A program made the position numbers and the translations under genes. Of a stretch of 64,000 nucleotides of DNA, positions 1-64,000 are shown piece after piece. The notes under the pieces were generated by a model. The model was not told the origin of the DNA. It saw nothing but the letters and a program-made list of their open reading frames with translations, and searched no databases. Source of the stretch: Roseicyclus salinarum (lineage in GTDB: Bacteria > Pseudomonadota > Alphaproteobacteria > Rhodobacterales > Rhodobacteraceae); contig NZ_JARRSA010000001.1 in NCBI RefSeq assembly GCF_029624655.1, positions 124,001-188,000 on the forward strand. Direction: 5' to 3'. The stretch's first letter is position 1. Each line of letters opens with the position of its first letter.

Positions 1-183
1 GTGGGCGAGATCGCGCCCGGCATCGAACCGAGGCCGGATCCGTCGGAAGTGATGGATACGATCTGGCAACCGCTTGCATCGCTGTCGGAGGAAGTGGCGC
101 GGCGGCCGCAGGGCTTCACCCCGTGGCTGCAGATATATCTTCGGGATCATGCGCAGTCGATCTTCGGCGGCATCGCCGCCTGA
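1..183 (+). CDS. idi: Isopentenyl-diphosphate delta-isomerase, type I (3' end only)
   Basis: The last 60 residues of a protein cut off by the left edge of the window. The pattern P-x-P-x-E-V-M then W-x-P-L and F-T-P-W-L-x-I-Y-L ending in I-F-G matches the C-terminus of type I IPP isomerases such as the Rhodobacter enzyme, which interconverts IPP and DMAPP. Its catalytic Cys and Glu lie upstream and cannot be seen. The gene is convergent with dxs, so both isoprenoid-supply genes sit at the edge of the photosynthesis cluster. The GTG at base 1 is probably internal, not the start. Confidence 0.8.
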   Translation: MGEIAPGIEPRPDPSEVMDTIWQPLASLSEEVARRPQGFTPWLQIYLRDHAQSIFGGIAA

Positions 184-213
184 CCGCGGACCCTGAAACC
201 CCGTCACGGAAAG

Positions 214-235
214 CGGCGACCGGTGGGCGCCGTTT
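214..235. terminator. Weak hairpin between convergent idi and dxs
   Basis: CGGCG (214-218) and CGCCG (228-232) form a 5-bp stem with a 9-base loop, followed on the plus strand by TTT. It lies in the 69-bp gap between the two converging genes and may serve idi. The stem is short, so this is tentative. Confidence 0.3.
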
Positions 236-252
236 CTCGTCGCGCGGCATCC

Positions 253-2172
253 TCAGGCTCGCACCCTCTCGGAGAGTGACGCGATCCCGATCGCCTGAAG
301 CGCGGTCGCCGCGATGTCAGCAGCCGTCAGCCCGGCCTCGGAATACATGTCGGCGGGGCTTGCCTGGTCGATGAACCGGTCGGGCAGGTGCATCGTGCGC
401 ACCGCGCAGCGCCCGTCGAGCTGACCGGTCGCGGCGAGGTGATGCAGAACAAGGCCGCCGAAACCCAGCATCGCGCCTTGCTCCACCGTGACCAGCGAGC
501 GATGGCCGCGCATCAGGTCGTCGATCAGGTCGGTATCGAGCGGTTTCGCGAAGCGCGCGTCGGCCAGCGTGACCGAAAGGCCCTTCGCCTCCAGTTCGCG
601 CACCGCCTCGCGGGCTTCCGCCAGATGCGCGCCGAACGAAAGGATCGCGACGTCGCCCCCTTCCTGCAGGACGCGGCCCTTGCCGATCTTCAGGACATCG
701 CCCCGTTCGGGCATTTCGATCCCGACGCCCTCGCCGCGGGGATACCTCAACGCGATGGGTCCGTCGTCATGCGCGGCGCAGGTGGCCATCATGTGCACCA
801 GCTCGGCCTCGTCGGCGCAGGCCATGACCGTCATGTTCGGCAGCATCGCGAGATATCCGATGTCGAAGGCGCCCGCGTGCGTGGGCCCGTCAGCCCCGAC
901 AAGGCCCGCACGGTCGATCATGAACCGGACCGGCAGGTTCTGAAGCGCCACGTCGTGGACGATCTGGTCGAACCCGCGCTGCAGAAAGCTGGAATAGATC
1001 GCGCAGAAAGGCTTCAGCCCCCCCGCCGCGAGGCCGCCGCAGAAGGTGACGGCGTGCTGTTCGGCGATGCCGACATCGAAGACGCGGCCGGGCATGGCCT
1101 TCTGAAGGACGTTCAGGCCAGTCCCTCCGGGCATGGCGGCCGTGACGCCCACGATGCGCGAATCCGTCTCTGCAAGGCGTGTCAGGGTCTTTCCGAAGAC
1201 GCTGGTGTAGCTTGGCGCGTTCGTGAGCGACTTCTTCTGCTCCCCGGTCCTCACGTCGAATTTCGCGACGCCGTGATAGCAGTCGTCTGCGCCTTCTGCG
1301 GGGGCGTATCCCTTGCCCTTGACCGTGACGGCATGGATCAGGACCGGCCCAGTCGCCTGCGCCTTCGCGGCGCGCAGGACCTCCAGAAGCTGCGTCATGT
1401 CGTGCCCGTCGACGGGTCCGACATAGGTGAAGCCCAGGTGCTCGAAAAGCGTCGCGGACTTCGGATGGCCGGTCACAAGCTCCCGCGCCCGCTCGGCGCC
1501 CTGGCGCAGCGGTTGCGGCAGGTGCGCGGCGACGCCGTCGGCGATGTCCTTCAGCGTGTGCAGCGGCGTGCCCTTGCCGAGGCCCGCGAGGTAGCGCGAC
1601 ATGGCTCCGACGGGGGGCGCGATGCTCATGTCGTTGTCATTGAGGATCACGAAGAGCCGCCGGCCGAGATCGCCCGCGTTGTTCAGCGCCTCGTAGGCCA
1701 TGCCAGCGCTGATCGAGCCGTCGCCGATGACGGCGATCGCGTCGCCCGTCGCCTCGCCCAGCTCGCGCGCCATCGTGAAGCCCAGCGCGGCCGAGATCGA
1801 GGTCGAGGAATGCGCGGCGCCGAACGGATCGTAGTCGCTTTCGGCGCGCTTGGTGAATCCCGACAGGCCGTCCTTCTGGCGCAGCGTTCTGATCCGGTCG
1901 CGGCGGCCAGTGACGATCTTGTGGGGGTAGCACTGGTGGCCGACGTCCCACACGAGCTTGTCGTAGGGCGTGTTGAAGACCGCGTGGATCGCGACCGTCA
2001 GCTCGACCACTCCGAGCGATGACCCGAGGTGCCCCCCGGTGACGGAGACGGCGTCGATCGTCTCGGCGCGCAGCTCGTCCGCGCATCGTGCAAGCTCGGC
2101 GTCCGTCAGCCGCCGCAGGTCGGACGGGTAGCGGACGCGGTCGAGGATGGGGGTATGCGGTCGGTCGTTCAT
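253..2172 (-). CDS. dxs: 1-deoxy-D-xylulose-5-phosphate synthase
   Basis: First enzyme of the MEP isoprenoid pathway; it condenses pyruvate and glyceraldehyde-3-phosphate using thiamine diphosphate. The 639 residues show the N-terminal GGHLGSSLG motif near residue 45, the ThDP-binding [13 protein letters not shown] segment near residue 150, and the C-terminal transketolase-like domains with [19 protein letters not shown]. The ATG at 2172 was chosen because GGGAGGA precedes it with good spacing; the frame stays open 19 codons further upstream without a good ribosome site. It lies downstream of pufC on the same strand, as in related photosynthesis clusters, but a strong intrinsic terminator sits just before its start. 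It supplies precursors for carotenoids and the phytol tail. Confidence 0.95.
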
Positions 2173-2200
2173 CGGTCGGTCCTCCCAAACCGTATTCGGG

Positions 2201-2239
2201 AAAGAAAAACCGCGGACGGGGTCTGACACCCGGCCGCGG
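2201..2239 (-). terminator. Intrinsic terminator in the dxs leader (end of puf operon)
   Basis: Reading the minus strand, CCGCGG pairs with CCGCGG and an inner CGGG with CCCG, followed by TTTTTCTTT. This is a classic intrinsic terminator. It ends only 28 bases before the dxs ATG, so transcripts from puf would stop here unless they read through. Confidence 0.65.
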
Positions 2240-2279
2240 CTCCAGTCGACCTACGAAGGGACGTAGGGGTCGTGGACGA

Positions 2280-2305
2280 TCCCGGGCGGGCGAACCCGCC
2301 CGGGA
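2280..2305 (-). terminator. Perfect 11-bp hairpin downstream of pufC
   Basis: TCCCGGGCGGG and its exact complement flank a 4-base loop (TTCG on the minus strand). It lies 34 bases past the pufC stop, with no T-run of its own. It probably protects the 3' end of puf mRNA or works in tandem with the second hairpin at 2201-2239. Confidence 0.6.
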
Positions 2306-2338
2306 CCGATATCGACATGGCGCGTCACCCGCATCGCC

Positions 2339-3466
2339 TCATTCGAACGCGGCGTAGTCCGGCTCACCGTCGAGGACGGCAAGCTCGGGCCAGTTGCGGA
2401 TCACGTTCAGGCCATTGAGCGGCTGCTGATAGCCCTGGTGGCAGGTCCGGCAGGCGAGCTTGGGCACGTCCGCGTAGATCGGCCCCAGACGCTCGGCCGG
2501 AAGCACGTCCTGAAGCGGCAGGATGTATTGCTCCAGCTGCTCCTGAACCATGATGATCCCGAGGCTGGCCGTCGCCCATTGGGGCGTGACCTGGCTGGGG
2601 TCGTAGAACGCCCGGCTGTTGTGGCAGAACACGCAGTTCACGCCGAGCGAGTTCGCGAAGTAGTTCATGAAGGCGTAGGTGCGCTCGGTCTGCTGGATCA
2701 GCGGATCTCCCGGAAGGTTCTCCACCCGGCTGGCCAGATCGTGCACGGCGATCGGATTGTAGCCGCCCTCATCGTTCACGAGCAGGTAGTGCTGCAGATA
2801 GTCCGACGGAAGGGACGTGTAGTTCGAGACCATCGTGACCCGGTTCTGGACGGCCGGCCAGCCACGGACGTTCTCGTTGATCCCGATCCACCCGTCCTCG
2901 TCCATGCCGCGGGTGTTGAACCAGACGTTGTTCGGCACCGGCTGTCCGCGGTGGCAGGTGTAGCAGGTGACGCCGACCTCCGCGTTGGCCTGAACGTGCG
3001 CCGCCCAGTTCTGGTTTATGTTCTGGGTCATCTCGATCATCGAGTAGGCCACCTGCGTCTGGTAGCTCTCGTTGCCGGGCTCGAGAAGGTCGGGGATACC
3101 GGTCCACGCCCGCATCGCCGTGAGGAGACGGTCGTAGTTCTCCTCGGTGACGTTGGCCAGCGACGGCGGGACGTCTTCCATCGTGTCGGCGGCCATTGCC
3201 GAGCCCGCGGCGGGAACCACCGGCTCGGAGGTCACGAAACCCGAGACCGTCGGATCGCCCGCTTCCAGATCGGAGACGAACTCCTGCACATGCATCCCGG
3301 TGCCGCGAGGCCCCGTCTGCATGCTGTCGGTCGCGAAGGGCTGCCCCCAGGCGACGATCATCGCTGCCACGAAGATCGCCGATCCCGCGATGCCCACCCC
3401 GATTGCGGGACCGAACACGTTGGTCGGGTTGTCCCGGTTCCAGTTGTCAAACCACTTGGGAAACAT
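2339..3466 (-). CDS. pufC: Reaction-centre cytochrome c subunit with three haem motifs
   Basis: Periplasmic multihaem cytochrome that re-reduces the photo-oxidised special pair. The 375 residues begin with an uncleaved-looking membrane anchor (about residues 19-40) and no lipobox cysteine. Only three CXXCH sites are present: C168-H172 (CYTCH), C278-H282 (CVFCH) and C339-H343 (CRTCH). Aligned from memory to the Blastochloris subunit, the first haem site should fall near residues 121-135, where the sequence is WTGIPDLLEPGNESY with no Cys, so haem 1 is missing. A triheme form is known from Rhodovulum sulfidophilum. It follows pufM by 3 bases, with GGGAGG ahead of its ATG. Confidence 0.95.
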   Translation of the reverse strand: MFPKWFDNWNRDNPTNVFGPAIGVGIAGSAIFVAAMIVAWGQPFATDSMQTGPRGTGMHVQEFVSDLEAGDPTVSGFVTSEPVVPAAGSAMAADTMEDVPPSLANVTEENYDRLLTAMRAWTGIPDLLEPGNESYQTQVAYSMIEMTQNINQNWAAHVQANAEVGVTCYTCHRGQPVPNNVWFNTRGMDEDGWIGINENVRGWPAVQNRVTMVSNYTSLPSDYLQHYLLVNDEGGYNPIAVHDLASRVENLPGDPLIQQTERTYAFMNYFANSLGVNCVFCHNSRAFYDPSQVTPQWATASLGIIMVQEQLEQYILPLQDVLPAERLGPIYADVPKLACRTCHQGYQQPLNGLNVIRNWPELAVLDGEPDYAAFE

Positions 3467-3469
3467 GGC

Positions 3470-4474
3470 TCACTGACCTCCCGCCGCGATGCCGCCGAAG
3501 TCCGAATAGGAGCCGTAGGCCTCATAGCCGTATGCGCCGAGATATTCGGGGGCGAAGTTGTGTTCCTGGGCCCAGATGAACCAGTTGTCCACCACGGTCC
3601 CGGTAAGCAGGATGCCGATCCCGCCGGTGATGGGCGTCAGCACCGCGAACCACCATGCCCAGCGGTGAATCCCCTCCATCGTGGCGTTGAAACCCATCGT
3701 CCAGCGCCAGAACAGGGCGGCGCGTTCCGTGGCCGTGCCGCGATCGTAGATCTGCTCGAGCTCCCGGTCGCCGCCGAAGCGGGAGACCGCGAGGATCGTG
3801 CCGCCGTGCATCGCGAAGAGAAGCACGGAGCCGTAGAGGAACACGATCGAGAGCGCGTGGAACGGGTTGTAGTAGAGGTTCCCGTAGCGGATCGAGAAGG
3901 CCGTGGTCCAGTCGAGGTGCGGGAAGATCCCGTAGGGCACCGCCTCGGACCAGCTTCCCATGAGGATCGGCCGGAACAGGCCGAGAACCAGGAAAAGCCA
4001 GATCGCCGCGAGGAATGCCCAGGCGATGTGCTTGCCCATCTTGTGCTGGGCCGCCAGCAGGTAACTGCGCACCCACCACATCATCACGGACACGAGCAGG
4101 AAGAAGCTGGAGATGATGTACCATCCGCCATCGTTCAGCGGCGGAAAGCTCAGGCCGTATTCCGGCCCCGGAGGCTCGAGCGCCAGCCAGAACAGCTGAC
4201 GGATGAATTCCGGGATCGACCAGCCGACCTGCGACAGCATGTTGAAACCGACGATGTTGAACCAGAGCGTTCCGGTCGCAAGGCTGATGAGCCCGGCCCA
4301 GCCCAGGTAGATCGGACCGAGCTGCGCGTTGCCGAGCCAGCCGGCGAGCTTGGAGAAGCTCGCGCCCTTGGTCCGCTCCCCTCCCAGGATGTTCTCCTGG
4401 AGCTCCATCCCCATCTCGGGTTCGCCTTGAACCTGAACCTGGGTGAAGATGTTCTGATATTCGAAGTAAGCCAT
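3470..4474 (-). CDS. pufM: Photosynthetic reaction centre M subunit
   Basis: Core membrane subunit that binds bacteriochlorophyll, bacteriopheophytin and the quinones with PufL. Expected ligands are all present, shifted by +4 from R. sphaeroides: H186 and H206 (chlorophyll side), then H223, E238 and H270 (non-haem iron). Five transmembrane segments are evident. The 334 residues include a C-terminal tail of about 25 residues beyond the Rhodobacter form (ending GGIAAGGQ), typical of reaction centres that hold a bound PufC. It is separated from pufL by only 3 bases and is co-transcribed with it. Confidence 0.98.
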
Positions 4475-4477
4475 GGT

Positions 4478-5377
4478 TCAGTTACCTCCCACGATAGCGG
4501 GCTGCATGGCGCCGTAGGTCTCGAGGCCGGTGCTGTCGTACAGCAGGGCGGGCTCGGGCCAGATCGGCAGCTGAAGCCACCAGTTCCACCATTCGGGCCA
4601 TCCGGACGTCCAGACGGGGCCGGAAATGATGATGCAGACCGCACTCCAGAACCCTGCGTTCAGCGCCAGCAGAAGCCCGAGCCGGTGAATGCCGAGCGTG
4701 CCGATGGAGTAGCCGATGAAGTCACGGAAGAACGTGTCCTCGTGATCCGGCGTCTTCGTCTCCTCCCCCTTTTCGGGGTTGGCCGCGGACAGGATCAGGC
4801 CGCCGTGCAGCGCAAGCGCCAGCGTCGTGGTGAAGAAGAACGTCACCGCGATCATGTGCGCCGGGTTGTAGTGGAAGTGCAGGTAGGCGTAGCCGACGTT
4901 CGAGACCCAGTCGAGGTGACTGAAGATCCCGTACGGGAAGCCGTGCCCCCACGCGCCCATCAGAAGCGGGCGGAACACCACCAGCGTCACGTAGGCGAGG
5001 ATCGCGAAGGCGAAGGCGAATGGCACATGGTAGCCGATGCCCAGCTTGCGGCAGATCTCGACCTCGCGCAGAGCCCAGGACACGAAGGCCCCGACCGCGC
5101 AGAAGGTGACGATCTGCCAGAGCCCGCCCTCGAGAAGCGGTGCGAAGCCCAGACCGTAACTGAGGTCGGGCGGCGCGATGTTTATCGTCCAGGGGTTGAA
5201 CGTGCCCTGCATGGCAGCACCCCAGAAGATCAGGATTGTTCCCAGCAGCGCAAAGAAGGCTGTCGTGACCCCGAAGAAGCCCACGTAGAATGGGCCGACC
5301 CAGAAGTCGAACAGATCGCCGCCGATCAGCGTCCCTCCGCGGACGCGGTACTTTTTTTCGAAGCTAAGCAAAGCCAT
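4478..5377 (-). CDS. pufL: Photosynthetic reaction centre L subunit
   Basis: Partner of PufM in the photochemical core. The ligands H154, H174, H191 and H231 are present, one residue later than in R. sphaeroides L, and five transmembrane helices can be followed. At 299 residues it is about 17-24 longer than usual: family members normally end soon after W-W-N-W-W-x-x-L-P-I-W (about 263-273), whereas this one continues with [20 protein letters not shown] and a Gly-rich end. The extension resembles the PufM tail in composition. The start fits the conserved [15 protein letters not shown]. Confidence 0.98.
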
Positions 5378-5442
5378 GCGTCTGTCTCCGCGTATGGCGG
5401 CGTGTCCTCTTGCGGTCAGCCGTCAGTTTGTTCGTGCGATGG

Positions 5443-5472
5443 CTGCGGGCGAGACGGTGGCCCCGCCCGCAG
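5443..5472 (-). other. Intercistronic stem-loop between pufA and pufL
   Basis: CTGCGGGCG and CGCCCGCAG form a perfect 9-bp stem with a 12-base loop in the 134-bp gap between pufA and pufL. In Rhodobacter, hairpins at this place block 3' decay and make pufBA mRNA more abundant than pufLM mRNA. The same role is inferred here from position. Confidence 0.65.
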
Positions 5473-5511
5473 CGAATGTGATGCCGTCACGTGACGTGCG
5501 GCTTCGGGGCG

Positions 5512-5676
5512 TCAGCCGCCGAAGCCAGCCGTCGCGGCGGCGGACTCGAACCAGTTCAGGCCGGACGACAGAACCACCAGGTGGATCATCGCCGCGAGAA
5601 GGAACAGGAACACGCCCTGCGCCACGAACACGCGGCGGGGGTCGAAGATGAGCCAGATCTTGTAGAACTTAGCCAT
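5512..5676 (-). CDS. pufA: Light-harvesting 1 alpha subunit
   Basis: 54-residue core-antenna polypeptide ([20 protein letters not shown]...). It shows the usual FDPRRVF signature before one transmembrane helix and the bacteriochlorophyll-ligating His in AAMIHLVVL (residue 32). It ends in a short Ala/Gly-rich tail. The gene follows pufB after 14 bases with GAAGGG as ribosome site. With PufB it forms the LH1 ring around the reaction centre. Confidence 0.97.
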
Positions 5677-5690
5677 GTCTTATTCCCTTC

Positions 5691-5840
5691 TCAGAACCAG
5701 GGCGCCCAGATGTACGTGGCGAGATGAGCCACAAGGGCGACGGCCGAAAACAGCCAGAGCCCGCTCATATACACCGCGTGCAGCTCTTGCGCCTGCTCGT
5801 CGGTCAGACCTGTGAAGGACAGGTCAGCATTGTCAGCCAT
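5691..5840 (-). CDS. pufB: Light-harvesting 1 beta subunit
   Basis: 49-residue core-antenna polypeptide with the beta-type signature: an acidic N-terminus with [20 protein letters not shown], a single membrane helix, the bacteriochlorophyll ligand His in VAHLATYIW (residue 39) and a terminal APWF. It starts at the ATG at 5840, preceded by GGAGG. It is the first structural gene after pufQ, from which it is separated by 216 bp. Confidence 0.97.
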
Positions 5841-5868
5841 TAACTTTCCTCCGGAACGTTAGACTGAT

Positions 5869-5885
5869 GCCGCGTTCCCCGCGGC
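5869..5885 (-). other. Small hairpin in the pufB leader
   Basis: GCCGCG and CGCGGC form a perfect 6-bp stem with a 5-base loop about 15 bases upstream of the pufB ribosome site. It could protect the 5' end of a processed pufBA transcript. The rest of the 216-bp pufQ-pufB gap shows no clear gene or promoter. Confidence 0.35.
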
Positions 5886-6056
5886 CGGGCCCCGACAAGG
5901 CCTCATTGCCCTGCCGGCATTCCACCCGTGACGGATCGCTCCGCCGCGGATGAATTCAGTATCGGCTCCGGTCGTCACGCCGAGGTATGCGTGGGTCCCG
6001 TCCTGCCAGCCGGGTCTGAAGCGGCTGTCTTGCGGCAGGTCGGGCTTGGTCTCTTC

Positions 6057-6275
6057 TCAGGCCGCGAAGATCATCGGCGTGATGATCCGCGCCTGGCTCC
6101 AGGCGCGCTTGATCGGCCCTCGATCGGTCATGCTGCCCGAGCGGATCGCGGCCAGCGCCCAGGTCAGGAACGCAAGCGGAAGCGTCGCGGCGAAGATGAT
6201 CGCGAAGTAGATCATGAACTCCGTCCGCGGCGGCTTGTGCCGGGTGACGGGGCTGTCAGAGGTGAAGTCCGTCAT
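6057..6275 (-). CDS. pufQ: PufQ, bacteriochlorophyll synthesis/assembly factor
   Basis: Small 72-residue membrane protein with one helix (about residues 21-45). Conserved PufQ features are visible: P-P-R-x-E-F before the helix, then G-P-x-K-R-A-W and I-T-P-x-I-F near the end. In Rhodobacter, PufQ is needed for normal bacteriochlorophyll levels and is thought to carry or present pigment intermediates. Its ATG overlaps the bchZ TAA by one base (TAATG), so it is translationally coupled to the bch operon. No promoter was identified for it; the known puf promoter in Rhodobacter lies within bchZ. Confidence 0.92.
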   Translation of the reverse strand: MTDFTSDSPVTRHKPPRTEFMIYFAIIFAATLPLAFLTWALAAIRSGSMTDRGPIKRAWSQARIITPMIFAA

Positions 6276-7750
6276 TATTCCTCTCCCTCGGTGAAATCGA
6301 AACCCGCCGGCGCCAACCGCCTGACGGTATCCTTGACGACCCGCTCCGCCCCGCTCTCGAGCGCGGCCTTCTCGGCGGCGTCACGAAGCGTCCTGGCGGC
6401 CGAAATGCGGGTGAGTATCGGGTGCTCGGCAACGATCCTGTCCAGAAGCGCCTGCGCGTCCGGGTCCCAGGGGAAGTCGCGGCGCAAATTGGCGGGCGTC
6501 GCCGCGGCGCTGTCCATATCCGCGCCCAGCGGAAGGATGTGGAACAGGGCGTCGAACAGGCCGTTGCACACTTCCTGCAGCATGTAGGTGGCGCCGGCAT
6601 AGCCCATGAAGGGCGTGCCGGTGGCGCGCCGGATCGCGGCGCCGGGAAAGCTCGCGGGGATGAAGGCCGGCCTCGGCCCATGTCCCGCGCTCATCTCGGC
6701 GAGGTACATCTTCTCGTTGATCGACCCCATCAGGATCAGGGGACGTTTCTGCGAGATCATCGCGCGGACCTGCTCGTTGTCGGTCTTCTTGCCGGCCACG
6801 CGGGCGACGGCGAAGGCGCAGGGCAGCCCGAGGTCGGTCTCCAGGAAGTTCCGCACGCCGCGCGCGTAAGTCTCGTTCGCGACGATGCCGAAGCTCGCCG
6901 TGGCGAAGAAGTCCTGCGTCACCGAGCGCCAGAGATCCCAGACCGGCTTGATCGTCGAATGCTTCTCGCGCTCGATGAAAGGCTCGGGATCGAGGCCGGT
7001 CAGCTCGCCCAGCATCCGCAGGAACCGCGTCGTGCTTTCCACGCCGACCGGCGCCTGCAGGTAGGGCTTGCCCAGAACCTCGCACAGGCCGCGGCCGAAC
7101 TCGCGGTACATGCAGACGTTGACGTCCGCGTTCACGAGGTTGCGCATCTCGGCCAGGTGGCTGCCCAGCGGCATCACCATGTTGACCTCGCAGCCGATGC
7201 CCTCGACCAGTCTGCGGATCTCCGCAAGGTCGGACGGCATGTTGAACGTGCCGTACATCGGCCCGAGGATGTTGACGCGGGGCGCCGCACCCTCCTCGCG
7301 CTTCTTCTCGGGTGGCATCCGGCCCTTGGTCATTCCGAACTCGGTGAAGATCCAGGTCATCGCGCGGTCCGCGCTCTCCCACTGGTCCTCGTCGATGGTG
7401 CGCGGAAGGAACCGCTGGATGTTGGTGCCCATGGGCGTCACGCCACCGCCGATCATCTCGGCGATCGAGCCGGTGACGACGACGCTGGGCAGCGCGGGAT
7501 CCAGCACTTCCCAGGCGCGTCTCATCGCACCCTCGGTGCCGTCGCGCCCGAGCTCTTCCTCGGCGAGGCCGGTGACGACGATCGGCAGCTCGTGCGGCGG
7601 GAGGCCGTCGGTGTAGTGGAGGACGGACGTCACCGGAAGGTTCTCGCAGCCCACGGGACCGTCGATGATGACCTGAAGGCCCTTCACCGCGGTGAAGGCG
7701 TAGACCGATCCCCAGTAGCCGCCGGCGCGGTCGTGATCCTGGATCAGCAT
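6275..7750 (-). CDS. bchZ: Chlorophyllide a reductase subunit Z
   Basis: One of the two catalytic subunits of chlorophyllide a oxidoreductase (COR), the nitrogenase-like enzyme that reduces ring B to give the bacteriochlorin. It starts with the highly conserved [20 protein letters not shown], which fixes the start at the ATG at 7750; an in-frame TTG 27 bases upstream is less likely. C35 in [10 protein letters not shown] is a likely iron-sulfur ligand. At 491 residues it has normal family length. It lies after bchY with an 82-base gap and overlaps pufQ by one base. Confidence 0.97.
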
Positions 7751-7832
7751 GACCGCTTCCCCTTCATCTTTCCGCAAATACGCAGAGAGGCCATGGGGCC
7801 GGACGGCGGGGGGATATGCGCGCAGCCGCCCA

Positions 7833-9428
7833 TCAGATCATCTCCTGCGCTTTTGCGGCGCGGGCCTGCTTGTCGAGCTTCTTCTGGTGGGCGGCGCGGA
7901 AATCGGGCCGCAGGTTCGGCGCGCCTTCCCAGATGCCGGCGGTGTCGCCCACACCCACGCCCTCGAAGAAGGCCTTCATGTGCGCCATGCGATCGCGGTT
8001 GGCCATCGCGGCGTTGACGACCTGCTGCAGGCTTCCCGCGCCCATCGGGCCCATCAGCGGACGGGCCGAGATGAGGTTGGTGAAATAGAGGCTCGGAATG
8101 CCCATCGCCTTGCCTTTCTGCACGACCGGGGTCGTGCCGATGGCGAGATCGGGACGGATCGCCTCCATCGCGGCGCAATCATCCTCGAGGCTGGCGCGGA
8201 ACCGGATCTTCACGCCGCGCGCCTCGAGCCACTCGATGTCGGGGGCGGACCATTTCGTCTTCGGACAGGCAGTGCCGACATAGGGGATCTCGGCGCCGCT
8301 CTCGATCAGGAGGCGGGCAACCAGAAGTTCGGACCCCTCGTAACCCGAGAGCGTGATCGTGCCCTTGATCGGCGCGGCGGCAAGCGCCTGGCGGATCGCG
8401 GGCAGGAACGCGTTCTGGGCGGCGGCGACCTTTTCGGGGGCGACGCCGTAGGCCTCCCCGATCGCGGCGAGCCATGCGGCGGTGCCGTCGTGGCCGACAG
8501 GCGCTGAACCGACGATCGTCCGGCCCGCGGCTTCGAATTCGCGTATCGCGGCGGTGTAGAAGGGGTGGATTGCGGCCACCACCTCGCTGTCCAGCGCGGA
8601 ATAAAGCTCGCGCCACTCACGGCAGGGAACGACCGGACCTGCCGCCAGACCGAGTGGCGCGAGCATCCCTCCGATCCCGAGGGGATCAGCAGGGAACATT
8701 TCGCCCAACAGCGTGACTGTCGGACGGTCTGAAACACCCGAGACAGGGGCCTGAACTGGACCGGCCTCCACCTCCTGTCGGGCATAGTTGAGCATCGACC
8801 CGGCGAGGACATCCTTGGCCTCGGCATGTGTCGGCACCCCGAAGCCCGGGACGTCGATGCCGACGATCCGGACCCCATTGATCTCATCCGGCAACAGCCG
8901 GAGAGGCACACCGGACGCCGTGGGAACGCAGAGGTTGGTGACCACGATCGCGTCGTAGCGCTCGGGGTCGGCCATCTCGTGCACGGCGTCGCGGATGTCT
9001 TCGAAGAGTTTCCCCGTCACCAGGGTCTCGGAATTGAACGGAACGTATCCCACCGAGCGGCGGGCGCCGTAGAAGTGGCTGACGAAGGTCAGGCCGTAGA
9101 CGCAGCAGGCCGATCCCGACAGAACCGTGGCCACGCGGCGCATGCGGAGGCCGACGCGCAGGCTGCCGAAGGCCGGGCACATCGACTGCGGCTTGTCGTG
9201 CGGGCCTTGCGGGTAGTCCTTTGCGAACTGGTCGAGGATGTCGGACTTGCCCGCCATGCGGGCCGCCTTCTCCATCTCGGCCGCTCCGCCGTGGCACCCC
9301 GTGCCGTCGCCCCCCGCAGGAGCGGGTCCCGAAGCAGACATCCCGGAGGCCACGTCGCCGTCGTCCCGGGAATTTCCCAGGATGACTTCGGCGGCGTCTG
9401 CGTCGTCGTATCTGATTTCTTCGGTCAT
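7833..9428 (-). CDS. bchY: Chlorophyllide a reductase subunit Y
   Basis: NifD/NifK-like catalytic subunit of COR, working with BchZ and electron donor BchX. The 531 residues have a Gly-rich variable N-terminus, then GCHGG (C45), [11 protein letters not shown] (C84) and SGSACCVYG (C108/C109), where family members supply cysteines to the shared 4Fe-4S cluster. It starts four bases after the bchX stop. The first 40 residues are low-complexity and weakly conserved, so a slightly later start is possible. Confidence 0.96.
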
Positions 9429-9432
9429 CGTC

Positions 9433-10437
9433 TCATGCCTCGTCGTAGATCACTTCGAGGGATTTCCTGGGTTTCGAGTGCTTGCCGCGCATGTCGGCGT
9501 CGGTTGCAGGCTGGAGCACGACGCCCGCGCCCGTGTCGGAGCCGTCGAACAGGTTCAGCAGTTCGTCCTGGCTGAGCGCGGTCGGCCGCATCGGCGGCGC
9601 CTCGGCAACGTTCATCCCAAGTTCGGCGAACAGCGCGCCCCACCGGCTCTCGGCCGTGCCGACGATCTGGTAGTTCGCGGATTTCTTGCGCAGGTCGTCA
9701 TCCTGCGGGATCGCGGCGAGGACGGGAATACCCACGGCATCGGCAAAGGCCTGCGCCTCGCCCGAGCCGTCATCCTTGTTGATCACGAGGCCCGCGACGC
9801 CGACGTTGCCGCCGAGCTTGCGGAAGTATTCGACCGCCGAGCAGACGTTGTTGGCCACATAGAGCGATTGCAGGTCGTTGGATCCGACCAGGATCACCTT
9901 CTGCGCCATGTCGCGCGCGATCGGCAGGCCGAAGCCGCCACAGACCACGTCGCCGAGGAAGTCGAGCAGCACATAGTCGAAGTCCCAGTCGTGGAACCCG
10001 AGCTTCTCCAGCAGTTCGAAACCGTGGATGATGCCGCGTCCGCCGCAGCCCCGGCCGACTTCCGGCCCGCCAAGCTCCATCGCGAAGACACCGCCGCGCT
10101 TGAAGCAGACGTCGCCGATCTTGACCTCTTCGCCCGAAAGCTTCTTCTGCGTCGAGGTTTCGATGATCGTCGGGCAGGCCTTGCCGCCGAACAGCAGCGA
10201 GGTCGTGTCGGATTTCGGATCGCAGCCGATCAGCAGCACGCGCTTGCCCTGCTCGGCCATCATGTGGCTGAGGTTCGCCAGCGTGAAGGACTTGCCGATC
10301 CCGCCCTTGCCGTAGATCGCTATGATCTGCGTCTTCTTGGTCGGTTCGGCCTGCGGCACCTCCAGCGTGGGCTCGTTGGCCTCGTCGCGGAGCTTGGCAT
10401 CGTAGTCCTTCAGATTTGGCACTTCGTCGAGGCTCAT
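9433..10437 (-). CDS. bchX: Chlorophyllide a reductase iron protein, subunit X
   Basis: NifH-like ATPase that delivers electrons to BchYZ. It has the P-loop YGKGGIGKS (42-50), GCDPKSD (71-77), and the two cysteines expected to bridge a 4Fe-4S cluster across the dimer (C131 in GRGCGGRG and C166 in DVVCGGFG). The length of 334 is typical. Its ATG overlaps the bchC stop by four bases, consistent with one bchCXYZ operon. Confidence 0.97.
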
Positions 10438-11408
10438 GCGGCGTTCTCCCAGTTCAGGATCATCTTCAGGCAGGCCGGATCTTCGAACGCAGTCCGGTAT
10501 GCGTTCGCGGCGTCATTTGCGGGAACCTGGTGCGAGATGAGATGGCGGAGGCCGAGCGCCCCGTGATCGATCAGGTCGCGTGTCGCCACCAGATCGTCGC
10601 GGGTCCATTCGGCCGCGATGCGGAAACGCGCCTCGCGCATGAAGGCGGGCGGAAAGGAGAATGACAGCGGCTCGGGATAGAACCCGGCAAGCACGATCTC
10701 CCCGCCCTTCGCGAGGCGGCCGACAAGGGTGTCAAGCAGGCTGGACACCCCGGACGCGTCGTAGATCGAGCGATAGTCGCGGCGCGGATCGTCGTCGGGA
10801 TGGACGACGTCGTAGCCCTCGGCACCGGTCGCGCGGTCGGGATCGATCTCCCACACCGTCGGCGCGGCGCCCCCGGCGGCGAGCGTCAGCCGCGCCAGAA
10901 GCCGGCCGAACACGCCATGGCCGACGATAAGCTCGGGAAGACTGGTGTTCAGCCCGGCGATGGCATGTCGCGCGGTCGCGGCTAGCGCCAGAAGCGCGCC
11001 CTCGGGGCCCATCGCGGCGTCGATCTTCACGACACGGTCCGCTGCGGTGACAAGGCGATTCGTGGCGGCGCCGAACAGGCCCCTGACCTCGCCATAGCAG
11101 CTCGCGCCAGGGACGAAGACGGTATCGCCGGGGCGGAAATTCGTGGCGGCGCCGGCTTCGACGACCTCGCCTGCGGCCTCGTATCCCGGCACCAGCGGAT
11201 AGCCCATTCCGGGAAACGGCGGCATCTCTCCCGACCAGAACAGCTTTTCCGTGCCGGTCGAAATCCCCGAATGCCGGACCTCGACCACGAGATCGCCCGG
11301 GCCGGGTTCCGGAAGGGCGATCCGGCCCAGCCCGATCATCCTTGGTGCTTCGAGTATGACGGAAGTGCAGTGCACGGATCGTGGTCCAGTCAATCGCATT
11401 CGGAACAT
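10434..11408 (-). CDS. bchC: Bacteriochlorophyllide a dehydrogenase (BchC)
   Basis: Medium-chain dehydrogenase-like enzyme that oxidises the 3-hydroxyethyl group of the bacteriochlorin ring to acetyl in BChl a synthesis. Family hallmarks are [16 protein letters not shown] and [12 protein letters not shown] in the first 90 residues and a C-terminal cofactor domain. It is 324 residues long from ATG 11408; an in-frame ATG three codons later is equally possible. The upstream gap carries two PpsR-type palindromes spaced by 8 bp, as in the known bchC promoter of R. capsulatus, so repression by PpsR/CrtJ is expected. It is the first gene of bchCXYZ. Confidence 0.95.
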
Positions 11409-11443
11409 GGGGATGGAGAATCCTGATACCTCCCCATCGTGAC

Positions 11444-11461
11444 TGTCAGTTTAACCTGACA
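11444..11461. promoter_or_regulatory. PpsR/CrtJ operator, bchC proximal
   Basis: TGTCAGTTTAACCTGACA fits TGT-N12-ACA with dyad symmetry (TGTCAG/CTGACA). It covers the predicted bchC -10 region. PpsR/CrtJ family repressors bind pairs of such sites. Confidence 0.8.
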
Positions 11462-11475
11462 CTTTGATATGTCAA
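11448..11475 (-). promoter_or_regulatory. Predicted bchC promoter
   Basis: On the minus strand, TTGACA (11475-11470) is followed after 16 bases by TAAACT (11453-11448). Both boxes fall inside the two PpsR palindromes, so a bound repressor would block RNA polymerase. The boxes are seen directly; promoter activity is inferred. Confidence 0.55.
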
Positions 11476-11487
11476 TGTGAATGGACA
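11470..11487. promoter_or_regulatory. PpsR/CrtJ operator, bchC distal
   Basis: TGTCAATGTGAATGGACA fits TGT-N12-ACA and covers the TTGACA of the predicted bchC promoter. Exactly 8 bp separate it from the proximal site, the spacing known for cooperative binding. Confidence 0.75.
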
Positions 11488-11504
11488 GCCGGGTGCGACA
11501 TTCT

Positions 11505-12617
11505 TTACGGCTTGCGCGCGGTCACGACACTCGTGATGAACGGACGCGAGGTCTTCAGGGGTTTTACGTCGGAAAATCCCACTTCGCCCAGCAGTTGGCC
11601 GATCTCGTGTGCGCTGCGCACGCGTCCCGTCCGCATCGCAAGGCAGTAGATCGCGAAATAGGCGTCGCCCGCGCGGGAGGGTGCGGCGCCGCCCGACATC
11701 GGCTCGGCCACGACAAGGCGGCCGCCGTCGCGAAGCGCGGCGTGCGCCTTGGCCAGAAGCATCTGAACAGTCTCGTCCGAATGATCGTAGAGCACGCGAA
11801 CGAGGCTGATCGCGTCGGCCCCGGCCGGCAGGACGTCGGTGCGAAAGCTGCCACCCGTGATCGCCGCGCGGTCCGAAAGTCCGTGCCGCGCGAACCGCGC
11901 CGCAGCACCCTCCGCGACGACGGGAAGATCGAAGAGGTGAAGCTTCAGGTGGGGCCACGCCAGTCCGGCCGCCGTCAGGAACGCACCGGTGCCGCCCCCG
12001 ACATCCAGAAGCGTGCCGACGCCGCCCATGTCGATCGCGCGAAGCGCCTCCTCGGCCACAAGGGTCTGACTTTCGGCCATGAGTTCGGAATAGGTGTGGG
12101 CCGTCTGCGGCGAGACTTCCCCGGTTGCGCCGAAGACATAGGGCCAGAACGTCGCAAGCTCCGTGTCCGAGCCATCCGCGAAGAAACCGGCCGCGTCGCC
12201 GAGGTCGCGGTAGAGCACGTCGTGATGCGCGATCATCTGCGAAAGACCCGGCACGCCCGGAACCGCTGCGCCGAGGCGTCCCAGCGCGAAGCGCCCGTCG
12301 CGCCGCCGCTGGAGCAGGTCGAGCGAGGCGGCGGCCTGGCACAGGACGCGCATCCGCTCGGGCGCGATCCCGGTCTCGAGGGCAAGCTCGTGGGCATGTT
12401 TCGGGCGGTCGGCAAGGCGCGCGGGCAGGTCGAAGGCGACGAAGGCCCGCAGCACCTGCGCGTGAACGAAGCCTGCCACGAGGTCGAACAGGGCCTCGCC
12501 GTCCTTGCGCGCGATGCGGGAGGCGACGGGAAGACGCGCGGCAAGCCTCTGGAAGGAACGGGACCCGACAAGCGCGGTGCGCCAGGCATAGATGCGATCC
12601 GGCAGGCTCGGCCTCAT
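11505..12617 (-). CDS. crtF: Demethylspheroidene O-methyltransferase (CrtF)
   Basis: SAM-dependent O-methyltransferase that methylates the tertiary hydroxyl of hydroxylated acyclic carotenoids. The SAM motif DVGGGTGAF is at 205-213 of 370 residues, and an N-terminal helical dimerisation domain is present, as in acetylserotonin-type methyltransferases. Start ATG 12617 is chosen for its GAGGAGG site; an in-frame GTG at 12644 has none. It follows crtE after 31 bases and precedes bchC. Confidence 0.92.
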   Translation of the reverse strand: MRPSLPDRIYAWRTALVGSRSFQRLAARLPVASRIARKDGEALFDLVAGFVHAQVLRAFVAFDLPARLADRPKHAHELALETGIAPERMRVLCQAAASLDLLQRRRDGRFALGRLGAAVPGVPGLSQMIAHHDVLYRDLGDAAGFFADGSDTELATFWPYVFGATGEVSPQTAHTYSELMAESQTLVAEEALRAIDMGGVGTLLDVGGGTGAFLTAAGLAWPHLKLHLFDLPVVAEGAAARFARHGLSDRAAITGGSFRTDVLPAGADAISLVRVLYDHSDETVQMLLAKAHAALRDGGRLVVAEPMSGGAAPSRAGDAYFAIYCLAMRTGRVRSAHEIGQLLGEVGFSDVKPLKTSRPFITSVVTARKP

Positions 12618-12648
12618 CCCGCCTGCCTCCTCGCGCAGGGCCACCGGA

Positions 12649-13518
12649 TCAGACCGCGTGCCGAGCGGGAACCACGGGCGTCAGGCGCTCGGCCGTCTTG
12701 CGGACCATCTCGCAAAGTGCCGCCTCGCCTGGACAGGACGGGATCGACGAGATGGCGCCCGACAGGATGTCCTCCAGCCGGCGGATCGCACCGCGCACGC
12801 CAAGTTCGGACACCGCGTTGGGACGTCCGTTGATCTCGTCCTGATGGGCGGGCTTGCCCAGCGCGTCCTCGTCGTAAAGTGCGTCGCGAAGGTCGTCGGC
12901 CACCTGGAAGGCCTCGCCGATACGCGCGCCCAGTTCGGTCCAGGCGTCGGGCTCCTCGCCTGCGGCGGCGGCGCCCATGCGCGTCGCGGCGGTGAACAGC
13001 GCACCGGTCTTGGCGCGGTGATAGGCGGAGAGGTCGATCTTGTCCTCGCTTTCCCACCCCTGCCCCGCGCAGATCCCGCCGGGCATCCCGGTGGACTCGC
13101 CCAGGATCCGGATAAGGCCGATGGCGCGTTCGGGGTCCTGCCCGGCGGCGCGGGCGAGAACCTCGAAGGCCGCGACGATCAGGGTATCGCCCGCAAGCAG
13201 CGCGATGGGCTCGCCATAGGCGCGATGGACGCTCGGCTTTCCGCGCCGGATGTCGGCGTTGTCGAAACAGGGCATGTCGTCATGCACGAGGCTCGCGCAA
13301 TGGATCAGCTCGATCGCCGTGGCGGCGGCGTCGGACATGGCCGGGCGGTCGTCGCCGCAGGCCATCGCGACGGACAGGCAGATGGTGGGACGAATCCGCG
13401 CCCCGCCGGGATTGACCGAATAGTCGAGCGCCGACGAAAGCCGTGGCGGCGCCGCCCCGTTCCGTGCCGTGGATATGGCCGAGGAAAGGGCTGTCTCGAT
13501 CCTTGTCTTAAGCGGCAT
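12649..13518 (-). CDS. crtE: Geranylgeranyl diphosphate synthase
   Basis: Prenyltransferase that builds GGPP for carotenoids and the bacteriochlorophyll tail. The first aspartate-rich motif is LVHDDMPCFDNAD (residues 78-90) and the second is QVADDLRD. The length is 289. The ATG at 13518 is preceded by an excellent AGGAGGG site, which rules out the longer open frame that runs into the operator region. It is transcribed divergently from crtD across a 113-bp gap with two PpsR-type sites. Confidence 0.95.
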   Translation of the reverse strand: MPLKTRIETALSSAISTARNGAAPPRLSSALDYSVNPGGARIRPTICLSVAMACGDDRPAMSDAAATAIELIHCASLVHDDMPCFDNADIRRGKPSVHRAYGEPIALLAGDTLIVAAFEVLARAAGQDPERAIGLIRILGESTGMPGGICAGQGWESEDKIDLSAYHRAKTGALFTAATRMGAAAAGEEPDAWTELGARIGEAFQVADDLRDALYDEDALGKPAHQDEINGRPNAVSELGVRGAIRRLEDILSGAISSIPSCPGEAALCEMVRKTAERLTPVVPARHAV

Positions 13519-13564
13519 GTGCCCTCCTGACGGCAAGGGAATCCTGTCGCGGGGCGCGCGGATT

Positions 13565-13582
13565 TGTAAATTAGACTGGACA
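13565..13582. promoter_or_regulatory. PpsR/CrtJ-type operator, crtE side
   Basis: TGTAAATTAGACTGGACA fits TGT-N12-ACA. It lies 47 bp upstream of crtE in the crtE-crtD divergent promoter region. Confidence 0.65.
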
Positions 13583-13595
13583 TATCTGGGTGATC

Positions 13596-13613
13596 TGTCA
13601 ACTATAACTGACA
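13596..13613. promoter_or_regulatory. PpsR/CrtJ-type operator, crtD side
   Basis: TGTCAACTATAACTGACA fits TGT-N12-ACA with good dyad symmetry, 13 bp from the crtE-side site. On the minus strand it contains TTGACA (13601-13596), a likely crtE -35 box; on the plus strand it contains TATAAC, a possible crtD -10. One repressor pair could therefore shut both genes. Confidence 0.7.
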
Positions 13614-13631
13614 CTTCAGAGGGCTCTTGCC

Positions 13632-15212
13632 GTGCCGGATGGCGTAAATCCTTCGCAACCCCGTGCCGTCGTCATCGGCGCCGGCATCGGCGGCCTTTCG
13701 GCGGCGCTCCGGCTTGCCCATCGCGGGCTGCCGGTCGAGGTCGTGGACATGGCGCCCGGTCCCGGCGGCAAGATGCGCACACGCGCCTCCTCCACCGGAC
13801 CCGTGGACATCGGCCCGACCGTGATGACGATGCGCCATGTATTCGAGGAGCTGTTCGAAGCGGTGGGCGAACGGCTTGCCGACCATGTCACGCTCCATCC
13901 CGACACCGTATTGGCGCGGCACTGGTGGCGCGACGGGTCAAGCCTCGACCTTCATTCGGACCCCGAGGCCAGCGCGGCCGCCGTGCGCGGCTTCGCGGGC
14001 GCGGCCGCCGAGGCCGAGTTCCGCGCCTTCTCGAAGAAGGCCTGGCGCCTGTTCGAGGCGTTCGACGCCCCCGTCATGCAGGAGGCCGAGCCGAAGCTCT
14101 CGTCGCTGACCGCGCATGTCCTGAAGGAACCGTCGCTGATTGCCGCAATGGCGCCGGGCCTGTCGATGGCGCGCAGTCTCCGGATGGAGTTCTCCGATCC
14201 GCGATTGCGCCAGCTGTTCGGGCGCTACGCCACCTACGTCGGCGGGTCGCCCTATCTCAGCCCCGCCATTCTGGGGCTGATCTTTCATTCCGAGGCATCG
14301 GGCGTCTGGCGCGTGGAAGGCGGGATGCACATGCTTGCGCGCGCGCTCCACAAGCTTGCGCTCGCGCGCGGCGTGACGTTCCGCTTCGGCGCCGAGGCGC
14401 GGCGCATCGAGACGCAGGACGAAAGATGCACCGCCGTGCATCTGACCGACGGCACGCGGCTGGCGGCCGACATCGTTCTGTTCAACGGCGATCCGAAAGC
14501 CCTGCACGAGGGGCGCCTCGGGCCGTCGCCGCGCCGGGCGGTGCCGCGCCGCGGGGTCGAACCACGAAGCCTGTCGGCCTTCGTCTGGGGTTTCGCCGCC
14601 GAAGCGCACGGCGCGGACCTCGCCCATCACAACGTGTTTTTCTGCGACGACCCGCGCGCGGAATTCGGCGACATCGCGCAGGGCCGGATGCCGCGCGACG
14701 CCACCCTCTACCTCTGCGCGCAGGATCGTGGCGGGGCCGACGCGCCCACCGGACGGGAGCGCTTCGAGATCATCATGAACGGCCCGCCGGGCTACCGGGC
14801 GACGGACGAGGACAGACGCACATGCCGGACACGCACCTTCGAGACCTTGAGCCGGATGGGCCTGACCTTCTCGCCCGCCCCGGACCTGTCGCACCTGACG
14901 ACACCGGACGATTTCGACCGGGCCTTTCCGGCCTCGGACGGTTCCCTCTACGGGCGGAGCCCGCACGGCATGATGGCGACCTTCCATCGACCGGTGGCGC
15001 GGACGGGCCTGAGGGGGCTCTATCTCTGCGGGGGCGGGACGCATCCGGGGGCGGGAATACCCATGGCCTGCCTCTCAGGGCGGCACGCGGCCGCGGCGAT
15101 CTGGAGCGACCTTGCTTCGACCTCGACGTTCCCCCGGACGGCTACGCCTGGTGGTATGTCGACGGGATCAGCGACGATGGCGAGCGCGCCATCTCGATCA
15201 TCGGCTTCATAG
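13632..15212 (+). CDS. crtD: Hydroxyneurosporene (methoxyneurosporene) desaturase CrtD
   Basis: FAD-dependent carotenoid 3,4-desaturase that introduces double bonds in hydroxylated or methoxylated neurosporene. The Rossmann motif VIGAGIGGLSAALRLAHRG starts at residue 14, and the CrtI-type C-terminal motif GGTHPGAGIPMACLSGRHAA is near residue 465. The start is a GTG with GAGGG eight bases upstream. The frame continues about 30 residues past the conserved end (Ser/Thr-rich) and overlaps the crtC coding region by over 100 bases, so the real C-terminus is this overlap product unless the sequence has an error. Confidence 0.93.
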   Translation: MPDGVNPSQPRAVVIGAGIGGLSAALRLAHRGLPVEVVDMAPGPGGKMRTRASSTGPVDIGPTVMTMRHVFEELFEAVGERLADHVTLHPDTVLARHWWRDGSSLDLHSDPEASAAAVRGFAGAAAEAEFRAFSKKAWRLFEAFDAPVMQEAEPKLSSLTAHVLKEPSLIAAMAPGLSMARSLRMEFSDPRLRQLFGRYATYVGGSPYLSPAILGLIFHSEASGVWRVEGGMHMLARALHKLALARGVTFRFGAEARRIETQDERCTAVHLTDGTRLAADIVLFNGDPKALHEGRLGPSPRRAVPRRGVEPRSLSAFVWGFAAEAHGADLAHHNVFFCDDPRAEFGDIAQGRMPRDATLYLCAQDRGGADAPTGRERFEIIMNGPPGYRATDEDRRTCRTRTFETLSRMGLTFSPAPDLSHLTTPDDFDRAFPASDGSLYGRSPHGMMATFHRPVARTGLRGLYLCGGGTHPGAGIPMACLSGRHAAAAIWSDLASTSTFPRTATPGGMSTGSATMASAPSRSSAS

Positions 15213-16039
15213 GCTCGGTCTTCTCTCCCTGGTATCGCTGGAGCGGCCGCCGGAACCCCGCCGACCATTGCTGTCTCAACGTCGTCACCTACGGACGCGG
15301 CGGGCGCTGGACCATGACGGACCGTGGCGAGGGCGCGCTGGGCCGGTCGCGGGACAGTCTGCGGATCGGTCCATCGGCGATGACCTGGGACGGCGACCGG
15401 CTGGTCGTGGAGATCGACGAGGTCTCGACGCCACACGCACAGCGGCTGAAGGGAACGGTGACGGTCGTGCCCTCGGCGCTGACGGAGGTCGAGCTGCCGC
15501 TGACCGACGACGGCGCCCATGTCTGGCGGCCCTTCGCGCCGAAGGCGGGCATTCGCGTGGACCTGAACCGCCCCGGCTGGAACTGGAGCGGCCACGGCTA
15601 TTTCGACGCCAACTTCGGCACGCGCGCGCTGGAGGCCGATTTCGACTACTGGACCTGGGGCCGCTTCCCCCTGAAGGACGGCGCGGCGTGCTTCTACGAC
15701 GCGACGCGGCGCGACGGGAGCGAGCTATCGGTGGCCGTGGGTTTCGCCGAGGACGGAAGCATCCGGCAGCTTTCGCAACCGCCGAAGGCGCGCCTTTCGC
15801 GTCCGGGCTGGATGGTGCGGCGCGAGACGCGGGCGGACGCGGGATACCGGCCGCAGCAGGTCAAGGCGATGCTGGACGCCCCGTTCTACAACCGCTCCAC
15901 CATTCGCACGAAGATAAACGGCGAGGAGACGGTCGGCGTGCACGAGGCGCTCGATCTCAACCGCTTCCGCGGGCCATGGCTGATGCCGATGCTGGCGGTG
16001 CGGGTGCCGCGGCGTAAAGGCTGGCCCGGCCGCGCCTGA
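15101..16039 (+). CDS. crtC: Acyclic carotenoid 1,2-hydratase (hydroxyneurosporene synthase)
   Basis: Adds water to the psi end of neurosporene or lycopene derivatives. Strong family sequence is visible: [89 protein letters not shown] and a C-terminal MLAVRVPRR. It ends at 16039. The start is unclear: no ATG, GTG or TTG occurs in frame near the conserved N-terminus, and the first ATG (15314) would remove essential sequence. The CTG at 15101 is given as a placeholder. The first 110 bases lie inside crtD in another frame. Confidence 0.85.
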
Positions 16040-16051
16040 CCGGCCCCATGG

Positions 16052-16080
16052 TTGCGGCAGGCCGTCCCGCGATCCATATA
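16052..16080 (+). promoter_or_regulatory. Possible hslV promoter
   Basis: TTGCGG and CATATA are 17 bases apart in the 62-bp gap after crtC, 22 bases before the hslV ATG. They are an acceptable but imperfect vegetative promoter match. Confidence 0.3.
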
Positions 16081-16101
16081 GGGCCGAACGACGGAGGCCC
16101 C

Positions 16102-16659
16102 ATGGCAGACAGCGATTTTCCCGGCTGGCACGGAACCACGATCATCGGCGTGAAGAAGGGTGGCGAGGTCGTCGTCGCCGGCGACGGCCAGGTGAGCCTC
16201 GGCCAGACGGTCATCAAGGGCACCGCGCGCAAGGTGCGCCGGCTTTCGCCCGGAGGGCATGACGTTGTCGCGGGGTTCGCCGGCTCCACCGCCGACGCCT
16301 TCACCCTTCTCGAGCGGCTGGAGGCCAAGCTCGAGGCCACGCCGGGACAGCTTCAGCGCGCCTGCGTGGAGCTGGCCAAGGACTGGCGGACCGACAAGTA
16401 TCTCCAGAAGCTCGAGGCGATGCTGATCGTCACCGATGGCGCGGACCTCTTTGTGATCACCGGCGCGGGCGACGTGCTCGAGCCCGAGCACGACGTCGCG
16501 GCCATCGGCTCGGGCGGCAACTATGCGCTTGCTGCGGCCCGCGCGCTGATCGACGGCCCCGACGACGCCGAGACGATCGCGCGTCGTGCCATGGCGATCG
16601 CATCGGACATCTGCGTCTACACCAATGGCAACCTGACCGTCGAAAAGATCGGCGGATGA
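16102..16659 (+). CDS. hslV: ATP-dependent protease, peptidase subunit HslV (ClpQ)
   Basis: Proteasome-like threonine protease that forms the HslVU complex and degrades misfolded proteins. [12 protein letters not shown] holds the N-terminal catalytic Thr (residue 12 after pro-peptide removal), and AGDGQVSLG and [14 protein letters not shown] are classic family motifs. ATG 16102 has ACGGAGG upstream; the frame is open further but without a better start. The gene overlaps the next one by four bases (ATGA). Confidence 0.96.
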
Positions 16660-17735
16660 CAGGGATCACGCGCGACGATATCCGCGCGGCGGTCGCCTCG
16701 GGCACACTGAGCGAGGCACAGGCCGCCTCGGTCATCGTCCTGGCCGAGCGCCGGGCAGGCGTGCGCGCCCGCATGTCGGGCCTCGACGAACCCTTCGAGC
16801 TGTTCAAGGGCTTCAACGAGATCTTCATCGTCGTCGGACTGTCGATCCTCTATCTCGGCTTCGCGGGCGTCACCGGCATGACGCTTCTGGGCACGACGCA
16901 GGGCTACGTCCTCGGAATGGCATACGCCGTCGCGGGGATCGCCGGGGTGGCGGCGCTTGCGCGGTATTTCACGCTCGTGCGTCGGATGGTGGCGCCGTCC
17001 ATCGCGCTGGCGGTGATGTTCGGGCTTCTGGCAGGGCAGTTCGGCTATTCGTTCGCGTCGATGCTGGACATGAGGACGCCCGCGATGCTGACGACGGCGG
17101 CGGGCATCTCGGCACTGTCCCTCTCGGGCTATTACGCGGTCTTCCGGGTGCCCTTCACGGTCGCGCTGATCGCGCTCTCGGTCTTCGCGACGGCGTTCGG
17201 CGCGGCGACGATGGGCGGCTCGTTTCCGCGGACGCCGCAGGACCTCTTCCTGCTCAGCGCAGACGGTCCCTTCGCGCTTCTGACGATCGCGCTGGGCCTT
17301 GCCGGCCTCGTGATCGCGCTGCGGTTCGACATGTCGGATCCGCACCGCGTGACGCGGCGGGCCTCGGCCGGCTTCTGGCTGCATGTCATCGCGGCACCCG
17401 CCATCGTGAACACCGTTGCGCTGACGCTTTTCGAGACGGGTAGCGTGGCGGCGCAGCTCGTCCTCGCGGCCTTCATCACCCTGATGGCATTGTTCGCCGT
17501 CGTCATCGACAGGCGCTCGTTCCTCGTGGCGGGCGTCGGCTATGTCGTCGCGCTCGCCATCACCGTGGTCGAGGGGCAGGCCTTCTTCGTCATCCTGATG
17601 CTTGGTGGCGGCCTCGTCCTTCTCGGCGCCCAGTGGGAGGCGCTGCGGCGCGCCGTCATGCGCGCACTGCCCGGCTTTCCCGGAAAGGACCGTCTTCCGC
17701 CCTACGATCTTCTACAAGAGGAAACCCCAGCTTGA
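16656..17735 (+). CDS. Polytopic membrane protein of unknown function between hslV and hslU
   Basis: 359 residues. A soluble N-terminus of about 50 residues ([20 protein letters not shown]) is followed by roughly ten hydrophobic segments to about residue 335 and a short charged tail. No catalytic motif or family is recognised with confidence; the start of the protein resembles membrane proteins with an N-terminal helical hairpin such as DUF2157 types, but this is only a guess. It overlaps hslV by ATGA, and its TGA stop overlaps the hslU TTG start, so translation of all three is probably coupled. Its location suggests co-expression with the protease under stress. Confidence 0.8.
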
Positions 17736-19042
17736 CCGACCTCACCCCTCGCGAAATCGTATCGGAGCTCGACCGGTTCATCATCGGGCAGAAAGAGGCC
17801 AAGCGCGCCGTCGCCGTGGCGCTGCGAAACCGCTGGCGCCGCAAGCAGCTGGGCCCCGACCTGCGGGAGGAGGTCTATCCGAAGAACATCCTGATGATCG
17901 GGCCGACCGGCGTGGGCAAGACCGAGATCTCGCGCCGCCTCGCCAAGCTTGCGCGGGCGCCCTTCATCAAGGTGGAGGCCACGAAATACACCGAGGTCGG
18001 CTATGTCGGACGGGACGTGGAGCAGATCATCCGTGACCTCGTCGACGCGGCGCAGGCGATGGTGCGCGAGAACCTCCGCGAGGAGGTGAAGGCAAAGGCG
18101 CACGAAGCCGCGGAGGAGCGCGTGATCGAGGCGCTGGCGGGGGACGGGGCGCGCGAGCAGACGCGCGAGATGTTCCGCAGGAAGCTCCGCTCGGGCGAGC
18201 TTGACGACACGATGATCGAGCTCGAGGTCGCGGACACGTCGAACCCGATGCAGGGCTTCGAGATCCCCGGCCAGCCCGGCATGGGCGGCGGCGGCATGAT
18301 GAATCTGGGCGACATCTTCGGCAAGGCGTTCGGGCAGCGCACCGTGAAGCGGCGAATGAGCGTCGCGTCGAGCTACGAGGTGCTGATCGACGAGGAGGCC
18401 GACAAGCTTCTGGATCCCGAAGCCGTCACCAAGGAAGCGGTGCGCGCCGTCGAGCAGAACGGCATCGTCTTCATCGACGAGATCGACAAGGTCGCGGCTC
18501 GGCAGGACGTGCGCGGCGGCGATGTCAGTCGCGAGGGCGTTCAACGCGACCTGCTTCCGCTGATCGAAGGGACGACGGTTTCAACCCGTTACGGTCCGGT
18601 CAGGACCGACCATATCCTGTTCATCGCCTCGGGGGCGTTCCACATCGCCAAACCCTCGGACCTGCTGCCCGAACTCCAGGGACGGCTGCCGATCCGGGTG
18701 AACCTGCGGGCGCTGACCGAGGATGATTTCGTCCGGATCCTGACCGAGACGGACAACGCCCTCACCCGGCAGTACACGGCCCTGATGCAAACCGAGGAAG
18801 TCGAGGTCGCGTTCACCACGGACGGGATCGCGGCCCTTGCCAAGATCGCGGCGGACGTGAACCAGTCGATCGAGAACATCGGCGCCCGACGGCTTTACAC
18901 GGTGATGGAACGGGTGTTCGAGGAACTGAGCTTCACCGCGCCCGACCGCGCCGGCGACACCGTCACCGTAGATGCGGATTTCGTCGAGAAGAACCTCGGC
19001 GAGTTGACGCGGAGCGCGGACCTCAGCCGCTACGTCCTCTAG
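17732..19042 (+). CDS. hslU: ATP-dependent protease ATPase subunit HslU (ClpY)
   Basis: AAA+ unfoldase that feeds substrates to HslV. The Walker [11 protein letters not shown] is at 57-66, Walker [11 protein letters not shown] is near 248, and [13 protein letters not shown] is the sensor-2 region. The C-terminus LSRYVL fits the HslU tail that docks into HslV. The start is taken as TTG 17732 because [20 protein letters not shown] matches the family N-terminus and gives 436 residues, the usual size. The TTG overlaps the preceding TGA. Confidence 0.96.
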
Positions 19043-19045
19043 ACC

Positions 19046-19642
19046 TCAGCGCCGGCGCCTCAGGTAGACGTAGTAGGCGCCGCCACCGCCGTGGCGCTGA
19101 TGAGCCTCGCGGATCTCGAGGACCATCGCCCCAAGGGGCGGCGCGGTCAGCCAGCCCGGCACCTGCTGCCGCAGGACGCCGCGACGCACCGGGATCGGGC
19201 CGACATCCTCGCCGGCGCGGCCCTTTCCGGTGATGACCAGCACCAGCCTCAGCCCCCTGTCATGGGCGCCCGCGATGAAGCGCACGAGCGCAGGGTGGGC
19301 ATCCGCGATTGTCATGCCGTGAAGGTCGAGACGCGCCTCGGGCGTCAGCTTCCCGCGGACCATGCGGCGGTGCGTCTTGTGCTGCATACGGACCGGGCCA
19401 TGGGCCGGGGGCCGTTCCGGGGCCTGCGTGGGGACGGACGCCGTGTCGCCGATACGGAAGGGCTTGATCGTCAGCGTATCCGGCGGCTCGGGAGATCGGG
19501 ACGGTTCGGGCCGCCTCACCGGCGTCTGCGGCTTTTCCATCGACCGTTCGAGGGAGGGTGGGGCCAACGGCTTGGCCGAGCGTTTCACGCGATCCCACAA
19601 TTCCCGGTCTTCCGGGCTGAGCCCTTTCCTTCGCCGTGCCAT
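19046..19642 (-). CDS. Smr/MutS2 C-terminal domain protein
   Basis: 198-residue protein with a disordered Pro/Arg-rich N-terminal half and a C-terminal Smr domain. The domain shows LDLHGMT (about residue 105) and the VITGKGR loop, the two conserved Smr motifs, linked in other proteins to DNA or RNA nicking. No MutS-like ATPase is attached. ATG 19642 gives MARRRKGLSPEDRELW. It sits five bases past mltA and is convergent with hslU, leaving only three bases between stops. Confidence 0.88.
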   Translation of the reverse strand: MARRRKGLSPEDRELWDRVKRSAKPLAPPSLERSMEKPQTPVRRPEPSRSPEPPDTLTIKPFRIGDTASVPTQAPERPPAHGPVRMQHKTHRRMVRGKLTPEARLDLHGMTIADAHPALVRFIAGAHDRGLRLVLVITGKGRAGEDVGPIPVRRGVLRQQVPGWLTAPPLGAMVLEIREAHQRHGGGGAYYVYLRRRR

Positions 19643-19646
19643 CCGT

Positions 19647-20681
19647 TCAGGCGTCCGGAACGATCTGGTGCGCGCGCTCGATCGGCAGCAGCACGACCAT
19701 CCGGCCGGGATCGCGGATCGTTCCCGCCGCGTCACCCGCCGCGTCGCCGAAACCGAAGAAGATGTCCGCGCGTTGCGGGCCGCGGATGGCGCCGCCGGTG
19801 TCCTGTGCGATCATCAGCCGCCGCATCTCGCCCGCGCCGCCCTTCTCGATCCAGACCGGCGCGCCGAGCGGCGTATAGGCAGGATCGACGGCGATGGTCC
19901 TGAGCGGCGTGATCGAGCGGTTCATGGCGCCCAGCGGACCAAGCCCCGGATCGCCGATGTCGACCTCGCGGAAGAAGATGTAGGACGGGTTGTGGTGCAG
20001 AAGCTCGTAACCCTCGGTGGGATTTCGGCGCACCCAGTTGGCGATGACGCCCGCCGAGACCTGATGCGGCTCGTAGATGCCCCGTCGGACCATCTCCTGA
20101 CCGATCGACCGGTATTCGTGACCGTTCCGCGCGCCGTAGCCCACGCGAATGATCGATCCATCGGTCATCCTGATGCGACCGGACCCCTGGATCTGGAGAA
20201 AGAACAGTTCGACCGCGTCGTCGACCCATGCGATCTCGAGGTTGCGGCCTTCCAGAACCCCCGTCGTCTCGATCTCGGCGCGGCTGAGCCACGGACCGTT
20301 GCCCAATTCCGGCGGCACCCGGTAGATCGGGAAGCGGTAGCGAGGCGTTCGGATCCGCGACCCGTCGAGCTCGGGCTCGAAATACCCGGTGAAAAGCGCG
20401 GGCTCGTCACCGCCGATCAGGACCGGACGAAAGAACAGTTCGAAGAAGGTGCGCGCCTCGGGGGCATTGGCGGCGATGGAGCAGAGGCCTTGCCAATCTT
20501 CGCCGTCCATGTCGCGGCAGGTGCCGAGATACACGTCGAGCGCGGCCGCATGATCGTCCTCGGCCCATCCGTCGAGGTCCGAGAACGAAAGCAGCTGCGC
20601 CGAAACGTCAGCCAATGCCTGCGACAACGAGAGACAGAGAGACAGCGCGACCCCTGTGACGATGCTCCACGGGCCTGGCAT
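19647..20681 (-). CDS. mltA: Membrane-bound lytic murein transglycosylase A
   Basis: Peptidoglycan-cleaving lytic transglycosylase. A signal peptide covers residues 1-24 (cleavage near ALA-DV), without an obvious lipobox. FTGYFEPELDGS, LQIQGSGRIRM and the 3D domain with IAQDTGGAIRGPQRADIFFGFG match MltA, and the final Asp-rich 3D motif carries the catalytic Asp. The length is 344. It lies in a short leftward operon with a Tim44-like gene and the Smr gene, a set often found beside secB in Rhodobacterales. Confidence 0.93.
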   Translation of the reverse strand: MPGPWSIVTGVALSLCLSLSQALADVSAQLLSFSDLDGWAEDDHAAALDVYLGTCRDMDGEDWQGLCSIAANAPEARTFFELFFRPVLIGGDEPALFTGYFEPELDGSRIRTPRYRFPIYRVPPELGNGPWLSRAEIETTGVLEGRNLEIAWVDDAVELFFLQIQGSGRIRMTDGSIIRVGYGARNGHEYRSIGQEMVRRGIYEPHQVSAGVIANWVRRNPTEGYELLHHNPSYIFFREVDIGDPGLGPLGAMNRSITPLRTIAVDPAYTPLGAPVWIEKGGAGEMRRLMIAQDTGGAIRGPQRADIFFGFGDAAGDAAGTIRDPGRMVVLLPIERAHQIVPDA

Positions 20682-20684
20682 CGA

Positions 20685-21344
20685 TCATCCGTCGGTCGCC
20701 ACCAGAAGCCAGTTCGGGTCGTCCGTCCCCATCGTGCGCCCGAAGGTCCAGACGTCGCGCTGGCGCTTGATCTCGCTGGGATCGCCCTCGATCACCTCGC
20801 CGTCGGCGTTTTTCACCACCGACGTGAGTTCGCCCACGAAGCGCACCGTCACCTCCGCCTCGCCCGTGGCGCGGTCGAAGGTCGCGTTCTGCAGGCCAAG
20901 CTCGCGGATGCCGACGAATTCCGCATCGATCCGCAGGCCCTGCGCCTCGCGGTCGCGGATCACCGACTCGAAGCTTTCCAGGACGTCGTCGGCAAGGAAC
21001 CTGCGCAGTTCCTCGACGTCGCCACGCTCGAACGCCATGAGGATCATCTCGTAGGCGCCGCGCGCACCCTGAAGGAACTCGCGCACGTTGAAGCCGGGCT
21101 CCGCCATCTTCATCGCGGCCAGCGCCTTGGCCGCTTCGCTGTCATTCGGCACATGGTCGGTGATGTCGTCGTCGGGCCCGCCCTCGATCACCTCGAAGTC
21201 ACGGCGCGGGTCGGGACGCGACGCCGTGGGACGGACGGCCGGTTTCTCGAACCCCTCCCGCGTTCCAAGAACGCTACGCAGGCGAAGGATCAGAAAGATC
21301 GCAATGCCGGCGAGGACAAGCAGGGAGAGAAGGGAGGAGTTCAT
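20685..21344 (-). CDS. Tim44-like (TimA) membrane-anchored protein
   Basis: 219 residues with an N-terminal membrane helix (about 4-22), a charged linker, and a Tim44-type C-terminal domain from about residue 85 (FLQGARGAYEMILMAFERGDVEELRRFL, ending DVWTFGR and WLLVATDG). Bacterial Tim44-like proteins resemble the mitochondrial import motor subunit and have been linked to membrane protein handling, but the role here is not proven. It is divergent from fxsA across 151 bp. Confidence 0.88.
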   Translation of the reverse strand: MNSSLLSLLVLAGIAIFLILRLRSVLGTREGFEKPAVRPTASRPDPRRDFEVIEGGPDDDITDHVPNDSEAAKALAAMKMAEPGFNVREFLQGARGAYEMILMAFERGDVEELRRFLADDVLESFESVIRDREAQGLRIDAEFVGIRELGLQNATFDRATGEAEVTVRFVGELTSVVKNADGEVIEGDPSEIKRQRDVWTFGRTMGTDDPNWLLVATDG

Positions 21345-21495
21345 ACGCGAAACCTCGGGCGCAAAAGGGTGGGGCTTTCATCAGCGGTCACAGGGGACAT
21401 ATGTAAGCGAGGGCACCTATCAAGTCCATCACTCCCGGCCCGTCACCCGAGGCGGTCGGGGCGCCGCGCCATCCGCAAGACCGGAGCACACGACC

Positions 21496-21990
21496 ATGTG
21501 GCTTTTTCTCATGTTTCTTCTCGTTCCGCTGATCGAGATCGCCCTCTTCATCCAGGTCGGCGGGTGGATCGGCCTCTGGCCGACCCTGGGCATCGTGATC
21601 GCCACTGCGATTGCGGGTACGATCCTCGTGCGGTCGCAGGGAAGTCAGGCGCTCGCTCAGCTGAAGCGCAGCTTCGAAGAATTGCGGGACCCGACGGACA
21701 ACCTCGCGCATGGCGCGATGATCCTGTTCTCGGGCGCGTTGCTGCTGACGCCGGGCTTCTTCACCGACGCGCTCGGCTTCGCGCTTCTGGTGCCGCAGGT
21801 CAGGGCCTTCATCGTGCGTCGCGTCAAGGAACGGATCCAGGTGCGCACGGTCGTCGGCGGGCAGGCCCATTGGCGCGGGCCCGAGGCGGACCCCACACGG
21901 CGTTCCGGCGACATCATCGAGGGCGAATACCGGGTCGAGGAGGCCGAGGCGCCGCCGCGCGACGGTCCTTCGGGCTGGACGCAGCGCTGA
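21496..21990 (+). CDS. fxsA: FxsA family membrane protein
   Basis: Cytoplasmic-membrane protein with two or three hydrophobic segments near the N-terminus (MWLFLMFLLVPLIEIALFI) and FxsA motifs such as GWIGLWPTLGIVIATAIAG, ILVRSQG and LLLTPGFFTDALGF. E. coli FxsA overproduction interferes with phage T7 exclusion by F; its normal role is unclear. The ATG at 21496 has GGAG nearby and gives 164 residues. The gene precedes secB. Confidence 0.9.
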   Translation: MWLFLMFLLVPLIEIALFIQVGGWIGLWPTLGIVIATAIAGTILVRSQGSQALAQLKRSFEELRDPTDNLAHGAMILFSGALLLTPGFFTDALGFALLVPQVRAFIVRRVKERIQVRTVVGGQAHWRGPEADPTRRSGDIIEGEYRVEEAEAPPRDGPSGWTQR

Positions 21991-22072
21991 CGCGAGGCGC
22001 GGCGAGACCCGGCATTGAGGCCCGCATCGGGTGCTGATAGAGCAACGGCAACCGATCATGATGGAGTGAGAG

Positions 22073-22591
22073 ATGACCGACACCAATGGCGGAACGCAGC
22101 CCGAAGCAACCGGCAACGGCCAGGCCACGCAGGTCGAGATGCCCCGGATGCAGGTGCTTGGCCAGTTCATTCGCGACATGTCGTTCGAGAACGTCGCGGC
22201 CCAGAAACAGATGCAGGCCGCCGGTCAGCCCGACATCCAGGTGCAGGTGGCGCTCGATGCCCGCAAGCGCGAGGCCGAGGGACAGTACGACGTCATCATG
22301 AAGCTGAAGATCGACAGCAAGACGAAGGGTGATGCGCCCCAGTCGATTTTCCTGCTCGAGCTTGAATACGCCGGCGTGTTCAAGGTCGAGAACGTGCCCG
22401 AGCAGCAGCTGCACCCGTATCTCCTGATCGAGTGCCCGCGAATGCTGTTCCCCTGGGTGCGCCGCATCGTGGCCGACGTCACGCGCGACGGGGGTTTCCC
22501 GCCGCTCAACCTCGACCAGATCGATTTCCTCGCGCTCTACCGGCAGCAGATCGCCCAGCGTGCGGCCGGCGCTCCTGCGGCCGAGGCCTGA
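22073..22591 (+). CDS. secB: Protein-export chaperone SecB
   Basis: Cytosolic chaperone that keeps precursors unfolded and hands them to SecA. FIRDMSFENVAAQ, FLLELEYAGVFKV and LLIECPRMLFPWVRRIVADVTRDGGFPPLNLDQIDFLALY are core family segments. The length is 172, with a GGAG site eight bases before the ATG. It converges on dnaQ with only six bases between stops. The gene order secB-dnaQ-coaE-aroE-maf is conserved near the origin in alphaproteobacteria. Confidence 0.96.
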   Translation: MTDTNGGTQPEATGNGQATQVEMPRMQVLGQFIRDMSFENVAAQKQMQAAGQPDIQVQVALDARKREAEGQYDVIMKLKIDSKTKGDAPQSIFLLELEYAGVFKVENVPEQQLHPYLLIECPRMLFPWVRRIVADVTRDGGFPPLNLDQIDFLALYRQQIAQRAAGAPAAEA

Positions 22592-22597
22592 TCCGGT

Positions 22598-23290
22598 TCA
22601 GTCGAAGCGGTTCCAGACCGCATCGGCCCCCAGACCCTCGACGAAGGCGGCATGAGCCGCCTTCTCGGCGTCGGTGATACGCGCGGGCAGGGCTTGGGGC
22701 CGCGGTCGCGGCCGCCACTGGCTGTCCTGCGCGCCGGCATCCGTCTTGCGCTGAACGGCGGACAGCGCGAAGTCCGGCTGCTTGCCGCCAATAAGCTCGA
22801 GGTAGACTTCCGCCAGGATTTCGGAGTCGAGAAGCGCGCCGTGCTTCTCGCGCATGGAATTGTCGATCCCGAAGCGCCGGCAGAGCGCATCGAGGGACGC
22901 AGGCGACCCCGGAAACCTGCGCTTGGCGATGGCGAGCGTGTCGATCGCCTGATCCAGCGGCAGCATCCTGTGCCCGGCCCAGTCAAGCTCGGCGTTCAGG
23001 AAACGCATGTCGAAGGACGCGTTGTGGATCACCAGCTTGTCCGCCTGCACGAACTCGAGGAAGTCGGCGACGATATCGGCGAAGGCGGGCTTGTCGGCGA
23101 GGAATTCGTCGCCGAGGCCATGCACCTCGAAGGCTTCCTTGGGCATTGGACGGCCGGGATTGATGTATTGGTGATACGTCCGACCGGTCGGGACCTGATG
23201 CCAAAGCTCGACCGCGCCGATTTCGACGATGCGGTGGCCATCGGACGGGTCAAGGCCCGTCGTTTCGGTGTCCAGAACGATTTCACGCAT
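22598..23290 (-). CDS. dnaQ: DNA polymerase III epsilon subunit, 3'-5' proofreading exonuclease
   Basis: Proofreading subunit of the replicative polymerase. The DEDDh motifs are visible: LDTETTGLD (D7, E9), NASFDMRFL and [14 protein letters not shown]. The C-terminal 60 residues ([13 protein letters not shown] onward) are Arg/Pro-rich and would contact the alpha subunit. Its ATG lies inside the end of coaE, overlapping by eight bases. Confidence 0.95.
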
Positions 23291-23888
23291 GTCCCGGCCC
23301 CTCTGCCTTCAGCTTCGCCACCAGTTGTTCCACGGCTTGGCGGGCCGTCGCAAGGTCGTCCGTGCGGATGATGTAATCGGCCTTCGCGCGCTTGAGATCG
23401 TCCGGGACCTGCCGGTCAAGGAGCCGGCGGAAGGTATCCTCGTCCATGCCGGGGCGGGACAGGACGCGCCGCCGCTGTTCTTCGGGATCGGTGCTGACGA
23501 CGACAACGCTGTCGATCCACCCCTCGGCCCCCGTCTCGAAAAGCAGCGGTATGTCCAGAAGGACAAGCGCGGCACTGGCGTTTTCCTGAAGAAACCTTTG
23601 CCGGTCGGCCGCCACGAGGGGGTGAACGGCGGCTTCGATCCGCGACAGAAGCGTGCTGTCAGCGGCGATCGCGCGCTTCATCGCGGTCCGGTCCACACCG
23701 TCCCCGGGGGTGATCGCCTCGGGAACGATCTCGCGCAGGGCGCCTGCGGCCGGCCCACCGGGCGCGTAGACCCGGTGCACGGCCGCATCAGCATCCCAGA
23801 CGGGAACGCCGAGATCAGCGAACATGGCCGCGGTCGTCGATTTTCCCATGCCAATGGACCCTGTGAGGCCCAATACCAGAGGCTTCAC
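23283..23888 (-). CDS. coaE: Dephospho-CoA kinase
   Basis: Last step of coenzyme A synthesis, phosphorylating the ribose 3'-OH. The P-loop [12 protein letters not shown] starts near residue 7, and [13 protein letters not shown] and [19 protein letters not shown] are family motifs. The start is the GTG at 23888, which overlaps the aroE TGA (GTGA); the open frame continues upstream inside aroE but without a good site. The length of 201 is normal. Confidence 0.94.
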
Positions 23889-24718
23889 GACAGGACCGCC
23901 GCGCGCAATTCGTCGTCGACCATCGGCGTATAGCTGAACCACCGTTCAAAGCCGGGAACGGCTTGGTGCAACAGCATCCCGAGGCCGTCAACGGTCTGGC
24001 ATCCCTTCGCCTCGGCCTGTTCCAGAAGCCCGGTGCGCAATGGCGTGTAGACGATGTCGGTCACGACCGTCGAAGGCACGGCGCCGCTCAGGTCTATGGT
24101 AAGCGCGGGCTGGCCCTGCATCCCCAGCGACGTGGTGTTCACGATCAGGCTGGCCTCGCGCACGAGATCGGGGATCATCGTCCAGTCCTGCGGCGAGACA
24201 CGCGCGCCGTACTGTTCCTTCAGACCGTCGGCGCGCGCGCGCGTCCTGTTGGCGACGTAGACGACAGGGGCCCCGTCCGACAGAAGCGCCCATACGATCG
24301 CCTTCGCTGCCCCACCGCTCCCCAGCACCAGCGCGGGTCCCGATTTCGCCGTCCATCCCGGCAAGGCCTGCCGGATGCTCGCGAGAAAGCCGGTCCCGTC
24401 GGTGTTGTCGGCCTGGATGCGGCCTTGCGCGGTGAATGTGAGCGTGTTCGCCGCCCCGATCAGGGCGGCGCGGTCCGTCACGGTGTCGGCAAGCGACAGC
24501 ACGTGCTCCTTATGCGGGATGGTCACGTTCACGCCCACGAAGCCCAGGATCGGCAGCACCCGAAGCGCGTCGGCGAGGTCCGACTGAGCGACGCGCATCG
24601 GGATGTAGTGCCCCGGGATGCCGTAGCGCCGCAGCCAGTGACCATGAAGCCTGGGCGAAAGGCTGTGAGCCACGGGATCGCCGATCACGCCGGCGAGCGG
24701 TATCTGTCTTGCAGCCAT
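23885..24718 (-). CDS. aroE: Shikimate dehydrogenase (NADP+)
   Basis: Reduces 3-dehydroshikimate in aromatic amino acid synthesis. GDPVAHSLSPRLH (about 12-24) binds substrate, NVTIPHKEHV carries the catalytic Lys, and LGSGGAAKAI is the NADP motif. The 277 residues end at [10 protein letters not shown]. The ATG at 24718 overlaps the maf stop by one base. Gene order maf-aroE-coaE-dnaQ is the conserved operon. Confidence 0.95.
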   Translation of the reverse strand: MAARQIPLAGVIGDPVAHSLSPRLHGHWLRRYGIPGHYIPMRVAQSDLADALRVLPILGFVGVNVTIPHKEHVLSLADTVTDRAALIGAANTLTFTAQGRIQADNTDGTGFLASIRQALPGWTAKSGPALVLGSGGAAKAIVWALLSDGAPVVYVANRTRARADGLKEQYGARVSPQDWTMIPDLVREASLIVNTTSLGMQGQPALTIDLSGAVPSTVVTDIVYTPLRTGLLEQAEAKGCQTVDGLGMLLHQAVPGFERWFSYTPMVDDELRAAVLS

Positions 24719-25311
24719 CAGTCCAACCAACCCCGCAACCGGAAAAACGAACAGACGTCCAGCAGGGGAAGGCCCAGGACGGAAAACCAGTCCCCCTCGA
24801 TGCGCGAAAACAACCGAGCGCCATACCCCTCCGCGTGGTATGCGCCGACGGAGGACGACACCGCGGGCCACGCATGATCGAGATAGGCATCGATCTCGGC
24901 AGGCGAAAGGCGGTGCATCGTCATCCGCACTTGCCCTACGCTTCGCCAGATGGGCTCACCCTCATGGTAGATCACGGCGCTGGACAGAAGCTGGTGCTGT
25001 TGTCCCTGCAGTTCGAAAAGCTGTGCCGCTGCCTCGTCGCGATCGGCGGCCTTTCCAAACACGCGGCCCTTGAACGCGAGAACCTGGTCGGACCCCAGCA
25101 CCACGGCGTCCGGGCGTTTTTCGTGGCCCTTCCTCGCCTTGAACTCGCCGAGTGCGTCAGCCACGTCGCGCGGGGACGCACCCTCCGCCTCGAGAGACGC
25201 GCGCACGGCATCCTCGTCGATTCGAATCGGCAGCACCTCGAACCGAAACCCGGCATTTTCGAGCATCTGGCGGCGCGATACGGAGGCCGAGGCGAGGACA
25301 AGGTCGGGCAA
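24718..25311 (-). CDS. maf: Maf-like nucleotide pyrophosphatase
   Basis: House-cleaning hydrolase of non-canonical or modified nucleotides. LVLASASVSRRQML is the N-terminal signature, GSDQVLAF and SSVGAYHAEGYGA the active-site regions. The start is taken as TTG 25311 (LPDLVLASAS), giving 197 residues; AAGGTG lies nine bases upstream. No ATG or GTG is available at the right place. It is the last leftward gene before the long non-coding region. Confidence 0.9.
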   Translation of the reverse strand: MPDLVLASASVSRRQMLENAGFRFEVLPIRIDEDAVRASLEAEGASPRDVADALGEFKARKGHEKRPDAVVLGSDQVLAFKGRVFGKAADRDEAAAQLFELQGQQHQLLSSAVIYHEGEPIWRSVGQVRMTMHRLSPAEIDAYLDHAWPAVSSSVGAYHAEGYGARLFSRIEGDWFSVLGLPLLDVCSFFRLRGWLD

Positions 25312-25862
25312 AAGGGCACCTTTGTTCTGGGTTGTCCTGTTGATAGGCAAGTGCCGCGTCGGTGGAAAGATGTGTGTGGACCGGAAGCGCCGACGCCTGA
25401 CGCGGGTTTTCTCCCGGCGATGCGAAAGTTGCCATGCGGTTGTCCCCGTGGACGAATGACCGCGGGACGGGCGGTGGATCATCGCGGACCAGGGAAGTTT
25501 GCCATCGGATCTCCACAGGCATCCACAGCGAGAATTTTCGATTAATATTTGATATTAAAGGCCTTTATAGAATATCCCTTTTATCCCTCGCTGTCCCTGT
25601 CTCGGAGGGATCGCCGTGCAGGACCCTGTGTGAAAATCGTCGAGATCCTCGTTTTACGGTTTGTTAAGCCTCCTACATACAATCACATCTTTCTTTCTCC
25701 TCTTTCCTATTGGTCTGGAACCGGTGGGCACATCGGGTTTCTTGACTTTCACGGACGAGGCCCTTAGCTGGCAGTCAACCCGTCGTCCGACGGTGAAAAA
25801 ATCACTTCATATCGACCGATGCCCGGACGCTTCCCGCGTTCCGCTTGCGACTGGTGAATTCC
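25312..25862. other. Non-coding AT-rich region, candidate replication origin (oriC)
   Basis: A 551-bp stretch without a credible gene between diverging maf and rho, notably AT-rich between 25530 and 25700 compared with the rest of the window. It holds degenerate DnaA-box-like 9-mers: ATCTCCACA (25508) and GCATCCACA (25519), each 7/9 to TTATCCACA and 11 bp apart. GGTGGATCA (about 25472) and TGTTGATAG (about 25339) match 7/9 in the other orientation. Just right of the pair is an AT-rich element with inverted repeats TTAATAT-TTG-ATATTAA (25542-25558) and TAAAGGCCTTTA (25556-25567), suitable as an unwinding element. Flanking gene order matches the Caulobacter oriC neighbourhood. The right part is probably the rho leader. 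Confidence 0.6.
25542..25567. repeat. Paired AT-rich palindromes in the oriC candidate
   Basis: TTAATAT and ATATTAA (7 bp each, 3-base centre) directly followed, with three shared bases, by the perfect 12-bp palindrome TAAAGGCCTTTA. Such a dense AT-rich dyad is unique in this GC-rich window and lies 15 bp from the DnaA-like box pair. Confidence 0.7.
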
Positions 25863-27134
25863 ATGACTGAGAACAGCTTGCGCCTATCCGACCTGAAGGC
25901 GCAGTCGCCCAAGGACCTGCTCGCCATGGCGGAGGATCTCGAGATCGAGAACGCCTCGACCATGCGCAAGGGCGAGATGATGTTCGAGATCCTGCGAGAG
26001 CGGGCTGACGAGGGCTGGGAGATTGCCGGCGATGGCGTGCTCGAGGTGTTGCAGGACGGTTTCGGTTTCCTGAGAAGCCCTGAGGCGAACTACCTGCCCG
26101 GTCCGGACGACATCTACGTCTCGCCTGAGATGATCCGCCAGCACAGCTTGCGCACCGGCGATACGGTCGAGGGCGTGATCAGCGCCCCGCGCGAGAGCGA
26201 ACGCTACTTCGCCCTGACGAAGGTGAACCGCATCAATTTCGAGGAACCGACGCGCGCCAAGCACAAGGTCGCGTTCGATAACCTGACACCGCTCTATCCC
26301 GACGAGCGGCTGAAGATGGAGATCGAGGATCCGACCATCAAGGACCGTTCCGCCCGGATCATCGACCTCGTGTCGCCCATCGGAAAGGGTCAGCGCGCCC
26401 TGATCGTTGCGCCGCCGCGGACTGGCAAGACGGTTCTCCTGCAGAACATCGCGAACTCGATCGAGACCAACCATCCCGAGTGCTACCTGATCGTCCTGTT
26501 GATCGACGAGCGCCCCGAAGAGGTCACGGACATGCAGCGCTCGGTGAAGGGGGAGGTCATTTCCTCTACCTTCGACGAACCCGCCACGCGCCATGTCGCC
26601 GTGTCCGAAATGGTCATCGAGAAGGCCAAGCGCCTCGTGGAACACAAGCGCGACGTGGTGATCCTGCTCGACTCGATCACGCGCCTCGGCCGGGCGTTCA
26701 ACACGGTCGTTCCGTCCTCGGGCAAGGTCCTGACCGGCGGTGTGGATGCGAATGCGCTTCAGCGGCCCAAGCGGTTCTTCGGTGCCGCGAGGAACATCGA
26801 GGAGGGCGGCTCGCTTACGATCATCGCGACCGCGCTGATCGATACCGGAAGCCGGATGGACGAGGTGATTTTCGAGGAATTCAAGGGCACCGGCAACTCG
26901 GAGATCGTGCTCGACCGCAAGGTGGCCGACAAGCGCGTCTTCCCGGCGATGGACATCCTCAAGTCCGGCACCCGAAAGGAAGAGCTGCTGGTCGACAAGG
27001 GCGACCTTCAGAAGACCTTTGTCCTGCGGCGCATCCTGAATCCGATGGGTACGACCGATGCGATCGAATTCCTGATCTCGAAGCTCAGGCAGACGAAGAC
27101 GAATTCCGAATTCTTCGACTCCATGAACACCTGA
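25863..27134 (+). CDS. rho: Transcription termination factor Rho
   Basis: Hexameric RNA helicase that ends transcripts. The RNA-binding cold-shock-like domain ([33 protein letters not shown]) is at about 55-90, Walker [11 protein letters not shown] at about 183-192, Walker [17 protein letters not shown] after it, and the Q/R-loop region near [15 protein letters not shown]. The length is 423. ATG 25863 gives [20 protein letters not shown], matching relatives; an in-frame TTG six codons earlier is unlikely. It begins the rightward block of origin-proximal genes. Confidence 0.97.
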
Positions 27135-27152
27135 CAACCTGGCGAGGCAGCG

Positions 27153-28433
27153 ATGGATACGATCTTTGCCTTGGCGACGGCCCGGGGCAGGTCGGGCGTG
27201 GCCGTCATCAGGGTATCTGGCCCACAAGCCTTTGAAATATCTCATATTCTGACCGGAACAAGGCCCGTTCCAGCGACCAAGACACTAAGGCGTGTGGTGG
27301 ACGGCGAGGGCGCTTTGGTCGATCACGCCCTGGTTCTCGGCTTCGTTGCTCCGCGTAGTTTCACCGGCGAGGATGTCGTGGAATTCCATGTCCACGGAAG
27401 TCCTGCGGTCATTTCCGCGGTCGAGGCGCTGATTGACGGAACGGGCCTGGCACGGCCCGCGGAAGCCGGGGAATTCACGCGCCGCGCACTGATGAACGAC
27501 AAGCTAGACATCGCGCAGGTGGAAGGCCTTGGCGATCTTCTTTCGGCCGAGACCGAGGCGCAGCGAAAGCAGGCAATGCGCCTTCTTGACGGCAAGCTGG
27601 GGCGTGTCGCGGACGCCTGGCGGGCCGATCTTCTGCGGGCTGCCGCGCTTCTGGAGGCGACGATCGATTTCGCGGACGAGGACGTTCCGGTCGACGTCAT
27701 GCCCGAGGTTGGCGGTCTATTGCGCAAGGTCTCTGCCAGTCTCCGTCTCGAGGTCGAGGGCGCCAAGGTGGCCGAGCGTGTCCGCGACGGGTTCGAGGTG
27801 GCAATCCTGGGTGCGCCAAACGCGGGGAAGTCGACGCTTTTGAACCACATCGCTGGCCGCGATGTCGCCATTACCTCAGAGATCGCTGGCACCACACGGG
27901 ACATACTCGAGGTGCGCCTCGATTTGCGGGGCATTCCAGTGACCCTGCTCGACACGGCGGGACTGCGAGATGCCGAGGACGAGATCGAACGCATCGGCGT
28001 CAGAAGAACGCGCACGCGGGCGCTCGACGCCGACCTACGGGTATTTCTCCTTGGCCCCGGCGATGTCGCGCCCTCCGATCTCGTGAAGGATGACGACATC
28101 GTCGTTGGTGGCAAGGCCGACTTGACGGGCGAGGGCGTATCCGGCGTCACGGGGCAGGGGGTCGACACGCTGCTGGAACGGATCGAGCGTGTTCTGGGCG
28201 GACGGATGCTGGGAATCGCGACGGCCACCCGCGAACGCCACAGGGCAGCGATGGAGCGGGCGCTTCTGGCCATCGGCGATGCGGAACAGGTATTTGCAAC
28301 GACGCCGGACATGCCTGAGATCGGCGCGGCGCACTTGCGTGAGGCGATGTCGTCGCTTGACTCGCTGACCGGCCGCATCGATGTAGAAGCCATCCTCGGT
28401 GAGATCTTTTCGTCCTTCTGTATCGGGAAATAG
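27153..28433 (+). CDS. mnmE: tRNA modification GTPase MnmE (TrmE)
   Basis: With MnmG it builds the 5-carboxymethylaminomethyl or related group on U34 of certain tRNAs. The N-terminal domain starts [24 protein letters not shown], the G domain has GAPNAGKST (about 220), DTAGLR and a degenerate fourth motif, and the protein ends with the diagnostic C-I-G-K. The length is 426. GAGG precedes the ATG. It stops three bases before the parS-bearing start of mnmG. Confidence 0.96.
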
Positions 28434-28436
28434 GAG

Positions 28437-28452
28437 TGTTTCACGTGAAACA
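28437..28452. other. Perfect parS site (in mnmG start region)
   Basis: TGTTTCACGTGAAACA, the exact 16-bp consensus palindrome bound by chromosomal ParB. It covers the start of mnmG (reading V/M-F-H-V-K-H), about 3.3 kb left of parB and 3 kb right of the oriC candidate. Confidence 0.95.
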
Positions 28453-30307
28453 TCACTTCGATGTCGCGGTGATCGGAGGCGGACATGCCGGCGTGGAGGC
28501 CGCTTCGGCCGCTGCCCGGTCTGGCGCGCGAACTGCGCTTGTCACCTTGTCGTGGGACGGCATCGGAGTGATGTCCTGCAATCCAGCGATCGGCGGATTG
28601 GGGAAGGGGCATCTTGTGCGGGAAGTCGACGCCCTGGGTGGCGCGATGGGCATTGCCGCGGACCGGTCGGGTATCCAGTTCCGGCTTCTCAACCGCCGCA
28701 AGGGTCCGGCCGTGCGTGGGCCGAGGACCCAGTCCGACCGCAAGCTTTATCGTGAAGCGATCCATGACGCCGTTCGCAATCAGCGCAATCTGACGGTGAT
28801 CGAGGGCGAAGTGGCGGACCTGCAGGTTCACGGCAATCGCGTGGCCGGCGTGATCCTTGCCGATGGATCCGAGATCGGCGCGAAGGCCGTCGTCCTGACG
28901 GCGGGAACCTTTCTGCGTGGCGTCATTCATATCGGCGACGAGTCCCGACCCGGCGGTCGCATGGGGGACAAGCCTTCCGTGCGCCTTGCGGAACGGCTCG
29001 ACGACCTTGGTCTCCCGCTTGGTCGGCTCAAGACGGGTACGCCCCCGCGCCTCGACACGCAGAGTATTCGGTGGGACGGGCTCGAGATGCAGCCGGCCGA
29101 TGACGAGCCGTATCTTTTTTCCTTCCTGTCCAGGAAACCTGGAGCCCGCCAGATCTCGTGCGGGATCGCGCATACGAACGATCGTACGCATGAGATCATC
29201 AGGGCGAACCTTGACCGCTCGGCGATGTATGGCGGGCATATCCAGGGCGTGGGGCCCCGGTACTGCCCCTCGATCGAAGACAAGGTCGTTCGGTTCGCCG
29301 ACAAGACGTCGCACCAGATCTTCCTTGAGCCTGAGGGTCTCGACAGCGACGTGGTCTACCCCAACGGCATCTCCACGTCGTTGTCGGCGGATGTCCAGGA
29401 AAGCTATGTCAGGTCTATCGAAGGGCTTGAAAACGCACGGATCCTGCAGCCTGGTTACGCGATCGAATACGATTACGTCGATCCCCGCAGCCTGGATGAC
29501 ACGCTTCAGCTTTCGGCGCTTCCAGGTCTGTTCCTTGCCGGGCAGATTAACGGGACGACAGGATACGAGGAAGCCGCGGCACAGGGTTTGATGGCCGGAC
29601 TGAATGCCGCGTTCCAGGCGCTGGGGCGGAATCCAGTGCGCTTCTCCCGGAGCGAGGCCTATATCGGCGTTCTGATCGACGATCTGGTAACCCGCGGTGT
29701 GTCCGAACCGTATCGGATGTTCACGTCGCGCGCGGAATATCGCCTTTCGCTTCGGGCGGATAACGCGGACCAAAGGCTTACGCCGACGGCCGCGTCGCTC
29801 GGTATTCTAGACGATGCGCGCGTCGAAACCTTCGACGCCAAGATGGAAATGCTCGATCGTGGTCGCGCGGCACTGGTCGCACTGGATATTTCCCCCACCG
29901 AGGCGCGGAGGCACGATCTTCCGGTGAACCAGGACGGGCAGCGGCGAAACGGGCTGCAGCTGCTGGCATTTCCGGGTATCGCCATATCTGACCTCGACGC
30001 GCTGGTGCCCGAGCTTGGATCGCTGCCAGCGGACATCAGGGAGCAACTGGAGATCGAGGCGCTTTACGCCACTTATGTTGCCCGACAGCAGCGCGATGTG
30101 GAAGCGATGGCGCGTGATGATGGAGAGGTCATCCCCGACGACCTCGATTATGACGGGCTTGCAGGGCTCTCGACCGAGCTTCGGGGCAAGCTGCAGCGTA
30201 TCCGTCCACGGACGCTGGGACAGGCGGGGCGGATCGATGGCATGACGCCGGCGGCACTGGCGCTGATCCTCACCCGTTTGCGCCAGCAACAGCGGCGTTC
30301 GGCGTGA
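28445..30307 (+). CDS. mnmG: tRNA modification enzyme MnmG (GidA)
   Basis: FAD-binding partner of MnmE in wobble-uridine modification. [17 protein letters not shown] starts near residue 8; [27 protein letters not shown] and [20 protein letters not shown] are family blocks. About 620 residues. Two GTG starts are possible, 28436 and 28445; the second has AGGAG eight bases upstream and is preferred. Both lie within or at the edge of a parS site, so ParB binding there could affect translation start choice or transcription. Its stop overlaps the rsmG GTG (GTGA). Confidence 0.96.
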
Positions 30308-30933
30308 GCGGCGACGAGGCGCGAAATCGAATCGCGGCGGATGTTTCACGTGAAACACTGGCGAAGCTCGATACCTTCCATGACCTTCTTCTGAAGTGGC
30401 AAGATAAGGTCAATCTCGTCGCCAAAGCCACGATTCCGCACGCGTGGGACCGCCATTTTATCGATTCACTTCAGGTCTTCCATGCGGCACGGCCCAGCTC
30501 TGGTCTGTGGCTCGATGTGGGAAGCGGTGGCGGTTTTCCGGGATTGGTGTGTGCGATCGTCGCGGCGGAGGTTGCGCCGGATCTCGAATTCAAGCTCGTG
30601 GACAGCGACATCCGCAAATGCGCTTTCCTTCGTGAGGTGGCGCGCCAGACCGGCGTATCGGTCGATGTTCGTTCGGCGCGTCTCGAGCGCCTGGATCCCA
30701 TTGGCGCTGACGTGATTTCGGCGCGCGCGATGGCCCCACTTCCGCAGCTTCTCGAATGGACCGCGCCCCATCTCGGCGAGGGCGGTGTCCTCCTGTTCCA
30801 GAAAGGGGCATCCTATCGTGAGGAGCTTGAATCTGCCGGCCAGCGCTGGCAGATGACTACCGACATCGTGCCGTCCATCACGGCGGCGGAGTCCGTCATC
30901 CTTCGCATCCGGAACGTTGCTCATGCCAAATAG
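30304..30933 (+). CDS. rsmG: 16S rRNA (guanine527-N7)-methyltransferase
   Basis: Methylates G527 of 16S rRNA using SAM; loss gives low-level streptomycin resistance in other bacteria. [15 protein letters not shown] is the SAM motif (near residue 65), [15 protein letters not shown] a second family block. The length is 209. The GTG start overlaps mnmG by four bases. The codons for DVSRETL near residue 14 are themselves a parS site. parA begins inside its last codons. Confidence 0.95.
30342..30357. other. Perfect parS site (in rsmG)
   Basis: A second exact TGTTTCACGTGAAACA, coding V-S-R-E-T within rsmG. It lies 1.4 kb left of parB and 1.9 kb from the first site. Two sites near parAB support ParB loading here. 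Confidence 0.95.
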
Positions 30934-31717
30934 CCACCCTCGGATTCTCGCCGTTACCAACCAGAAGGGCGGCGTGGGCAAGACGACCACGGCCATCAAT
31001 CTGGGTGCAGCCCTTGCACGGATGCGGAAACGTGTCCTGATCATGGATCTCGATCCGCAGGGAAACGCGTCCACGGGCCTTGGTATTGTGCCGTCGGACC
31101 GCATGAATACCACATATGACCTGCTGATCGACGAAGTTCCCCTGCGAAAGGTCGTGCTTCCGACGCAGATCGAGAACCTTTACATCGCGCCGGCGACCAC
31201 GGACCTGAGTTCGACCGATGTTGATCTCGTATCCCACGGCAACCGCACCGGCCTTCTGCGTCAGGCGTTGCGCGGCGCGTCCGAGCTTCCCTACGACGTC
31301 GTTCTCATCGATTGCCCGCCGTCTCTCAGCCTTCTGACGGTGAACGCCCTTGTGGCCGCCGACTCGGCCCTTGTGCCGCTGCAGACGGAGTTCTTCGCGC
31401 TCGAGGGCCTGTCGCAGCTTTTGCTGACCGTCCGGCAGGTCCGCGATTCGGCAAATCCAAATCTCAGGATCGAGGGTGTGGTGCTGACCATGTTCGATCA
31501 GCGCAACAACCTGTGCCGCCAGGTCGAGGAGGACGCGCGCGAGACGCTTGGCGATCTCGTCTACCAGACGCGAATTCCGCGCAACGTCCGGGTCAGCGAG
31601 GCGCCGTCCTACGCGCTTCCGGTGATCGATTACGACCCGTCGTCCAAGGGAAGCGAGGCATACCTGGAGCTTGCGCGCGAATTCCTCGAACGAAGCACCG
31701 TGAAGGAGGGCGCGTGA
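30923..31717 (+). CDS. parA: Chromosome partitioning ATPase ParA (Soj)
   Basis: Walker-type ATPase that moves ParB-parS complexes and so segregates origins. The deviant Walker A KGGVGKTT is at 15-22, IMDLDPQGNASTGLG follows, and DVVLIDCPPSLSLLTVNAL is Walker B. The length is 264. ATG 30923 overlaps rsmG by 11 bases; an in-frame TTG two codons earlier is less likely. It overlaps parB by one base (TGATG). Confidence 0.97.
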   Translation: MPNSHPRILAVTNQKGGVGKTTTAINLGAALARMRKRVLIMDLDPQGNASTGLGIVPSDRMNTTYDLLIDEVPLRKVVLPTQIENLYIAPATTDLSSTDVDLVSHGNRTGLLRQALRGASELPYDVVLIDCPPSLSLLTVNALVAADSALVPLQTEFFALEGLSQLLLTVRQVRDSANPNLRIEGVVLTMFDQRNNLCRQVEEDARETLGDLVYQTRIPRNVRVSEAPSYALPVIDYDPSSKGSEAYLELAREFLERSTVKEGA

Positions 31718-32619
31718 TGTCGCAAAAGCGGGATCGCAAGGGGCTGGGCCGAGGGCTTTCGGCGCTCATGGCGGATATCCAGCCGGCTGAAGCCGAAGTT
31801 TCCGTGAACCAGCCAGCACCGGTTCGAGGCGAGCGTCTCGTGCCGGTCGACCGGATATTTCCGAACGCGGATCAGCCGAGGCGGGCCTTTTCCGAGGATG
31901 CGCTGGCCGAGCTTGCGTCGTCGATCCGCGAAAAGGGCGTGATCCAGCCGCTGATCGTGCGGCCCGACCCGTCGGGGTCCGACACGTTCCAGATCGTCGC
32001 CGGGGAACGCCGCTGGCGCGCGGCGCAGCGGGCGCAGGTGCACGAAGTCCCGGTGATCGTGCGGGAATTCAATGATACCGAGGTTCTCGAGGTCGCGATC
32101 ATCGAGAACATCCAGCGCGCCGACCTCAACGCCGTGGAAGAGGCGCAAGGCTACCGGCAGCTCATGGATCGGTTTGGCCACACGCAGGAACAGCTTGCCA
32201 CGGCCATGGGCAAAAGCCGAAGCCATATCGCCAACCTGATGCGCCTTCTCGGGCTGCCGGAGGAGGTTCTGGAGCTCTTGCGGGACGGGCGGCTTTCGGC
32301 CGGTCATGCCCGCGCACTCATCACGACCGATAACCCGGCCGAGCTTGCGCGGCAGGCTGTCGCCAAGGGTCTTTCGGTGCGTGAAGTCGAGAAGCTGGCA
32401 AAAGGCAGCGGTGTGGGTGCCGGAAAGGGGGGCGGCAAGTCACGCGCGACGCCGACCAAGGACGCCGATACGCGCGCCCTCGAGGGGGATCTGTCCGCGG
32501 CGCTTGGCATGAGCGTGACCATCGACCACGATCAGGACCGGGGTGACGGGAAAATAATCATCAAATACAAAGACTTGATTGCTCTCGATCACCTGATCCG
32601 CCTCCTCAACGGCGGCTGA
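31717..32619 (+). CDS. parB: Chromosome partitioning protein ParB (Spo0J)
   Basis: CTP-dependent DNA clamp that loads at parS and spreads. KGLGRGLSALMAD is the N-terminal ParA-contacting motif, GERRWRAAQRA and IIENIQRADLNAVEEA are the conserved CTP-binding and N-engagement boxes, and SRSHIANLMRLL is the helix-turn-helix. The C-terminal dimer domain ends ALDHLIRLLNGG. The length is 300, ATG 31717 preceded by GGAGGG. It converges on hemW with six bases between. Confidence 0.97.
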   Translation: MSQKRDRKGLGRGLSALMADIQPAEAEVSVNQPAPVRGERLVPVDRIFPNADQPRRAFSEDALAELASSIREKGVIQPLIVRPDPSGSDTFQIVAGERRWRAAQRAQVHEVPVIVREFNDTEVLEVAIIENIQRADLNAVEEAQGYRQLMDRFGHTQEQLATAMGKSRSHIANLMRLLGLPEEVLELLRDGRLSAGHARALITTDNPAELARQAVAKGLSVREVEKLAKGSGVGAGKGGGKSRATPTKDADTRALEGDLSAALGMSVTIDHDQDRGDGKIIIKYKDLIALDHLIRLLNGG

Positions 32620-32625
32620 TCAGGC

Positions 32626-33786
32626 TCACGCGAGAAGATCGCGCAGGATCGCGTTCAGCAAGGGCCGCCCGGCGCGCGTGGTGCGCAGAAGGTTTCCGTC
32701 CCGCTCCACAAGACCGAGCTCCTCAAGATGCGACAGCCTTCCCTCGTCGAGGGGTTGCGCGAACATCCCGTCGAGCGGTGACAGGTCCACGCCCTCCGCC
32801 AGCCGGAGGCCCATCATCAGGTATTCCTCGCCCCGCTCCCGCGAGGTCATGGACGCGCGCTCGGTCTCGCCCGAGCCGTCCGTTTCCACGAGGTTGAGCC
32901 ACCGTCCCGGCGTCAGCTCGGTTTCCGTGGCCCAGCGCACGCCGTCGAGCGTCAGCCGTCCATGCGCGCCCGGCCCGATGCCGCCATAGTCGCCCCCACG
33001 CCAGTAGATCAGGTTGTGCCGCGACCACGCCTCGTCGCGCGCGTGGTTCGAAACCTCGTATGCGGGAAACCCGGCGGCCTCGCACAGGTCCTGTGTGATC
33101 TCATACATGTCGGCCGCGTGATCCTCGTCCGGAAGGCCGCGCAAAAGCCCTCGTTCGTGGCGTTCGCCGAAGGCGGTCCCGGCCTCGATCGTCAGCTGAT
33201 AAAGCGAAAGGTGGTCGGCCGCCATCGACAGTGCTTCCGACAATTCGTTCCGCCACGCATCGGGCGTCTGATCCTGACGCGCGTATATGAGGTCGAAACT
33301 GACGCGATCGAAGGTGGCGCGCGCCATGTCGAATGCGGCGCGCGCTTCGCTGGCGGAATGCAGACGGCCCAGCCGCTTCAGATCCGCGTCGTTCAGGGCC
33401 TGCACTCCAATCGAGACGCGATTGACGCCAGCGTCGCGGAATGCGCGGAACCGGTCGGCCTCTGCCGAGGTCGGATTCGCTTCGAGCGTGATCTCCACAT
33501 CGTTCGACCAGGGCCACGCGGAACGGGCGGCCTCGATGATCGCGGCGACGGTTTCGGGTTGCATCAGCGAAGGGGTGCCGCCGCCGAAGAAGATGCTGCG
33601 CAAGGTTCGCTGCCCGGTTTCGGCGCGCAGCCGCCGGATCTCGGACAGGTAGGCGCGCAGCCAGCGATCATGGTCGATCAGGGCCGAGACATGGCTGTTG
33701 AAATCGCAATAGGGACACTTTGCCTGGCAGAACGGCCAGTGGACATAGAGACCGAAGTCCCGCGATGTTGCGTCAATTTCCGTCAA
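32626..33786 (-). CDS. hemW: Radical SAM haem chaperone HemW
   Basis: Radical SAM protein once called oxygen-independent coproporphyrinogen oxidase-like; HemW binds and transfers haem. YVHWPFCQAKCPYCDFNSH gives the cluster cysteines CxxxCxxC (C20, C24, C27), FGGGTPSLM and a HemN-type C-terminal domain follow. About 386 residues from TTG 33786; a GTG at 33819 is the alternative start. Both overlap the end of rdgB. The product could act with the pigment pathway but is present in non-phototrophs too. Confidence 0.92.
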   Translation of the reverse strand: MTEIDATSRDFGLYVHWPFCQAKCPYCDFNSHVSALIDHDRWLRAYLSEIRRLRAETGQRTLRSIFFGGGTPSLMQPETVAAIIEAARSAWPWSNDVEITLEANPTSAEADRFRAFRDAGVNRVSIGVQALNDADLKRLGRLHSASEARAAFDMARATFDRVSFDLIYARQDQTPDAWRNELSEALSMAADHLSLYQLTIEAGTAFGERHERGLLRGLPDEDHAADMYEITQDLCEAAGFPAYEVSNHARDEAWSRHNLIYWRGGDYGGIGPGAHGRLTLDGVRWATETELTPGRWLNLVETDGSGETERASMTSRERGEEYLMMGLRLAEGVDLSPLDGMFAQPLDEGRLSHLEELGLVERDGNLLRTTRAGRPLLNAILRDLLA

Positions 33787-34384
33787 ATATCGCAACCAGC
33801 TTTCGGAACGCGTCGGCACGGTGGCTGATGCGGTTCTTTTCCCATCTGTCCATCTCGCCGAAGGTCACGTCGAAGCCTTCGGGCTGGAAGATCGGGTCGT
33901 AGCCATGGCCCTGGTCGCCACGCATCGGCCAGACGACCTGTCCTTCCATAACGCCGGGAAACACCTCGTCGTGACCGTCGGGCCACGCGAGGACGAGCGT
34001 GCAGCAGAACCTTGCCGTCCGCGGACAGGGCGCGCCGACGCGCTCCAGTTCATCATGGGTGCGGCGCATCGCGTGCTCGAAATCGCGGCCGTTCGGCGTC
34101 TCGGCCCAATCCGCGGTGTACACTCCGGGCGCGCCACCGAGGGCGTCGATTTCGATCCCGGAATCGTCTGCCAGCGCGGGAAGTCCCGTGGCTTTCGCGG
34201 CGGCATGGGCCTTGAGGCGCGCATTCTCGACGAAGGTCGTCCCGGTCTCCTCGGGTTCGGGCAGGCCGTGATCCTTGGCCGAGGTGACGGCGATCCCGTA
34301 GGGCTCGAGCAGATGCGCGATTTCCTCCAGCTTTCCCTGGTTGTGCGTCGCGACCAGCACCGCATTCCCCGTGAAACGCCGCAT
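33773..34384 (-). CDS. rdgB: dITP/XTP pyrophosphatase RdgB
   Basis: Removes deaminated purine nucleotides from the pool. VATHNQGKLEEI (11-22), LADDSGIEIDALGGAPGV and the C-terminal SHRADAFRKL are family signatures. The 203 residues begin at ATG 34384, immediately after the rph stop (one base between). It forms a rph-rdgB-hemW unit, a common alphaproteobacterial arrangement. Confidence 0.96.
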   Translation of the reverse strand: MRRFTGNAVLVATHNQGKLEEIAHLLEPYGIAVTSAKDHGLPEPEETGTTFVENARLKAHAAAKATGLPALADDSGIEIDALGGAPGVYTADWAETPNGRDFEHAMRRTHDELERVGAPCPRTARFCCTLVLAWPDGHDEVFPGVMEGQVVWPMRGDQGHGYDPIFQPEGFDVTFGEMDRWEKNRISHRADAFRKLVAIFDGN

Positions 34385-34385
34385 G

Positions 34386-35099
34386 TCAGGAAACGGCCCG
34401 CTTCTGCGCCGCCACCAGCGCATCGACGCCCTTGGCCGCAAGTTCGTACATCTCGTCGAATTGCTCGCGCGAGAAGGCCGCGCCTTCGGCGCTGGCCTGC
34501 ACTTCGATGATCGCGCCGCCACCGGTCATGACAAAATTGCTGTCGGTGCCGGCTTCGCTGTCCTCGGCGTAGTCGAGGTCGAGAACGGGCTGCCCGGCAT
34601 AGATGCCGCACGACACCGCCGCGACGTGATCGACGATCGGATCGCTGCGGAGATCGCCCGCCTTGAGGAGCTTGTTGACCGCCAGCCTCAACGCCACCCA
34701 GCCGCCGGTGATCGCGGCGCAGCGCGTTCCGCCGTCGGCTTGTATCACGTCGCAATCGACGGTGATCTGGCGCTCACCCATCGCCGAACGGTCGATGCCG
34801 GCGCGAAGCGACCTGCCGATCAGGCGCTGGATCTCCTGCGTCCGCCCGGATTGCTTGCCCGATGCCGCCTCACGCCGCATCCGCGTGTGCGTCGCGCGCG
34901 GAAGCATCCCGTATTCCGCCGTCACCCAGCCGAGGCCCGTGTTCTTCAGGAACGGCGGCACGCGCTCCTCCAGGCTTGCGGTGCAAAGCACCTGGGTGTT
35001 GCCGCAGCGGATCAGGCAGGACCCCTCGGCATGCATCGTCACCCCGGTCTCGATGGAAATTTCGCGGATCTCGTCTAGGTTTCGGCCGGAAGGACGCAT
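34386..35099 (-). CDS. rph: Ribonuclease PH
   Basis: Phosphorolytic 3'-5' exoribonuclease that trims tRNA precursors. [53 protein letters not shown] and [18 protein letters not shown] are diagnostic. The length is 237. It is divergent from hrcA; the 110-bp gap has a CTTGAA box at 35166-35171 that could be a heat-shock-type -35 for hrcA, but no convincing -10 goes with it. Confidence 0.97.
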
Positions 35100-35209
35100 A
35101 ACAATCTCCTGGTTTCACGGGGCGAGGCATAGTCCGCATCGACTTGCGCTCGCAACCCCGAAAGGCCTTGAATCCTTGGGCAATGCGCACGACATGAGAT
35201 CGCAGTGAC

Positions 35210-36274
35210 ATGACCGAACAGGGACGCATCCTCGACGAGCTCAACGACCGGTCCCGCGAAGTGTTTCGCCGGGTCGTCGAAGGCTACCTTGCGACCGGCG
35301 CGCCGGTCGGATCGCGCACGCTGACCCGCGCGCTGACCGAACGCGTCTCGGCCGCGACGGTCCGCAACGTCATGCAGGACCTGGAATATCTCGGTCTTCT
35401 GGGCAGTCCGCACGTTTCGGCCGGGCGCGTCCCGACTCAGCTTGGCCTGCGCCTTTTCGTCGACGGTTTCCTCGAGGTGGGCGATCTCGACGATCAGGAC
35501 CGGCAGAGCCTCGACAACACGCTCGACTCGAATTCCGCCGACATCCAGAACGTGCTCGATCGGGTCGGATCGGCGCTTTCGGCCGCGACGCGCGGCGCCA
35601 GCCTCGTGCTCGCCCCCAAGCACGAAGCCCCGATACAGCACATCGATTTCGTCTCGCTGTCGCCCGAGCAGGCGCTTGTCGTCCTGGTGTTTTCCGACGG
35701 GCATGTCGAGAACCGTCTGTTCGCGCCGCCGGGCGGCACAACGCCCAGCGCCATGCGCGAAGCGGCCAACTATCTGAACGCGCGGCTTGCCGGCCAGACC
35801 GTCCCGTCGCTGCGCGCCCTCATGAAGGCCGAGATCGAGACGCGCAGGCGCGAGATCGACGAATTGGCGAATTCGCTCATCGACAGCGGGCTTGCCGTCT
35901 GGGAAAACGCCGGCCAGCAGATGGAACGCCTGATCGTGCGCGGGCGAGCGAACCTGCTCAACGATTCGACCGAGGCGGCAGAGCTCGACCGCATCCGCCA
36001 GTTGTTCGATGACCTCGAGCGCAAGCGCGACATCGCCGAGTTTCTCGAACTGACCGAAGCCGGCGATGGGGTGCGAATTTTCATTGGGTCGGAGAACAAG
36101 TTGTTCTCACTTTCGGGTTCCAGTCTGGTCGTCTCTCCATATATGAACGCTGACCGAAAGATCGTGGGCGCCGTCGGCGTGATCGGACCGACGCGCCTGA
36201 ACTACGGACGTATCGTCCCGATCGTGGACTACACTGCGCAATTGGTCGGACGCATGATCTCCGACCGATCGTAA
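35210..36274 (+). CDS. hrcA: Heat-inducible transcription repressor HrcA
   Basis: Repressor that binds CIRCE elements upstream of groESL and related genes. The N-terminal winged helix includes YLATGAPVGSRTLTRAL and VSAATVRNVMQDLEYLGLL; the C-terminal part ends with RIVPIVDYTAQLVGRMISD. The length is 354. No TTAGCACTC-type CIRCE was found upstream of hrcA, grpE or dnaK in this window, so its targets probably lie elsewhere. It precedes grpE by 10 bases. Confidence 0.95.
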   Translation: MTEQGRILDELNDRSREVFRRVVEGYLATGAPVGSRTLTRALTERVSAATVRNVMQDLEYLGLLGSPHVSAGRVPTQLGLRLFVDGFLEVGDLDDQDRQSLDNTLDSNSADIQNVLDRVGSALSAATRGASLVLAPKHEAPIQHIDFVSLSPEQALVVLVFSDGHVENRLFAPPGGTTPSAMREAANYLNARLAGQTVPSLRALMKAEIETRRREIDELANSLIDSGLAVWENAGQQMERLIVRGRANLLNDSTEAAELDRIRQLFDDLERKRDIAEFLELTEAGDGVRIFIGSENKLFSLSGSSLVVSPYMNADRKIVGAVGVIGPTRLNYGRIVPIVDYTAQLVGRMISDRS

Positions 36275-36284
36275 GAGAGGTAAC

Positions 36285-36848
36285 ATGGCTGAGCCGAAGA
36301 AAGACGAGATGATGGAAGACCACGCGGCGCAGGACGCGGCAGCGGACTCCGCGCGCGACCAGGAGGCGCCGGATCCCTTCGTCGAGCTCGATCTTCTGAG
36401 GGCCGAGCGCGACGAGTTGCGCGACCGGATGCTGCGCGCGCTCGCCGATGCCGAGAACAGCCGCAAGCGCGCCGAACGCGATCGCCGCGAGGCGGAGCAT
36501 TACGGCGGCTCGAAGCTGGCGCGCGATCTGCTGCCTGTCTACGACAACCTGCGTCGAGCGCTCGACGCCGCCCAGGAAGAACAGCGCGCGGCGGCAGGCG
36601 CGGTGATCGAAGGGGTCGAGCTGACCCTGAAAGAGCTTCTTTCGGTGTTCGGCAAGCACGGCATGACGCCGGTCGCCCCCGAAGTGGGCGACACCTTCGA
36701 CCCGCAGCTTCATCAGGCGATGTTCGAGGCCCCCGTGCCCGGAACGAAGGCCGGAGAGATCATCCAGGTCATGGCCGAAGGCTTCATGCTGCACGATCGG
36801 CTCCTGCGGCCCGCGCAGGTTGGCGTCTCGTCCCGGCCCGCCTCCTGA
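36285..36848 (+). CDS. grpE: Nucleotide exchange factor GrpE
   Basis: Co-chaperone that releases ADP from DnaK. An acidic N-terminal tail is followed by a long coiled coil (LLRAERDELRDRMLRALADAENSRKRAERDRREAE) and a beta domain (VAPEVGDTFDPQLHQAMFEA, QVMAEGFMLHDRLLRPAQVGV). The length is 187, with AGAGAGG before the ATG. It ends exactly next to the mutS stop on the other strand. Confidence 0.96.
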   Translation: MAEPKKDEMMEDHAAQDAAADSARDQEAPDPFVELDLLRAERDELRDRMLRALADAENSRKRAERDRREAEHYGGSKLARDLLPVYDNLRRALDAAQEEQRAAAGAVIEGVELTLKELLSVFGKHGMTPVAPEVGDTFDPQLHQAMFEAPVPGTKAGEIIQVMAEGFMLHDRLLRPAQVGVSSRPAS

Positions 36849-39488
36849 TCAGTCGCCAAGCAGGTCCTTCAGTGCGTAGACGAGGTCGAGCGCGTCGCGC
36901 GGGGTCAGGCCGTCCGGATGGACCGCGCGCAGCCGCTCCTCGATGGTGGACGGCGCCGTGCGTTTCGGCGCCGCATCCTTCGGCTTGACCGAAAACAGCG
37001 GCAAGTCGTCGATCAGGGTCGTGCGCTTCGGTCCCTCGCGTTCGCCTTCCTCCAGAGCCTGAAGGACGGACTGCGCGCGATCCACGACCGACGCCGGAAG
37101 CCCCGCAAGCTTGGCGACCTGCACCCCGTATGACCGGTCCGCCGCGCCTGGCCGTACTTCGTGCAGGAACACCACCTCGCCTTCCCACTCCTTGACGGCC
37201 ATCGTCGTATTCGTCAGCCCGGCAAGCTTTTCGGCGAGCGCCGTAAGCTCATGATAATGCGTGGCAAAGAGCGCACGGCACCGGTTCGCCTCGTGCAGAT
37301 GCTCGACGGTGGCCCAGGCGATCGACAGTCCGTCATACGTCGCCGTCCCGCGCCCGATCTCGTCGAGTATGACGAGCGCGCGCGCGTCGGCCTGGTTCAG
37401 GATCGCCGCGGTCTCGACCATTTCGACCATGAACGTCGAGCGGCCCCGTGCAAGGTCGTCGGACGCGCCCACGCGGCTGAAGACCTGGCTCACAAGGCCG
37501 ATTTCCGCGCGTTCGGCGGGCGCGTAGCTGCCCATTTGCGCGAGGATGGCGATCAGGGCGTTCTGGCGCAGCCATGTCGACTTGCCCGCCATGTTGGGGC
37601 CAGTCAACAACGAGATCGCGGCGGCGTCGCCGTCCGGGCTGAGGGCGCAGTCGTTCGCGACGAAGGGCGCGCCGGACTTTTCGAGGGCCGCTTCCACTAC
37701 AGGATGACGCCCCGAGACGATGTCGAAGCGCCTGTCGTCGTGCATGTCCGGTCGGCGCCAGTCGCCTTCCTGCGCGCGGGTGGCAAGCGCGGCATGCAGA
37801 TCGATTTCCGCCAGCGCGCGCGCAGCGGCGCCGATCTCGTCCTGCGCGGCAAGCACCGTGTCGCGAAGGCTTCGGAACAGCGCGATCTCGATCTCGAGCG
37901 CGCGGTTTCCCGCATTGAGGATGCGCGATTCCAGTTCCGACAGCTCGACCGTCGTGAAACGCACGGCATTGGCGGTCGTCTGACGGTGGATGAAGCGATC
38001 GGACAGCGGCGGCGACAGCATCTTCTGGGAATGAACCGATGTCGTCTCGATGAAGTATCCCAGCACGTTGTTGTGCTTGATCTTCAGCGAGCCAATCCCG
38101 GTCGCCTCGATGAATTCGGCCTGCATCCCGGCGATCACGCCGCGCCCCTCGTCCCTCAGCTTGCGCGCGTCGTCCAGGCCGGCGTCATGGCCGGGCGCGA
38201 TGAACCCGCCGTCGCGAAGCTGCACCGGGGGCTCGGCGACCAGGGCCGCGTCCAGCGTCTGGCAAAGCGCCTCGTGACCCTGAAGGTCGTGAAGCGCCCG
38301 CTCCAGGTGGTGCGGAAGCTCGCCCGATGGAAGCACACCCGCAATCTCGCCGGCTTGCGCAAGCCCGTCACGCAGTGCCGCGAGGTCGCGTGGCCCGCCC
38401 CGGTCGAGGGCGAGGCGCGACAGGGCGCGCTCGATGTCGGGACAGCGCTTGAGACGATCGCGCAAATCGTCTCTGAGCCGCATGTCAGAGACGAAATAAC
38501 CGACGGCATCATGCCGTTTGCGGATCTCCCCGAGGTCCGTGGACGGCCCCGAAAGACGGCGTTCGAGGAGACGCGCGCCCCCGGCGGTGACGGTGCGGTC
38601 GAGGACGGACAGAAGGCTGCCGGCCCGCCCGCCCCCTAGGCTTCGCGTCAGTTCGAGGTTCCTTCGCGTGGCGACGTCGAGTTGCAGGAACTGCGCGCCC
38701 ATCTGCCGCCGGGGTGGACGCAGAAGCGGCAGCGCGCCCTTCTGCGTCAGGTCGAGATAATCGACGAGCGCGCCCAGCGCGGACATCTCGGCGCGCGAGA
38801 AGGTCCCGAACCCGTCCAGCGATCCGACCCCGAAGGCGGCGGTCAACCGTTTCTCGGCCGAGCTGGAATCGAAGCTTCCCGGACCGAGCGGCGTGACGGC
38901 TGCGCCCGTCTCGATCAGCGCGTCCTGCCGGGCGATATCCATGTCGGCCTGCACGAGCACCTCGCGCACCGAAAGCCGGAAAAGCTCGGGTCCCAGCCGG
39001 ACGGCGGGGCAGGGCATCACGTGCAGGTCCCCGGTCGATATGTCGGTCCAGGCCAGCGCGCCCTCGCCCCGGATTTCGGCCCAGGCGGCGAGGTAGTTGT
39101 TGGTCCGCGCGTCGAGGAGCGTATCCTCCGTCAGCGTCCCAGGCGTGACGAGGCGGACGACCTCGCGGCGGACGACGGATTTCGATCCGCGCTTCTTCGC
39201 CTCGGCGGGGTCTTCCATCTGTTCGCAGACGGCGACGCGGAAACCCTTGCGGATCAGCGTCAGAAGGTAGTTCTCGGCGGCGTGAACGGGGACGCCGCAC
39301 ATGGGGATGTCCTCGTCTCCGTGCTTGCCGCGCTTCGTCAGGGCGATATCCAGCGCCTCTGCCGCGGCCGCAGCGTCGTCGAAGAACATCTCGTAGAAAT
39401 CGCCCATCCTGTAGAACAGAAGCGCGTCCGGGTGTTGCGCCTTGATCTCCAGGTATTGCGCCATCATCGGCGTCACGTGCGCGTTCAT
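36849..39488 (-). CDS. mutS: DNA mismatch repair protein MutS
   Basis: Recognises mismatches and starts repair with MutL. The N-terminal mismatch domain includes [14 protein letters not shown], which contains the FxE mismatch-contact motif (F-Y-E). The ATPase has [13 protein letters not shown] near 629, [18 protein letters not shown] and ATHYHEL. The length is 879. The mutS start is 38 bases after a strong terminator that ends the dnaKJ unit, so it probably has its own promoter. Confidence 0.97.
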
Positions 39489-39525
39489 GTCGGCCCCCTC
39501 GTGCGCGGCGGAGCCTACAAAGCGA

Positions 39526-39558
39526 ACCGGCCGGATTGAAGGGTCAAATCCGGCCGGT
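39526..39558 (-). terminator. Perfect 12-bp hairpin between dnaJ and mutS
   Basis: ACCGGCCGGATT and AATCCGGCCGGT form a perfect 12-bp stem with a 9-base loop, 27 bases beyond the dnaJ stop. It has no T-run, but such a stable stem after dnaJ is likely to end or stabilise the dnaKJ transcript. Confidence 0.6.
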
Positions 39559-39584
39559 CCGTCATGAAAACGATGGAGACGGCG

Positions 39585-40748
39585 TCAGCTCGCCAGGTCG
39601 TCCCAGAACTTGCGCACCTTGTCGAAGAAACCGCTGGCGTCAGGGTTGTTCGACTTGGCGCAACTTTCCTCGAACTGGCGCAGAAGCTCCTTCTGCTCGG
39701 CGTTCAGCTTTACCGGCGTCTCGACGGCAAGCTCGATATACATGTCGCCCATGCCGGTGCCGCGAAGCGAAGGCATCCCCTTGCCCCGAAGCCGCATCTG
39801 ACGGCCGGATTGCGAGCCTTCGGGCACCTTCACGCGCGAGCGGCCACCGTCGATGGTGGGAACCTCGACCTCGCCGCCAAGCGCCGCGCGGGTCATGGAC
39901 ACTGGCACGCGGCAATAGAGGTCGACACCGTCGCGCTGGAACAGCGGATGGTCGCCAACCTCTATGAAGATGTACAGATCGCCCGTCGGGCCACCGCGCA
40001 GACCGGCCTCGCCCTCGCCGGACAGGCGGATCCGCGTGCCTGTCTCGACGCCGGCGGGAATGTTCACGGACAGCGCGCGGTCCTTCTGAACGCGCCCGGC
40101 GCCGCCACAGGAATGACAGGGATTCTTGACGATCTGACCGACGCCCGAGCAGGTCGGGCAGGTCCGTTCGACGGTGAAGAAGCCCTGCTGCGCGCGAACC
40201 TTGCCCATGCCGGAGCAGGTCGGGCATGTGACGGGTTCGGACCCGCCCTCCGACCCGGTGCCCGAGCACGAGCCGCAGGCGACGGCCGAGGGCACCGTGA
40301 TCTGCTTCTGAAGGCCGGAATAGGCGTCCTCGAGATTGATCCTGAGGTTGTATCGCAGGTCGGAGCCACGGCTTGCCCTGCTGCGACGCTGGCCACCGCC
40401 GCGCTGGCCGCCCATGAAGTCGCCAAACAGGTCCTCGAACACGTCGGAGAAGGCGCTGGCGAAATCGCCCTGGCCGGCCCCTCCGCCAAAGCCGCCCGCG
40501 CGCGCGCCACCGGCCATTCCGCCGTCGAAGGCGGCGTGGCCGAAGCGGTCATAGGCGGCCTTCTTGTCGGCATCCTTGAGGACGTCGTAGGCCTCGTTTA
40601 ATTCCTTGAACTGGGCCTCGGCATCGGGATTGTCGGAATTCCGGTCGGGGTGCAGCTGTTTGGCCTTGGTTCGATAGGCCTTCTTGATCTCGTCGGCGGA
40701 CGTCCCTCGCTGGATCCCGAGGACCTCGTAATAGTCGCGCTTCGCCAT
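39585..40748 (-). CDS. dnaJ: Chaperone protein DnaJ
   Basis: Co-chaperone that stimulates DnaK. The J domain (1-70) has HPD at 33-35, followed by a Gly-rich linker with [15 protein letters not shown], and four zinc-finger repeats [24 protein letters not shown] and [10 protein letters not shown]-terminal substrate domain completes the 387 residues. GGAGG lies 13 bases before the ATG. It follows dnaK after 78 bp that hold a hairpin. Confidence 0.97.
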
Positions 40749-40776
40749 GATATTGATTCAGCCTCCGGAAATGCGC

Positions 40777-40805
40777 TGGCCGGCCAAGGTGTCCCTGACC
40801 GGCCA
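40777..40805 (-). other. Hairpin between dnaK and dnaJ
   Basis: TGGCCGG and CCGGCCA form a 7-bp stem with a 15-base loop in the 78-bp dnaK-dnaJ gap. It could lower dnaJ relative to dnaK by partial termination or by protecting dnaK mRNA ends; no T-run follows. Confidence 0.45.
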
Positions 40806-40826
40806 AGGCAATGTCATTCAGCGCGA

Positions 40827-42743
<1,917 letters not shown>

Positions 42744-42865
42744 ATCGTATAGTCCCTTTCTTCAAGCGAACAGGTGGTCGCGGGTCCGGTTGCAGCCCCC
42801 TCGCCGCCTTGTCATGCCTCTTGTGATGCCCGGCCGGGATGCACGCCCCTGACCGCTTCCGGGCG

Positions 42866-42894
42866 TATATAAGAAGGGGGTTATGGGCCTGCAA
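42866..42894 (-). promoter_or_regulatory. Predicted dnaK promoter
   Basis: On the minus strand, TTGCAG (42894-42889) and TATATA (42871-42866) are 17 bases apart, 123 bases upstream of the dnaK ATG. The same stretch includes CCCCCT just before TATATA, so a heat-shock sigma factor is also possible. It overlaps the earliest possible alkB start. Confidence 0.45.
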
Positions 42895-42930
42895 GCGCCC
42901 GAGGGAAACGCGATGGCGAGGATTGGCCGA

Positions 42931-43533
42931 ATGAACACCGTGGATGTGAACGGCGCAGTAGTTCATCCGGGGCTTCTGGACGAGACCGCGCAACGCGCGC
43001 TTGTCGAAGACGTGCGCGCCATCGTGCGCGCCGCACCGCTGTTCCGGCCTGTTACGGCGCGGGGCAAGCCGATGTCCGTGCGGATGACGTCGGCGGGGGA
43101 AAAGGGCTGGGTGTCGGACAGGCGCGGCTACCGCTACGAGCCGAGGCACCCCGATGGCGGTCCATGGCCGCCGATCCCGCAAGCCGTCCTCGAGATCTGG
43201 CGTCGGGTCGCGGGCGTCGCGCGCGATCCGCAATGCTGTCTCGTGAACTTCTACGACGCCGATGCGCGCATGGGGCTGCACCAGGACCGCGACGAGGCCG
43301 ATTTCTCGATGCCGGTGGTCTCGGTTTCGCTGGGCGACGAGGCGCTTTTCCGGGTCGGCGGGACGGAACGAGGTGGCCCGACGAAATCGATCTGGCTGCG
43401 CTCGGGCGATGTCGCCGTACTGGGCGGCGCCGCGCGGCTCGCCTATCACGGGATCGACCGCATCCGCCCCGGAAGCTCGACGCTTCTTCCAAGGGGGGGA
43501 CGGATCAACCTGACGCTCAGGGTCGTGGACTGA
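42931..43533 (+). CDS. alkB: Alkylated DNA repair dioxygenase AlkB
   Basis: Fe(II)/2-oxoglutarate dioxygenase that demethylates 1-methyladenine and 3-methylcytosine. With a start at 42931 the protein has 200 residues: iron ligands H117 and D119 in LHQDRDEAD and H173 in AYHGIDR, and R191 and R197 in GGRINLTLR for 2-oxoglutarate. Three in-frame ATGs are possible (42883, 42913, 42931); the last has GAGG nine bases upstream and gives the family length. The earliest overlaps the predicted dnaK promoter. Confidence 0.92.
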   Translation: MNTVDVNGAVVHPGLLDETAQRALVEDVRAIVRAAPLFRPVTARGKPMSVRMTSAGEKGWVSDRRGYRYEPRHPDGGPWPPIPQAVLEIWRRVAGVARDPQCCLVNFYDADARMGLHQDRDEADFSMPVVSVSLGDEALFRVGGTERGGPTKSIWLRSGDVAVLGGAARLAYHGIDRIRPGSSTLLPRGGRINLTLRVVD

Positions 43534-43540
43534 TGGCGCT

Positions 43541-44365
43541 TCAGCGCCGCGCCTCCCAACTCGCCGAGGCGCGCTTGCGGGTATAGAATTCCGCCATCAT
43601 GCCCAGAAGGAGCAGGAAGAGCATCGCGTAGAGCGGGTATTCCCAGTTCGTGTGATGCGGAAAATAGTTCACGAAGGTGAAGCCCCGGGCCTGGTCGATG
43701 ATGTGGAACAGGGGGTTCCAGTCGAACATCGCGATCATCATGCCGGGAAGCATGTTCGCGACGAACATCTTTCCCGAGGCGATCATGTTCGCCCTGACGT
43801 AGACCATCTGCACGATCGTCACCACGTCGGGCGCCCACGGCTTGGCCGCCATGAGGATCAGTCCCAGCGCGCAGCCCGTGCCCCACGCCAGCAGGTACAT
43901 CATGAACGCCCCGGCCCAATCGTGCAGCACGACAGGCTCGACGATGGCGTGCAGCGCGAAGAGGATCACCAGAAGGCTGACTGTCTTGACGTAGAGGACC
44001 GAAAACGCCGACGACAGGATCGCCACGAGCGTGTTCATCGGCGCGTGCTGCATCATCGCCGAGGTCGCGCTTTCGGAATTCATCACCGCCTGAAGCGCCT
44101 GGATGTGAACCAGGTACATGAAGATGCCGGTCAGCAGGTAAAGCATGAAGTCGCCGCGGATCGCCATCGTCCGCGCGCCTGGCACCAGCGTGAACAGAAG
44201 GTAGAAAGCGGCGACGAAAAGAACGCTCTGGAAGACGCTCATGACGATCGCCATCACGGCATTGCCGTGGTTTTTTCTGACCTTGCGGACCGTGGCGTGG
44301 TAGGTCACCTCGAGCATACCGAAGATCAGCGCGCCCGTGGTCGTCGGTCTCGAGGGTTGGAACAT
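43541..44365 (-). CDS. ABC-2 type transporter permease (polysaccharide export type)
   Basis: 274 residues with six predicted membrane segments, in the style of KpsM/RfbA/Wzm exporters of capsular or O-antigen polysaccharide: a soluble N-terminus, TM pairs around 45-90, 105-150, 160-190, and a last TM at about 245-262 followed by a basic tail. The Met-rich segment MMQHAPMNTLVAILSS is unusual. No ATP-binding partner lies beside it in this window. kdsB and several glycosyltransferases follow on the other strand. Confidence 0.82.
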   Translation of the reverse strand: MFQPSRPTTTGALIFGMLEVTYHATVRKVRKNHGNAVMAIVMSVFQSVLFVAAFYLLFTLVPGARTMAIRGDFMLYLLTGIFMYLVHIQALQAVMNSESATSAMMQHAPMNTLVAILSSAFSVLYVKTVSLLVILFALHAIVEPVVLHDWAGAFMMYLLAWGTGCALGLILMAAKPWAPDVVTIVQMVYVRANMIASGKMFVANMLPGMMIAMFDWNPLFHIIDQARGFTFVNYFPHHTNWEYPLYAMLFLLLLGMMAEFYTRKRASASWEARR

Positions 44366-44504
44366 GGTGTTCTGCTCGTTCGCTGGGGCCCGTGCGTTCC
44401 GCGCCCGCCTTCCCGGACCGGTCGGACGACTTGGCCCCGAGGACAGGATCGACGATAACGTTTCAGGGCCGCGGGTTCAATCGCGCACGAAACCGGAATG
44501 GACG

Positions 44505-45305
44505 ATGATGGATTACACCGAACTGATGTTGGAAATGCGGCGCTCGGCCATTCTGGCGGGTGAAAAGATCATGGAAATTTATGGATCTGACGAATTCGCC
44601 GTTCGCGCGAAGTCCGACGAAAGCCCCGTGACCGAAGCCGACGAGGCCGCAGATGCGCTGATTTCCGCGCGCCTTCGCGCGGCCTATCCCGATATCGCGC
44701 TGGTGACCGAGGAACAGGCCGACAGCCACGGCATGACGGCCTCGACCTTCCTGATCGTCGATCCCCTGGACGGCACGAAGGAATTCGTGAAACGGCGCGG
44801 CGACTTCACGGTGAACATCGCGCTGGTCGAGGACGGCGTCCCGGTGCGCGGCGTGGTCTACGCCCCGGCGCGCAACCGGCTGTTCTATACGCGCGGCGAC
44901 GGAACCAGCGTCGAGGAGCGCGGACCGTTCGATCCCGACACGCCCGGCGAGGCCAGCCCGATCTCGGTGCGAAAGCCCGACAACTCGGCGCTTTTCGTCG
45001 TGGCCTCGGCGTCCCACCGCGATGCGGCCACCGACGCCTACATCGCGGCCTACGACGTGGCGGACATGAAAAGCGCGGGCAGTTCGCTGAAGTTCTGCCT
45101 CGTGGCTACTGGCGAGGCGGATCTCTATCCGCGCCTTGGCCGGACGATGGAATGGGACACCGCGGCGGGCGATGCGGTCCTGCGCGGCGCCGGCGGACAG
45201 GTGGTAAGGTTCGAGGACCACGCGCCGTTCACCTATGGCAAGCCGGGCTTCGCGAACGGTTTCTTCATCGCCCATGCGCCGGGCGTCGCGTTGCAGACGC
45301 CGTGA
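44505..45305 (+). CDS. cysQ: 3'(2'),5'-bisphosphate nucleotidase CysQ
   Basis: Inositol-monophosphatase-fold enzyme that hydrolyses PAP, the by-product of PAPS-dependent sulfation, and related compounds. LVTEEQAD (about 66-72), DPLDGTKEF (86-94) and the C-terminal EWDTAAGDAVLRGAGG bind the metals. The length is 266. It is of interest that a sulfotransferase-like gene, which would make PAP, lies 7 kb downstream in the same direction. kdsB starts 13 bases after its stop. Confidence 0.93.
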   Translation: MMDYTELMLEMRRSAILAGEKIMEIYGSDEFAVRAKSDESPVTEADEAADALISARLRAAYPDIALVTEEQADSHGMTASTFLIVDPLDGTKEFVKRRGDFTVNIALVEDGVPVRGVVYAPARNRLFYTRGDGTSVEERGPFDPDTPGEASPISVRKPDNSALFVVASASHRDAATDAYIAAYDVADMKSAGSSLKFCLVATGEADLYPRLGRTMEWDTAAGDAVLRGAGGQVVRFEDHAPFTYGKPGFANGFFIAHAPGVALQTP

Positions 45306-45318
45306 AGCGCGCCTGATC

Positions 45319-46119
45319 ATGGGCATCGTCTGCATCATTCCCGCGCGCTATCCCTCGGTGCGCTTTCCGGGCAAGCCGCTTGCCATGCTGCGCGGCGCCA
45401 CCGGCGAGGCGCGGAGCCTGATCGAACGCAGCTGGCGCGCCGCCCGCGACGTTGGGCGCTTCGACGCTGTCCATGTCGCCACCGATGACGAGCGCATCGC
45501 CGAGGCGGCGAGGGCGTTCGGCGCCGACGTCCTGATGACCTCCGACCGTTGCCGCAACGGCACCGAGCGCTGCGCCGAGGCACTTGCGCTTCTGGGACCG
45601 GGCGTCGACATGGTCGTCAACCTGCAGGGCGACGCGCCGCTGACGCCGCCTTGGTTCCTCGAGGCGCTGATCGACGGCCTCGAGGGCGACAGCCAGGCCG
45701 CGCTCGCCACGCCGATCCTGCGCTGCGACGGCGAGACGCTCGCCGCCCTAAAGGCCGACCGCGCCGCAGGGCGCGTCGGCGGCACGACGGCCGTTTGCGA
45801 CAGCGAGATGCGGGGGCTCTATTTCTCGAAGGAAGTCATCCCCTACACCGCCGAGGCCTACGCTCCGGACGATCCCACGCCCGTCTTCCACCATGTCGGC
45901 GTCTACGCCTACCGCCCCTGGGCCTTGCACGCCTATCCCGACTGGGCGGTGGGGCCGCTGGAACGCCTCGAGGGGCTCGAACAGCTCCGCTTCCTCGAGG
46001 CCGGGCACCGCGTGCTCTGCGTCGAGGTCGAGGGGCGGGGCCGCAAGTTCTGGGAGCTGAACAACCCCGAAGACATTCCCCGGATCGAGGCGATGCTGGC
46101 CGAGATGGGCCAGCCGTGA
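45319..46119 (+). CDS. kdsB: 3-deoxy-manno-octulosonate cytidylyltransferase
   Basis: Activates Kdo as CMP-Kdo for lipid A core or for Kdo-linked capsule. IIPARYPSVRFPGKPL (6-21) is the nucleotide-binding start, with CRNGTERCAEAL, VVNLQGDAP and HHVGVYAYRPWAL typical of the family. The length is 266, with a conserved C-terminal FWELNNPEDIPRIEAML. It may be the housekeeping KdsB or a capsule-specific KpsU; the exporter gene next door makes the second idea reasonable. Confidence 0.92.
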   Translation: MGIVCIIPARYPSVRFPGKPLAMLRGATGEARSLIERSWRAARDVGRFDAVHVATDDERIAEAARAFGADVLMTSDRCRNGTERCAEALALLGPGVDMVVNLQGDAPLTPPWFLEALIDGLEGDSQAALATPILRCDGETLAALKADRAAGRVGGTTAVCDSEMRGLYFSKEVIPYTAEAYAPDDPTPVFHHVGVYAYRPWALHAYPDWAVGPLERLEGLEQLRFLEAGHRVLCVEVEGRGRKFWELNNPEDIPRIEAMLAEMGQP

Positions 46120-47372
46120 AAGAGACGCCGGCGCTCAGCGTCGTGGTGGCCAGCCATGGGCGGCCCCGCGCGCTGAGGCGCTGCCTTCTGGGCCTGTCGC
46201 AATCCCGGCTTCGCCGCATGGAGGTCATCGTGGTGGCCGACGCGGCGGGTCTTCGGGCGACGTCGGATCTTGCCTTCGCGGATCGTCTGAAGACCGTGCC
46301 GCAGGCCGAGCCGAACCTGTCCGCCGCGCGCAACGACGGGGTCGCGCGGGCGGCGGGCGACGTGGTCGCCTTCATCGACGACGACGCGGTGCCCGAGCCC
46401 ACTTGGGCCGGGGCGCTTGCCGAGGCCTTCGCCCGCGACGCCGATCTTGCCGCGGCGACCGGCCCGGTGCTTGGCCGGAACGGCATCTCGGTGCAGTGGG
46501 GCCGCATGTCCGTCGACCGGCAGGGCCGCGACGGGCCGTTTTCCGAACGGCTTCCCGCGGGTGCCGTCCTCAAGCTGCACGGGACGAACATGGCCGTACG
46601 CCGGGACGTCCTGCACGATCTCGGGGGGTTCGATCCGGCGTTCCGCTTCTACCTCGACGACACCGACCTGGCGCTGCGCCTCGGGCAGGCAGGCCATCGC
46701 GCGGTCTGGGTGCCGCGCGCGCAGGTTCATCACGCCTTCGCGCCAAGCGAGCGCCGGGATGCCGAACGGGTGCCGTTGAGCCTTTTCGACATCGGCGCCT
46801 CCACCGCGAGCTTCCTGCGCAAGCACGCGCCGGACGAGATGGAGGCGGAAATCGCCCGCCTTGCCGAGGATCAGCGCGCGCGTCTCTTTCGGCTCGTGCG
46901 GAGGCGGAAGCTTGGGGCCCAAGCGCTGGAGCGGCTGACTTCAAGCCTGCGCGACGGCATCGCCGAGGGCCGCGGCCGGCCCGTGGGCGCGCGCGGGCCG
47001 GCGTCTCAGGAGGCCGCCTGGATCGCCCTTCACGACGGCCCCTCCCCGCGCGACGAGGTGCTGTGGGGCTGGCGGACGCGCGCGCGACCCCTGCGGGCGG
47101 AGGCCGCGCGACGCGTCGCCGCCGGCGCGCGCGTCAGCCTTTTCCTGTTCGAACCGACGCCGAGGGCGCATCGCGTGCGCTTCGACGATGGCGGCTGGTG
47201 GGAGCAGACCGGCGGCCTTTACGGCCGATCCGAAAGGACGATGCCCAGAATTCAGGCATGGCGCTTCGATTCACGACTTTTTTCCGAAATCCGCCGCATC
47301 GGGGACACAAGATTTGGGGAAGGAGGGACCGATCGGTTCCGCGAGGATGCGGGAACCGGTATTTTCGAGTGA
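46116..47372 (+). CDS. Glycosyltransferase family 2 protein
   Basis: 418 residues. The first 230 or so form a GT-A domain: [21 protein letters not shown] (nucleotide binding), SAARNDGVARAAG, the DXD-like FIDDDAVPEP (86-95), KLHGTNMAVRRDVL, and FYLDDTDLALRL. The C-terminal 180 residues are Arg-rich and have no family that I recognise. The GTG start overlaps the kdsB stop (GTGA), so the two are coupled. The sugar is unknown. Confidence 0.85.
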   Translation: MKETPALSVVVASHGRPRALRRCLLGLSQSRLRRMEVIVVADAAGLRATSDLAFADRLKTVPQAEPNLSAARNDGVARAAGDVVAFIDDDAVPEPTWAGALAEAFARDADLAAATGPVLGRNGISVQWGRMSVDRQGRDGPFSERLPAGAVLKLHGTNMAVRRDVLHDLGGFDPAFRFYLDDTDLALRLGQAGHRAVWVPRAQVHHAFAPSERRDAERVPLSLFDIGASTASFLRKHAPDEMEAEIARLAEDQRARLFRLVRRRKLGAQALERLTSSLRDGIAEGRGRPVGARGPASQEAAWIALHDGPSPRDEVLWGWRTRARPLRAEAARRVAAGARVSLFLFEPTPRAHRVRFDDGGWWEQTGGLYGRSERTMPRIQAWRFDSRLFSEIRRIGDTRFGEGGTDRFREDAGTGIFE

Positions 47373-47428
47373 TGAGCGCAGGCCCTGTGGACACATCGTC
47401 CGCCTTGCGCCGACCTAGAGAGGCCGAC

Positions 47429-48322
47429 ATGAAAAAGCGCGTGACCAAGGCGATTTTCCCGGTTGCGGGACTCGGGACACGGTTCCTGCCGGCGACCAAG
47501 TCGATCCCCAAGGAGATCATGACGCTGGTCGATCGACCCCTGATCCAGTACGCGATCGACGAGGCGCGCGCCGCCGGGATCGAGGAATTCATCTTCGTCA
47601 CCAGCCGCGGGAAATCGGCGCTGGAGGATTATTTCGACCACTCCCCTGAACTGGAAAACCAGCTTCGGGAGAAGGGCAAGACGGACCTTCTCGAGGCGCT
47701 CGGCGCCAGCAACATGGCCTCGGGCGCGATCGCCTACATCCGGCAGCACAAGGCACTGGGCCTTGGACATGCGGTTTGGTGCGCGCGTCGCCTTCTGGCG
47801 GACGAGCCCTTCGCGGTCATACTGCCCGACGACGTGATCGCGGCCGAGACGCCCTGCCTCAAGCAGATGGTCGACGCCTATGCCGAAACCGGCGGAAACA
47901 TGGTCGCGGCGATGGAAGTTCCCGATTCCAAGACCCACGCCTACGGCATCCTCGACATCGAGGACGACATGGGTTCCGTCGTGTCGGTGAAGGGGATGGT
48001 CGAGAAACCGAAGGCGGGCACCGCCCCGTCGAACCTTGCCGTCATCGGGCGCTACATCCTCGATCCGCGCGTGATGGAGAACCTCGAACGGATCGAGGCC
48101 GGCGCGGGCGGCGAGCTTCAGCTGACCGATGCCATCGCGCAGGAGATCGCGACTTCGGGCAACGTCTACGGCTTCCGGTTCCGGGGACAGCGGTTCGATT
48201 GCGGGTCGAAGGCCGGGTTCCTTCAGGCCACTGTCGCCTTCGGTCTGGCCCGCGACGACCTGCGCGGCGAGTTCTCCGAATTCCTGTCGGACATGACGTC
48301 GATCCGCACCGCGGCGCAGTGA
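47429..48322 (+). CDS. galU: UTP-glucose-1-phosphate uridylyltransferase
   Basis: Makes UDP-glucose for surface polysaccharides. KAIFPVAGLGTRFLPATKSIPKE (7-29) is the uridylyl-binding segment, with TSRGKSALEDYFD, LGLGHAVWCAR, LPDDVI and VEKPKAGTAPSNLAVIGRY. The length is 297. AGAGAGG precedes the ATG. The gene lies between two glycosyltransferases and overlaps the next one by four bases, consistent with supplying UDP-glucose to that pathway. Confidence 0.96.
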   Translation: MKKRVTKAIFPVAGLGTRFLPATKSIPKEIMTLVDRPLIQYAIDEARAAGIEEFIFVTSRGKSALEDYFDHSPELENQLREKGKTDLLEALGASNMASGAIAYIRQHKALGLGHAVWCARRLLADEPFAVILPDDVIAAETPCLKQMVDAYAETGGNMVAAMEVPDSKTHAYGILDIEDDMGSVVSVKGMVEKPKAGTAPSNLAVIGRYILDPRVMENLERIEAGAGGELQLTDAIAQEIATSGNVYGFRFRGQRFDCGSKAGFLQATVAFGLARDDLRGEFSEFLSDMTSIRTAAQ

Positions 48323-49590
48323 GCCCGGCGCCGGACGACGCGCTGTTGCGTGGCGCGGTCTGGCTCGATCTCACGCGTCTGCTGACGCGGGCGGGACGGG
48401 GCGCGCCGACCGGGATCGACCGGGTGGAGCTTGCCTGGTTCGATCATCTCTCGGCGGCCAATTCCTGGCTCATGTGCCTGTGCCGCACCACGCGCGGCTT
48501 CCTGCTGCTTCCCCCCGGCGTCGCCCGTGCCATCGTGGACGTGGTGCGCGGCACGACCGGCCTCGGTCGGGCGGACCTGTGGTCGCGGGCGACCGGGCGC
48601 GGGGCGCGTCCGCGGCACCGGGCCGAGGCGATGGTGCGCCACGGCGCCGCCGACCGCTGTCCGCCGTGGGGACTTGCCGGGATGATCCGGCGGCACGGAC
48701 CCGACGCCTACCTCAACGTCGGCCATGCCAACCTGCGCGACCGTGTGCTCGGCGCGTTCCAGGACGCCGGCACGGACGTGGTGGTGCTGGTTCACGACCT
48801 CATCCCCGTTCTGCATCCCGATCTCGTGCCACCCGATCAGCCGGGCGTCTTCGCGGCAAGGATCGACGCGGTCGCGCGGCACGCCAGCCTCGTCGCCACC
48901 GTCTCCGGGGATACGCGCGCCAGCCTTGAACGGCACTGGTCGTCGCGGGACCGAAGCCCGCCCGTCGTCGCCGTGCCGATCGGGATTCCCGCGATCCCGC
49001 CGGCCGGCCCGCCCGAGCGGGAGGCGGGACGCTTCCTGATGATCGGGACGCTGGAGCCGCGCAAGAACCACGCGACGCTCCTGAAGGCGTGGTCGCTTCT
49101 TGCCGGCGAGTTCCCCAAGTGGGATATGCCCCAGCTCCATATCCTTGGAAACGAGGGCTGGCAGGGCGACGCGATCCGGCGCGAGATCGAGGGTCACGAC
49201 CTGTTCGGCACGGCGATCTTCCTTGGCGGCGGCGTGCATGACGACGCGCTGGCCGAGCAGATGCGGCGCGCCGATGCGCTGCTCTATCCCTCGCTCGCCG
49301 AGGGGTTCGGTCTGCCGCCTTGGGAGGCGTTGGACGCGGGCCTGCTTCCGATCTGTTCCGACCTGCCGGTGCTGCGCGAATTGCTCGGCGCACGCGCCGT
49401 TTACGTCGACCCGACCGACGTCTATTCTTGGGCGGAAACGGTCAGGCAACGGGCCCGTGGCGGTTTGGAAATGCCGGTTGGCGCCATGCCGGACAGGCCC
49501 CGATGGCAGGAGCATTTCGCCGGTGTCGCCAGGGCGCTGGCCGAGGTGCGGCAGGCAGGTCGCCTGACCGGGCAGAAGGGCCGTGAATGA
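48319..49590 (+). CDS. Glycosyltransferase family 4-like (GT-B) protein
   Basis: 423 residues. The C-terminal half is a GT4 domain: FLMIGTLEPRKNHATLLKAW (about 240-260) and PSLAEGFGLPPWEALDAG with the E-x7-E type motif (about 325-342). The N-terminal half has VVLVHDLIPVLHPDL and VSGDTRASLERHW, as in mannosyl- or fucosyl-type transferases. Donor sugar unknown. The GTG start overlaps galU (GTGA) and the stop overlaps the next gene (ATGA). Confidence 0.85.
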   Translation: MSPAPDDALLRGAVWLDLTRLLTRAGRGAPTGIDRVELAWFDHLSAANSWLMCLCRTTRGFLLLPPGVARAIVDVVRGTTGLGRADLWSRATGRGARPRHRAEAMVRHGAADRCPPWGLAGMIRRHGPDAYLNVGHANLRDRVLGAFQDAGTDVVVLVHDLIPVLHPDLVPPDQPGVFAARIDAVARHASLVATVSGDTRASLERHWSSRDRSPPVVAVPIGIPAIPPAGPPEREAGRFLMIGTLEPRKNHATLLKAWSLLAGEFPKWDMPQLHILGNEGWQGDAIRREIEGHDLFGTAIFLGGGVHDDALAEQMRRADALLYPSLAEGFGLPPWEALDAGLLPICSDLPVLRELLGARAVYVDPTDVYSWAETVRQRARGGLEMPVGAMPDRPRWQEHFAGVARALAEVRQAGRLTGQKGRE

Positions 49591-50597
49591 AGGCGGTTGA
49601 ACGCTATGCGTTGCGACTGGAGCGCAAGAAGTACCTCGTCCGCGCATGGCGGAAGGGACGGACGCTCGCGCCCGTGGCCGACCGGACGGATGCGATCCGG
49701 GCGGGGGATGTCCTGTGCTTCTCCACGCTGCGCAACGAACGTCCGCGCCTGAAGTATTTCCTCGATTACTACCGCGCGCTCGGCATCGCGCATTTCCTGT
49801 TCGTCGACAACGGCAGCGACGACGGCTCGCGCGAGTTTCTCGCAGGTCAGCCCGACTGCTCGGTCTGGAGCACGCCCGACAGCTACAAGCGCGCCCGTTT
49901 CGGCATCGACTGGATGAACCGGTTGCTGAGGCTGCACGGTTCCGGGCACTGGTGCCTGACCGTCGATCCCGACGAGTTCCTCGTCTACCCGTTTTCGGAT
50001 ACGCGCCCCATCCCGGCGCTGTGCGACTGGCTGGACGCCTCGTCCATCAAGAGCTTCGGGACCATGGTCCTCGACATGTATCCCAAGGGACCCTTCACCG
50101 CGCAGCCCTGTGCCGAGGGGCAGAACCCGTTCGAGATCGCGTGCTGGTTCGATCCCGGCAACTACATGATCGAACGGAACTGGACCTACGGGAACCTATG
50201 GATCCAGGGCGGGCCCCGCGCGCGCACTTTCTTCGCCGAGGATCCCGCCCGCGCGCCCGCGCTCAACAAGATCCCGCTGGTGCGCTGGCAGAAGGGGTTC
50301 GCCTATGCCAGCTCTACGCACATGCTCCTGCCGCGCGGCCTGAACCTCGTGTTCGACGAATGGGGCGGGGAAAAGGCCTCGGGCGTCCTTCTGCACGCCA
50401 AGTTCCTGTCGACTTTCGCCGAAAAGGCCGCCGAAGAAATGGTGCGCCGGCAGCACTACGCCGCAAGCGCGGAATACAAGGCCTACAACGAAGGGGTCTC
50501 GGCCAACCCCGACCTTTGGACGCGCTGGTCGGAGCGATACATCAACTGGCGCCAGCTCGAGATCCTCGGCCTCATGTCCAAGGGAAACTGGGCGTGA
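49587..50597 (+). CDS. Glycosyltransferase family 2/92-like protein
   Basis: 336 residues. RNERPRLKYFLDYYRALGIAHF (49-70) and FVDNGSDDGSREFL are typical of proteins with a Glyco_tranf_2_4 or GT92-type domain; the metal-binding box is VDPDEF (126-131). No membrane segment is seen. It overlaps its neighbours on both sides by four bases, giving one tightly coupled set. Product and acceptor cannot be told from sequence. Confidence 0.82.
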   Translation: MKAVERYALRLERKKYLVRAWRKGRTLAPVADRTDAIRAGDVLCFSTLRNERPRLKYFLDYYRALGIAHFLFVDNGSDDGSREFLAGQPDCSVWSTPDSYKRARFGIDWMNRLLRLHGSGHWCLTVDPDEFLVYPFSDTRPIPALCDWLDASSIKSFGTMVLDMYPKGPFTAQPCAEGQNPFEIACWFDPGNYMIERNWTYGNLWIQGGPRARTFFAEDPARAPALNKIPLVRWQKGFAYASSTHMLLPRGLNLVFDEWGGEKASGVLLHAKFLSTFAEKAAEEMVRRQHYAASAEYKAYNEGVSANPDLWTRWSERYINWRQLEILGLMSKGNWA

Positions 50598-52297
50598 GCG
50601 CGCTGGGCTTCGTCATGCTGTGCCATACGGCCCTGCACCGCGCGGCGCAGGTCGCCCGCCACTGGGCCGAGCGTGACTGCCCCGTGGTGATCCACGTCGA
50701 TCGTGCCGTGGGCCGCGCGCGTTTCGACGAGTTTCGCGCCGCGCTCGCCGACCTTTCGAACGTGCGGTTCTGCAAGCGCCATCGCTGCGAGTGGGGGACA
50801 TGGTCGCTGGTCGCGGCAAGCCAGACCGCGTCCGAGATGATGCTCGAGGATTTTCCCTCGGTGCGGCACGTCTATCTCGCATCGGGATCGTGTCTTCCGC
50901 TACGTCCCGTCGACGACCTGCGCGCCTATCTGGCCGCGCGACCGATGACCGATTTCATCGAAAGCGTCACGATCCGCGACGTGGACTGGACGGTGGGCGG
51001 GCTGAATGAGGAACGGTTCGAGTTCCGCTTTCCGTGGCCGTGGAAGAAGCGCCGGTTCCTTTTCGACCGCTATGTCGAGGTGCAGCGCGCCCTTGGATGG
51101 CGCCGCCGGATGCCCGAGGGCGTGACCCCGCACCTCGGCAGTCAGTGGTGGTGCCTGACGCGCCACACCCTGTCGGCCATCCTCGAGGATCCGCGCCGCG
51201 GGGAGCTGGAGGATTTCTTCCGCCTCGTCTGGATTCCCGACGAAAGCTACTATCAGACGCTGGTGCGCAAGTATGGCCGCAGGGTCGAAAGCCGGTCCCT
51301 GACGCTGTCCAAGTTCGATTTCCAGGGCAAGCCGCACGTCTTCTACGACGATCACCTGCACCTTCTGCGCCGTTCCGACTGCTTCGTCGCGCGCAAGATC
51401 TGGCCAAAGGCGAACCGCCTTTACCGCACCTTCCTGTCCGACGAGCATACGTCCGACCGGATGGCCGAGCCTGCGCCGGGCAAGATCGACCGGGTGTTCT
51501 CGGGGGCGCTGGAACGGCGGACGCGCGGGCGATCCGGTCTCTACATGCACAGTCGGTTCCCGAACCCCGGCTGGGAAAACGGCATCACGGCGGCGCCCTA
51601 TTCAGTCTTCCAGGGATTCAACGACCTGTTCGAGGATTTCGAGCCGTGGCTGTCGCGCCGGCTTGGAACCATGGTGCACGGCAACCTCTTTGCGCCGCGC
51701 CGCGCAAGGTTCGCGGGCGACGCCGACATCCACGCCGGCGCGCTCAGCGCCTCGGCGAGCCTCCGGGACTACAATCCCGAGGCGTTCCTGACGAACCTCG
51801 TCTGGAATACCCGCGGCGCGCGCCAGGTCTTCATGTTCGGCCCGCAGGACAATCAGCGACCCGGCGCTTTCATGGCCAACGACGCCAACGCGCAGATCTC
51901 AGTCATCACCGGCGCATGGGCGGTGCGCCTCTTCATGTCGAACCGAAACTTCGCCACGATCCGCGCCGAGGCTGCGCGGCTTCAGCGGCGCGAGGCCGAG
52001 TTCGTCGAGACGCTTCGCGACCGCAGCCGGAGGGCCGATATCCGCATCTGGACGCTTGCGGAGTTCGTCGACGAACCGATGGAGAACGTTCAGGCGATCC
52101 TCGACGCCATGGAGGGCGCGCCCATCCAGCGGCTCGGCGAGGCGCCGCGCCTCGTCGATCTGCAGGGGTTCCCGCAATTCCTTCAGAACCTCAGGAACCA
52201 GGGGATGAACCCCTTCCTCGTGGGCGATTTCCCGCAGGAGGGATACGGCGACGCCCCAAGGCCCGGCGACGAAAGCCGCCCCTACCTGGTGCGCTAG
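50594..52297 (+). CDS. GT14-like (core-2/I-branching type) glycosyltransferase with extra C-terminal domain
   Basis: 567 residues. The first 260 resemble the beta-1,6-N-acetylglucosaminyl- or xylosyltransferase fold (GT14): GFVMLCHTALHRAAQVARHW, HVDRAVGR, CEWGTWSLVAASQTASEMML, YLASGSCLPLRPV, GSQWWCLTR and FVRLVWIPDESYYQT-like sequence (actual FFRLVWIPDESYYQT). The C-terminal 300 residues are a separate domain found in Rhodobacterales proteins of this kind (DUF5927-type, from memory), including LYMHSRFPNPGWENGITAAP and a region reminiscent of sulfotransferase-associated proteins. The GTG start overlaps the gene before. Confidence 0.8.
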   Translation: MSALGFVMLCHTALHRAAQVARHWAERDCPVVIHVDRAVGRARFDEFRAALADLSNVRFCKRHRCEWGTWSLVAASQTASEMMLEDFPSVRHVYLASGSCLPLRPVDDLRAYLAARPMTDFIESVTIRDVDWTVGGLNEERFEFRFPWPWKKRRFLFDRYVEVQRALGWRRRMPEGVTPHLGSQWWCLTRHTLSAILEDPRRGELEDFFRLVWIPDESYYQTLVRKYGRRVESRSLTLSKFDFQGKPHVFYDDHLHLLRRSDCFVARKIWPKANRLYRTFLSDEHTSDRMAEPAPGKIDRVFSGALERRTRGRSGLYMHSRFPNPGWENGITAAPYSVFQGFNDLFEDFEPWLSRRLGTMVHGNLFAPRRARFAGDADIHAGALSASASLRDYNPEAFLTNLVWNTRGARQVFMFGPQDNQRPGAFMANDANAQISVITGAWAVRLFMSNRNFATIRAEAARLQRREAEFVETLRDRSRRADIRIWTLAEFVDEPMENVQAILDAMEGAPIQRLGEAPRLVDLQGFPQFLQNLRNQGMNPFLVGDFPQEGYGDAPRPGDESRPYLVR

Positions 52298-52300
52298 GCC

Positions 52301-53698
52301 ATGACGCGCCCGTTCGACGCCTTCGTGATCTTCGCCGAGATGCGGACCGGGTCCAACCATCTCGAGGAAAGCCTGAATTCCCTGCCGGACGTCACCTGCC
52401 ACGGCGAGGTGTTCAATCCCGTCTTCATCGGTCGCAAGGACCGGTTCGAGTTGTTGGGACACGATCTTGCGGCGCGGGAGCGCGATCCCATGAGCCTGCT
52501 TCGCGCGATGATCGCCGATGCGAAGGGCCTGGCCGGGTTCCGTTTCTTCCACGACCACGATCCCCGCGTGCTTGCCCCCGTGATCGCGGATGCGCGCATC
52601 GCCAAGGTGATCCTCACGCGCAACCCGCTCGACGCCTATGTCAGCCGCAAGATCGCCGCCGAGACCGGACAGTGGCGGCTGACCGACCTCAAGGACGCGC
52701 GGACCAGCCGCATCCGCTTCGACGCGGACGAATTCGCCGCGATGCTCGGAGACTGGACGGCGTTTCACGACCAGGTGAGCAATGGGCTTCAGCGCGCCGG
52801 ACAGGGCGCTTTCCACATAAGGTTCGAGGACATCAACGACCTCGAGGTCCTGAACGGCCTCGCGCAGTTCCTCGGCTCGGAGCATCGGCTGTCGCGGGCG
52901 TCCGGGCGGCTGAAGCGCCAGAACCCCGCGCCGCTCGAGGACAAGGTCGAGAACCACGACGAAATGGTGGCCGCGCTGGGCCGCATGGAACGGTTCGGGC
53001 TGGACCGGATCGTCGAGACGGAGGCGCCGCGTGCGCCGGGCGTGCCAGGTTTCGTGGCGCATCCCGACGCGGGGCTCCTGTTCCTGCCGGTTTCGGGCGC
53101 GCCCCGGTCCGGCGTCCTCGACTGGATGGCCGCCATCGGAGACGTCGGTCGGAACGGATTGCTGCGGGGGATGTCGCAGAAGGACCTGCGCAAATGGATG
53201 CGGGGGCATCCCGGCTTCACCAGTTTCACCGTGCTGCGCCACCCAGCGCCACGCGCGTTCGGGGCCTACTTGCGCCTTCTTTCGCCAGCCATGGTCGCGA
53301 CCCGCGAGGTTCTGCGCGGGCGTTACGGCGTTCCGTTCCCCGCCGACGAAGGCGGTCCGCACCGCGATGCGTTCTTGCGGTTCCTCGCATTCCTGAAGGG
53401 CAACATCGCGGGGCAGACCAGTCTTCGGACCGAGGCCGACTGGGCGACGCAGACCGCGATCCTTCAGCGCGCGGCCCATGCCGTCCTGCCCCAAATGGTC
53501 CTGAAGGAGGCCGAGGCGCCGCAGGCCCTTGCGGGCCTTGCCGCCCGGTCGGGCCTCGACGCCCCGCCGATGTCCGCCGGGGAGGGCCGCGCTCGGTCCC
53601 TTTCGGCGATTTGGGACGATGGTGTCGAGCGCGCCGTCTTCGACGCCTACAGACGCGATTTCGTGCAGCTCGGCTTCGGCCCGTGGTCGAGGCCGTGA
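52301..53698 (+). CDS. Sulfotransferase-like protein with two halves
   Basis: 465 residues. The N-terminal half is a PAPS sulfotransferase domain as in NodH and related enzymes: FVIFAEMRTGSNHLEESL (8-25) is the 5'-phosphosulfate loop, with VILTRNPLDAYVSRKIA as the 3'-phosphate region. The C-terminal half from about residue 255 repeats the layout: FLPVSGAPRSGVLDWM and FTVLRHPAPRAFGAYLR, so it looks like a second, diverged sulfotransferase domain. The start lies three bases past the preceding stop. It suggests that the glycan made by this region is sulfated. CysQ upstream would recycle PAP. Confidence 0.8.
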   Translation: MTRPFDAFVIFAEMRTGSNHLEESLNSLPDVTCHGEVFNPVFIGRKDRFELLGHDLAARERDPMSLLRAMIADAKGLAGFRFFHDHDPRVLAPVIADARIAKVILTRNPLDAYVSRKIAAETGQWRLTDLKDARTSRIRFDADEFAAMLGDWTAFHDQVSNGLQRAGQGAFHIRFEDINDLEVLNGLAQFLGSEHRLSRASGRLKRQNPAPLEDKVENHDEMVAALGRMERFGLDRIVETEAPRAPGVPGFVAHPDAGLLFLPVSGAPRSGVLDWMAAIGDVGRNGLLRGMSQKDLRKWMRGHPGFTSFTVLRHPAPRAFGAYLRLLSPAMVATREVLRGRYGVPFPADEGGPHRDAFLRFLAFLKGNIAGQTSLRTEADWATQTAILQRAAHAVLPQMVLKEAEAPQALAGLAARSGLDAPPMSAGEGRARSLSAIWDDGVERAVFDAYRRDFVQLGFGPWSRP

Positions 53699-53715
53699 TG
53701 CGCGCCCTCGGGGCG

Positions 53716-54180
53716 TCAGGCGGCCTGGGTTTCGGCGCCGTCGGCGAGGATCGTGTAGAGCGTCGATGGATCGCTGTTGGCGCGAAGTTTCGCGCACAGT
53801 GCGGGATTGCGCAGCGTGCGTGACACCAGCGCGAGAGCCTTCAGGTGATCGACCCCGCTGTCGGCGGGGGCGAACAGGGCGAACACCAGATCCACTGGCT
53901 GCCGGTCGGCCGAGTCGAAATCGATCGGCTTCTCAAGCTTCAGGAACGCGCCCTGAACCTCGCTCAGGGCGGAGAGCCGCGCATGTGGAAGCGCCACGCC
54001 ATGGCCGACGCCGGTGGGCCCGAGGCTTTCGCGTTCCTGCAGGGCGTCGAAAATGTCCGATGCAGGCAGCCCGATCAGATCCCCGGCCATGTCCGCGATG
54101 GACTGAAGGAGGCGCTTCTTGCTGCTGATATCCGTCACCACGCGCACCGCACGAGGTTTCAGCAAGGACGACAGGTTCAT
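53716..54180 (-). CDS. ptsN: PTS IIA-like nitrogen regulatory protein PtsN
   Basis: EIIA-Ntr, a phosphorylated regulator of potassium and nitrogen or carbon balance. The phosphorylation site H66 lies in GVALPHARL, and LVFALFAPADSGVDHLKALALVSR is typical of the fold. The length is 154, with AAGGGAGG before the ATG. Unlike in many proteobacteria, no rpoN lies near the hpf-ptsN pair. Confidence 0.95.
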   Translation of the reverse strand: MNLSSLLKPRAVRVVTDISSKKRLLQSIADMAGDLIGLPASDIFDALQERESLGPTGVGHGVALPHARLSALSEVQGAFLKLEKPIDFDSADRQPVDLVFALFAPADSGVDHLKALALVSRTLRNPALCAKLRANSDPSTLYTILADGAETQAA

Positions 54181-54259
54181 ACGACCTCCCTTGTTTCAGT
54201 CGTATCGTGGTCGTTTCACGGTTCCGCGAGTTCGAATCCCGTGGGCTCTGTTTCGTCAT

Positions 54260-54835
54260 TCAGCTCCGGCGGGGGTCGATCCAGCCGACGTTGCCGTCCT
54301 CGCGCCGGTACACGACGTTCACGCCGTCATGACCTTCGTTGCGGAACACAAGCAGCGGCGCGCCGGCGATCTCCATCTGCATCACGGCTTCGCCTACGGA
54401 GAGCGAAGGGATCTTCGTCTCCATTTCGGCCACGATGATGGGCTGGAGGGTCTCCGGTTCGGCGTCTTCATGCTCCGCGTCGGACGAGGCGAGGATATAG
54501 GTCGGTGCTCCGAAAACATCAACCGGTTGCGTCCGTTCGCGGTGATGGTCCTTGAGCCGGCGCTTGTAGCGGCGCAGCTGCTTTTCCATCTTGTCAGCCG
54601 TCTTTTCGAAGGCCGCGTAGATCTCGTGCGCGGTGCCCTTGGCGGAGGCCGTCAGGCCAGTGGACAGATGGACGGTCGCCTCGCAGACGTACTCGGCCCC
54701 GGACTTCGAGAAGATCACGGTCGAGTCGGTCGGCCGCTCGGCGTATTTGCCGACCACGGTGCCGAGGCTGTCCTTGACGTGCGTCTGCAACGCCTCGCCG
54801 ATGTCGATCTGTTTTCCGCTGATCTGGTAACGCAT
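54260..54835 (-). CDS. hpf: Ribosome hibernation promoting factor, long form
   Basis: Binds the 30S decoding region and dimerises ribosomes in stationary phase. The N-terminal domain (1-100) starts MRYQISGKQIDIGEAL and ends in a basic helix with YKRRLKDHH. The C-terminal domain (about 130-191) includes MQMEIAGAPLLVFRN and VVYRREDGNVGWIDP, the dimerisation module of long HPF. The length is 191. GGAGG lies before ATG 54835. The 222-bp gap upstream has a TTGACA box at 55030-55025, perhaps a promoter. Confidence 0.95.
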   Translation of the reverse strand: MRYQISGKQIDIGEALQTHVKDSLGTVVGKYAERPTDSTVIFSKSGAEYVCEATVHLSTGLTASAKGTAHEIYAAFEKTADKMEKQLRRYKRRLKDHHRERTQPVDVFGAPTYILASSDAEHEDAEPETLQPIIVAEMETKIPSLSVGEAVMQMEIAGAPLLVFRNEGHDGVNVVYRREDGNVGWIDPRRS

Positions 54836-55057
54836 GTGTCCTCCCGAGTGTAAGACGTGCCGCCTTCCGCGTCGGAACGCGTGTGCTGCACGCAGCGTGT
54901 TCGTGTTGTCCTGATGGGAGCCTGTCCACTCCCCGATGGGTGTCGTGGCGCAAGTCGCGGGGACTGGGTCGCAGATGAAGCAAACGCGAACATCGGCTTC
55001 ATTTGGCGACAACTTCGCGGCCCGTGTCAACGTGGGTCGTGCGGATGGACGGACGCA

Positions 55058-55819
55058 TCAGCCGATGCGGAAGCTCTGGCCGAGATAGACGCGGCGCACC
55101 GTCTCGTCGCGCACGACCTCGTCGGCGCTGCCGGACATGATGATGGTCCCGTCGTGCAGGATGTAGGCGCGATCCACGATCTCGAGCGTCTCGCGCACGT
55201 TGTGATCGGTAATGAGAACGCCGATGCCGCGGGTCTTCAGTTCGGAAACTAGGTGGCGGATGTCGCCAACCGCGATGGGATCGACGCCCGCGAAAGGCTC
55301 GTCAAGAAGGACGTATCGCGGGTTCGAGGCAAGGCAGCGCGCGATCTCGGCGCGTCTCCGCTCGCCGCCCGAAAGCGACAGGGCGGGCGCGCGCCGCAGG
55401 TGCTCGATCGAGAATTCCGCCAGAAGCTCTTCCAGGCGTTCCTTACGGCGCGAGCGCTTGGGCTCCACCACCTCGAGGATGGCCATGATGTTGTCCTCGA
55501 CGGACAATCCGCGGAAGATCGACATCTCCTGCGGAAGATAGCCGATCCCCGACCGCGCGCGGCGATACATCGGGAAAAGCGTGACGTCCTGCCCGTCGAT
55601 CGTGACGCTTCCCCCGTCCGGCGTGATCAGGCCGGCGATGCAGTAGAACGACGTCGTCTTGCCCGAACCGTTCGGGCCGAGCAGCGCGACGACCTCGCCT
55701 CGGTTCAGCTCCATCGTCACGTCGCGGATGATCGGGCGCCGGCGATAGCTCTTTCTGAGCCTGTTCACCTTCAGGCCGCTGGACCCTTCGGTGACGGAGA
55801 ACGGCGCGTCGTCCCTCAT
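55058..55819 (-). CDS. lptB: LPS export ABC transporter ATPase LptB
   Basis: Cytoplasmic ATPase that powers LPS transport with LptFG and LptC. Walker A GPNGSGKTT (48-56), the signature LSGGERRRAEIARCLA, and Walker B YVLLDEPFAGVDP are complete. The length is 253. Its ATG overlaps the lptA stop (ATGA). LptF and LptG are not in this window. Confidence 0.96.
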   Translation of the reverse strand: MRDDAPFSVTEGSSGLKVNRLRKSYRRRPIIRDVTMELNRGEVVALLGPNGSGKTTSFYCIAGLITPDGGSVTIDGQDVTLFPMYRRARSGIGYLPQEMSIFRGLSVEDNIMAILEVVEPKRSRRKERLEELLAEFSIEHLRRAPALSLSGGERRRAEIARCLASNPRYVLLDEPFAGVDPIAVGDIRHLVSELKTRGIGVLITDHNVRETLEIVDRAYILHDGTIIMSGSADEVVRDETVRRVYLGQSFRIG

Positions 55820-56319
55820 TCGTCCCCGCTGGTGTCGAGGACGGTCCGCACCCGCCCCTCGACCGAGCCGTTGCCGGTGCGCATGTTCACGACCATCCGG
55901 TCGCCCGCCACTGCCGTCGGACCCTGCGTCACGAGGACGGAGCCTGACATCGTCAGAAGCGAGGCGGCCACGTCGAAGCGCGCCTCCTGCCCCTCGGCCG
56001 CGTCCGCGCCGCGCGTCACGAGGACGCCGCCGGTCGCAAGAACCTCGTCCACGGCCCGCCGGCCTTCAGCCTCGCTGTAGAAGACGCGAACCTGCGACGC
56101 CGCCATGCGCAGGTCGCCCTGATGCACGATCACGTTGCCGGTGAACACGGCCTCGCCCGTCGTCTGGTCGATGGTCAGGCTTTCGGACGTGACCTCGACG
56201 GGCTGGCTGGAATCGTAAGCGATGCCGCCGAAGCCGATGGCGACCTGCGCCGACGCGGGAATGGCGACGACTGCGCTCAGGAGCAGCGCGAGGATTGGGA
56301 ATGCATGACGTGCGATCAT
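55816..56319 (-). CDS. lptA: LPS transport periplasmic protein LptA
   Basis: Periplasmic bridge protein of the Lpt system. A signal peptide covers about residues 1-24 (LALLLSAVVAIPASAQ), followed by an OstA-type jelly-roll: PVEVTSESLTIDQTTGEAVFTGNVIVHQGDLRMAASQVRV. The length is 167. It lies between lptC and lptB in the usual lptCAB order. Confidence 0.92.
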   Translation of the reverse strand: MIARHAFPILALLLSAVVAIPASAQVAIGFGGIAYDSSQPVEVTSESLTIDQTTGEAVFTGNVIVHQGDLRMAASQVRVFYSEAEGRRAVDEVLATGGVLVTRGADAAEGQEARFDVAASLLTMSGSVLVTQGPTAVAGDRMVVNMRTGNGSVEGRVRTVLDTSGDE

Positions 56320-56328
56320 CGCCGTTCC

Positions 56329-56925
56329 TTACTCTTCCGGTTCGTATAGCAGCCGGACACCGCCGGTGAAACTCAGAACCTCCGCGCCCGATGGACCGGC
56401 AAGTTCCATCGCGCCCGCCGTCAGGATCAGGCCCGGCCCCTCCACCCGCACGTCCGATGGCGTGCTCAGCCCCAGTTCGGCAAGCTTCATGCGCATCGTG
56501 GCGGAAGTCAGGCGGTAGCCCTGCGAAGTTTCGGCCTCCACGCCGCCGGACAGGTCGGCGATGCGGCCCGCCACGTCGATCCGCCCCGACCCGGCGTCGA
56601 CGTAGAGGAACTCGTTGTCGTCCAGCGCGATCCGCCCCTCCAGCGTGTCGGTCAATATGACGTCAGTCGTCTCGAAATCCGGAGCGGCTGTTTCGGCCAC
56701 GAGCGTGATCTCCCGGCCGTCCGGCAGAAGCCCGGCGTAGCGCGGCTGCGTCAGCCGCATCTCGCGGGCGAGCTGCGCCACGTCGACCTCGGCATAAGGC
56801 AGCGCGCGCTCGGGGTCCGGCGGGTCGGACAGGAGGAAGATCGTCGACAGAAGGACAATCGCCCCGAGCGGCATCACGACCTTGAGCCCGGTCACGAGCC
56901 TCGAATATCGGTTATGCCGGGCCAT
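56329..56925 (-). CDS. lptC: LPS export protein LptC
   Basis: Inner-membrane anchored partner that passes LPS to LptA. One N-terminal membrane helix (about 12-31), then a beta-jelly-roll domain with LRLTQPRYAGLLPDGREITLVAETA-like features (positions about 55-80). The length is 198. Sequence conservation of LptC is low, and the assignment rests partly on the fixed order rnd-lptC-lptA-lptB. Confidence 0.88.
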   Translation of the reverse strand: MARHNRYSRLVTGLKVVMPLGAIVLLSTIFLLSDPPDPERALPYAEVDVAQLAREMRLTQPRYAGLLPDGREITLVAETAAPDFETTDVILTDTLEGRIALDDNEFLYVDAGSGRIDVAGRIADLSGGVEAETSQGYRLTSATMRMKLAELGLSTPSDVRVEGPGLILTAGAMELAGPSGAEVLSFTGGVRLLYEPEE

Positions 56926-56937
56926 GATCGTGGCGGC

Positions 56938-57549
56938 TCAGTGCGCGAAGATGTCGGCCTCGGGCCAGCCTTCGAGGTCGAGGCGCGCGCGCGTCGGCAG
57001 AAAGTCGAAGCACGCCTGCGCCAGTGCGGTCCGCCCTTCGCGCGCGAGCATGGCGTCAAGCGCGTCGCGCAGGCGATGCAGGTAAAGGACGTCCGACGCG
57101 GCATAGGCCACCTGCGCCTCCGTCAGCTTGGCCGCGCCCCAGTCCGAGCTTTGCTGCTGCTTGGAGATGTCGACGTCGAGCAATTCCTGCAGCAGGTACT
57201 TCAGCCCGTGCCGGTCGGTATAGGTCCGCACCAGCTTCGAGGCGATCTTGGTGCAGTAGACGGGCGCGGCAAGCGCGCCGAACGCATGGTCGAGCACGGC
57301 GATATCGAAACGGCCGAAGTGAAACAGCTTCAGCACCTCGGGGTTGCGCAGCATCCGCACGAGGTTTGGCGCCTCGGTCTGGCCGATCTCGACCTGTACG
57401 AGGTGCGCGTCGCCGTCGCCGCCCGACAACTGCACGACGCAGAGCCGGTCGCGGTGGGGGTTCAGCCCCATGGTCTCGCAATCGATGGCGACGACCGGCC
57501 CAAGGTCGAGGCCGTTCGGAAGATCGCGCGTGTGAAGATGATTGGTCAA
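56938..57549 (-). CDS. rnd: Ribonuclease D-like 3'-5' exonuclease
   Basis: Exoribonuclease of the DEDDy family, acting on tRNA and other RNA 3' ends. Motifs: VAIDCETMGLNPHRD (D23, E25), FHFGRFDIAVLDHAFG and YAASDVLYLHRLRDAL. The length is 203, without the HRDC domain of E. coli RNase D, as is usual in alphaproteobacteria. The start is TTG 57549; the frame runs open upstream but through the tRNA-Leu gene, so that part is not coding. Confidence 0.92.
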   Translation of the reverse strand: MTNHLHTRDLPNGLDLGPVVAIDCETMGLNPHRDRLCVVQLSGGDGDAHLVQVEIGQTEAPNLVRMLRNPEVLKLFHFGRFDIAVLDHAFGALAAPVYCTKIASKLVRTYTDRHGLKYLLQELLDVDISKQQQSSDWGAAKLTEAQVAYAASDVLYLHRLRDALDAMLAREGRTALAQACFDFLPTRARLDLEGWPEADIFAH

Positions 57550-57612
57550 AGCCGAACCCTTTCCATTCCCCACCCCGAAGCCTTTGCGGTCAGGGCCCGC
57601 GACTGGGAAGGA

Positions 57613-57699
57613 TGGTGCCCAGGAGAGGACTCGAACCTCCACGACCGTTAAGTCACTGGTACCTGAAACCAGCGCGTCTACCAATTCCGCCACCTGGGC
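57613..57699 (-). tRNA. tRNA-Leu (CAG)
   Basis: Cloverleaf on the minus strand: acceptor GCCCAGG pairs with CCTGGGC, the anticodon stem CTGGT/ACCAG encloses loop TTCAGGT with anticodon CAG, a long variable arm (TGACTTAACGGTCGT) marks a class II leucine tRNA, and the T loop is GGTTCGAGTCC. The CCA end is encoded. It is 87 bases long. It reads CUG, a common codon in this GC-rich genome. rnd follows on the same strand. Confidence 0.95.
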
Positions 57700-57716
57700 A
57701 GGTGTCGTGAATGCGG

Positions 57717-57745
57717 CTGATATAGCGGGGCTCGGGACGTGTCAA
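57717..57745 (-). promoter_or_regulatory. Promoter of tRNA-Leu
   Basis: On the minus strand TTGACA (57745-57740) is followed by TATCAG after 17 bases, or TATATC after 15. The spacing and position, about 18 bases before the tRNA, fit a strong vegetative promoter. Confidence 0.6.
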
Positions 57746-57782
57746 CAAGCTCCGGAACGGTTTCGGCCCCGGCCGCGAACGC

Positions 57783-60700
57783 TCAGTAATCGCGCTCGAA
57801 AAACACGCCCAGCGAGCTGCCGCCGCCCGAGGACACGCTTCCCCGCGCCGTGATGCTGGGGGTCAGGTCGATGTTCAGCGAAACCTCGCTGTCACCCTGC
57901 GCGCCTACGGTGACGTCCGTGTAAATGTTGTCCGACAGGTAGCGCCCCGCGCGCACGGCGGCGTTGCCCTCGTCGTCGGTCTGCAGGTCGAGGTTGTCGA
58001 GACCGAGCCCCTGCCGGAGATTCGACAGGATGCCGCCGTCGGACCGCCCGCCCGCGAGCGAGCTTGCGGCATCGGCCAGTTGCAGAAGCTGGATCGGCGA
58101 CAGCGCCGAGACCGACCTGCCGAACAGGAGCTGGGCGAGGATCTCGTCCTCGGGAAGGAACGGATCGGACCTGAGGGAAATGTCCGGCGACGAGGCCGGT
58201 CCCCCGACAGCGATCGTGATCCGGTATCCGCCCGCGCGGCTGACCGCGCTCAGGTCGAGAAACGGGTCGAAGTCGCCCTGCAGCGTCGCGGATCCCTCGC
58301 TGATGTCGAGGCGGGTTCCGAGGATCGAGATGCGGCCCCGCACCAGCTCGAACCGGCCCGCCGGGATCACGTTGGCGGTGGTGCCGCCGATCCTGATCGA
58401 GCCGCCGAACTCCGCGTCGATGCCCCGGCCCCGCAGGAAGATCCGGCCCGGCGCGGCGATCTCGACGTCAAGGCCGATCGGGGACGACCCGCCGCCGCCA
58501 TTGCCGCGCGTCTCAAGGAAGCCCGCGGCGGCGAGCGTGCGCCGTTCCGTTGCCGTCATGCCGACGTGGCTGATGTCCGGCACAGCCGCCGCGACGCCAA
58601 GTCCGGCCTCCGGCACCCGCAACTCCGACTCGCCCAGCACGATGCGCCCGGCGACCACCGGCCCGGCCGCAAGCGCGCCGCTGATCGACAGGTCGCCGCG
58701 GCTCACCACCACCTGGTAAAGGGTGGGGTCCACCAGGCGGACGGCGTCGAGCGTGGCCTCGATGGTGCCGGGCACGCCCGACGCAGCGGCGTTCACCGAC
58801 CCCGAAAGCCCGACGCGCCCGCCCGTCGAGACGTCGCCACCGCCCTCGAACGACACCTGCCCGCCCGACAGCGATGCCCGCAGGCCGATGTTCTCGAGCG
58901 CAAACTGCAAGGTCGGCGCCGAGAGGCGCGCGTTGGCCGTCGACAGGGTTCCCGACAGCGCCTGAAGGCCCGGCTGGCCCCGCAGGCCGAGGTCGAACCG
59001 AAGTGCGCCCGCGACGGAGCGGGGCGTGATGTACTGGTTCGCCAGTTCCAGCGGAACCGTGCCGGTGGCCGCGAGGTCCACGCGCCCGCCCTCCAGTCCC
59101 ACGGTCCCGTTCACCGCCGCGCCAAGGCCGCCAGGTCCGCGCAGCGTTCCATCGACGCCCCAGCCCTCGCCGCCGTCCTTGGCGAGGCTGACCGCGACCG
59201 TGGCCGGACCGTTGATCGCCGTCGTGAAAAGGCCAAGGTCGGCAAGCCGCGCCTCGGCGCTCAGGCTGCCGCCGCGCGCCGTCACCTCGCCCGATCCGTT
59301 CAGAGTAAACTGGGTGCCGTCGATCGAAAGCGTCTCGATCCGCCCGTTCCCTGCATCGTCCCTCGCGGCGGCGACGCGAAGCCGCGTCTCGCCGGACAGA
59401 AGCCGGGGGGGGAGCGCCGGGGCCGCCACGACATCTTGCGCAAGGCCGTCCAGAACGAAGTCGACCGCCCCCGTGCCGAGATCCGCCGTGCCCTCGAGGC
59501 CGGCGCGGAGCGACCCCGAAAGGTTCTGCCCTCCGAGGCCCGAGAACCGGCCGAGATCGCCGATGTCGAGGGCGACGTCATAGCCAAGCGGGGTCCCGCC
59601 CTCAGCCGACCCGATCGAGACGGACCCGTCCACGGAAAGGTCCCCCGAAACCAGCGAAAGGTCCTCGATGCGGGTTCCCGTCTCGTCGCGGACGGCCGCG
59701 ACCCGCAGGCGCGTTTCCTCGGCCAGCAGCCGGGGGGGCAGGGCCGGACTTGCGCCCGCGTTCCGCGCCAACCCTTCGAAGGTGAGGTCGAAGGCGCCCG
59801 ACAGCGCCTCGGCGGTGCCTGCGAGGTCGGCCGTCAGAGCGCCCGACAGATCCTGCCCGGCGAGGCCCGAGAAACGGCCGAGATCGGCGATGCGCGCCGT
59901 CAGGTCGTAATCCAGCGGCACCCGTGCGTCCCCGAAACCGGCGGACAGCGTGCCCTCGGCCGAAAGACCGTCGGACGCGACCGAGATCGCGTCGAGGCGG
60001 ATCGGCGAGCCTTCGGACCAGCTTGCCTGCGTGGACAGGGTCAGCGCCCCGCCAAGCGCTTGCGACAGGTCGGGATCGGAATGGTCGATGCCGGAAAGCC
60101 CGGCGGTGAGGTCGACCGTCACGGCGCCGACGCCGTCCGCCGAGGGCGTGATCCTCCCGCTGGAGGAGATCTCGGCCGAAGCGAGGGTCAGCGCGTCGAC
60201 GGCCAGTCCGTTCAGGCGCGCCGAAAACCTGAAGGCGTCGCTTTCGGTCGCGTCGAAATCGAAGTTCACGTCAGCCGAGGACACCAGCGTTTCGGCGCCC
60301 GGCACCGGAAGCCGGATGGGTCCTGACGCATCGGGATCAGCGATGCGGCCGCTGACGTCGATCGCGACCGGACGGCTTTGCGGATCGAGCGTGACATCGC
60401 CCCGAAGCAGCAGGGCCGCCGAGGCGAGGCGCATGTCGTTCAGCCGCGTGGTGCCGTCCGCCTCGCGCGCGACACGGGCCGTGATCTCCGACGACGTGCC
60501 GAAGAAGGGCCGGTATTCCGAAGCCAGGAGCGGCGAGAGATCGCCCGCCAGATCGAGCTCGATGATCTGGCCTTCGCCGTCGGCCATCGCCATGCTGCGC
60601 AGCGTGCCGTTCACGCGCTCCTCGCCGCCCGTCGCAAGGCCGAGGGTGATCGCGATGTCATCCAGCGGACCCTCACCCGCCAGCTCGAGCCGCACCGAAG

Positions 60701-61364
60701 GTTCGTCGGGGATGTTCAGGACGCCAGCCACGATGCCGCCCTCGGCCTCGTTCAGCAGAACCCCGAGGTCGAGCACGCGCGTCGCGTTGTCGAAGGCCGC
60801 CTCGAGGCGGAACGTGCCCTCGGGACCGTCGAGGCGCTGCATCACCACATTCGCCTGGCCCGACCCGCCAGCAAGCCGCGCCTGCCCGGACAGCGACACC
60901 TCAGCCGGCGTTCCGAGGATCGGTTCGCCCAGCTCTAGCGTGGCGATGGAGATCTCGCCGATGTCGATGCTGACCGGCAGCTCGGGCAGGGAGAACGGCG
61001 TCGCGGCGGCGGGCGGAAGGTCGGGACCTTCGGGTGGCAGCGGCTGTCGCAGGATCGTCAGGCGGTCGGCCGTCAGAGACTGGATGCGCAATTCGCCCCG
61101 CAGAAGGGCGGCGCGCCTCCAGTTCAGCGCCGCATCCTCCAGGATCAGCCACGCGCCGTCCGGGTCCGAGATGGTCATCCGGTCCAGCGTCGCCTCGGAG
61201 GACAGCGCGCCGCGGAAGCCGTCGATGCGCACCTGCCGATCCGCGCCTTGCGACAGCTGGCTTTCGATGAGCCGCGTCAGCCGTCCCCGGTCGTCGTCCT
61301 GCGCCGACGCGCCCTGCGGAAGTCCCGCCAGAAGCAGGATGGCGATGAGGAGAACCCGAATCAA
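57783..61364 (-). CDS. tamB: Translocation and assembly module TamB (AsmA-like, inner membrane)
   Basis: 1193-residue envelope protein that, with TamA, takes part in outer-membrane protein or lipid delivery. An N-terminal hydrophobic stretch (MIRVLLIAILLLAGLPQGASA) is followed by long beta-helical repeats and a C-terminal DUF490/TamB domain with ISILGTRLDISEGSATLQGDFDP, PEDEILAQLLFGRSV and the terminal SLGVFFERDY. Two tandem units of about 109 codons are recognisable in the middle. It starts four bases inside the end of tamA (ATGA). Confidence 0.93.
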   Translation of the reverse strand: MIRVLLIAILLLAGLPQGASAQDDDRGRLTRLIESQLSQGADRQVRIDGFRGALSSEATLDRMTISDPDGAWLILEDAALNWRRAALLRGELRIQSLTADRLTILRQPLPPEGPDLPPAAATPFSLPELPVSIDIGEISIATLELGEPILGTPAEVSLSGQARLAGGSGQANVVMQRLDGPEGTFRLEAAFDNATRVLDLGVLLNEAEGGIVAGVLNIPDEPSVRLELAGEGPLDDIAITLGLATGGEERVNGTLRSMAMADGEGQIIELDLAGDLSPLLASEYRPFFGTSSEITARVAREADGTTRLNDMRLASAALLLRGDVTLDPQSRPVAIDVSGRIADPDASGPIRLPVPGAETLVSSADVNFDFDATESDAFRFSARLNGLAVDALTLASAEISSSGRITPSADGVGAVTVDLTAGLSGIDHSDPDLSQALGGALTLSTQASWSEGSPIRLDAISVASDGLSAEGTLSAGFGDARVPLDYDLTARIADLGRFSGLAGQDLSGALTADLAGTAEALSGAFDLTFEGLARNAGASPALPPRLLAEETRLRVAAVRDETGTRIEDLSLVSGDLSVDGSVSIGSAEGGTPLGYDVALDIGDLGRFSGLGGQNLSGSLRAGLEGTADLGTGAVDFVLDGLAQDVVAAPALPPRLLSGETRLRVAAARDDAGNGRIETLSIDGTQFTLNGSGEVTARGGSLSAEARLADLGLFTTAINGPATVAVSLAKDGGEGWGVDGTLRGPGGLGAAVNGTVGLEGGRVDLAATGTVPLELANQYITPRSVAGALRFDLGLRGQPGLQALSGTLSTANARLSAPTLQFALENIGLRASLSGGQVSFEGGGDVSTGGRVGLSGSVNAAASGVPGTIEATLDAVRLVDPTLYQVVVSRGDLSISGALAAGPVVAGRIVLGESELRVPEAGLGVAAAVPDISHVGMTATERRTLAAAGFLETRGNGGGGSSPIGLDVEIAAPGRIFLRGRGIDAEFGGSIRIGGTTANVIPAGRFELVRGRISILGTRLDISEGSATLQGDFDPFLDLSAVSRAGGYRITIAVGGPASSPDISLRSDPFLPEDEILAQLLFGRSVSALSPIQLLQLADAASSLAGGRSDGGILSNLRQGLGLDNLDLQTDDEGNAAVRAGRYLSDNIYTDVTVGAQGDSEVSLNIDLTPSITARGSVSSGGGSSLGVFFERDY
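59405..60000 (-). repeat. Direct repeat within tamB (unit about 327 bp)
   Basis: The segment with ALPPRLLAEETRLRVAAVRDE and DLGRFSGLAGQDLSG recurs 109 codons later as ALPPRLLSGETRLRVAAARDD and DLGRFSGLGGQNLSG. The cognate DNA motifs lie near 59534 and 59861. It is an internal duplication in the coding sequence; the exact limits are approximate. Confidence 0.7.
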
Positions 61365-63166
61365 AATGCCTGTCCGATGCCGATGTACAGAAACAGATCC
61401 TCGCCCACGCCATTGCCGCGGACGGGTGTGGCGATGTCCACGCGGACGGGCCCGAAGGGCGTCGCATAGCGCAGGCCTACGCCAGCGCCGGCGTGCCAGT
61501 CCCCGTCCTGGAAATCCGCCCCGGGCGAGATGAAGCCCGCGTCGGCGAAGGCGACGAGCCCGAAATTCGAATCGCCCAGCGATTGCCGGATCTCCGCGGA
61601 AAGCCCGGCAAAGCCGCGCCCGCCTGAATCGATGCCCTGCTGCACAGCGCCGAGGGATTGGTATTCCTGCCCTCGAACCGTGCCCGAGCCGCCCGAGAAG
61701 AACAGGAAGTCAGGCGGAATGGTGTCGTAGTCTCCCCCCGCAAGCACGCCGAGCTGGGCGCGCCCGGCCAGCACGGTCCGGTCGTTCTCGCCGAAACCGA
61801 CATAGCCGCGGGTGTCGGCGGTCAGGCGGATGCCGGTCCCGTCGTCGAGGCTGAGGAACGGCGTCGCCGTGCCGACCATGTAGACACCGGCGGTCGGGTT
61901 CAGCGCGTCGTCACGGTTGTCCCATGTGATTTCCCCCGGAAGGAAAAGCACCGTGGTCTCGCGCGTGCCCAGCGCATCCTCGAACCGGACCTGCCTCACG
62001 CCGATGCCCAGCGCGCCTTCCAGCGAAGTCGAGAACCAGCGTTCGACACCGACCTCAAGCTCGATCGCGGCAAGCCGGTAGGTGGGCTCGTCGAGGCCGA
62101 TGATGGACAATTCGCCATAGGCCAGCGTGTCTGGCGTGAAGGTCGCGGGCCGTGAAAGCCGCGCGCGCAGTCCCGCGTCGATGCCCTCGACCTCCTCGGT
62201 GTCTATGCCTTCCTGGCCAATGCCGCTGATCTCGCCGTCGATCCGCAGCCGTTCGGCCCCGCCAAAGAGGTTGCGGTGCAGCCAGAAGGCCGTGACCCGC
62301 GCGCCCTCGTCCGTAGAAAGCTCGGCGCCGGCGCCGAAGCGGCGCGGAGGCGATTCGGCGACGTTCGCGATGATGTTCATCGTGTTGTCGGGCCCAAGCG
62401 GCCGTTCCTCGAGGGCGACCGCCGAGAAGACGCCGGTGTCGCGAAGCCGTTCGGTCACGCGGGCGAGGATCTCGGGCGAGTAGACGACGCCCTGTGGCAG
62501 CCCCGCGATTTCCGTGATGCGCTCGGTCCGCATCCGGTCCTCGCCGCGCGGCACCAGCCGTCCGAAGGTCACGACCGGGCCGGGCGCGACCACGATCGAG
62601 GCGTCGAGCGCGGCGTCCCTGTGCCTCGCGACGATCCTCTGGCTCTGGACATCGGCCACGGCGTGGCCGCGCGCGCGCCACTGGTCGATCGCGGCGGCAG
62701 CCGTGTCCTGAAGCACGGGTGTGGTCGCGGCGCCGCCGGGACGGAAGTCTTCCGGCAGGTCCGTTCCCGGCGCGAGAGGCCCGATCTCGGCGGTGCCGAA
62801 CGAAAATACCGGGCCCGGCTCCACCTCGATCGCGACCGTAGCGATGCTGGCGGGAACCGAGAATGGCGACAGGCCCGAGGCCTCGCGGCCGTCGAGCGTG
62901 ATGCTCACGACCGGGGCGAAATGCCCGAACTCGTAGAGCGTCGCCGTCAGCCGGGCATAATCCGTCCGCGCCGCCGCGACGATGTCCTGCGCCGTTCGTC
63001 CGGCGCCGTCCTCGGCCTCCTGCAGGAGCAGGGCGTTCGCGCGCAGCCGGTCGGCCAGGTCCTCGTCCGCGCCGGGCGCGTCGAAGGTGATGTCCTGCGC
63101 CGCCGCAGGCAGGGCCAGGCACCCCGCAAGGACCAATCGCGCCAGGGTTCGAGAAGCAAAAACCAT
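61361..63166 (-). CDS. tamA: Translocation and assembly module TamA (Omp85 family)
   Basis: Outer-membrane beta-barrel with N-terminal POTRA domains. A signal peptide (about 1-22, LARLVLAGCLALPAAA) is followed by POTRA-type sequence and a C-terminal surface-antigen barrel with FFSGGSGTVRGQEYQSLG (the conserved RGY/RGQ loop), DNRDDALNPTAGVYMVG, and a final Phe (YIGIGQAF). About 601 residues from ATG 63166; a GTG three codons earlier is possible. tamB follows in the same operon. Confidence 0.94.
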   Translation of the reverse strand: MVFASRTLARLVLAGCLALPAAAQDITFDAPGADEDLADRLRANALLLQEAEDGAGRTAQDIVAAARTDYARLTATLYEFGHFAPVVSITLDGREASGLSPFSVPASIATVAIEVEPGPVFSFGTAEIGPLAPGTDLPEDFRPGGAATTPVLQDTAAAAIDQWRARGHAVADVQSQRIVARHRDAALDASIVVAPGPVVTFGRLVPRGEDRMRTERITEIAGLPQGVVYSPEILARVTERLRDTGVFSAVALEERPLGPDNTMNIIANVAESPPRRFGAGAELSTDEGARVTAFWLHRNLFGGAERLRIDGEISGIGQEGIDTEEVEGIDAGLRARLSRPATFTPDTLAYGELSIIGLDEPTYRLAAIELEVGVERWFSTSLEGALGIGVRQVRFEDALGTRETTVLFLPGEITWDNRDDALNPTAGVYMVGTATPFLSLDDGTGIRLTADTRGYVGFGENDRTVLAGRAQLGVLAGGDYDTIPPDFLFFSGGSGTVRGQEYQSLGAVQQGIDSGGRGFAGLSAEIRQSLGDSNFGLVAFADAGFISPGADFQDGDWHAGAGVGLRYATPFGPVRVDIATPVRGNGVGEDLFLYIGIGQAF

Positions 63167-63303
63167 GACCAACACCTAGAGCCCTTGAGGAGCCAAGGCC
63201 AGTAACCTTTGCCACGCCCCCCGCGATTGGGACGATTTGCGCCTTGTGACGGTGCGCCATGGGTCCTATCACCCGGCGGGAACAGACTCCGGGAGTTTCG
63301 GTC

Positions 63304-64000
63304 ATGGCGAAACTGGTCACCATATTCGGCGGCTCGGGCTTCATTGGGCGATATATTGCACGCCGCATGGCCAAGGAGGGCTGGCGCGTCCGTGTCGCGG
63401 TGCGCCGCCCGAACGACGCACATTTCGTGCGGCCCTATGGCGTCGTCGGCCAAGTGGAGCCGGTGTTTGCCAATATCCGTGACGACGATTCGGTGCGCGC
63501 CGCGATCCATGGTGCGGATGCGGTGGTGAACTGCGTCGGCATCCTTGCCGAAACCGGAAAGAACCGCTTCGGCCTCGTCCAGCACCATGGCGCCGCGCGC
63601 ATCGCCCGGATCGCCGCCGACGAGGGCGTGTCCCGCCTCGTCCAGATTTCGGCCATCGGCGCGGACGCCGACAGCGACAGTCAGTATGCGGAAAGCAAGG
63701 GCCTTGGCGAGCAGGCCGTGCTCGAGGCCTTTCCGCAGGCCGTGATCCTGCGTCCCTCCATCGTGTTCGGCCCCGAGGACCAGTTCTTCAACCGTTTCGC
63801 GAAGATGACGCGCCTCAGCCCGTTCCTTCCGGTGGTAGGCGCCCAGACCCGTTTTCAGCCGGTCTATGCCGACGACGTCGCGCGCGCGGCCGTCAAGGGT
63901 GTGCTGGGCGAGGCGGAACCGGGCATCTACGAGCTTGGCGGCCCCGAAGTGCGCAGTTTCCGCGAGCTCATGGCGATGATGCTGCGGATCATCCGCCGCC
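63304..64000 (+). CDS. Complex I NDUFA9-like NAD(P)-binding protein (5' part)
   Basis: The first 232 residues of an atypical short-chain dehydrogenase-type protein that runs off the right edge. [22 protein letters not shown] (5-26) is the nucleotide-binding start; [44 protein letters not shown] and [19 protein letters not shown] are typical of the NDUFA9 subfamily. These proteins resemble an accessory subunit of mitochondrial complex I; a role in alphaproteobacterial complex I assembly is plausible. GGGAG precedes the ATG. It is divergent from tamA. Confidence 0.88.

Follow-up and report, generated by a model that had tools for sequence, protein, structure and literature searches.

The pufC gene of Roseicyclus salinarum, which lies near one end of the 64,000-nucleotide stretch of DNA analysed here (the window), raises the question of what kind of reaction-centre cytochrome it encodes, and how the encoded protein came to carry three haem-binding motifs. 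The accessible text of a 2025 review gives four haems for most such subunits and three for that of Dinoroseobacter shibae, and it lists Roseicyclus mahoneyensis among the species with a bound cytochrome (PMC12654162).

The pufC product and its haem sites

In a profile search the R. salinarum pufC product matched PF02276 (CytoC_RC) at 333.9 bits, against a cut-off of 22.4, and it was the single match to this profile in the 3.95 Mb genome. The gene adjoins pufM, with a gap of 3 bases between the end of pufM and the start of pufC, and the order is pufL, pufM, pufC and then an ORF at 253-2229, which we take by name to be dxs (Table 1). The gene order described in the part of PMC6052148 at hand agrees with dxs at this ORF.

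Table 1. Coordinates in the window of the puf genes and of the features of the PufC protein.
Feature	Position	Strand	Description	Basis
pufC	2339-3466	minus	375 aa, triheme reaction-centre cytochrome subunit, PF02276	ORF, profile match, motif count
pufM	3470-4474	minus	334 aa	
pufL	4478-5377	minus	299 aa	
Predicted N-terminal transmembrane helix	3344-3412	minus	residues 19-41; model pLDDT about 50 there	
Segment with its own history (putative haem-1-less cassette)	3041-3229	minus	residues 80-142	alignment, quartets, segment tree
W121-Y135	3062-3106	minus	site of the absent haem-1 CXXCH	alignment
Met143	3038-3040	minus	predicted haem 2 sixth ligand; Cys in Rhodovulum	alignment
His157	2996-2998	minus	predicted haem 4 sixth ligand	assigned by homology
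Haem 2 motif CYTCH	2951-2965	minus	residues 168-172	motif count
Met267	2666-2668	minus	predicted haem 3 sixth ligand	assigned by homology
Haem 3 motif CVFCH	2621-2635	minus	residues 278-282	motif count
Haem 4 motif CRTCH	2438-2452	minus	residues 339-343	motif count

Exactly three CXXCH motifs were counted in the protein, as a first-pass annotation of this DNA had read from the ORF, and its only cysteines are the six in these motifs. That annotation had also described the product as a triheme subunit with neither Cys nor CXXCH at the place expected for haem 1, and both points were upheld by an alignment of 110 distinct PufC rows (35 triheme, 75 tetraheme), in which the Cys, Cys, His and Met of haem 1 are present in 75 of 75 tetraheme rows and the CXXCH columns are gapped, the same columns each time, in 35 of 35 triheme rows. 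Five of the 114 distinct ORFs had been dropped from the alignment (L001, which is the window itself, and L041, L064, L082 and L084, which were short), and L085 gave no hit in the motif count. The dropped L064 (L064:5001-6096) is the pufC of Roseicyclus MAG M30B49, a broken frame with a best piece of 229 aa, perhaps through an assembly error.

A tetraheme reaction-centre cytochrome has four CXXCH motifs and the haem-1 Met; R. salinarum PufC has three, and Leu115, slightly upstream of W121-Y135, stands in for that Met. What it does have are the motifs of haems 2, 3 and 4 with Met, Met and His as ligands, the set of the D. shibae kind of triheme cytochrome, the assignment of ligand to haem being by homology. 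At position 143, Met is found in every tetraheme row (75 of 75) and in 34 of the 35 triheme ones, and Met267 and His157 are conserved in all 110. The sequence comparison supports the view that R. salinarum PufC is a triheme subunit which has lost its entire haem-1 site, Met and CXXCH together.

Residues 1-167 contain no Cys, which leaves no lipid-anchor Cys before the first motif; the cytochrome of Blastochloris viridis is lipid-anchored at its N-terminus according to the available part of PMC9640540. Residues 80-105 had been described as an inserted Ala/Pro-rich segment; they proved to be Ala/Pro-rich and not inserted, with a sparse column only at residue 100 (31 of 110 rows). An insertion was seen between haems 2 and 3, at residues 187-194 (GMDEDGWI, 2885-2908, minus strand), in columns filled in 2-4 of the 110 rows, and a second one at residues 231-235, in columns filled in 21 of 110.

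Relatives and distribution of the triheme form

Among PufC loci the nearest named relatives were Roseibacterium sp. SDUM158016 (88%), Roseibacterium persicicum (82%) and Roseicyclus mahoneyensis (81%), and judged by these identities the source organism groups with Roseibacterium and Roseicyclus. Ranked against solved sequences, R. salinarum PufC came closest to 8yy9_C (E 2e-154), followed by 9lts_C and then 9wqv_C, and 8yy9_C was also the best fold match of the modelled protein, at 61% identity, for a model of middling quality (mean pLDDT 67). The fold search lists 9lts under D. shibae and 9wqv under Rhodovulum sulfidophilum, and describes 8yy9 as a tri-heme complex from a marine photoheterotroph; judged by its title, 8yy9 is the structure of the D. 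shibae paper. Alignment with other PufC proteins, which had been proposed as a check on the missing motif, identified it as that of haem 1; the closest solved protein is that of D. shibae (8yy9).

The D. shibae subunit (8yy9, 9lts) is described in the accessible text of PMC12079452 as having three haems, no haem-1 pocket, a Leu in place of the haem-1 Met and Met/His sixth ligands. R. salinarum PufC resembles it in its three CXXCH motifs, in the Met to Leu change, in the sixth ligands and in the N-terminal helix, and the stretch WTGIPDLLE is common to both. The two are about 61% identical and differ in the 8-residue insertion 187-194 of R. salinarum, and D. shibae and the Roseicyclus group stand apart on both the PufC and the PufL plus PufM (PufLM) trees, some of the separating branches being unstarred. 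With the tetraheme cytochrome of Blastochloris viridis (1prc) the protein shares the PF02276 fold, 30% identity and haems 2-4, and differs in that 1prc has haem 1. R. salinarum PufC is therefore of a known triheme kind, which is hereby extended to the Roseibacterium/Roseicyclus group.

Close at hand are also tetraheme relatives, the Roseicyclus-like L017, L044, L045, L047, L048 and L049, in which the gene occupies the same place as R. salinarum pufC. In the two best of these rows the flanks are 75-76% identical to R. salinarum PufC (72-81% over the four triheme rows shown), yet they keep haem 1, and over residues 100-142 are only 24-27% identical to R. salinarum (24-39% over the rows shown).

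PufC was found in 73 of 394 family genomes sampled, 20 of them triheme and 53 tetraheme by motif count, which makes the triheme form not rare; five of five genomes of the genus, that of R. salinarum included, are triheme. Five genomes (G318, G015, G083, G058 and G198) were covered without flanking DNA, and 13 more were represented by named loci on the same contigs. In a class sample of 385 genomes PufC was present in 18, and the 17 besides that of R. salinarum, all from other families, had four motifs each; the tetraheme form is therefore most likely ancestral. In what was sampled, the triheme form is confined to the Rhodobacteraceae.

Origin of the haem-1-less stretch

We think it likely that R. 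salinarum PufC is a triheme cytochrome of the D. shibae kind, and that its haem-1-less stretch (residues about 80-142) arose a single time in the family, from a tetraheme form, and later passed by exchange among puf lineages as a small cassette within the gene. The ancestor of the Roseicyclus/Roseibacterium group would most likely have received it into a tetraheme gene. A wider proposal goes further: the haem-1 site, with about 60 residues, would form an exchangeable cassette, and intragenic recombination would have replaced the haem-bearing version by the single-origin haem-1-less one, and the reverse, in several puf lineages, so that a short swap could remove the haem or restore it. In our estimation this proposal falls just on the favourable side of even. 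The lineages behind the proposed exchange are Roseicyclus and L113/L114 with L102, both with a starred PufLM pairing, and less firmly L059/L116 with L093.

These lineages were compared in quartets, to which the lineage contributed one triheme and one tetraheme row and the remaining rows one of each; 12 rows were left out. Outside the segment the Roseicyclus quartets had 15.7 sites following lineage, against 4.5 following haem state and 3.7 a third pattern; inside it the numbers were 0.36, 9.64 and 0.22, where 3.17 lineage sites were expected at flank density. L113/L114 with L102 behaved like Roseicyclus outside the segment (17.6 lineage, 6.1 state, 3.4 third), as did L059/L116 with L093, a weaker PufLM pairing (13.2, 4.6, 4.2). 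No lineage signal was found in the flanks of L110, one of the three groups whose PufLM pairing is starred (5.5, 5.6, 6.6), or of L118, whose pairing is weaker (6.9, 6.2, 6.8), and little in those of D. shibae (8.1, 7.2, 3.5); in these three, transfer of the entire gene or loss of the signal may account for the result. Six pairs that are not near one another on PufLM gave no flank lineage signal either (lineage 3.9-6.8, state 6.0-7.9). In all twelve quartet comparisons the state pattern was dominant inside the segment. For each of three groups, none of 2000 permutations equalled the observed run of state sites, whose best limits were 78-150, 74-142 and 79-200; this shows that state sites are clustered and does not distinguish the cause.

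The same clustering could come about if haem 1 had been lost repeatedly and independently, the repaired loop converging each time on a WTGIPDL-type sequence since the fold needs it. The 32 columns most specific to haem state all fall within residues 80-137, about the site that was lost, as such a history would have it. Nor does the DNA in general carry a mark of recent exchange: in a comparison of 511 triheme pairs, identity at third codon positions was 0.50 in the segment and 0.52 in the flanks, and mean protein identity was about equal (0.59 versus 0.61). Recent exchange at the DNA level can on these third positions be set aside as the rule, few pairs standing out, and because neither measure is above that of the flanks the exchanges, if real, would be mostly old. 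The largest difference of the 511 pairs, picked from the top of the list, was that of L110 and L120, with 86% protein identity in the segment versus 60% in the flanks and third positions at 0.79 versus 0.60. We nevertheless regard repeated loss as unlikely. In nearly all triheme rows the stretch reads Y-x-R-L-x-x-A-M-R-x-W-T-G-I-P-D-L ... Y-Q-T, the tetraheme counterpart being F-x-R-L-M-x-A-M-T-x-W-V-A-P-x-x-G-C-A-Y-C-H ... Y-T-K, and T122, I124, P125, L127 and Q136 each recur in all but one of the 35 triheme rows, P125 failing in L034 only and the other four in L128 only; R119 recurs in 30 of these rows and Y111 in 31. Independent losses would also have had to remove the same CXXCH columns in 35 of 35 rows, to leave the shortage of lineage sites inside the segment, and to give every one of the 35 triheme rows a triheme nearest neighbour in the segment, whereas the nearest neighbour in the flanks is tetraheme for 15 of them (rows at least 85% alike in the flanks left out).

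If the triheme proteins were instead one old clade, descended vertically or spread by transfer of the whole operon, the scatter of haem states would be an error of weak trees and long branches. Our trees are of a quick kind with many open forks, and on the first PufC tree, built without residues 100-142, only two of the nine changes of haem state are forced by starred branches; moreover, a first AU test on the PufC flanks, with residues 80-99 kept (33 triheme versus 69 rows, six long tetraheme rows being left out and L127 and L128 placed outside the triheme clade), was compatible with a single triheme clade (p 0.10). On the PufLM tree of 102 rows, for which eight loci were unused and rows with identical PufL and PufM and equal state were merged, there are 14 changes, at least six of them forced by starred branches. 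A single triheme clade was rejected on PufLM (32 versus 69 rows, L143 outside the triheme clade, p 1.3e-7), in a test that is independent of the choice of 42 rows used below, the triheme grouping nonetheless having been known beforehand. With residues 80-142 removed, the flanks of 42 chosen rows gave ten changes and likewise rejected one triheme clade (p 5e-5), a value weaker than it looks, as this test was designed after the alignment and the segment results had been seen. The segment 80-142 alone gave one change in the same 42 rows, with the triheme rows as a single clade, and rejected the lineage clades of Roseicyclus (p 1e-4) and of L113/L114/L102 (p 2e-4), both of which are united by the flank tree (support 99.7 and, unstarred, 94.9).

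Tree error is further opposed by the six Roseicyclus-like tetraheme rows, which on the PufC tree belong to a 100* clade that also contains 16 triheme rows and on the PufLM tree fall together with triheme rows in sets supported at 96*/97*, and we hold such an error to be improbable. In the Roseicyclus group of the PufC tree the tetraheme rows branch, weakly, outside the triheme rows, and a change from tetraheme to triheme is suggested for this group. The opposite change, a regain of haem 1, is suggested for the tetraheme L102 (the same as L178), which on PufLM groups at 97* with L132/L133, both triheme, in a set of five whose other members are all triheme.

It is very improbable that the protein belongs with the triheme cytochrome of Rhodovulum, whose distal haem is Cys-ligated and of very low potential. 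The Cys ligand reportedly lowers the haem potential, a finding attributed to Alric et al. in 2004; the potential of this haem is about -160 mV. Because residue 143 of R. salinarum PufC is Met and not Cys, it should not have this low-potential haem. The Rhodovulum sulfidophilum protein (9wqv_C) is likewise triheme with haem 1 absent, and it was the third best solved match, but it is 39% identical and has a Cys opposite Met143, which is found at this column in one of 35 triheme rows (L128). The first-pass annotation had suggested that the lineage may be close to Rhodovulum, and this did not hold: the best loci are those of Roseibacterium and Roseicyclus, at 76-88% identity, and the Cys sixth ligand is absent. 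Triheme PufC has been known from Rhodovulum (PMC6256444, in the part available). The Rhodovulum-like L128 (genome G363) has flanks 50-52% identical to the nearest rows, and its segment shares little with other triheme rows (best identity 0.30).

That a sequencing or frameshift artefact hides a fourth motif, which had been considered for the region near residue 125, or that the gene is decaying, has next to no probability, as no supporting point was found, the frame is open and without stops (GC3 0.89), none of the three minus-strand frames holds a further CXXCH over residues 60-167, and five of five genus genomes have the same three-motif form.

Exchange of a haem-1-less cassette among puf lineages, the reading that we prefer, requires that different pufC copies meet in one cell. 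Whole photosynthesis clusters have been horizontally transferred in the family, with one replacement of pufC by pufX, according to the accessible text of PMC6052148, and photosynthesis clusters on plasmids and their transfer are reported in that of PMC6739100; either process would place different copies in the same cell. In the literature covered, which left subscription journals mostly outside and gives a weak negative for that reason, no account of exchange of the haem-1 segment was found. The mosaic pattern is less ordinary than the protein, which is of a known kind, and it merits a dedicated test. Sister lineages with and without haem 1 offer a natural experiment on the purpose of the distal haem, and they also put to the test the published idea, as given in the available part of PMC12079452, that triheme subunits are an intermediate between the tetraheme kind and the absence of any subunit. 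If it is true that haem 1 swaps in and out, it would be a tunable entry port and not a one-way loss.

Probable electron donors to the triheme subunit

Loss of haem 1 had been thought to alter the path from the electron donor, and this is plausible in so far as such a path has been modelled for the D. shibae homologue, where, in the accessible text of PMC12079452, an AlphaFold 3 model has cytochrome c2 docking close to the membrane and feeding haem 3 instead of haem 1; its authors add that other interactions are possible and that the haem potentials are unknown. By homology, the N-terminal helix would anchor R. salinarum PufC, soluble cytochrome c2 would dock near the membrane and reduce haem 3, and haem 3 would re-reduce the special pair, the distal haem-1 entry being unused. 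Direct feeding of haem 3 by c2, as modelled for D. shibae, is the most likely course in R. salinarum.

The R. salinarum genome encodes a c2-like protein with 52% identity to that of D. shibae (G000:C11:101533-101967), on the same contig and about 22 kb beyond the left end of the window. A PF00034 search of this genome did not list the protein and would be misleading if used alone; a profile search of the same single genome gave no match to PF01355 (HiPIP). At E 1e-15 a c2-like protein was found in 364 of 394 family genomes and in 18 of the 20 triheme genomes (absent from G106 and G233). With c2-like proteins so widely kept among triheme genomes and no HiPIP match in R. salinarum, neither loss of c2 nor use of HiPIP is supported as the cause of haem-1 loss.

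Two further loci of the R. salinarum genome encode cytochromes. The cytochrome ORF at L212 (310 aa) begins with a hydrophobic stretch, which suggests a membrane anchor, and continues with a long Ala/Glu/Thr-rich linker and then a cy/c552-like haem domain; its product may serve the reaction centre as a second donor. The short locus L208 has two cytochrome ORFs together, which we take by name to be SoxX-like and SoxA-like, hinting at thiosulfate oxidation.
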